Shown: in pieces, positions 1 to 27,130 of the stretch
Layout of the letters: each line of letters opens with the position of its first letter
Position numbering within the stretch: position 1 is the stretch's first letter
IMG/VR virus record: IMGVR_UViG_3300021356_000134
Span: 1-27,130 of that record
Source of the DNA: a virus
Strand: one strand, 5' to 3'
Length of the DNA: 27,130 nucleotides
Position numbers and translations under genes: made by a program
The notes under the pieces: model-generated
Databases searched by the model: none
What the model was told of the DNA's origin: nothing
Seen by the model: the letters and a program-made list of their open reading frames with translations, nothing else

Positions 1-2682
1 ATTAACTATGGAGTCAGCAATCTCGACCTCAATAAATTCCTTGAGATCAGCTAGATCTTTTTTGAATGCAGCAAACGTATCATCTCCCTTAAATAATCCT
101 TTGATCTGCTTCAATAATGTTTTGAAAGTATCCTTAATCTTATCTTTTGAATCAGCAAGAAAGTTAACTACAGTGGTCAAAAGATCGACCACTTCAACCG
201 CTACTATCGAAAGGAACAGCAGTAATGCTCCTGCTAGTTTGCCGATAAACTTAAAGAAACCAGACACTTTTTGTACCCAAGAACTCTCGGTCATCTGTTC
301 TTGAAGGTCTTCCGTACCCCCAATCAACTTAGCAACTGCTGCAAACAGACCTTTAAGTGAGTCTGCCAAATCCACAAAGGTAGTTTGAAGATGTGCGAAT
401 TCGGCTGCATTGTCTTCCACATACTTAGGTAGGGCTTTAAGTGCCTCAGAGATTCCTTGTATTAGAGAGAACAGAAAATTTATCTTCAGAGTGGCAAGTG
501 TTATCCCGGTTTTTATTATTGTTGCTAAAAGCAGGGAGGCTCCCTTTATTAAGGATCTCAAAGGCTGAATGAATGACTTCATCTGCTTCCCGGGTTCATC
601 CGAGATCTCATCAAGTGTACTGCGGATTACCTCACCAATACCAGCCAGTTCTGCCGAGATAGTGTTGATAATAAGAAGAATCCCGTGCCACACGTCTGTT
701 GAGAAAGTTCCAACAAGATTTTGCGCTTGTTTACTAACTTTCTGGATTGTTGTTATCCACTCCCCCAAAGCGGAGTTGATCTTTTCAATCGCTCTCGAAA
801 AAGGACCAAATTCACCGGACTGTACATTTTCAAAAAGTTTGAGGAAGGAATCTATTGCTGCGTCTGTTATATCAGCGGAGGCTTTTCCAAAAGCCTTAAT
901 AACACCAATAAATGACCAGAACGTTTCTACTATCCGATCTACTAGCTGGAAACGAGATACAGCTTCTCGGAACTCGTTGAAGCGGCTGAATAGCTTATAG
1001 ATAGCAGAACTTAATGCTACAACGACTGTGGTCAATAGAGCCACCAAAGGAATCGACACCGCACTAAAGGCGAGACCCACTGACTCGATAATACCACCTA
1101 AGGCTAAAAAGAGACCGGACAGGATCAACACTGTAAACCCAAGCGCAGTTATCCCTGCGGTAAGACCAGCGAATATGAAAGTGACAAGCTGCCCTATATC
1201 CGCGTTACTCTTGAAAAAATCTAAGATCTTGTCCACCTGAGTAGCGAGGTACTCAACAAAATCACGCACTGGTTCTTTGACAGACTCAAATAGAGCGATA
1301 GCTACACTGGCGAGTTTTGACTGCAACCGGAGAAGAGCACCTATAACATTGTCCTCAACTTGGTCAGCCATGTTTGCACCAAGGTTGTTCAACTTAGCCT
1401 GTTCAATTTCAGCCGTTAGCTTCTTCATCTTATCAAGGTTCTTGATCAGTGATAGAGCAGCAGGACCACCTCGCTGCCCGAACAATTCGTACATAGAGGC
1501 AACATTAAAAAGCCCTTCTTCTATTTTTTCAAGTTCAATGCCAGAGTCTTTTGCAAGTTTGCGGAAAACTTCGACAGTCTGCTCAGGACTGAGATCTATA
1601 TCCATGTTCGCTATTTCGTTCATTATCTCGTCTACGTCTACTCCTGCTGCCTCCAACTCAGAGATAGCTTTAGTAGCACCAAACCCTGCTCCTTCCAAAA
1701 TTTCCAGAATCTCAATCAAAGACTTAGAAGAAGTATCGACATCCTTGAACCCTAGCCCCAGCTTCTCCAATCCTTTCGCTACAGAGGTATTATCTGTCTC
1801 TGATAGACGTGTAAATACACGAGCGAGACCCGTACCTGCGCGTGACCCTCTAATAGCTTGGTCGGACATGACACCAATAGCGGCAGTGATTTGGGAGAGA
1901 GGTTGGCCCAACAGACTTGCTTGCCCACCTGCGAAACTCAGAGCCACTCCAATCTCTGGGATAGTGGTGCTCGCTTGCTGGGATACTGCTGCCATTCCGT
2001 CAACAACATCTTGGATCTCGGCGGCATTATCTGCCGCACTCTTAGCTGCATCGCTACCAAGATTGAACGTCTTAACGATCATGCCCAATTGACCGGCTGC
2101 TTCATCTGGATCAATGTCACCAATAGAGGCTAGATCTAGCGCAGATCTCGTAGTCGAAGCGATACGTTCAAAGTCTTTTAATGCCTCCCCCGTCTTAGGG
2201 TCAATACCTACCTCGGCAATACCCTTAACAGTTATCTGCTCCATTGCTTTAGCGGTCTCTACCGCATTAAAGCGCGTTGCCTCGGCAAACTCCAAGGCGC
2301 GCTTTTTCAGCATCTGGAAGTCTTTATCTGTCTCCTTGAGGATAGCCTTCGCGCCCACCATGTCCATGGCGCGCTCAAACTTAGCTCCAACCCCCATCAC
2401 ATTATTGAATGCTTTGGTCAAAGCCGCTCCCGCGAAAGCGGCGTTTAACCCTGTAGTTCTCATGTTTCTGCCGACTTGGTTAACATTATTACCAAGCGCG
2501 CGGACTGATTTGGTTGCTGCGGTAGCTACTGACGCGACTGACCTCACCGAAGCCATGGAAGCCATACTGGTGGCCTTGGTGACCTTTTTGGTCATATTCC
2601 CTAACGATTGGATAGCGTTAGTGGCTTGTGTGGTCTTCGCCTTGATTATTAAGTATGCTGTCCCTAGTCCGCCAGCCGCCAT
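1..2682 (-). CDS. Tail tape measure protein, C-terminus outside window
   Basis: The frame is open from the ATG at 2682 to the window edge, at least 894 codons. Tape measure proteins set tail length and enter the cell envelope during DNA injection. The first 500 residues resemble the TP901-type tape measure core: Ala/Gly/Ser-rich helices, an 'FERAMD' segment near residue 100, and repeated 'AADNAAEIQDVVDGMAAVSQQA'-type heptad stretches, one piece of which reads STTIPEIGVALSFAGG. Hydrophobic segments follow around residues 490-530 and again near 700, as expected for the membrane-active part. It lies directly after the G/GT chaperone genes, the usual place. The family call is from order, length and composition. 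The C-terminus and any fused lytic domain cannot be seen. Confidence 0.93.
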   Translation of the reverse strand, partial: MAAGGLGTAYLIIKAKTTQATNAIQSLGNMTKKVTKATSMASMASVRSVASVATAATKSVRALGNNVNQVGRNMRTTGLNAAFAGAALTKAFNNVMGVGAKFERAMDMVGAKAILKETDKDFQMLKKRALEFAEATRFNAVETAKAMEQITVKGIAEVGIDPKTGEALKDFERIASTTRSALDLASIGDIDPDEAAGQLGMIVKTFNLGSDAAKSAADNAAEIQDVVDGMAAVSQQASTTIPEIGVALSFAGGQASLLGQPLSQITAAIGVMSDQAIRGSRAGTGLARVFTRLSETDNTSVAKGLEKLGLGFKDVDTSSKSLIEILEILEGAGFGATKAISELEAAGVDVDEIMNEIANMDIDLSPEQTVEVFRKLAKDSGIELEKIEEGLFNVASMYELFGQRGGPAALSLIKNLDKMKKLTAEIEQAKLNNLGANMADQVEDNVIGALLRLQSKLASVAIALFESVKEPVRDFVEYLATQVDKILDFFKSNADIGQLVTFIFAGLTAGITALGFTVLILSGLFLALGGIIESVGLAFSAVSIPLVALLTTVVVALSSAIYKLFSRFNEFREAVSRFQLVDRIVETFWSFIGVIKAFGKASADITDAAIDSFLKLFENVQSGEFGPFSRAIEKINSALGEWITTIQKVSKQAQNLVGTFSTDVWHGILLIINTISAELAGIGEVIRSTLDEISDEPGKQMKSFIQPLRSLIKGASLLLATIIKTGITLATLKINFLFSLIQGISEALKALPKYVEDNAAEFAHLQTTFVDLADSLKGLFAAVAKLIGGTEDLQEQMTESSWVQKVSGFFKFIGKLAGALLLFLSIVAVEVVDLLTTVVNFLADSKDKIKDTFKTLLKQIKGLFKGDDTFAAFKKDLADLKEFIEVEIADSIVN

Positions 2683-2685
2683 TTG

Positions 2686-3032
2686 CTAGTCTCCAGATTT
2701 GCTATAACCTAGCCCAAGTTTAGAAATGTCTTTTGAGTCAGCGGTTTGGGTATTGGACTTACCCTTCTTCCGAGAGGACGGGGACATAGATCGTATGCCT
2801 TTGTCGAATCCTGCCTTGTCTGAGTTTACCGCGAACCGTATTAGTGTAGCTACCTCTACTCTCTTCTGTCCTTGCCTCTCAATTACATATTGGTACAAAG
2901 ACTGAAGTTGTCTCACAGTAAGTTTCTTGAGAGAAGAGAGTGTGTACCCTTGACAATTCTCTAGAATAAACCAGAAGACGGAGTCAATACCTAACTGCTC
3001 TCCTCCTTGTCCTCGCTTGCTTCTTCTTTTTT
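2686..3032 (-). CDS. Tail assembly chaperone T extension, reached by -1 frameshift
   Basis: This frame is open without a stop from inside the end of the upstream gene (about 3032) to the TAG at 2686. It has no good start of its own: a GTG at 2916 lacks a clear ribosome site and would lose the conserved-looking part LGIDSVFWFILENCQGYTL. It lies in the -1 frame relative to the 2991-3407 gene and directly before the tape measure gene. This is the lambda G/GT arrangement, in which a minority of ribosomes slip and make a longer chaperone that contacts the tape measure. The extension is about 115 residues, ends in a basic Ser/Lys-rich tail, and stops four bases before the tape measure ATG. Confidence 0.75.
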
Positions 3033-3407
3033 GCTTTCCCCGAGAACTTCGTCTTTTAGTTCCAAAAAAAGGTCAATCATCTCCTTAACAGGATTAACCT
3101 GTAGGAAAGCCTTTGCAAGTTTCAGAGTATCTCGAAACCCCAAAGAAGCGATATCACTTGACTTAGAACTTCCAGAGCGGGCAATCATGTTAATGATACA
3201 TTTTGATAGCTGCTTATTCTTTACCGCTGTCATAAAGATCTTGATGCCGTCGCCACTCTCAAGTACCTTACTGTCAAGATCTGTGTAAAGTTGGTACAAA
3301 TCGGAGATGATGTACTGAACATCTTCTACGATCAACTCCCGCATAACGATGTCACCGGCTGCGGTTGTAACTGTCTTCGTGCGTTCCAAAATAGTCTGGT
3401 CTTTCAT
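2991..3407 (-). CDS. Tail assembly chaperone, G-like
   Basis: 138 residues from the ATG at 3407, preceded by AAAGG that overlaps the end of the upstream gene; an upstream in-frame GTG at 3422 is less likely. The position between the tail tube and the tape measure, the all-helical acidic sequence, and the overlapping -1 frame identify the short form of the tail assembly chaperone, which coats the tape measure while the tail tube polymerises. The C-terminus is very acidic and repetitive (ESKKEEASEDKEESS) and is encoded by A/G-rich sequence containing six consecutive A on the coding strand. The sequence is not recognisable by motif; the call rests on synteny and the frameshift layout. Confidence 0.8.
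   Translation of the reverse strand: MKDQTILERTKTVTTAAGDIVMRELIVEDVQYIISDLYQLYTDLDSKVLESGDGIKIFMTAVKNKQLSKCIINMIARSGSSKSSDIASLGFRDTLKLAKAFLQVNPVKEMIDLFLELKDEVLGESKKEEASEDKEESS
3027..3032 (-). promoter_or_regulatory. Candidate -1 ribosomal slip site
   Basis: On the coding strand the zero-frame codons are AGC AAA AAA GAA. Six A residues precede G. This is not the canonical X XXY YYZ heptamer, because the base before the two AAA codons is C, so slippage would rely mainly on the second tRNA-Lys. No other slippery run lies in the shared window between 2994 and about 3060. A lambda-like GGGAAAG occurs just upstream but in the wrong register. Confidence 0.5.
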
Positions 3408-3411
3408 TTTT

Positions 3412-3690
3412 TTACCTTTCACTCTTTAATGCTCTAAAAAGAATAGTGCGGATATCACTCAAATGTTGAGCGAATGTTTTAGGTTCAACAGAAGTTCTGC
3501 GATTGAAATAGTTCTTTCTCAGAGTATTTATCTCGTCAGAAGATGCCCCTGAGAAATGGAAGTATATTGATACCCCCCTACCGCTAGATTTGTCCCGCCT
3601 TTCAGCCTCTTCAAATGTTAGACCATCTTGGCATAGTAGGAAAGCTGCTTCCTCAGTATCCTTCGTACAAAAGGTGTGTTCTTTACTCAT
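3412..3690 (-). CDS. DUF5659-like small phage protein
   Basis: 92 residues, ATG at 3690 with CAGGAT upstream. The pattern FCTKDTEEAAFLLCQDG, then a basic loop, a short beta segment SIYFHF, and a helix ending FAQHLSDIRTILF resembles the small phage domain annotated as DUF5659. That match is from memory of the pattern and not from a search. No enzymatic motif is seen. It lies between the tail tube gene, from which it is separated by a hairpin terminator, and the tail chaperone gene, whose ribosome site overlaps its stop. A tail assembly accessory role is inferred from position only. Confidence 0.6.
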   Translation of the reverse strand: MSKEHTFCTKDTEEAAFLLCQDGLTFEEAERRDKSSGRGVSIYFHFSGASSDEINTLRKNYFNRRTSVEPKTFAQHLSDIRTILFRALKSER

Positions 3691-3708
3691 ATTTTTTTAT
3701 CCTGTGGA

Positions 3709-3739
3709 AAAGGGTACCCTCACTAGGAGGGCACCCTTT
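3709..3739 (-). terminator. Hairpin terminator or attenuator after the tail tube gene
   Basis: Arms 3709-3721 and 3727-3739 pair over 13 positions with one G-T/A-C difference (AAAGGGTACCCTC against the complement of GAGGGCACCCTTT) around the loop ACTAG. Read on the minus strand, the stem is followed by TTTTCC. It follows the tail tube stop at 3757 and precedes the next start at 3690, so it would reduce transcription into the chaperone and tape measure genes. Confidence 0.75.
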
Positions 3740-3756
3740 ATAAAAGGCTACCTTAC

Positions 3757-4215
3757 TTACGGCGCAGCGTCAGAGACAGTGCCGAACGAGCCAGTAGTGC
3801 AATTCTTTAGTACTTCAAATTCAACTTCAAGAGCGGACTCTTCGTCACGGCTAAAGTTGAGTTCCCCATCGGCAGTCGAAACTGCTTTAGGCAGGCTGAA
3901 AGTACGAGTTGTGCCATTAGGACCGGGACCGACAATAGTCAGTGCGCGCTCGTATGACGTAGAATCACCAAGGCTTCCTGCTCCTTGGTCCCATGCGTAT
4001 TCCAAGTTAGTGATGGTTGGTTCAAGAAGAGTGGTGGCGACGAACATCTGTTCGTGGTTTTTCTTCTTCTTCACCAGACCAACGAACTGGTCGGCTTGGA
4101 CATCTGTGTACTCGCGAGTAATCCGAACACGAATGCCATCCTTGGTGAACCCAACATCACTACCGCCTACAGAAAGAGTAGCGGAACCGACTACAACATT
4201 TGTACAAGTTCCCAT
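3757..4215 (-). CDS. Major tail tube protein
   Basis: 152 residues, ATG at 4215 with GGAGG eight bases upstream. The sequence is beta-rich with a tail-tube-type opening (MGTCTNVVVGSATLSVGG), a central GDSTSYERALTIVGPGPNG segment and a C-terminal beta hairpin. It lies after tail terminator and gp10-like genes and before the frameshifted chaperones, the fixed place of the tail tube gene in siphoviruses. The strong ribosome site, the 12-bp palindrome just upstream and the terminator just downstream fit a separately tuned, highly expressed structural gene. No Ig-like decoration domain is visible. Confidence 0.85.
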   Translation of the reverse strand: MGTCTNVVVGSATLSVGGSDVGFTKDGIRVRITREYTDVQADQFVGLVKKKKNHEQMFVATTLLEPTITNLEYAWDQGAGSLGDSTSYERALTIVGPGPNGTTRTFSLPKAVSTADGELNFSRDEESALEVEFEVLKNCTTGSFGTVSDAAP

Positions 4216-4243
4216 TTTTTAACCTCCAAGGTTTTTATAAATT

Positions 4244-4255
4244 GCAAACGTTTGC
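4244..4255. promoter_or_regulatory. GCAAACGTTTGC palindromic box 1
   Basis: Perfect 12-bp palindrome flanked by T and A, in the intergenic gap 29 bases before the tail tube ATG. It has the same core as the PurR/LacI-family operator. See the finding on the ten copies. Confidence 0.7.
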
Positions 4256-4266
4256 AAGATTCGTGG

Positions 4267-4707
4267 TCAACAGTATGACCATTTTACTCTTACTGAGTAG
4301 ACACAGTGCCAGACGTTCCTTTCATCATTGTGTTTCCCGCCTACTATATCTATTATAGTTGCGGACTGCACATATATATCATCATTTGAGAAATTCCAGT
4401 AACTAAATGAGTTGGGTGATTGATCAAACAAACTAATAAACTCTGTGACTATGTCCGACATCTCTTCTAGTGTGGGGGCGACAATATTGAAATCTACTAC
4501 CCATTCCTGAAGCTGGACACTGTCAGACCCAAATAGATATGGACTCCCCGGAGTCTCTTGAAAATATATCCCTCTACTGTAGTCAGAGGTCTGGAAATCT
4601 GCCCGAGTTATAGTAGGTTTCGGAGGACTCACTTGGTAGTCACACAACGAAACCAATGTGGCGTTTGCTACGAGGCTATCATGGATTGCCTTCCAAAATA
4701 ACTTCAT
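4267..4707 (-). CDS. Tail terminator / tail completion protein
   Basis: 146 residues, with the ATG overlapping the upstream stop as ATGA. The segments WVVDFNIVAPTLEEMSDIVTEFISLFDQ and NVWHCVYSVRVKW give the alternating helix and strand pattern of the tail terminator fold (lambda gpU and gp17/DUF3168-like). It follows the HK97 gp10-like gene and precedes the tail tube gene, as in HK97- and lambda-like phages. This protein would cap the growing tail tube and join it to the head. Assigned by order and pattern; no diagnostic motif. Confidence 0.65.
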   Translation of the reverse strand: MKLFWKAIHDSLVANATLVSLCDYQVSPPKPTITRADFQTSDYSRGIYFQETPGSPYLFGSDSVQLQEWVVDFNIVAPTLEEMSDIVTEFISLFDQSPNSFSYWNFSNDDIYVQSATIIDIVGGKHNDERNVWHCVYSVRVKWSYC

Positions 4708-5195
4708 TTACTTTTTCTCCTTAGTTCCTTTAAGAGGCAGGCAAGAAAGACCTGCTTCATCTCCGCGCGTTTAGAAGACACCGCAGGTAGAATAAAAGGG
4801 TATGCGCGTGTCCCTTGTACTTGAATTGTTTTTATGACTGCTCTTGTAAAAGCTATAGGATTATCGGGATCTATCTTTTCGACTACCCACTGGTAGATTG
4901 GGGCAAACGGTGGAGTGTGTGGTTTACCTCCTTCTTCCATAGCGAGAGCGTACTTTACCCCGAAGGAGCCAAACTGAACCTCGGGACTAGTCGTAGACCT
5001 TGGTCGGACTCGAACACTATTCAACAAAGTCCCTCGGTTTATATTGTCATTTTTCCTAAGGATACTAATTGATTCTGGGTACATAGTCTTTGCTACTGCT
5101 GTTACCAAACAGTTAGTTACTATCTTAACCCCGAAGGCACTCATAGCGAGACGTGTAACCCGGTCTATGTCAGACATGTCTATTGTTAGTTGCAA
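4704..5195 (-). CDS. HK97 gp10-like head-tail connector protein
   Basis: 163 residues. The central motif, EGGKPHTPPFAPIYQWVVEK followed by a C-terminal RAYPFILPAVSSKRAEM, is typical of the HK97 gp10-like family ('..GT..mPArPFl.pA...').  The family acts at the neck or in tail completion. The start lies three bases after the upstream stop, and its end overlaps the tail terminator gene by ATGA, so the three genes are translationally coupled. The N-terminal helix is longer than in HK97 gp10. Confidence 0.75.
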   Translation of the reverse strand: MQLTIDMSDIDRVTRLAMSAFGVKIVTNCLVTAVAKTMYPESISILRKNDNINRGTLLNSVRVRPRSTTSPEVQFGSFGVKYALAMEEGGKPHTPPFAPIYQWVVEKIDPDNPIAFTRAVIKTIQVQGTRAYPFILPAVSSKRAEMKQVFLACLLKELRRKSK

Positions 5196-5197
5196 GT

Positions 5198-5554
5198 TTA
5201 CTGATCCTGTATTACAACCAAAGATACGTGGTGACGTGTACCGATATCGTCCACCTGTGCTTTAACCTTCAACACTCGGTACTCTATGTCAGAACCAGTG
5301 TCCTTTATCTTAAAGGTAGATGTTTGTTCAAGTAGTCTATCTTGAATAAGATCTACGTGGGCAACCACTTTCCACACAATCTCGGCACCACGCCCCTGAG
5401 GGTAATCCTTCTGCATACCATCTAGCATTGTAAACCTCGCAGAGACTCCAGAGGATACTGTCGTCTCTACAAGAGCCACGGTGCCAAACCCCGAGTGCTC
5501 TGGCGTGACCTCAATGAGATCAACTGTAGTTGTGAACCCTGACATTAGACTCAT
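5198..5554 (-). CDS. Head closure / head-tail joining protein
   Basis: 118 residues, beta-rich, ending with the strands EYRVLKVKAQVDDIGTRHHVSLVVIQ. This ending and the position before the gp10-like gene are like the small head-tail stopper proteins (SPP1 gp16 type, 'head closure'). The ATG at 5554 has GGAG and GGAA upstream; an in-frame ATG three codons later is also possible. Function is inferred from order and fold pattern. Confidence 0.55.
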   Translation of the reverse strand: MSLMSGFTTTVDLIEVTPEHSGFGTVALVETTVSSGVSARFTMLDGMQKDYPQGRGAEIVWKVVAHVDLIQDRLLEQTSTFKIKDTGSDIEYRVLKVKAQVDDIGTRHHVSLVVIQDQ

Positions 5555-5587
5555 TCGTTCCAGTTCTCCTGTTGTAACTCTTCTGAT

Positions 5588-5956
5588 TTACTTATCACCG
5601 CCATACCGCCGCTCTCCCATTGCACGCCTCAATTCTTCTAGCGCACGAGTCTGATCTTGGAGCGCGCGTTCAAGACGATCAAAAGACTCATTCATGTTTC
5701 GACAGTCGTGCTGGTACTCTGCAAGTGCAGCCGCGAGTTTTTCCATTACATCTACGGAACGGTCTTGGATTTCGCGGCATGATTTAATCCGCTGCTCTGA
5801 TACTTTATCTTCACGGATGTCTTGCATGTGCATGTACGCAAGAAACGCAAAAACTATGACTATATTAGCCGCCCACTGGGGGGCAGAGCCAAAGCGGCCC
5901 ATTGTTAGGTTCTGGCCAAGAGGATCTTGCTGGGGTGCCGGCTGTGGTGAATTCAT
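5588..5956 (-). CDS. Single-pass membrane coiled-coil protein, possible inner-membrane spanin
   Basis: 122 residues: a Pro/Gln-rich N-terminus, one transmembrane helix at about residues 27-44 (WAANIVIVFAFLAYMHM), then a long charged helical region with heptad-like spacing to residue 115 and a basic end. This architecture is found in inner-membrane spanins and in some phage holin-associated proteins. It lies 31 bases after the DUF1353 gene and two genes after a lipoprotein, so a two-component spanin is possible. It could instead be a virion membrane-docking or exclusion protein. No holin or endolysin is visible in the window to support the lysis reading. Confidence 0.5.
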   Translation of the reverse strand: MNSPQPAPQQDPLGQNLTMGRFGSAPQWAANIVIVFAFLAYMHMQDIREDKVSEQRIKSCREIQDRSVDVMEKLAAALAEYQHDCRNMNESFDRLERALQDQTRALEELRRAMGERRYGGDK

Positions 5957-5986
5957 TGTTGATTGCCTTGTAGGTGAGTGGTTGCT

Positions 5987-6370
5987 TTACTTTTTGCTCG
6001 CACGGTGTCTCCTCCATGCGAACCAGCCGAACCAGTTTACAGCTTGATAATATAGGTGACGTTTGAAGAAGTTAACCTTGTTAACCTCCATTGCTTGCAG
6101 AAATACTCGATCTGCTGTCTTCCTACTTACTATCCCCGTCTTGTACAGATAATCATGTACCACTGCCGGTTTAGCTGCTCTCTTCTTACAAGATAGCAGA
6201 GAACGGAATACTCTTGGTACACTTGCGTAGTCTGTCTCAAACCCTGCTGGTACCGTTATCTTCATTCCCTTACCTTCGCCATCTCCTAACCAAAAATCGA
6301 ATGGCTCAACCAGCCTATCCTTTCCAGTGTCGGACACTTCTACTACAAGAGGTGAAGTAAAACTTGACAT
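5987..6370 (-). CDS. DUF1353 family phage protein
   Basis: 127 residues. The signature ITVPAGFETDYASVPR, then AAKPAVVHDYLY and the C-terminal YQAVNWFGWFAW, fits DUF1353, a small domain common in tailed phages with unknown function. The conserved Asp/Ser of TDYASVP and the His/Asp of VVHDYLY are all present. Its ATG overlaps the stop of the lipoprotein gene as TAATG, so the two are coupled. Such genes often sit near lysis or tail genes; nothing in the sequence fixes its job. Confidence 0.8.
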   Translation of the reverse strand: MSSFTSPLVVEVSDTGKDRLVEPFDFWLGDGEGKGMKITVPAGFETDYASVPRVFRSLLSCKKRAAKPAVVHDYLYKTGIVSRKTADRVFLQAMEVNKVNFFKRHLYYQAVNWFGWFAWRRHRASKK

Positions 6371-6651
6371 TAGGGTACCCCCGCCGTAGTTTTCATTAGC
6401 GCAGAACGAATCTGGTTGAATACCTCTGCATATGCAGACTCATGTACTCCACCAGTTACTCGTATATCCTTAGAAGTAGACATTACCGGATCACCGTTTA
6501 CAATTGTGACCATAGCATCTGTCTCTGTTATGGTGACTTCATTCCGTAATCCGTAGCGTTTTACCTCCAACCCACTAGGTTTATGTACAACCGACATGCA
6601 GCCTGTGAGGAAAATAAACAGAGGTACCATTTTGAACATAGTATTAGTCAT
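6370..6651 (-). CDS. Small phage lipoprotein
   Basis: 93 residues with a lipoprotein signal peptide: Lys at 7, hydrophobic core VPLFIFLTG, and lipobox L15-T16-G17-C18. The mature part is about 76 residues, partly beta-rich, with no recognised domain. A strong AAGGAGG ribosome site sits immediately downstream of a GCAAACGTTTGC box. Candidate roles are outer-membrane spanin, superinfection exclusion, or receptor masking. The pairing with the membrane coiled-coil gene two positions downstream favours a spanin or envelope-complex role, but this is inference. Confidence 0.7.
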   Translation of the reverse strand: MTNTMFKMVPLFIFLTGCMSVVHKPSGLEVKRYGLRNEVTITETDAMVTIVNGDPVMSTSKDIRVTGGVHESAYAEVFNQIRSALMKTTAGVP

Positions 6652-6663
6652 CTTACCCTCCTT

Positions 6664-6675
6664 GCAAACGTTTGC
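6664..6675. promoter_or_regulatory. GCAAACGTTTGC palindromic box 2
   Basis: Perfect copy filling the gap between the stop at 6677 and the lipoprotein ribosome site, ending 13 bases before its ATG. Confidence 0.7.
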
Positions 6676-6676
6676 A

Positions 6677-7432
6677 CTACTGTGCTCGTAAGTTATCGTA
6701 CTCGCTCATGCGAGAAAGGTGTACAGAATTATCTGTTGACATGAACAGATCACTGTAATTCACATAACGCCCAAGTATCCTATCAATCTCTACGTAACCC
6801 GTAATACTAGGAGTCGCCATGTCAGAGCGGACTGCTGACCCCTCGCTCTGGTACTTGACTTCATAGTCGTCCCACTTCTCTTGTTCCTTGACAAGATCGG
6901 TGCTCTTCAATAGACCAGACTTTGAGAGGCCAAGGGTGTTGACAACAGCAAGGGTATAGCCTGCTCGTGACACAACTGCGGGAGTACTTACCATACCAAA
7001 TGTACCGACTACTTTGATGTTTCTGTGCCCACGGGGCCAGTAGCTATTTTTAGATACAGATGCACGTATTGTGTCTGGAAAAGCTACATCAGTGTAGAGG
7101 TAATGCCCATGAGCAATGAAGTCTGTGTTCTCAATATATGTAGTAAGCACTGCGCCAGTTAGGTCTACTTCCTCAACGGATGTGATAGACACGATAGGAT
7201 ACCGATAGCCGCCATGCTGCGGTAAGAATAGGAAGGCTTGGTGGACTCCACTGACATAAACCGTATCTGAAAAAGAGTGGAACTTGTTACCAGTACCTAC
7301 CTCAAAGATCTCTTCCACTTCATCTAGTATCGTCTGTAACGAGTCGTCTGCCCAGTTACTAAAATCTAAAGCAGCAGTAGACCCGCTGGGGCGGAACGCC
7401 TTTAATCCGCTTACGGTCAAAAAATTGCTCAT
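6677..7432 (-). CDS. Putative head-tail adaptor (neck) protein
   Basis: 251 residues from the ATG at 7432 (AGGTGGG upstream); an in-frame GTG at 7441 is possible. The N-terminal helical part (about residues 8-50, DDSLQTILDEVEEIFEVGTG) followed by beta strands (YRYPIVSITSVEEVDLTG, then RNIKVVGTFG) resembles the gp6/gp15-like adaptor family that binds under the portal, but it is longer than usual, with an extra C-terminal region. Its place after capsid genes and before the head closure gene supports a connector role. Confidence is limited by the lack of a firm motif. Confidence 0.5.
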   Translation of the reverse strand: MSNFLTVSGLKAFRPSGSTAALDFSNWADDSLQTILDEVEEIFEVGTGNKFHSFSDTVYVSGVHQAFLFLPQHGGYRYPIVSITSVEEVDLTGAVLTTYIENTDFIAHGHYLYTDVAFPDTIRASVSKNSYWPRGHRNIKVVGTFGMVSTPAVVSRAGYTLAVVNTLGLSKSGLLKSTDLVKEQEKWDDYEVKYQSEGSAVRSDMATPSITGYVEIDRILGRYVNYSDLFMSTDNSVHLSRMSEYDNLRAQ

Positions 7433-7464
7433 CGAACCCACCTAGATAGTTTAAGGGATAATTA

Positions 7465-7483
7465 GTTACCTACTTGAGGTAAC
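7465..7483. other. Intergenic hairpin after the glycosyltransferase gene
   Basis: GTTACCT (7465-7471) and AGGTAAC (7477-7483) form a perfect 7-bp stem with the loop ACTTG between the glycosyltransferase stop and the adaptor start. There is no T-run on the minus-strand side, so it may be a weak terminator, an RNA-processing site or an mRNA-stabilising hairpin. Confidence 0.4.
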
Positions 7484-7497
7484 CCGCAAGATACGAA

Positions 7498-10452
7498 TTA
7501 CTCACTAGACATGTAGTATTTTTGGAACTCTTCCATAAGGAAATCTATAGTAAACGCTTTCATGCAAGGAACCTCTCGGGGGTAACCCCGACATGGTTTA
7601 CCAACATTTCTTACCATAATACTTGCCCAACACCTACAGGGGTCAGGAGTCTTCACATGGTGATGGAGATCATATGAGGATACTTCTTCAGACGAACTAC
7701 CCCCTACTATGATCATTGCTGGCTTTCGTAACAAGTAACCAATATGGTTTGCTAACCCCTCCACTGCAACTACCCTTCTCATCCTTGAGAAACTATCAAT
7801 TAGTTCCTCCACAGAGTCACTCCTCTTATCCTCCACATCATTGAGTAATCTCTCACTCACATGACCTAGTTGGAAGCACCGGAACTTCTCAGATAGTCGG
7901 GAAACAAACTCTTGTAATATAGAAGAAGGGAGTTCTTTACTACGGAGTTTTGCTCCAGCATTTGAGTAAGGTACAATACCTAGAGTATGCGCCTTACCTC
8001 GGTGACGCTTCGTTCTCTTAGGTATCCATAGTTGGACATCCTTTTTAGAACCCCCCATCCCTTCTACAATGTGCGTCCCTTCCTCCCAACAAAGATTGTA
8101 ATCTATATACTCGTACTTTTTACGATCCACCTTCCCGGTCACAACTTTGATGTCAGGGAATGTTGCTCTAATGATATCCGCCATCACCGGAGAGGTATGG
8201 AAGGAAATAGGAATGTTTACTGACTCCTTGATCTTATGCAACACCGCAGTAGCCATTATTACGTCCCCGATCCCCTGTTCCCTAGATAAAGAGATTGTAG
8301 GAGGTAAACTCAAAGAGTTGGCGAAGAGCTTACGGAGTTCTTTACAATATACTGCTCCGACTGTTTCAGGGGAACACATCCTTTGTACCTTCTTCTGCAT
8401 CGCAGAGACTCTTCCGGGTACAGGAAAATCACCTTTCTTCATCCTTGCTACGATACGTTTCAAGGAAGTCTTACAATCCTGCCCATTACCTGTGAACTTC
8501 ACGAAAGTCAATTCTTTAGAGAATAATGAAGGTAGTGCGCCAACCTTCGTCGCGATAACAGGGGTACCTACCCAACCGGCTTCAAGAACAACCATTGGCA
8601 AAGCCTCTGCTTCTGATAACAGACATAAAGCATCACATGAGCGGAGAACTGTCCCTACGTTATCGGATGCATCAAGGAACACTACTTTCTCAGAACATCC
8701 GCTCTCATAGGCTATCCTCTGTAGGGTCTCGCGAGTAAGGCTATCGCTGTCGAGTCCTTGTATTACGAGGTTAGCATCAATGTCTCTCATAGCCCGTACA
8801 AGCCATGCTATTCGTTTGTTACTGTCAAACCTACCAACAAACCCAAGTATAGGTCGGTCCCCTGAAAAGAATTTATGCTTATTGCCTTCTATCTTGGATA
8901 GTGTAATTGGATTAGATACTGGAGAAGACCCGGGAATCTGTTCACATATACTAGGATTCACGCATAAAGTCTTGTCTATTACTGCCCGCCAATTTTCAGT
9001 GAACTCCTTCCCTTCAACTGGGTATGATGTGTGAACTACCCGCATGGTGACAGGTCTTCTCTTCAATGATCGAAGAGCAATACACAAAGATTCGTTCAAT
9101 CCATAGAAAAGGACGCAGTCAAAAGAAGCTAGATAGTCAGGGTCAATGTGATTATCCTCAAGGATAGTCGCGTCAAACTCAGACACTAACTCATGCTTGA
9201 TTGTCTCTTGATTCCGTACCCGATGATTGTTGAATGCAACTACCTCAAGATCGAAGTACCCTTTTAACTGGCGGGCGACTTCAAGGGTAGCCACTTCACC
9301 ACCACCCTTCAAGTAATGTGGGAAGGCTATCAACAGTCTCTGGTATCTTAGTAGATCATCAATGCCGCCAGTGGTGACGGGCGTGGTGTCTGTTGTGATG
9401 CAGGGAGGCGCTATTCCCAGCATGGAAGAAATGGCTCTGTACACCATTTCAACAGAGAGATTCTTCTGACAGGCCAACCCATTTCTGCAATTCTTAGACT
9501 GTAAGTAGACAGTACCACACGGACATTCTGATTGGACTGCGGTGACCGTAGGATACAACCTAGCACAGTTATTCTGTCGAGATGGTCCAAATAGCCCCAC
9601 TGTCGGTGTGCCTGATATACCGTTTACATGTAGAAAACATGAGTCCACACAGACTGCAAGGTCCGCTGCTTGACATAGTGCTACCTGTTGATCAACTCCT
9701 AGTGAAGATGCGTCAATAATATCTGACCCAAACCTCTTATTAAAGTCTCCCTTACCAAGTACGACCTTATTAAAATTTGCGCCCAGTTTCTTAAATAAGG
9801 TCTTCCAATTAGCATCGAACCAACGCCTGTGGGAAGCGGAGGCGTCTGTGTGGAACACAATGAGAGGTTTCTTCTCTGGTAACAACGCTCTAGTGGTAGG
9901 GGATAGTGTCACCCGGTCAATCGTAGGAAGTCGCAATACCGGGTTACTTATCCTAATAAACTGGAAAGCCCTATAATAGAAGCAGCCATCATATACTGTC
10001 TGGGGACCAGCTTTCAAGAAGTCAGCGAGGCTTAATACCACGTTAAATTTATGACGTTGTAGAGTGTGTGAGACCTCGTCTATTTCCTCAATCATCTCCA
10101 AGAAGGGAACCGCAGCAGGACTTGGCTTCATAGCCACAACGCAGGATCTCTGCTTTAAGTACCTTGCAACACTAGCAGCAATAAGAGCGTCTCCAATGCC
10201 CCCGGGAACCTCAATGAGAATAGTCATGCCTGACCAATCAGACGGTAGAGAAAGCGTGTAACTTTTAGTAGTAAGTTGGAGTCCGTGAATCCCCGTAGAG
10301 GGAACGTCGTGTATTTCATAGAAGAATCCTCGATTTAGAAGTTTCTCAGCTTCCTCGTCTGAGCAGGTAAAGGGAACACCTTCTTGTACTTGCCGCTTTG
10401 TGATAGGGGTAGTATACCCCCCTTTGCCGACTACCATGCATAATTTTTTCAT
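7498..10452 (-). CDS. Three-domain glycosyltransferase fusion (GT9-GT4-GT9)
   Basis: 984 residues, ATG at 10452 with AAGGAG seven bases upstream. Residues 1-55 form a small separate domain ending in EEAEKLLNRGFFYEI, like the short phage proteins found near capsid genes. Residues 77-345 are GT9 (heptosyltransferase-like): PGGIGDALIAAS at 83 and VDSCFLHVNGISGTPTVGLF near 265-285. Residues 375-690 are GT4: GFVGRFDSNKR and the EX7E region EAEALPMVVLEAGWVGTPVI near 615. Residues 715-975 are a second GT9-like domain with QGIGDVIMATAVL near 727 and a degenerate nucleotide-site motif (AVEGLANHIGYLLRKP). GT9 and GT4 enzymes transfer sugars from nucleotide donors. The gene sits between the capsid and adaptor genes behind the capsid terminator, so glycosylation of a virion protein or of the host surface is a plausible role. 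Confidence 0.9.
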   Translation of the reverse strand: MKKLCMVVGKGGYTTPITKRQVQEGVPFTCSDEEAEKLLNRGFFYEIHDVPSTGIHGLQLTTKSYTLSLPSDWSGMTILIEVPGGIGDALIAASVARYLKQRSCVVAMKPSPAAVPFLEMIEEIDEVSHTLQRHKFNVVLSLADFLKAGPQTVYDGCFYYRAFQFIRISNPVLRLPTIDRVTLSPTTRALLPEKKPLIVFHTDASASHRRWFDANWKTLFKKLGANFNKVVLGKGDFNKRFGSDIIDASSLGVDQQVALCQAADLAVCVDSCFLHVNGISGTPTVGLFGPSRQNNCARLYPTVTAVQSECPCGTVYLQSKNCRNGLACQKNLSVEMVYRAISSMLGIAPPCITTDTTPVTTGGIDDLLRYQRLLIAFPHYLKGGGEVATLEVARQLKGYFDLEVVAFNNHRVRNQETIKHELVSEFDATILEDNHIDPDYLASFDCVLFYGLNESLCIALRSLKRRPVTMRVVHTSYPVEGKEFTENWRAVIDKTLCVNPSICEQIPGSSPVSNPITLSKIEGNKHKFFSGDRPILGFVGRFDSNKRIAWLVRAMRDIDANLVIQGLDSDSLTRETLQRIAYESGCSEKVVFLDASDNVGTVLRSCDALCLLSEAEALPMVVLEAGWVGTPVIATKVGALPSLFSKELTFVKFTGNGQDCKTSLKRIVARMKKGDFPVPGRVSAMQKKVQRMCSPETVGAVYCKELRKLFANSLSLPPTISLSREQGIGDVIMATAVLHKIKESVNIPISFHTSPVMADIIRATFPDIKVVTGKVDRKKYEYIDYNLCWEEGTHIVEGMGGSKKDVQLWIPKRTKRHRGKAHTLGIVPYSNAGAKLRSKELPSSILQEFVSRLSEKFRCFQLGHVSERLLNDVEDKRSDSVEELIDSFSRMRRVVAVEGLANHIGYLLRKPAMIIVGGSSSEEVSSYDLHHHVKTPDPCRCWASIMVRNVGKPCRGYPREVPCMKAFTIDFLMEEFQKYYMSSE

Positions 10453-10485
10453 TGTCGTACTCCTTACTTGAGCCTTGTCGCCTCT

Positions 10486-10497
10486 GCAAACGTTTGC
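10486..10497. promoter_or_regulatory. GCAAACGTTTGC palindromic box 3
   Basis: Perfect copy placed between the capsid-gene terminator and the ribosome site of the glycosyltransferase gene, 34 bases before its ATG. Confidence 0.7.
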
Positions 10498-10506
10498 AAA
10501 AGAAAA

Positions 10507-10534
10507 CCCCCACTAGGGGTGAGCCTAGTGGGGG
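10507..10534 (-). terminator. Rho-independent terminator after the major capsid gene
   Basis: A perfect 11-bp stem, CCCCCACTAGG (10507-10517) with CCTAGTGGGGG (10524-10534), loop of six. On the minus strand it is followed by TTTTCTTTT. It lies between the capsid stop at 10562 and the glycosyltransferase start at 10452, and resembles in sequence the hairpin after the tail tube gene. Confidence 0.88.
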
Positions 10535-10561
10535 CAATCATTCAAGCCTTATCCAAGAGGA

Positions 10562-11548
10562 TTAGGCATAGTCGGAACCACTCTCCGAAACGTTCGAGAC
10601 GAGAACAACCATGTTCGCGTCTTCGACCTCAACGTCACAGCGGGTGTGAATAGTCACTTCCCAACTGTCGCTGCGGGGCTGGCGATCCCACTCAATGGTG
10701 ATGTCACGCTGAATGAACCAGATAAGGTTGTCAAGCGGAGTCAATGGGATCTTAGTGCCGTCGGTGGCGACCGTACCAATGGTCAAGTCGTCGGGCATGA
10801 GGGGAACCTCGAACAGAGGAATACCATAGGGACGACTCATAACTGCGCCGAAGAGGGCAGCGTCACCCGCATCGGTAGCACGACCACTGGTATCGAGTTC
10901 CCACTTATCGTGGACGCTCGGAGAGACCAACCAACGGTAGTCAGGTTGAGCAACACGGAAACGGATCGGGATCTTACGCTTCGCGTCGTGGAACAGCTTC
11001 TTCGATGAAGCGGTGTTATTAGCGTCGAGCTTGTTAGCTGCCGGGACATCATCGTCAAAGATCTTGAGGAAGCCGTCGTTGGCACCAAGCAGGTTGTTGG
11101 AGTCCGTCTGGGCATCACCGGTTGTCAGCGAGGTATCACCTTCGATGGCGGCGAGTTCCAAGTCAATGGCAATACGCTTCGAGAACATATTGAGGAGGGT
11201 GTCGCGGATACCGCCACCTTCAATGTTATCCTCAACGAAGTCCGTAACCAAATCGAATGCGGAACGGTACTTGACCGTGTCGTACTCAACCTTAGATTCG
11301 GACGGGGTACGGATGGAGACACTCGTCAAACCAACGTTTGCACCTTCGGTGACAATTGCACCAAGGTTCAACTTGTTGATCTCACCCTTGGCATGGTCAA
11401 CCTTGCGGGTACGAATGTTCTTCAACAGGATCGAGTGGTCAATAACGAGATCAATAAAACGATCTGCCTGCTTACGGTTGAGGACCGAATTCGGCAGGTT
11501 GGTTTCGTTAATGGTCTTCGACAGGAGTTGCTGTGGGTCGATGTTCAT
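10562..11548 (-). CDS. Major capsid protein (HK97 fold)
   Basis: 328 residues from the ATG at 11548, chosen for TAGGAG upstream; an in-frame ATG at 11581 overlaps the protease end and is less likely. The features are a helical N-terminus, the segment EINKLNLGAIVTEGANVG, an acidic region AAIEGDTSLTTGDAQTDSN, the A-domain-like VSRPYGIPLFEVPLMPDD type sequence (here starting VMSRPYG), and a C-terminal beta strand WEVTIHTRCDVEVEDANMVV. Together these resemble HK97-fold major capsid proteins encoded next to a protease-scaffold gene. Base composition is more GC-rich than its neighbours, as often seen in highly expressed capsid genes. It is followed by a strong terminator. Confidence 0.88.
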   Translation of the reverse strand: MNIDPQQLLSKTINETNLPNSVLNRKQADRFIDLVIDHSILLKNIRTRKVDHAKGEINKLNLGAIVTEGANVGLTSVSIRTPSESKVEYDTVKYRSAFDLVTDFVEDNIEGGGIRDTLLNMFSKRIAIDLELAAIEGDTSLTTGDAQTDSNNLLGANDGFLKIFDDDVPAANKLDANNTASSKKLFHDAKRKIPIRFRVAQPDYRWLVSPSVHDKWELDTSGRATDAGDAALFGAVMSRPYGIPLFEVPLMPDDLTIGTVATDGTKIPLTPLDNLIWFIQRDITIEWDRQPRSDSWEVTIHTRCDVEVEDANMVVLVSNVSESGSDYA

Positions 11549-11562
11549 TCTTATATCTCCTA

Positions 11563-12156
11563 TTAGGAAGTAAAAGGCCAACCCTCTGGGAAGACCGAGT
11601 TGGGGTTAGTATCTTTAGCTGCGCCTTCGCCAAGCTCTCGTGCGGAGGGGGAAGCCACCGACTTGGAGAGAGTCTCAACGTCGCCCTCTGCTTTCTCCAG
11701 ACGAGTGAAGAGGCCAGCCAACGCTTGAACAAGCTGTGCCTGTTTAGTCTCGACTCGTGGAGCACTCTTAGTTTCTTCGTCTACCTGCTGCGCCGCTGGC
11801 TCTTCGGCCTCTTCAGCCGTATCCTCTTCAGCCGTATCCTCTTCAGAAATAGTAACTTCAGCTTCTTCGGGAGAAGTAGTACTCTTACTGAGGGTTTCAA
11901 CTAGAGCTTGAACCGAGTCAACTACAGTCTGGAGAACGGGGTCAAGCGACTTAGTGACTTCTGAAGAGAGGGATTTGACGAGGTCGTTGAACTCATCGTC
12001 AGCGGGGGTAGTGAAGAAATCAGAAAGTTGCTTGAGGACTTCATAAATGTGGGAACCCTCTTCGGGGATGTTTTCAAAACTCTCCTCAGTACTAGCGAGA
12101 TTCTTGAAGAGACCCTGAAGTTCTGCCCAGTTGTCATCAGTGAACTTGATCTTCAT
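11563..12156 (-). CDS. Nested scaffold protein from an internal start
   Basis: An in-frame ATG at 12156 (codon 308 of the protease gene) is preceded by a perfect AAGGAG at 12164-12169 with a 7-base spacer, stronger than most gene starts here. It would yield a 197-residue protein equal to the acidic C-terminal scaffold region, beginning MKIKFTDDNWAELQ. Lambda Nu3 is made in just this way from gene C. The scaffold would direct capsid assembly, then be removed by the protease. Confidence 0.75.
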   Translation of the reverse strand: MKIKFTDDNWAELQGLFKNLASTEESFENIPEEGSHIYEVLKQLSDFFTTPADDEFNDLVKSLSSEVTKSLDPVLQTVVDSVQALVETLSKSTTSPEEAEVTISEEDTAEEDTAEEAEEPAAQQVDEETKSAPRVETKQAQLVQALAGLFTRLEKAEGDVETLSKSVASPSARELGEGAAKDTNPNSVFPEGWPFTS

Positions 12157-13077
12157 TTCACTTCTCCTTGGTGTAAAAGTGTTTTTAAGTAAATTTGTCA
12201 ATTGGTCTGACACATCTTTCTGTGTCTTTCTTGACTCTACATACGATTTTTCTTTCGCTACCAATACTTGTATACCTTTGCCGTACTGAAAACTTAATGT
12301 ATCCAGAACGTCATACTCTTGATCTGACACACGGTAATGTAACTCGTCACCTTCACTTGATAACGCGGATAATTCAAAACCGTTACTTTCAAGCCACTCT
12401 TTTGCTGACTCTTCGGAGAAGACATCTGAACTGAACCTAACAGAAACAATAGATAGAGGTGTATCCTCATCACTTGCCATAAGGTTCTTAGTTGTCTCAT
12501 CCCCGAAACCTTTCTCAAAACTTTTAGCCATCTCAAATGTGGCATTGTAGTTAGCAGGTATATGAACTAAAGAAACTTCCATGAGATCAATTGCTGATGC
12601 GATTACTCTTTTCACACCGTTCACGACTACAGTAGCCGCACGGACAATCCCCCGCCATGAGAAAGAGTTAAGTTCGCCTGACTGAACCATTTCTTGCGCG
12701 TCAGGGTATTCAACAGAAGCTCGGACAAAAAGACCTCTCATTCCAGATACCCCTTCAGGAAGTCTGTCCTTACTGAGTGTGTCCACCTTTTCTCCGGTAG
12801 CTAGTTCAATAACATCCCACTCTTTCCCAGCGTCATTCACTTTAGCAACAGCCGCAAAAATGATCTTACCGACTGTTCTCTGATTACCTTTCTCATCATA
12901 AGTGAAGTCATGGTTAATCATTAGCTGCGGATTAGCCATAAACTGGGGGATGTTAAAAGCCTCAGGAGGGATAAGATCCTCTTCCCGGTCAGGTGAGTTC
13001 ATAGAGGCGAACCCCTTAACAATAGAAGAAGACCCTTCAGACTTCTGTAGGCATCCTTTGAATTTGAAAACTGTCAT
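11563..13077 (-). CDS. Prohead protease with XkdF-like middle and C-terminal scaffold
   Basis: 504 residues, ATG at 13077 with AGGAG upstream. Residues 1-185 are a head maturation protease: KGFASMNSPDREED near 21, INHDF with the candidate catalytic His near 56, the Ser-containing GELNSFSWRG near 134-143 and DLMEVSLVHIPANYNATF near 164-181. Residues 195-290 look like the XkdF domain (VRFSSDVFSEESAKEWLESN). From 308 on, the protein is acidic, helical and low in complexity, with two EEDTAE repeats, as expected for a scaffold that is later digested. This is the fused protease-scaffold layout of lambda C/Nu3 and similar phages. It lies between the portal and capsid genes. Confidence 0.88.
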   Translation of the reverse strand: MTVFKFKGCLQKSEGSSSIVKGFASMNSPDREEDLIPPEAFNIPQFMANPQLMINHDFTYDEKGNQRTVGKIIFAAVAKVNDAGKEWDVIELATGEKVDTLSKDRLPEGVSGMRGLFVRASVEYPDAQEMVQSGELNSFSWRGIVRAATVVVNGVKRVIASAIDLMEVSLVHIPANYNATFEMAKSFEKGFGDETTKNLMASDEDTPLSIVSVRFSSDVFSEESAKEWLESNGFELSALSSEGDELHYRVSDQEYDVLDTLSFQYGKGIQVLVAKEKSYVESRKTQKDVSDQLTNLLKNTFTPRRSEMKIKFTDDNWAELQGLFKNLASTEESFENIPEEGSHIYEVLKQLSDFFTTPADDEFNDLVKSLSSEVTKSLDPVLQTVVDSVQALVETLSKSTTSPEEAEVTISEEDTAEEDTAEEAEEPAAQQVDEETKSAPRVETKQAQLVQALAGLFTRLEKAEGDVETLSKSVASPSARELGEGAAKDTNPNSVFPEGWPFTS

Positions 13078-13092
13078 ATTATCTCCTATCTT

Positions 13093-13104
13093 GCAAACGT
13101 TTGC
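13093..13104. promoter_or_regulatory. GCAAACGTTTGC palindromic box 4
   Basis: Perfect copy in the short gap between the portal stop and the protease ribosome site, 16 bases before the protease ATG. Confidence 0.7.
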
Positions 13105-13110
13105 AAACTT

Positions 13111-14607
13111 TTATATATCACCCTCGGGGGGAATGCTTGTTAGGTTCGGCAATTCATCTACATAAACTAAACCAGATTGAACTTGAATAAACAACCGATC
13201 CCCTCCGGGGACAGGTGCTTTCCCTAGCTGCTTTCGGGCCTCATTAAGACTAAGTGTGCCACTGGAGGTGTAACGAACGAGGCGTTCACTTTCAGCGTCC
13301 CGGTCCTCCACATCTATAGACTCGAACTCAAGGAATGTTTTTGTGATCCCTAGACCCTTACAAAACAGCTTGGCCAAAATACGTTCCCACCCGAGGCGGA
13401 GCGGGTCAACAACACGATTCTTGTAGACCTTAGCTTGCGCATCTCCCTTACCAGAACCGAGGTTGGCGGTATCTACCATACCTACAACTGCTGGAGGAAC
13501 ACCGTGAGCAATGACAATTTCATTCCAATTGTTTTTCCGAGTCTCTTGAAAAGAACCTTCCTTTGTATCAGAGGATAATCGTTCAAAGACTACCTCCACA
13601 TTATCAGACATTGAGGAGGGGATCGGGATGACTAGAGTCTTGTGTGCTGAACCCTTAACTTCACGGGAGAAGAATTGCTGTATAGTCTGCTTAACTTCAT
13701 CTGTCAATTCCGCTCCCTTGAGGATAATCGCGTATTGAGGAACTGTGTTGTTCTCGAAGAACTGTAAAAAGAAATCGCGTATGTTTATATTAGCTATAAC
13801 TGATCCCACTGCTGGGATAATATCTGGAAGACCATAATACATAGACCGTGGATGAAACTTCGGTATAAACAAAATCTCATTCGCAGACGACGCAATATCC
13901 TTCTCTGGTGATAGATCTCTTCGCGAACGTATGTTCCAATCAGCCTTTGATATGTCCCCGTCTAACAAGGGGTCGTAAAACTCTGATTCTCCTCTTAAGT
14001 TCTTACGAGAGGGACTCAGAAGCTTTTGACCAAACGGTAAGTAGAAAGTTTTCTTCCCCGATGGAGTTGACTCAACGTACCCTCGGAATCCCTTCAACGC
14101 TCGGATGCGGTTTGCAGGTAAATGATAGACATGTCGAATCTTTTTATCAAGAGAACGTACCACCTCAATAGCACAGTATCCGACACTCTCTCGATCTAGC
14201 GATGCCTTCTCTAGTGTTCCCTCAAAACCGTCTATATCATTACATGTCATTAGGAAAGTCTTGAGTAATTTAGCTTCCACTTCGTCAGGCTGCTCCTCCC
14301 CTTGCCCAACAATGTGATACTGCCTCTTTACCGAGTCGGTTGTCTTTGCTGAAACGCACCTGAAATGAACTGGCTCTGCCTCAAGAAGAAGCGTTAGCAT
14401 GTCAGTGTCGTACCGAGGCTCAACAATATCAGTATCAGATATTTGTTCCGCAGTTGGATCTTTAGATGTTTCCTGATTACTCCCCGGCATTGATTTCCGA
14501 TACATCTGATAAAAAGAGGAGCCGGGGTTAATGAGATCCTCCGCAGACACAACTTCATCATTGATTATATAAGCCTTGACAGTAGGTGTGCTATCTGCTT
14601 GTTCCAT
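13111..14607 (-). CDS. Portal protein, PBSX-like
   Basis: 498 residues, ATG at 14607. The core FIPKFHPRSMYYGLPDIIPA, followed by NINIRDFFLQFFENNTVPQY, and the later QETRKNNWNEIVIAHGVPPA with a C-terminal TLSLNEARKQLGKAPVPGGD, are the pattern of PBSX/HK97-related portals. The portal is the dodecameric ring at one vertex through which DNA enters and leaves. Length is within the family range. It follows the terminase by seven bases and precedes the protease, the standard order. Confidence 0.9.
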   Translation of the reverse strand: MEQADSTPTVKAYIINDEVVSAEDLINPGSSFYQMYRKSMPGSNQETSKDPTAEQISDTDIVEPRYDTDMLTLLLEAEPVHFRCVSAKTTDSVKRQYHIVGQGEEQPDEVEAKLLKTFLMTCNDIDGFEGTLEKASLDRESVGYCAIEVVRSLDKKIRHVYHLPANRIRALKGFRGYVESTPSGKKTFYLPFGQKLLSPSRKNLRGESEFYDPLLDGDISKADWNIRSRRDLSPEKDIASSANEILFIPKFHPRSMYYGLPDIIPAVGSVIANINIRDFFLQFFENNTVPQYAIILKGAELTDEVKQTIQQFFSREVKGSAHKTLVIPIPSSMSDNVEVVFERLSSDTKEGSFQETRKNNWNEIVIAHGVPPAVVGMVDTANLGSGKGDAQAKVYKNRVVDPLRLGWERILAKLFCKGLGITKTFLEFESIDVEDRDAESERLVRYTSSGTLSLNEARKQLGKAPVPGGDRLFIQVQSGLVYVDELPNLTSIPPEGDI

Positions 14608-14614
14608 AATACCC

Positions 14615-15331
14615 TCAGACTATTGAAATGTTAATGGGCACGGAAGATGTAGAAGCCAACCGTGCAGCAAGGAAATCATAAACATCTGCGTGCCTATGAT
14701 GATCCTTACCTTTTGTCCAGATAAATTTGGTATTGCCGTTATTGTCTGTAACACTTTCACGTACCGAAAATAACATCTCTTGAAGGTATTCGCCTCCAAG
14801 TAGGCTAGCAAAGTTTCTTGGTAGGATGTTGAGACCCGCCTTTAGGTCAGAAAATGTCTTATCTAAGATAGTAGTTCGGTCACAAGTAATGAAGTGTTGT
14901 TTCTTATCTACTTTCATAAGACGGTCGAGTCCATCTGATCCATACCTGTTCATGTATACTGCAAAAGGTGCTTCTGATTGAAACTCTTGTGCGATCTTTG
15001 CTTCAGGCATAGAATCAATCACCGCAAACTTTACATTATAACGTACTCCAATACTGATAAGATCTTCCTTGGATGGGATCTTACCAACGAACACCATCTT
15101 TCTACCACCATCTGGCATCATCTGGGATACCCGGACATCGAATACTTTACCCACGTCAATCCCCATGGAGCAAGGACCGGGGTGGAAATCCCCCTCAACG
15201 CAATAGTACTCTCCACCTTTCCGAGAGTACATCACGTAATCGTCTGTACACCTCTCAAGGAGTTCCTTGGTTACCTTGATTCCCCAACCAGAGTAACCAT
15301 GTCCAAGGACGGATGTCCAAAAATGCTTCAT
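14615..15331 (-). CDS. Terminase large subunit, nuclease half
   Basis: 238 residues if translation restarts at the ATG at 15331, which has only GGAG eleven bases upstream. The same frame is open without a stop back to the TAA at 15449, so the true C-terminal part begins upstream (PQNTDSGFEGYHISRL). It is the RNase H-like nuclease domain of the large terminase: MGIDVGKVFDV with Asp at about 59, FAVIDSMPE near 103, and the last acidic motif HHRHADVYDFLAA near 212-224. The domain cuts concatemeric DNA during packaging. All three acidic positions are kept, so this half does not look decayed. Confidence 0.85.
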   Translation of the reverse strand: MKHFWTSVLGHGYSGWGIKVTKELLERCTDDYVMYSRKGGEYYCVEGDFHPGPCSMGIDVGKVFDVRVSQMMPDGGRKMVFVGKIPSKEDLISIGVRYNVKFAVIDSMPEAKIAQEFQSEAPFAVYMNRYGSDGLDRLMKVDKKQHFITCDRTTILDKTFSDLKAGLNILPRNFASLLGGEYLQEMLFSVRESVTDNNGNTKFIWTKGKDHHRHADVYDFLAARLASTSSVPINISIV

Positions 15332-15448
15332 TAACTCAGTGTCTCCAACTGAGTTTCTGAAGTCTAGGTATAACTCAGAAAGTGAACTTAGTTTAGACTG
15401 TAAGCGAGAGATGTGATACCCCTCAAAACCGCTATCGGTATTCTGTGG

Positions 15449-15451
15449 TTA
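15449..15451 (-). other. In-frame TAA splitting the terminase large subunit
   Basis: Codons around it read GGC CAA TGG TAA CCA CAG AAT. The frame before and after is the same, and the conceptual protein runs from the ATPase half (GNPFERFGKGQW) to the nuclease half (PQNTDSGFEGYHISRLQ) without a gap, matching the linker of GpA-type terminases. Several other genes here end normally with TAA, so the codon is not reassigned genome-wide. Confidence 0.9.
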
Positions 15452-16267
15452 CCATTGGCCTTTCCCGAATCTTTCAAAAGGGTTTCCACAATGAGGGCAA
15501 ATGGGGTAAAGCTTCTTACCCAGCTTCCAATCTTTATCCATCAGTTCATAGTCAACAGGTACGCCATCATTGTCCAATATTGGAGTCACAATTACCTTGA
15601 ACCAATCGAGAGGGTTCCACTCCCCGCAACTACATTCGACAAACCATTCTCTTCTATCCGAGAGCGAGTACTCCTCTTCGATACCCACCCCCTGTGCGGT
15701 AGGGTTAGCTATTAACCTAAGTATCTGGTATGGACTAGCTCCAACACGGTCCTTGGCGTAACTTATGTTACTAAGAGTACATTCGTCATACTCGTCTACT
15801 GTCAAAACGTCCGCTGGGAACTCTCGGAAATCAGAACGGACGTTTGATCCAACAAACTTGATGACGCCCTTGCCAAAGTTCTTCATGGTCGTGTTATCGA
15901 AAAACCCTGAAGACAAGTACTTCTTGTACTCAGGTACCTGCTGAATACACTTGTCTATGCGGTTCTGGACATACGATGTCTTGTGATCGTGCTTCGGCAG
16001 AACATAGAAGATACTCAGGCCACAAGCTGCCTGCGAGAAGAGATCTACAATAGCCCACTCAGTCTTGAAGCTCTGCGTCGAACCTTTGATGACCACCTTT
16101 CGAGAGAGAGTATTGTAAAGTGATAGTAGGTGATCACATTTGTCGAAATTCATCTTCTGATTACGAGTGTTCCGGTGGTGGTTCTTCGCGAAGTCTACTC
16201 GCTTATGCCTAACTTGTAGTAACTTCTCTGCTACTGCAAGTTGAGATTTATCTAACCTATCTATCAT
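15449..16267 (-). CDS. Terminase large subunit, ATPase half (GpA-like)
   Basis: 272 residues, ATG at 16267 with GAGG upstream. Walker A is the variant KGSTQSFKT at residues 61-69 following VVI. Walker B is VLTVDEYDE near 152-160. A Cys pair set near the end (CSCGEW and CPHCGNPF) matches the zinc-containing linker of GpA-type terminases. The ATPase drives DNA into the prohead through the portal. The half ends at an in-frame TAA, and the rest of the protein continues in the same frame at 14615-15448. Without readthrough the motor would lack its nuclease. Confidence 0.88.
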   Translation of the reverse strand: MIDRLDKSQLAVAEKLLQVRHKRVDFAKNHHRNTRNQKMNFDKCDHLLSLYNTLSRKVVIKGSTQSFKTEWAIVDLFSQAACGLSIFYVLPKHDHKTSYVQNRIDKCIQQVPEYKKYLSSGFFDNTTMKNFGKGVIKFVGSNVRSDFREFPADVLTVDEYDECTLSNISYAKDRVGASPYQILRLIANPTAQGVGIEEEYSLSDRREWFVECSCGEWNPLDWFKVIVTPILDNDGVPVDYELMDKDWKLGKKLYPICPHCGNPFERFGKGQW

Positions 16268-16280
16268 ACATTCCTCTAAT

Positions 16281-16943
16281 TTACATTTTGTTCCCGTACT
16301 TCAAGAGATTATCAATTGATTCCTTGATGTCTTCTTCTGACCGCTCTGCGGTTGCTTCTATATCTTCACTCTTCTCTTGGAACCGTTCGAGACCTTTGAA
16401 TAGTTCTTCAGGGTTCTTGGGGATTACCCCTGTTTTGAAAAGTAGATCAAGTCGCATCTCTCGTGCCTTTAGGGCAGCTTGGTAGAAACGAGACTTAGAT
16501 CCCGTGTCAGGAAGGTCTATTACAACCTTCTCCACTTTGCCTTCCTGAGTAACTACCTCCTGAACACTCTTTGACTTGTCCGAGCGAGCTACTTCAAATA
16601 ATGCTACCCGTTCTAGCTCCTCTAACCACTGGAGATTCTCGGCTACCATAGTAAGAGGATCGGTGTGTAGTATGTCTTCCCGAAACCTCCGGCCCAATGC
16701 CTTTAGATCACTGTAGACAGATTTCTTCTCTATGTTAAGTGCAGCAGCAATGTTACTAGTGGAAACTCCACGAAGTCTCATCTCCCAAACTTTAGCCATA
16801 CGGTCTTCCCGCTCATGCTTTGTAGGCAGGGTGCGAGGTGTCTTGGTGATAAGATCACGTTCGTCAGGGGTGTCGGAAGGGACTAACTCAGCAGAGACAA
16901 CGTCAACTTCGTCTTCGGTTGATTTTTTTCGGAAGTCTTTCAT
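16281..16943 (-). CDS. Terminase small subunit-like protein with HTH
   Basis: 220 residues, ATG at 16943 overlapping the upstream stop as TAATG. Residues 45-90 contain a helix-turn-helix: AKVWEMRLRGVSTSNIAAAL then NIEKKSVYSDLKALGRRF. The rest is helical and acidic, with a charged C-terminal tail. The position directly before the ATPase gene and the HTH-plus-helical-oligomerisation plan fit a small terminase, which recognises phage DNA for packaging. The HTH is of the homeodomain-like/WhiA-like type, and a regulatory role cannot be excluded. Confidence 0.7.
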   Translation of the reverse strand: MKDFRKKSTEDEVDVVSAELVPSDTPDERDLITKTPRTLPTKHEREDRMAKVWEMRLRGVSTSNIAAALNIEKKSVYSDLKALGRRFREDILHTDPLTMVAENLQWLEELERVALFEVARSDKSKSVQEVVTQEGKVEKVVIDLPDTGSKSRFYQAALKAREMRLDLLFKTGVIPKNPEELFKGLERFQEKSEDIEATAERSEEDIKESIDNLLKYGNKM

Positions 16944-17545
16944 TAGCTCTCTATCCCCTTTTCCCTTATGACTCTCAACATATTAAGCTGCTTTGGCGAA
17001 ATCCAACCGCGCTTCTTGTATTGGTTGGCTATGCTGGAGAGCATCTCTTTATTCTTCTCGTTGAGGTTACTCCTTATTTCCTGACACATGAAAATGGCCT
17101 CATCTACCGCGACACCTGCTCGCTCGAATTGGACAAGATCATGCCCACTTGCTCGCTGCTCGCAGTAGTAACTACAACGGTCTCTAAATTTCTTCTCCAT
17201 CCAATCGGGGATCTCGTACATACCGTGGTATACGCGGTCTGTCACATACGCTAGAAAGTTGTCGTACCCCCCGTCAACAAGAGTGAAGTTCCCCGCACGG
17301 TACTCCTCCAGAGCCTTGAAGAACTCTGGCTTGTCCGCACTTAGCTCTTCCAAGTACCCCTCAGGATTTGCTCTCTTAGCAAAAATCTTACGTTGATCTT
17401 CCCTGCGTTTAACAGAGAATGTAAGCATCTTCTTCTTTATCTTTTCTGGGGAGGGGGTAGGGGCGCAACGGTCACAAAGAATGAGTTTGCCGTGTTCTTC
17501 CAAGGGCGTTCCAGCCCACCCGCACTTATTACAAACTGGTTCCAT
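16943..17545 (-). CDS. Zinc-ribbon phage protein with C-terminal LSxKQ-type motif
   Basis: 200 residues from the ATG at 17545 (AAGGAAG upstream); an open stretch to 17614 has no better start. An N-terminal zinc ribbon has two Cys pairs (CNKCGW and CDRC, residues 4-7 and 23-26). A central helical region of unknown function follows. The C-terminus NQYKKRGWISPKQLNMLRVI resembles the '..kgwlS.kQ...l..i' element found in assorted phage DNA-metabolism proteins. The overlap with the small terminase suggests a packaging or late DNA role. The family is not identified. Confidence 0.6.
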   Translation of the reverse strand: MEPVCNKCGWAGTPLEEHGKLILCDRCAPTPSPEKIKKKMLTFSVKRREDQRKIFAKRANPEGYLEELSADKPEFFKALEEYRAGNFTLVDGGYDNFLAYVTDRVYHGMYEIPDWMEKKFRDRCSYYCEQRASGHDLVQFERAGVAVDEAIFMCQEIRSNLNEKNKEMLSSIANQYKKRGWISPKQLNMLRVIREKGIES

Positions 17546-17559
17546 AATTCTTCCTTTAA

Positions 17560-17922
17560 TCAATCGGAGAAATCGCGGCGTACAACGCCATTGTGTTTCC
17601 AGTGAACGCGACAAGGCCGATCTTCTACGAAAGTCTTCTCTAGTTCCAATGTGTCTGCGTCTATTACAAAGTGAGAGTAGAATGCGTCAAAATCTTCGTG
17701 AGGCTCAACGTCTATAGCGGGGGTTCCAATCTGGTCATCCCGATAAAAGACTACTCCTAGTTCTTGCAAACGTTTGCACTCAAGGTTGACATCTATCTTA
17801 GATTCGGACCAATCGGCGGCCTCTTCAAAATAGGGGATCTTCGTAATAGTAAGCGGCATACAAGGTAGTAGGCTATATACCTGTATGGTGATGTACTGTT
17901 CTTGGTATGCGTCTTCGATCAT
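17560..17922 (-). CDS. Hypothetical protein
   Basis: 120 residues with ATGA overlap with the upstream gene. A mixed alpha/beta, acidic protein with no recognised motif. It includes ITKIPYFEEAADWSE near the N-terminus and FYSHFVIDADTLELEKTFV near the C-terminus. A GCAAACGTTTGC box is inside the gene and encodes CKRLQ in this frame. It is part of the coupled cassette from 19415 down to 17560. Confidence 0.6.
   Translation of the reverse strand: MIEDAYQEQYITIQVYSLLPCMPLTITKIPYFEEAADWSESKIDVNLECKRLQELGVVFYRDDQIGTPAIDVEPHEDFDAFYSHFVIDADTLELEKTFVEDRPCRVHWKHNGVVRRDFSD
17766..17777. promoter_or_regulatory. GCAAACGTTTGC palindromic box 5, inside a gene
   Basis: Perfect copy inside the 17560-17922 gene, about 220 bases before the next start downstream. 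One of two intragenic copies. Confidence 0.6.
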
Positions 17923-18290
17923 GCTACTGCCTCACAGAGTACACTCTTACCAGAGCGGGTCTTCCCAATAATACGAACAGCGGATACCTCCATATTATTT
18001 TCAACCAACTCTTGATGTTGGCTACGGACAAGGATACAAACGATACCCTTATGCTCTTCCGTAATGAACCACTTAGGACCATCAGCAGAATTACGTACAA
18101 CCGCATGACAAGTCACGAACAATCCTCCGTTATTCCCCGGCTCAGAGGATAGCTTAATGTAGTCATCCTCGAAAGGGTGGATGATACTGGAGGGGAGTGG
18201 TCCTCTATCCACAAACTGAGAGAACACCTCAGGAGCGATAAAGTCTGAGGAGTACTTCTGTTCTGAAAAAGGAGCGTCTTCAATAATCAT
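17919..18290 (-). CDS. Hypothetical protein
   Basis: 123 residues, ATG at 18290 with AGAGGT upstream and overlap with the preceding gene. The sequence looks like a small alpha/beta domain (GLFVTCHAVVRNSADGPKWF, then CILVRSQHQELVENNMEVSA). A Walker-A-like string GKTRSGKS at 109-116 is at the extreme C-terminus with no room for an NTPase fold, so it is taken as chance. Function unknown. Confidence 0.6.
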   Translation of the reverse strand: MIIEDAPFSEQKYSSDFIAPEVFSQFVDRGPLPSSIIHPFEDDYIKLSSEPGNNGGLFVTCHAVVRNSADGPKWFITEEHKGIVCILVRSQHQELVENNMEVSAVRIIGKTRSGKSVLCEAVA

Positions 18291-18624
18291 TAGTTACCTC
18301 TTTGAGTCTGGGTTCAAACTTTTGAAACAAGGTTGCGATCTCATCCATTGACAAAATCTTTTTTGTGGTTACATGCTGGGCGTCTACGGGGTCAACAAAT
18401 GGGAAAACAATAGTAAGAGCAGTAGGCTCAACGTCACATACCACCCCTTCGGGGGCTTTCTTGAACTCAGGAATAGGGAACCGCGCCCTCTGTCCCTCTT
18501 TGCAGAGGGGGAGAGGGAACTGCATCTTTGCTCGGAAGATCTTCTTCGATGGAACACCCCGTGCGTCCACTAGGACAATAGTCACAGAACGTGACCGAGT
18601 AGGTACCCTAAGCTTCGTCTGCAT
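18280..18624 (-). CDS. Hypothetical protein
   Basis: 114 residues from the ATG at 18624, chosen because GGAG lies seven bases upstream; upstream in-frame ATGs at 18645 and 18675 have poorer sites. The protein is basic at the N-terminus, with beta segments (SVTIVLVDARG, LTIVFPFVDP) and a C-terminal helix. Its start overlaps the end of the upstream gene by 17 bases. No family is recognised. Confidence 0.55.
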   Translation of the reverse strand: MQTKLRVPTRSRSVTIVLVDARGVPSKKIFRAKMQFPLPLCKEGQRARFPIPEFKKAPEGVVCDVEPTALTIVFPFVDPVDAQHVTTKKILSMDEIATLFQKFEPRLKEVTNDY

Positions 18625-18895
18625 CTGGATCTCCAATGAATTCATAACTGGTCTGGCTTGCCGACATCTCAGCAAGCGTCTTCATGGTGCGGAAAGCGTG
18701 CCCGCCGCACAAGACTGTTACTTTATTTTTTGACACCTTTGTCTCCATCTGCTCGGGAGAAAACCTCTGCACGTACCGCACAGTAACAAACCCCTTTACG
18801 TGCTGTTGAGGGGTTCCCAATGTACTCGCTTCTTTATCCATGATCAAGTGCTGTGCCTCCCCTATAGTCGCTGCAATGTCTGTTGGATGGCTCAT
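18608..18895 (-). CDS. Hypothetical protein
   Basis: 95 residues with ATGA overlap at 18892-18895. There is a helical N-terminus, a strand HVKGFVTVRYVQRF, and a Gly/His-containing segment VTVLCGGHAFRTMKTLAEM. No family is recognised. It sits in the coupled run of small late-region leader genes. Confidence 0.55.
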   Translation of the reverse strand: MSHPTDIAATIGEAQHLIMDKEASTLGTPQQHVKGFVTVRYVQRFSPEQMETKVSKNKVTVLCGGHAFRTMKTLAEMSASQTSYEFIGDPDADEA

Positions 18896-19215
18896 TCTAC
18901 TGGCATCAATTTAGCGTGGGGGAGTGGTGCCAAGGGAGGTGTCGGTTCGCCTGCTTCTCGGATGTCTTCTAGCTCCTCCAAGAGAAGGGTACGCCCATGA
19001 CATAGCTGTAGGAGAACTGTCCCGTCATCCTGCTCAACTGGCTCACCCATCAGGGGACAGTGGTCTGTGCAGGGGAGACCTACAGGGGTCATCTTACCAG
19101 AGTTGAAACCCTTCTTCGCTCTGAACCAGCTTGAAGAAAAGCGACAATCTTGTTGTTTCAAGACCCCTCTACGCTCGATGAAGAGGTGACCATCTTTATC
19201 CAGCTTCGCTTTCAT
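18892..19215 (-). CDS. Small Cys-rich phage protein, probable metal binder
   Basis: 107 residues from the ATG at 19215, which overlaps the preceding TGA as ATGA. Cys residues are arranged as DCRFSS, then GLPCTDHCPLMGEP, then LQLCHGRTL. This is the pattern of a short phage protein seen in many tailed phages ('C..HCPLFGEP ... C.GRTL'), probably a small zinc-binding domain. The C-terminus is Pro-rich. Function is unknown, but it neighbours a DNA-binding RHH protein at the head of the late operon. Confidence 0.65.
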   Translation of the reverse strand: MKAKLDKDGHLFIERRGVLKQQDCRFSSSWFRAKKGFNSGKMTPVGLPCTDHCPLMGEPVEQDDGTVLLQLCHGRTLLLEELEDIREAGEPTPPLAPLPHAKLMPVE

Positions 19216-19415
19216 GCTGGTCCCACATGAAGAGATCCAAACGCCTTTGGAGCGGGGGCAGGTCGCCACCCTGAAGCGGTGCGAAGTGTCATGCGGACCC
19301 ACGCATTGAAGGGGATGCCAATCTCATGGCAGATCTCACGGTAAGCGTCGTACTCAGTTTCTTCCAACCAGACGCTGACGCGGGTTCCATTTTTTAGTTG
19401 ATTTGGGCGAGCCAT
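19212..19415 (-). CDS. Ribbon-helix-helix DNA-binding protein
   Basis: 67 residues from the ATG at 19415, with AGGA upstream; the longer open frame to 19532 includes non-coding DNA. The element TRVSVWLEETEYDAYREICH, followed by GIPFNAWVRMTLR, has the strand-helix-turn-helix pattern of Arc/MetJ proteins, which bind short operator repeats as dimers. It is the first gene after the control region, and nearby palindromes at 19775-19797 and 19830-19850 are possible targets, so autoregulation of the late operon is likely. The target is inferred. Confidence 0.72.
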   Translation of the reverse strand: MARPNQLKNGTRVSVWLEETEYDAYREICHEIGIPFNAWVRMTLRTASGWRPAPAPKAFGSLHVGPA

Positions 19416-19457
19416 TTCGTTTTCCTGTTTTGATGATGATACCGATAACGAGAGTAA

Positions 19458-19486
19458 CTTATACCACTTCCAGAATTTTACAACAC
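19458..19486 (-). promoter_or_regulatory. Candidate late promoter
   Basis: On the minus strand GTGTTG (19481-19486), a 17-base spacer and TATAAG (19458-19463), the latter preceded by TG as an extended -10. It is about 40 bases before the first late gene. It may be read by host sigma-70 or by the phage sigma-like factor. Confidence 0.5.
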
Positions 19487-19500
19487 CTTTTGGAAAAATT

Positions 19501-19524
19501 GGGGAAGGGGGTTGGGGGAAGGGG
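19501..19524 (+). other. G-quadruplex motif next to the late promoter
   Basis: Four G-runs of 4, 5, 5 and 4 bases separated by AA, TT and AA on the plus strand. The complementary minus strand is C-rich and could form an i-motif. It ends 14 bases upstream of the candidate -35 element. Confidence 0.8.
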
Positions 19525-19573
19525 TGAGGCAAAAGAAATCATCGGAAGAAGAGTTCTGGTGATGTTCTCTGAT

Positions 19574-19670
19574 GGGGTGAAACCCCGAGGCGGGTGGCGA
19601 GGAACCGAGCCACGCCAAGCCGAAGGCGCGGAGTGAGCGGAGCGAACGGAGAAGTTGAGCGAAGCGAAAC
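19574..19670 (+). other. Structured hairpin array and GAGCG repeats, non-coding
   Basis: This part of the non-coding stretch has three consecutive hairpins: GGGGT-GAA-ACCCC (19574-19586), GTGGC...GCCAC with outer GGC/GCC (19589-19616), and GCC-GAA-GGC (19619-19627). Two near-identical direct repeats of the form TGAGCGRAGCGAAC follow at 19634-19647 and 19656-19670. Open frames over it are low in complexity and look non-coding. It may be a small RNA or a protein-binding array. Confidence 0.45.
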
Positions 19671-19710
19671 ACCGAAACGTGACAAAATTGTAGCAAAATT
19701 TCATTGGGGA

Positions 19711-19730
19711 AAAAAGCCCCCGTAGGGGGC
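19711..19730 (-). terminator. Rho-independent terminator, minus strand
   Basis: GCCCCC-GTA-GGGGGC (19716-19730) read on the minus strand is followed by TTTTTT. It would end transcription of the small gene at 19951-20157 and insulate the late promoter. The loop of three is short, but the stem is all G-C. Confidence 0.8.
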
Positions 19731-19745
19731 TAGTTCCAAATTTTC

Positions 19746-19850
19746 TTGTATTATACAAAGTCGGTTTCATACGACTCTCTTTACGTAGTAAAGAGAGGAG
19801 TCAATTTTGAGTCGATTTGTTTGGTGGTGGTACTATACGTAGTATAGTAC
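19746..19850. promoter_or_regulatory. Three palindromes in the control region, two sharing TACGTAGTA
   Basis: TTGTAT-T-ATACAA at 19746-19758. CTCTCTTTAC-GTA-GTAAAGAGAG at 19775-19797 has 10-bp arms. A palindrome at 19830-19850 has arms GTACTATAC/GTATAGTAC around GTA. The last two share the centre TACGTAGTA and look like a pair of operators for one dimeric regulator, or origin elements. An AT-rich stretch (about 19849-19880) follows. Confidence 0.6.
19807..19836 (+). promoter_or_regulatory. Weak candidate early promoter overlapping a palindrome
   Basis: TTGAGT (19807-19812), an 18-base spacer and TACTAT (19831-19836). The -10 lies inside the palindrome at 19830-19850, so a protein bound there would block it. 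The match to consensus is modest, and the first plus-strand gene is about 400 bases away. Confidence 0.25.
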
Positions 19851-19881
19851 TATTATTAAATAAATAGAGTTAAAATTGCAG

Positions 19882-19946
19882 GCGCGTGCGCGAGCTTGAG
19901 CGCACATACACGAGAGCGCGCGTGGACGCACACGTATATATGCGCG
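19882..19946. other. Alternating purine-pyrimidine tracts
   Basis: Four uninterrupted alternating runs of 11 (19882-19892), 13 (19900-19912), 9 (19916-19924) and 21 bases (19926-19946) lie within 65 bases. They are mostly GC and CA/TG steps, with TATATA in the last. Such DNA can adopt the Z form under supercoiling. It is adjacent to an AT-rich segment. No gene covers it. Confidence 0.6.
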
Positions 19947-19950
19947 AGGC

Positions 19951-20157
19951 TCACTTCAATCGGTCGTTGAGCTTGTCCTGCCAAGACAGCACCTTCTTTC
20001 TTTCGTCAGGTCGATCCTTTAATGCTCTGAGCATTTGCAGTAATTTTCCCACCCTTTCAGAATAGGACTTGACTTCTTTGCGATGTAAGTGTAGCTTACA
20101 AAGCGTGATCATGTGCATACCTGCGCTGCACGCAAAAGCGATTTCGATGAAATCCAT
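19951..20157 (-). CDS. Small hypothetical protein
   Basis: 68 residues, ATG at 20157 with AAGGAGATAG upstream. The N-terminus is weakly hydrophobic (FIEIAFACSAGMHMITLCKL), then a basic helical segment with likely coiled-coil character (YSERVGKLLQMLRALKDRP). It is divergent from the sulfotransferase gene and is terminated by the hairpin at 19711-19730. A small regulator or membrane-associated peptide is possible; it is not recognised. Confidence 0.6.
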   Translation of the reverse strand: MDFIEIAFACSAGMHMITLCKLHLHRKEVKSYSERVGKLLQMLRALKDRPDERKKVLSWQDKLNDRLK

Positions 20158-20182
20158 AAGTACTATCTCCTTTACTTAGTAC

Positions 20183-20197
20183 GCACTAACTTAGTGC
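20183..20197. promoter_or_regulatory. Operator-like palindrome GCACTAACTTAGTGC
   Basis: Perfect 7-bp arms around a central C in the 74-base divergent intergenic region between the 68-aa gene and the sulfotransferase gene. The position suits an operator controlling both directions. Confidence 0.45.
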
Positions 20198-20231
20198 TTA
20201 GTTGCCAAAATTCAACGGAAGGAATTGTAAA

Positions 20232-20807
20232 ATGTCAGTAGTTAATCATAGATTAAAAACCACGTTCGTGCATGTCCCTAAGACCGCAGGGGTAGCTATT
20301 TGCACTTCACTAGGACTTCGTATTGGAGGTCACCGACGTTTCCAAGATATGCGTAGGCGTACCCCGGAAAGTTATTTTGTGTTTTCAGTAGTTCGTAACC
20401 CTTGGGACAGGTTGGTGTCGGCTTACACCTATTTCAAATCAGGCGGTAGGGGGTTCCCTAATGATAAAGCTATGCAACGCACTTTATCACCTTTTAAGAC
20501 TTTCGCTGGTTTTTGTGAAAGCATAAGCCCTGAGTTGATAGCACAGTGGACAAAGATTGTCCCCCACTTTCTTCCTCAGGTATACTGGAGCGACCCTCGT
20601 ATAGACAAAGTCTGTCGATTCGAGAATATAAAGGAAGACTTTGCCGAGGTGTGTTCTCACATTGAAACTGGTGGTGTCCCTCTTTTACGTCGAAATGTGA
20701 GTGACCATGCTAGGTATACCGAGTACTATGACAGTAGCTCTCAGGAGAAGGTTGCTAAGATCTACAATAGCGACATTCAGACCTACAATTACAAATTTGG
20801 AGATTGA
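20232..20807 (+). CDS. PAPS-dependent sulfotransferase
   Basis: 191 residues from the ATG at 20232 (AAGGAA upstream); a TTG at 20202 is less likely. The 5'-phosphosulfate loop is FVHVPKTAG (residues 12-20), with the catalytic-site Lys 17. The 3'-phosphate motif is VVRNPWDRLVSAY (53-65), both typical of the Sulfotransfer_2 family, which acts on carbohydrates. The C-terminal part contains RFENIKEDFAEVC, also usual in the family. The acceptor is unknown. The next gene, ten codons' worth of ribosome-site spacing or less away, encodes APS kinase, which makes PAPS, so the two form a donor-plus-transferase unit. Phage glycan or host surface polysaccharide are plausible acceptors. Confidence 0.88.
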   Translation: MSVVNHRLKTTFVHVPKTAGVAICTSLGLRIGGHRRFQDMRRRTPESYFVFSVVRNPWDRLVSAYTYFKSGGRGFPNDKAMQRTLSPFKTFAGFCESISPELIAQWTKIVPHFLPQVYWSDPRIDKVCRFENIKEDFAEVCSHIETGGVPLLRRNVSDHARYTEYYDSSSQEKVAKIYNSDIQTYNYKFGD

Positions 20808-20809
20808 GT

Positions 20810-21304
20810 ATGGTTATTTGGCTTACAGGCTTGTCTGGTTCTGGGAAGAGTACTTTAGCAAAAGAGTTAGCTAAAGTGCTGCCCCGAGCATTCTTAGTAG
20901 ACGGAGATGATCTGAGGAAAGGTCTTTGCAATGACTTGGGGTTCGACGCAGAATCCCGAAACGAGCAATCACGTAGGGCAGCGGGAATAGCAAAGATAGC
21001 AGACGCAAACGTTTGCACTGTCCTTTGCTCTATCATAACCCCCTTTGAGAAGACCCGTGAAATGGTAAGAGCAATACTGTCCGAGAACGACCTTCGGGTA
21101 GTGTATCTAAGTACACCCATTGACGAGTGTCAGCGCAGAGATCCTAAGGGACTATATGCGAAGGCAGCGGCAGGAGAAATAAAGGACTTCACAGGTGTGG
21201 ACAGCGCATTCGAGGTGCCAAGTCATTACGACTCAAAAGTTGACACGACTGACAAGACGGTCAAGCAATGCGTAGATAAAATAATATCTGACCTAAGGTT
21301 GTAA
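20810..21304 (+). CDS. cysC: Adenylylsulfate (APS) kinase
   Basis: 164 residues, ATG at 20810 with GGAG seven bases upstream inside the sulfotransferase end. It phosphorylates APS to PAPS with ATP. P-loop GLSGSGKST at 7-15; VDGDDLRKGLCNDLGF near 31-47; SRNEQSRRAAGIAKI near 50-64; and the family signature RDPKGLYAKAAAGEIKDFTG near 107-126, with substrate-loop residues intact. Length matches short CysC enzymes with no ATP-sulfurylase domain, so APS must come from the host. A GCAAACGTTTGC box lies in the gene (encoding ANVC). All key residues are present, and activity is expected. Confidence 0.95.
   Translation: MVIWLTGLSGSGKSTLAKELAKVLPRAFLVDGDDLRKGLCNDLGFDAESRNEQSRRAAGIAKIADANVCTVLCSIITPFEKTREMVRAILSENDLRVVYLSTPIDECQRRDPKGLYAKAAAGEIKDFTGVDSAFEVPSHYDSKVDTTDKTVKQCVDKIISDLRL
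21005..21016. promoter_or_regulatory. GCAAACGTTTGC palindromic box 6, inside cysC
   Basis: Perfect 12-bp copy inside cysC. It is the only copy without the leading T, having C instead. Confidence 0.6.
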
Positions 21305-21326
21305 CTTAGCAAGCTTATGCTATATT
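21299..21326 (+). promoter_or_regulatory. Candidate sigma-70-type promoter
   Basis: TTGTAA (21299-21304), a 16-base spacer and TATATT (21321-21326), in the 58-base gap between cysC and the zinc-ribbon gene. It would start a transcript carrying the sigma-like gene and the downstream nucleotide genes. Confidence 0.5.
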
Positions 21327-21362
21327 GGTTAGGAAGTACTCAAAAAAAAAGACGAGGAAACA

Positions 21363-21629
21363 ATGGAACTAAATTCAGACCAAATTAAAAAACTCCGTAA
21401 TAAGGGACTAGGCCACTCTGTGTTATTAGCCCTAGAAGGACTTTGCCCTACCTGCGGTGATGCAGTTAACATTGACGATATTGCAGAAGCTGATGAGCTT
21501 TTACTGTACAATGCTTTTGGTATTTGCTTGGACTGCATCATCATGCACAAAGAAGAAGACCCGCCAGATCTTGTGGCTCTTTGTGAACAAAGAGCCTTAG
21601 AACATTTCAAGGAAACATTCGGGTGCTGA
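21363..21629 (+). CDS. Small zinc-ribbon-like protein
   Basis: 88 residues, ATG at 21363 with GAGG upstream. Two Cys pairs, CPTC (residues 28-31) and CLDC (56-59), are separated by a helical, acidic linker, and a helical C-terminus follows. It lies directly before the sigma-like gene, whose GTG start overlaps its stop. Such a neighbour could bind RNA polymerase or modulate the sigma factor, but this is speculation. The family is not recognised. Confidence 0.6.
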   Translation: MELNSDQIKKLRNKGLGHSVLLALEGLCPTCGDAVNIDDIAEADELLLYNAFGICLDCIIMHKEEDPPDLVALCEQRALEHFKETFGC

Positions 21630-22126
21630 CCCTCGAACTTAGTAAGACAGAGGGAATAGTAAAAAAACTAATTCATTCTCTAGGCAAAGATCTCCTTCTA
21701 AGCTACACTTTCGAGGATATCGTTCAAGAGACTTATCAATTACTACTCCACGAGCATCACCGATACGACGAGTCACGAGGGAAGTGGACCACATTCGTAA
21801 GGGCGGTTACTACAACATGCCTGTCCCGGCTCCGTGCCCAAAGTAATAAAGGACCGCAGCTAGTTCTCTGTAGTTTCTCACATGCTGAAGATGAAGGTGT
21901 TGATTGGGTAGAACGCTTAGTAGCACCTACTCCTCGCTGCCCTTTTCTATCGTATGACCTCGCAGTGGCTATTAGTAGGTTACCTGAGAATAGCCAGAAG
22001 GTCGTGCAAGCATTTATGGATAGACAAAGACAAGAGACCACGGCTGAACAGCTTGGTCTTTCACGTTCCCGTATAGCCCAGTTGCAAAAACAAGCATTCA
22101 AACAGATGAGAGAGGAACTTTCCTAA
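21623..22126 (+). CDS. Sigma-70 family RNA polymerase sigma-like factor
   Basis: 167 residues, GTG at 21623. Residues 25-75 resemble region 2 (FEDIVQETYQLLLHEHHRYD, then KWTTFVRAVTTTCLSRLRAQ). The C-terminal SRLPENSQKVVQAFMDRQRQ, then TAEQLGLSRSRIAQLQKQAF, is a region 4 helix-turn-helix. There is no region 1 or 3, as in ECF factors. It may redirect host RNA polymerase to the late promoter upstream of 19415. The coupling to the methyltransferase gene by TAATG and to the zinc-ribbon gene by overlap shows one operon. Confidence 0.8.
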   Translation: MLTLELSKTEGIVKKLIHSLGKDLLLSYTFEDIVQETYQLLLHEHHRYDESRGKWTTFVRAVTTTCLSRLRAQSNKGPQLVLCSFSHAEDEGVDWVERLVAPTPRCPFLSYDLAVAISRLPENSQKVVQAFMDRQRQETTAEQLGLSRSRIAQLQKQAFKQMREELS

Positions 22127-22773
22127 TGGCTAATTGGTTCAAACGAAGAGGAGGTAGAGAGAACTTTCAATGGCTGGCACCCACATTTAAGGATCGCCCC
22201 TTTAGTTATCTGGAGTTGGGCGTTTTCCAAGGGGATTCGCTTGCTTGGGTTGCTGAGAACATCGCTACCCATCCTGACTCTTCGTGCGTAGGAGTGGACC
22301 CATGGCTACCCATGGCGAAACGTGACCAAGAGAACATGAATATGATCATGCAGCAAGCCATTGATCGTATAGCAGAGTTCTCACAAGTAAAACTGCGACG
22401 GCAGTACTCTTCCCAATACCTAAGAAGAACTAAGAAGGTAAAGAAAGACGGACCATTCGACTTTGTGTACATTGACGGAGATCATTACGCACCTTTTGTA
22501 TTGGAAGACACTGTCCTTGTTTGGCCACACATTAAAGACGGTGGAGTTCTTCTATGGGATGACTACGGACTCAACTCACGTCGCCCACAGCGCCGACGTA
22601 ATCTGGGAGTGGAGACCGCAGTAGCTTCTTTCCTAAAATGTTTTACTGAGGGGGATTGCTTTGAGATCCTCGATCTACCTCAAGACTATCAGTTTGGAGT
22701 ACGGAAACTGAGAGATGAACGATCAATTCAAATAGACCAAACCGGCACTAAGATACGGGGACAACAACTATGA
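22126..22773 (+). CDS. Class I SAM-dependent methyltransferase (Methyltransf_24-like)
   Basis: 215 residues. Motif I is SYLELGVFQGDSLAWVAENI near 27-46 (the usual E-G-G loop is ELGVFQGDS). An acidic second motif is CVGVDPWLP near 53-61, and PFDFVYIDGDHYAPFVLEDT near 108-127 is the diagnostic Methyltransf_24/class I motif, followed by LWPHIKDGGVLLWDD-like sequence (here VWPHIKDGGVLLWDDYG). These enzymes often methylate sugars or small molecules. There is no DNA-recognition domain and no NPPY motif, so it is not an adenine DNA methyltransferase. It may act on the glycan with the sulfotransferase and glycosyltransferase; this is inference. Confidence 0.85.
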   Translation: MANWFKRRGGRENFQWLAPTFKDRPFSYLELGVFQGDSLAWVAENIATHPDSSCVGVDPWLPMAKRDQENMNMIMQQAIDRIAEFSQVKLRRQYSSQYLRRTKKVKKDGPFDFVYIDGDHYAPFVLEDTVLVWPHIKDGGVLLWDDYGLNSRRPQRRRNLGVETAVASFLKCFTEGDCFEILDLPQDYQFGVRKLRDERSIQIDQTGTKIRGQQL

Positions 22774-23462
22774 GACGGAAAACACCTATGACAAGCGTTT
22801 CAACGTGGAATCCAGCCCGTGAGATTTACATAGCGGGACCAATGAGGAAAATACAATGGTACAACTTCCCCGCTTTCTTCAAAGCCGAAGCTGAATTGGA
22901 AAAGGAAGGATGGAAGGTTGTGAACCCCGCTCGCATCGAGAGGGAACGTGGCTACAATCCTTTTGACCACTGTGATCAAGATTGGGCAGTAGTCCCCCCC
23001 GAAGTCGGGGACATCGCGAATATTGTGTGGGATGACCTACACGCCTTGATGGGGTGTGATGCAATCTACTTGCTGGACGGGTGGCGAGAGAGCACTGGTG
23101 CCCGGGCAGAGAAAGCTGTTGCTGAGTGGTTGGGGCTTGAGATCCTTGGTGACCCCGGATACGCGGAGACACCTTCAGTGGTAAATGAAGATAGTGTCTT
23201 GTTGGAGGCATCGAGACTAACAGCGGGAGACCGTCAAAATCAGTATGGTCCACCGGATCAAGACTTTTCCCGAACTGCTCAAATGTGGACGGCTTTGAAA
23301 GGAGTAAAGTTTGAACCATGGGAGGTTGCAGCATTCCAGATATGTATAAAACTTTCCCGGCAGACCCACCAGCATAAGAGGGATAACTGGGTGGACATAG
23401 CAGGGTATGCACACTGCGGCAACATCTGTGAGGAAGAGCAAGCAAAGCGGGGGGCTTACTAA
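22770..23462 (+). CDS. DUF4406-DUF6378 fusion protein
   Basis: 230 residues with ATGA overlap. Residues 18-130 match DUF4406, a nucleoside 2-deoxyribosyltransferase-like fold (IYIAGPMRKIQWYNFPAFF, later CDAIYLLDGWRESTGARAEK). Residues 140-225 match DUF6378 (ASRLTAGDRQNQYGPPDQDF, later KLSRQTHQHKRDNWVDIAGY). Both domains are common in phages, usually as separate small proteins; here they are joined. The DUF4406 part may act on nucleosides or nucleotides, in line with ThyX next door. The His/Asp-containing DUF6378 part resembles MazG-like nucleotide handling proteins, but its reaction is not established. Confidence 0.85.
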   Translation: MRRKTPMTSVSTWNPAREIYIAGPMRKIQWYNFPAFFKAEAELEKEGWKVVNPARIERERGYNPFDHCDQDWAVVPPEVGDIANIVWDDLHALMGCDAIYLLDGWRESTGARAEKAVAEWLGLEILGDPGYAETPSVVNEDSVLLEASRLTAGDRQNQYGPPDQDFSRTAQMWTALKGVKFEPWEVAAFQICIKLSRQTHQHKRDNWVDIAGYAHCGNICEEEQAKRGAY

Positions 23463-23463
23463 A

Positions 23464-24132
23464 ATGACCGAATCTTTAGACCTACCTATTGTCAATCTAG
23501 CCGACCGCTCCGCAGAGCCAGAGAATATGATTGCGTACATTGCAAGAGTAAGCAACCCCAAGAACCAAGACAATCCAAGTATTGCTGGACTTATCTCGTA
23601 TTGTATTCGGAACAAACACTGGTCTATCTTCGAGCACGCTTTTATGACGCTTGAAATTACGACCACACTGGACATCGCTACGCAGATATTGCGGCACCGG
23701 AGCTTCTGTTTCCAGCAGGTCTCCCGGAGGTACGCTGGTCCCAATGAAGTTCCTCTGAAGATAAATATCCCGGAACTTCGAGCACCTCACCCCAAGAATA
23801 GGCAGAAGTCTATTGACACACTTGATCCCAAGTTTTGTGATGAGTATAAAAAGAGATTCAAAGAAGTCGCCCAACAATGTGATGCCCTCTACCACGATAT
23901 GATTGCGGACGGTGTAGCCAAGGAGTGTGCTAGGTCAATACTTCCTCAATCGACCTCTACTACTATGTTTATGACGGGCAATTGTAGGAGTTGGATACAT
24001 TGGATTGCTCTTCGGTCAGGGAACGGCACGCAGGACGAACATCAGCGAGTAGCCGCCGGGGCGTATGTCCACTTCTGCTCCGTTTTTCCTCACACTACCG
24101 AGGCGCTGGGAAGTATCAACTGGAAGGTATAG
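23464..24132 (+). CDS. thyX: Flavin-dependent thymidylate synthase
   Basis: 222 residues from the ATG at 23464, two bases after the previous stop. The ThyX signature RHRX7S is RHRSFCFQQVS at 77-87, followed by RRYAG. The C-terminal part contains CRSWIHWIALRSGNGTQDEH and a helical end. ThyX converts dUMP to dTMP using FADH2 and methylene-tetrahydrofolate, supplying thymidine for phage DNA synthesis. Length is normal. The linked genes (DUF4406-DUF6378, cytosine-methyltransferase-like) suggest a nucleotide or base-modification cassette. Confidence 0.95.
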   Translation: MTESLDLPIVNLADRSAEPENMIAYIARVSNPKNQDNPSIAGLISYCIRNKHWSIFEHAFMTLEITTTLDIATQILRHRSFCFQQVSRRYAGPNEVPLKINIPELRAPHPKNRQKSIDTLDPKFCDEYKKRFKEVAQQCDALYHDMIADGVAKECARSILPQSTSTTMFMTGNCRSWIHWIALRSGNGTQDEHQRVAAGAYVHFCSVFPHTTEALGSINWKV

Positions 24133-24134
24133 CA

Positions 24135-24404
24135 ATGATTGAGGGTGCTTTACACATTCCCGTAGACGCCTGCTCTTGCAGGTATTGGGGACGGATGGAC
24201 AACAAAGCGGAATCAGGACATGCAGAGACTTGCCCTAACCGTGACAGGATAGCGGTAGATATCGAGTGGTTACGATATGAGTTAAACCACTTGATGCGAG
24301 AGGGCATGAACATGCGAGATGCCTTTGAGAGAATCTGGAGACACCTCGTAAGGGAAGGTCCATCTTCAATAGGAGACTGCCCTCGTGAGCTTAACCCCTT
24401 TTAG
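24135..24404 (+). CDS. Small Cys/His-containing protein
   Basis: 89 residues, ATG at 24135 two bases after the thyX stop; the open frame further upstream overlaps thyX and is not used. The N-terminus has CSCRYWG and HAETCPNR, a possible zinc site. A helical segment WLRYELNHLMREGMNMRDAF follows. The end overlaps the next start by 20 bases. The family is not recognised. Confidence 0.6.
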   Translation: MIEGALHIPVDACSCRYWGRMDNKAESGHAETCPNRDRIAVDIEWLRYELNHLMREGMNMRDAFERIWRHLVREGPSSIGDCPRELNPF

Positions 24405-25233
24405 AGAGCGACAAATTAGGTACTATATCCAACAAGTAGAAAAGGGCGCGTATCTTAGCGTTAGTGGTGAGTTACGTCAATCCTTAGCCCATGCGGATAG
24501 CTATAGCTTGGAAGAGGCTCTCGCCATTTGTGATATGTGCAAAGATTACCGCACTGTCCTTTCCCCCCCGCGCAATGAGCCAGCGGTTTTAGTGGCCTGT
24601 GAGTGTTCGAGCATAGTGCAACAGGCTTTTACAAGTCGTGGAATCCCTGCATGGTCTTGCGATCTTTTGCCGGCCTTTAACGGATCTAGTGCATTTCGTC
24701 ACATACAAGATGATGTATTGCAAGTGCTGAATCATATGCCGTGGTCTCTTGTTATTGCTCACCCCCCTTGCACATACCTTTGCAGTTCTGGTATGCACTG
24801 GACCACGCGAGGGAAGCGTGACCCTCAGTTAACCGAAGATGCTCTAGCGTTAGTTCGGAAGTTACTAGACTGCGCCCCTCGTGTGTGTGTTGAGAATCCA
24901 GTGGGCGTTATCTCTACGCGAATTCGTAAACCGGAGCAATATATCCAGCCCTATAACTTTGGAGAAGACGCTAGTAAAAAAACTGGACTGTGGCTCAAGG
25001 GACTGCCCTTACTCGAACCAACCAACTACATCGAACCGCGTATCATCGACGGAAAGCCACGATGGGCTAATCAAACAGACAGTGGTCAGAACCGACTTAG
25101 ACCTAGTCCAGACCGCTGCCGAAGACGCTCTGTGACCTACCCCGGAATAGCCGCTGCTATGGCAGAGCAGTGGGGTAGGTTAATCTTACCATATAATAAA
25201 TGCACCAAAAACACAACAACAATAAATGAGTAA
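24385..25233 (+). CDS. Cytosine methyltransferase-like protein
   Basis: 282 residues, GTG at 24385 with AGGAG nine bases upstream. From residue 65 there is a SAM-fold segment VLVACECSSIVQQAFTSRGI followed by AWSCDLLP. AHPPCTYLCSSGMHW near 130-144 carries the PPC of C5-cytosine methyltransferases, and VENPVG near 171 the ENV-like motif IV/VI region. The C-terminal SGQNRLRPSPDRCRRRSVTY then PGIAAAMAEQWG is a signature of this common phage family, often annotated as DNA cytosine methyltransferase. Residues 1-60 are a helical N-terminal extension. It probably modifies DNA or nucleotides, perhaps against host restriction. Confidence 0.78.
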   Translation: MSLTPFRERQIRYYIQQVEKGAYLSVSGELRQSLAHADSYSLEEALAICDMCKDYRTVLSPPRNEPAVLVACECSSIVQQAFTSRGIPAWSCDLLPAFNGSSAFRHIQDDVLQVLNHMPWSLVIAHPPCTYLCSSGMHWTTRGKRDPQLTEDALALVRKLLDCAPRVCVENPVGVISTRIRKPEQYIQPYNFGEDASKKTGLWLKGLPLLEPTNYIEPRIIDGKPRWANQTDSGQNRLRPSPDRCRRRSVTYPGIAAAMAEQWGRLILPYNKCTKNTTTINE

Positions 25234-25408
25234 AAACACGATGAGTCAACCTCCCGAAAACACACAACTAGAAATAATTCAAATCTTGGTAGCAGGTAGG
25301 GATATGAATGCTACTGAGCAAAAGCTTTGTATTGAAACCCTAGATAGCTACCCAGAGTGGGCGGAAGAGCTTCTGAGCAGGCTTGAGAATCTCCTCAAAC
25401 CCTTCTAA
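25226..25408 (+). CDS. Small acidic hypothetical protein
   Basis: 60 residues from the ATG at 25226, overlapping the upstream stop by eight bases; an ATG at 25241 is as likely. It is a helical, acidic peptide (MNATEQKLCIETLDSYPEW, then AEELLSRLENLLKPF). No family is recognised. The stop is followed two bases later by a GCAAACGTTTGC box. Confidence 0.5.
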   Translation: MSKNTMSQPPENTQLEIIQILVAGRDMNATEQKLCIETLDSYPEWAEELLSRLENLLKPF

Positions 25409-25410
25409 GT

Positions 25411-25422
25411 GCAAACGTTTGC
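25411..25422. promoter_or_regulatory. GCAAACGTTTGC palindromic box 7
   Basis: Perfect copy in a 37-base intergenic gap, 24 bases before the ATG at 25446. Confidence 0.7.
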
Positions 25423-25445
25423 AAACCCACCAAAGAAACCTACCT

Positions 25446-25859
25446 ATGAAAGCCCCGCCTTGCCTACCTTATGCCTTGTCCATTATATTGGATGAGTCTC
25501 TCGAATCAATCATGGAGGTATGGGATTACGCATTCCGCCCACCAGAGAACTGGGACGGGGTCGCTTCGATGCCACAGGTTGCTGGGTTCCTGTGGACCAC
25601 CGGGCATGTTCTACATGCTACGAAGCAACCACTAGGGACGGTTCTTAGAGACATCACCTTTGACCCCAGCAAATCCTACATAGCTTGTTTAGACAACGGG
25701 GATACGGAACTAGGAGGTCAAAAGGTTACCCACGCAGTGGCTATAAATAAGGGGGTTATCCATGATTACCGGTGTGGGGCACCGTGGCAAGGTTCCCTTG
25801 ATACCTCCTTCTTTGCCTATCGAGAAACCCCATACACTTACGAGGTAACATTCGGATGA
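25446..25859 (+). CDS. Papain/C39-like cysteine peptidase-fold protein (putative)
   Basis: 137 residues from the ATG at 25446; an earlier frame start would read through the box. The N-terminal PPCLPYALSIILDESLESIM has a Cys followed by a helix, and THAVAINKGVIHDYRCG near 98-114 gives a His and Asp at the spacing of papain-like/C39-like folds. This pattern is found in small phage proteins of uncertain function. Catalysis is not shown: Cys 6, His 99 and Asp 108 are the candidate residues. It could process a phage or host protein, or be inactive. Confidence 0.5.
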   Translation: MKAPPCLPYALSIILDESLESIMEVWDYAFRPPENWDGVASMPQVAGFLWTTGHVLHATKQPLGTVLRDITFDPSKSYIACLDNGDTELGGQKVTHAVAINKGVIHDYRCGAPWQGSLDTSFFAYRETPYTYEVTFG

Positions 25860-26065
25860 ACTTCACTCAGTCCCATAAGGCTTCTGCGGCCAAGGAGATC
25901 GCGGAGATCGAGGAGATACTAAACGACGACATCGTGATGATGAACGACTGGGAAGGGCGTGTAGAGCGTTACCTAAGAAAGCGACTCGCCGAATTCAAGG
26001 AAATGGTTAGCGATGCGGAGGACGGCGATGTCATCGAAACCCAAAAACAAGGGGGTAGTAAATAA
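25856..26065 (+). CDS. Small helical hypothetical protein
   Basis: 69 residues, ATGA overlap at 25856. An acidic, mostly helical protein (AKEIAEIEEILNDDIVMMND), possibly a coiled coil. No family is recognised. It is part of the coupled run of small genes to 26507. Confidence 0.55.
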   Translation: MNFTQSHKASAAKEIAEIEEILNDDIVMMNDWEGRVERYLRKRLAEFKEMVSDAEDGDVIETQKQGGSK

Positions 26066-26107
26066 ATGTTGAGCGGAGAAAACCAAAACGTCGAGGAAAC
26101 CCGATGA
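26066..26107 (+). CDS. Possible 13-codon mini-gene
   Basis: ATG at 26066 directly after the previous TAA, encoding MLSGENQNVEETR and ending TGA at 26105-26107, which overlaps the next ATG at 26104 as ATGA. The same coupling occurs between true genes here, but no strong ribosome site precedes it. It may be a translated leader or chance. Confidence 0.25.
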   Translation: MLSGENQNVEETR

Positions 26108-26298
26108 ACAATTGTAGAGATTGTGATAAGCCACTAACCCCAAACATGGCGCAGCAGATAAACATCAGGACCGGAGAGGTCGCTTGTATACCATGCTGCT
26201 TAGTATGCCCACCGGGGGAGACACACACAGATATATGCTGTTGCCTAGATTGCCTCCCCGAAGCAGAGCACCCCGAAGCAGTAGAGGGACTATTATGA
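26104..26298 (+). CDS. Small Cys-rich protein
   Basis: 64 residues, GAGG upstream. Nine Cys in 64 residues: CRDC (4-7), then CIPCCLVC and ICCCLDC further on. The first pair and the second group resemble a DksA/TraR-type zinc finger (CRDCDKPLTPNMAQ then GEVACIPC), with an extra Cys-rich tail. It may bind zinc and interact with RNA polymerase, as TraR-like proteins do; this is a pattern-based guess. Confidence 0.55.
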   Translation: MNNCRDCDKPLTPNMAQQINIRTGEVACIPCCLVCPPGETHTDICCCLDCLPEAEHPEAVEGLL

Positions 26299-26507
26299 GA
26301 GAACATTCTCAAAGATCACTCTCACCATGTAGACATTGTTTCCAGTATGCTAGAATTGTCTGTATAGGAGATAAGTCTTGGGAAATGGCCTGTAGCTGTA
26401 CGACTGCGTTCGGGGAATCCCCCGCAACTGTTTTCACAAAATGGCGAGAACAGAGTGAAGAAATCCAGATAGGCATATCAGACCTTATTAGGGGGAGCAG
26501 TAATTGA
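26295..26507 (+). CDS. Lar-like zinc-ribbon protein
   Basis: 70 residues, ATG at 26295 overlapping the previous TGA as ATGA. SPCRHCFQYARIVCIGDKSW, then EMACSCTTAF and VFTKWREQ, follow the Lar family plan (CPxCG, then C.C, then a W..R/N end). Lar of the Rac prophage is a restriction-alleviation protein, but many Lar-like ribbons have no tested function. It neighbours another Cys-rich gene. Confidence 0.55.
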   Translation: MREHSQRSLSPCRHCFQYARIVCIGDKSWEMACSCTTAFGESPATVFTKWREQSEEIQIGISDLIRGSSN

Positions 26508-26512
26508 AAAAT

Positions 26513-26524
26513 GCAAACGTTTGC
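26513..26524. promoter_or_regulatory. GCAAACGTTTGC palindromic box 8
   Basis: Perfect copy in the gap between the stop at 26507 and the ATG at 26560. Confidence 0.7.
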
Positions 26525-26559
26525 AAAAAGAATCCAAACATCAAATACGGAGGCACCGC

Positions 26560-26883
26560 ATGGAGAAAAAAGATAATGCGATGCTCAAAGCAGCGGGGGT
26601 GCGAAGAAATAAGATGGATATTGACCCAGAAGCAATCATAGCGGATGGTTTTGATGACGCAATAATTGGCCAAAGCTGGGATTCAAGAGTCGTGTATGAC
26701 GGAGACAAATGCATTGAAATACTTATGAAGGAAATCATAAAACAAAAAATGCCAGAAGAGGAAGTAGATAAAGAAGAGGCATACCAAGAAGCACTGGAGT
26801 ACCTCGAACACAACACCTTCTGTGCGTATGTAGGTAATAGAACTCCAATCTTTGTTTTCCTCTGTGAGGAACCGCTCCTGTAA
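26560..26883 (+). CDS. Conserved-type small phage protein
   Basis: 107 residues from the ATG at 26560, preceded by CGGAGG; an upstream TTG at 26521 would overlap the box. The string DGFDDAIIGQSWDSRVVYD, then EAYQEALEYLEHNTFCAYVG and TPIFVF, recalls a phage/bacterial protein family of unknown function. It is the last gene on this strand in the window and is followed by a terminator. Confidence 0.65.
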   Translation: MEKKDNAMLKAAGVRRNKMDIDPEAIIADGFDDAIIGQSWDSRVVYDGDKCIEILMKEIIKQKMPEEEVDKEEAYQEALEYLEHNTFCAYVGNRTPIFVFLCEEPLL

Positions 26884-26972
26884 AGAACCCTCTCTGTAAC
26901 CAAACCCCCTACGGGATCGGCGACCACTACTATCGTAGGTAATGTCGCTCGCCTGATCCGTTACAAGAATAG

Positions 26973-27027
26973 CCCCCTTTTTGCAACACGACCGTCGCAA
27001 CACGACCGTCGCAGAAAGGGGCCTTTT
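26973..27027 (+). terminator. Terminator with a 14-bp tandem repeat in its loop
   Basis: CCCCTTT (26974-26980) pairs with AAAGGGG (27015-27021), followed by CCTTTTTGTTTT. The long loop contains two exact tandem copies of GCAACACGACCGTC (26983-26996 and 26997-27010). It lies 90 bases after the last gene stop, in a 247-base gene-free end region (26884-27130) that also holds an imperfect hairpin around 26912-26960 and boxes 9 and 10. Confidence 0.7.
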
Positions 27028-27046
27028 TGTTTTAAGGAAACACCAT

Positions 27047-27058
27047 GCAAACGTTTGC
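27047..27058. promoter_or_regulatory. GCAAACGTTTGC palindromic box 9
   Basis: Perfect copy just after the terminator, in the gene-free right end. An isolated half copy (TGCAAACA) lies at 27086-27093. Confidence 0.7.
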
Positions 27059-27100
27059 AAACACACGCACATGGGAGCACACACATGCAAACACCTTCAT

Positions 27101-27112
27101 GCAAACGTTTGC
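27101..27112. promoter_or_regulatory. GCAAACGTTTGC palindromic box 10
   Basis: Perfect copy 54 bases after box 9, with a half site between them. This cluster suggests the next gene or promoter beyond the window is controlled here. Confidence 0.7.
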
Positions 27113-27130
27113 AATTCTATAGATACAACT

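Follow-up and report, generated by a model that had tools for sequence, protein, structure and literature searches.

A conserved sulfotransferase and APS kinase gene pair in a phage genome fragment, a probable PAPS-supply and sulfation unit

In rhizobia, NodPQ and NodH combine the synthesis of PAPS with a sulfotransferase for the Nod factor, NodH acting on an oligosaccharide. The phage gene pair described here resembles this arrangement in that a dedicated supply of PAPS would be encoded together with a sulfotransferase, but NodPQ includes an ATP sulfurylase while the phage unit has the kinase only. The sulfotransferases of cyanophages, DLP6, RSL1, SIO1 and others have the same fold as the enzyme from our phage. 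No APS kinase was found beside the sulfotransferase at the DLP6 locus, and we know of none beside those of cyanophages, RSL1, SIO1 and the others. Phage sulfotransferases are known, without an assigned function (PMC10580990). APS kinase genes have also been reported in phages, as cysC auxiliary metabolic genes (PMC10914622, PMC9529941), which our phage kinase resembles; however, in those studies they are described as assimilation genes, and the word 'sulfotransferase' is absent from both main texts. In the papers searched for phage sulfotransferases with APS kinase or PAPS, no description of such a pair was found; viral cysC (filed as an assimilation gene) and phage sulfotransferases were already known.

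The window, which is the whole stretch of DNA analysed, is a 27,130-base linear IMG/VR record from an uncultured tailed phage and probably a fragment. Its structural genes (tape measure, capsid protein, portal and terminase) form a leftward module, and a rightward gene set, with the sulfotransferase as its first gene, opens at about 20.2 kb. This PAPS-dependent enzyme of the Sulfotransfer_2 family (191 aa; 20232-20807, plus strand), assigned by family matches, motifs, predicted model and fold, runs from ATG 20232 to a TGA stop at 20805-20807. Its likely ribosome site, AAGGA (20219-20223, plus strand), was read from the sequence and lies in a stretch that is kept in the sister phage. The cysC-type APS kinase (20810-21304, plus strand) is identified by family matches and motifs, and its ATG at 20810 is two bases past the sulfotransferase stop. 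The adjacency and the position of the kinase ribosome site within the sulfotransferase end had both been given in the preliminary description and were confirmed: GGAG at 20799-20802 (plus strand) is kept in three relatives and doubles as coding sequence for the conserved C-terminal Phe-Gly-Asp of the sulfotransferase. The junction from sulfotransferase to kinase reads TTTGGAGATTGAGTATGG. A TTG at 20804 is a possible alternative start, at which the sister phage has CTG; because ATG 20810 is common to all three relatives, the kinase was taken as 164 aa from that position.

Two genes follow the pair. The first (21363-21629, plus strand) encodes 88 aa that include two CxxC pairs, and is a neighbour with no known part in sulfation; the second encodes a sigma-70-like factor recognised by its matches (21623-22126, plus strand), a neighbour outside the sulfation chemistry. 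A Methyltransf_24 family methyltransferase comes next (22126-22773, plus strand), and nucleotide genes (ThyX and DUF4406) lie further downstream of the pair. The whole span 20232-22773 had been described as one cassette; this holds for the pair, but the span also contains the 88-aa and sigma-like proteins, which had gone unmentioned. Promoter and terminator scans gave signals not clearly above those of shuffled sequences.

The recurrence of the pair in related phages, on which the earlier claim had been made to depend, was observed in two related contigs only, as well as in the other viruses discussed below. In the sister contig G001 (15.3 kb), the gene order is as in the window, with 82% identity for the sulfotransferase and 86% for the kinase over the 63 residues held before the contig ends. 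In G082 (65.5 kb), which was found via its portal protein, the sulfotransferase is 51% and the kinase 67% identical, the junction is the same, and the 88-aa gene and then the sigma-like gene again follow the pair; G082 also has a second sulfotransferase. Raw pN/pS was used, as dN/dS could not be computed because synonymous sites were saturated. For the sulfotransferase, the values were 0.15 against the sister and 0.43 against G082, and for the kinase 0.12 and 0.26, within the range of these phages' other genes. Both genes are thus under purifying selection. The more distant G083 (portal 52%), a contig that may be incomplete, has no APS kinase and only a weak sulfotransferase-like match. Annotated phages gave portal and capsid relatives below 35% identity only, from many hosts, which points to no particular host for the phage.

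The kinase matches PF01583 (E 1.8e-46) and exceeds the curated equivalog cut-off of TIGR00455 apsK (166.4 bits against 138.7) and that of PRK03846 (170.9 against 163). The P-loop, the DGD, the Arg pair and the K-G-L-Y...FTG motif are present, and almost every motif position matches other APS kinases. The enzyme had been called intact, which the cut-off and motifs bear out except for two unusual residues: in the R-x-E-N stretch Gln replaces the usual Asn, and in I-S-P the usual Ser gives way to Thr, both also in G082. We take these two positions to be APS contacts in APS kinase structures. Other viral APS kinases vary at them as well. The replacements may give the kinase a different substrate preference or rate; activity on APS is nevertheless likely, as predicted from the sequence. 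A search of viral contigs for close relatives with the kinase alone returned nothing, and an alignment was needed to find its relatives. Matches in the records of 'Pseudomonas phage Y4' and of two faecal 'Bacteriophage sp.' were set aside, since the region looks bacterial rather than phage; deposited 'phage' records with such a bacterial-looking APS kinase region are OQ572406.1, MT838634.1 and MT839805.1. By eye, two viral APS kinases (L095:12058-12768 and L097:7022-7732) have an N-terminal extension resembling a DUF2061 membrane domain.

For the sulfotransferase, the match to PF03567 (E 2.1e-9; 38.3 bits against a cut-off of 22) is accompanied by one to phrog_3347, named 'galactose-3-O-sulfotransferase' (E 1.1e-17). 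The sequence alone had no match in the PDB and a profile gave weak ones only, so a predicted model was used. The AlphaFold2 model covers all 191 residues (pLDDT 94.8, pTM 0.90). Foldseek alone found no PDB match below E 0.001, and matches in BFVD, among the phage sulfotransferases named above, reached E values as low as 2e-10. With VIA-align, the closest PDB fold was heparan sulfate 2-O-sulfotransferase 4ndz (Z 10.4, rmsd 3.4, 164 residues), followed by 3-O-, N- and cytosolic sulfotransferases at Z 8.8-9.9. The 5'-phosphosulfate loop (PKTAG) and the 3'-phosphate motif (RNPWDRLVSAY) are present; across 37 viral sulfotransferase sequences, H34, R55, N56, S63, Y162 and Y166 are invariant and K17 is Lys or Arg. 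With at least 528 related stretches in viruses, the family is common among them. In one such relative (L004/L005, 9770-11374), the sulfotransferase domain opens a 534-aa protein that has a further, unassigned C-terminal half. As read from the sequences, the phage has both enzymes, each with its main nucleotide-binding motifs, and they are conserved as a coupled pair.

Pairing of the two genes is not confined to these relatives, and occurs in unrelated viruses too. Kinase and sulfotransferase are directly adjacent in three further viral contigs (G012, G013 and G040) and also in G081, where they stand at the end of the contig; in G045/G046, about 2 kb or less separates them. Among non-redundant viral kinase loci, with proteins matched by two models counted once and with two of the sulfotransferase families resting on a small seed set, sulfotransferases made up 15 of 531 ORFs within five genes of the kinase and 1 of 275 at six to eight genes (Fisher p 0.011). 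The paired kinases are spread over several branches of the kinase tree, and because this gives five label changes, of which the starred branches force at least two, the pairing has probably been made, or lost, more than once.

In cells, an APS kinase was present at 6 of the 80 nearest sulfotransferase loci. A single 380-aa protein of Pedobacter segetis (L216:4425-5567) joins an APS kinase (residues 5-170) to a sulfotransferase (188-377) and adjoins a GT2 gene, and in Helicobacter valdiviensis (L210) the order is cysD, cysN, a transporter-like gene, cysC and sulfotransferase. Both couple PF01583 with PF03567 as the phage does, and their sulfotransferases are 31-32% identical to that of the phage; unlike the phage genes, the Pedobacter enzymes are fused and the Helicobacter ones stand in a full cysDNC set, both in bacterial genomes. 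An ORF of L241 was rejected as a further fusion, being two neighbouring genes. A unit of PAPS supply and sulfotransfer, made up of the two phage genes, is well supported.

The reading that we consider probable is a two-gene sulfation unit, in which the kinase would make PAPS from host APS and the sulfotransferase would use it on an acceptor, most likely the sugar of a glycan. ATP sulfurylase of the host would supply APS, the APS kinase would phosphorylate it to PAPS, and the coupled sulfotransferase would transfer the sulfuryl group from PAPS to an acceptor hydroxyl, most likely on a glycan sugar. This reading predicts that both enzymes are active, that they rely on the host for APS and that the acceptor is a sugar. 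The phage had been said to supply its own PAPS-making step, which applies to the second of the two steps, the kinase; no ATP sulfurylase (PF01747) was found in the window (G000), itself a fragment, or in G082, and the pair would for this reason need APS from the host, unless a source of it is encoded in the part of the genome outside this fragment.

Other viruses may have a source of APS of their own. Of the Pfam families encoded beside viral APS kinases, the commonest is a nucleotidyltransferase about 130 residues long, which is adjacent to, overlapping or fused with the kinase, at either kinase end, in about 20 of about 58 non-redundant loci; none was found in the window, G082 or G083. Loci with such an HxGH protein of about 130 aa adjacent or fused to the kinase are L016, L022, L023, L030-L032, L034, L035, L043, L046, L051, L057, L060, L062, L068, L077, L078, L086 and L088. 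Its model (pLDDT 93.3) has an adenylyltransferase fold near the phosphopantetheine and NMN adenylyltransferases (Z 12.8-14.3). The main rival is NMN adenylyltransferase activity, and the NCBIfam models for that enzyme match far below their cut-offs. That the protein is repeatedly paired with APS kinase, and at some loci with sulfotransferases too, suggests a candidate APS-forming enzyme and hence a possible compact viral PAPS synthase.

A wider proposal would be that viral cysC as a class serves mainly sulfation, some copies with a sulfotransferase and others with the APS-making nucleotidyltransferase, and that in this phage the sulfated glycan is made by a 984-aa glycosyltransferase (7498-10452, minus strand). 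We hold this as tentative and unlikely. The glycosyltransferase had been described as having three domains, of which a GT9 match (residues 191-312) and a GT4 match (residues 529-649) were recovered and the third was not confirmed. No relative was found among annotated phages. Its gene sits between those of the capsid protein and the head-tail adaptor, an order kept in all four contigs, and from this position a glycan of the virion may fairly be guessed as the target; sulfation of the host surface is ranked level with it, and the glycan may also belong to a soluble molecule. The same glycosyltransferase occurs in G083 without the kinase, which weakens its tie to sulfation, and as maker of the acceptor it is a possible candidate only.

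Returning to the two-gene sulfation unit, its acceptor could instead be a small molecule, a lipid or the tyrosines of a phage or host protein. This is unlikely, although cytosolic SULT structures nearly tie with the carbohydrate sulfotransferases, being within one Z unit of the top match, so that the fold leaves the acceptor class undecided, and no glycosyltransferase adjoins the pair in the window phage. The families to which the enzyme belongs, Sulfotransfer_2 and the PHROG named for galactose, speak for a sugar, as do the glycan gene sets in which its nearest relatives are located. Viral relatives adjoin GT25, GT11, GT2, NodZ and capsule genes and other sulfotransferases; further Sulfotransfer_2 proteins account for 15 of their 59 neighbours, and glycan genes, two Methyltransf_24 among them, for many of the remainder. 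Beside the nearest cellular relatives, 10 of 60 neighbours match GT4-type glycosyltransferases, with GT2, sulfotransferase, Kdo kinase and lipid A acyltransferase genes also found. Because viral and cellular relatives both neighbour glycan genes, a sugar acceptor is likely by gene association. The initial label of a carbohydrate-type sulfotransferase fits the family and gene neighbourhood; in fold, the SULTs are nearly equal. A cluster of three sulfotransferases was also seen in a 484-kb uncultured phage (L013, LR756508; 4600-12322), surrounded, by eye, by GT25-like, other glycosyltransferase-like and Methyltransf_24-like proteins.

It is very unlikely that the kinase serves sulfur assimilation, with PAPS passing through sulfite to cysteine and phage protein, and that the sulfotransferase is an unrelated neighbour. 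Viral cysC is filed under assimilatory sulfate reduction in viromes (PMC10914622, PMC9529941, PMC10134843). However, G082 gave no gene of the cysH/cysD type (PF01507, covering CysD-type proteins and PAPS reductase), and among 76 other viral APS kinase records PF01507 exceeded the cut-off in only 10; sulfation is favoured by the conserved junction with the sulfotransferase, by the recurrence of the pairing and by the fused cellular protein. Modification of DNA bases by the pair, as proposed for some phage glycosyltransferase/sulfotransferase systems (Iyer 2013, as cited in PMC10829341), is hardly credible, for although ThyX and DUF4406 lie downstream, none of the scanned genes was recognised as a base hydroxylase or hydroxymethylase, and the ThyX match is to an ordinary thymidylate synthase.

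Ecological studies routinely place viral cysC among the genes of sulfur assimilation, and the conserved coupling of kinase and sulfotransferase offers an alternative, testable reading, that the phage raises PAPS to sulfate something. The pair is also a small, expressible two-gene system for asking what phage sulfotransferases, which are abundant in viral sequence collections, act on.

The preliminary description had also counted the methyltransferase (PF13578, E 4.8e-19) as part of the cassette, which did not hold. In the window, the 88-aa and sigma-like proteins stand between it and the pair; in G082, the sigma-like gene runs directly into the DUF4406 gene, and no Methyltransf_24 match was found anywhere in the 65.5-kb record. 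G083 does have a Methyltransf_24 gene, placed between those of the capsid protein and the glycosyltransferase. Because of its absence from G082 and this other position in G083, the methyltransferase is not a constant member of the unit; a role alongside the glycosyltransferase is possible.

Within the structural module, the gene for the terminase large subunit (14615-16267, minus strand) is interrupted in frame by a single TAA; the sister contig reads CAA at that point. Recoding of the stop codon was rejected, as TAA is the commonest stop of the other genes. The split gene is a sequencing error or a defective copy; in the relatives, the terminase large subunit is one open frame.
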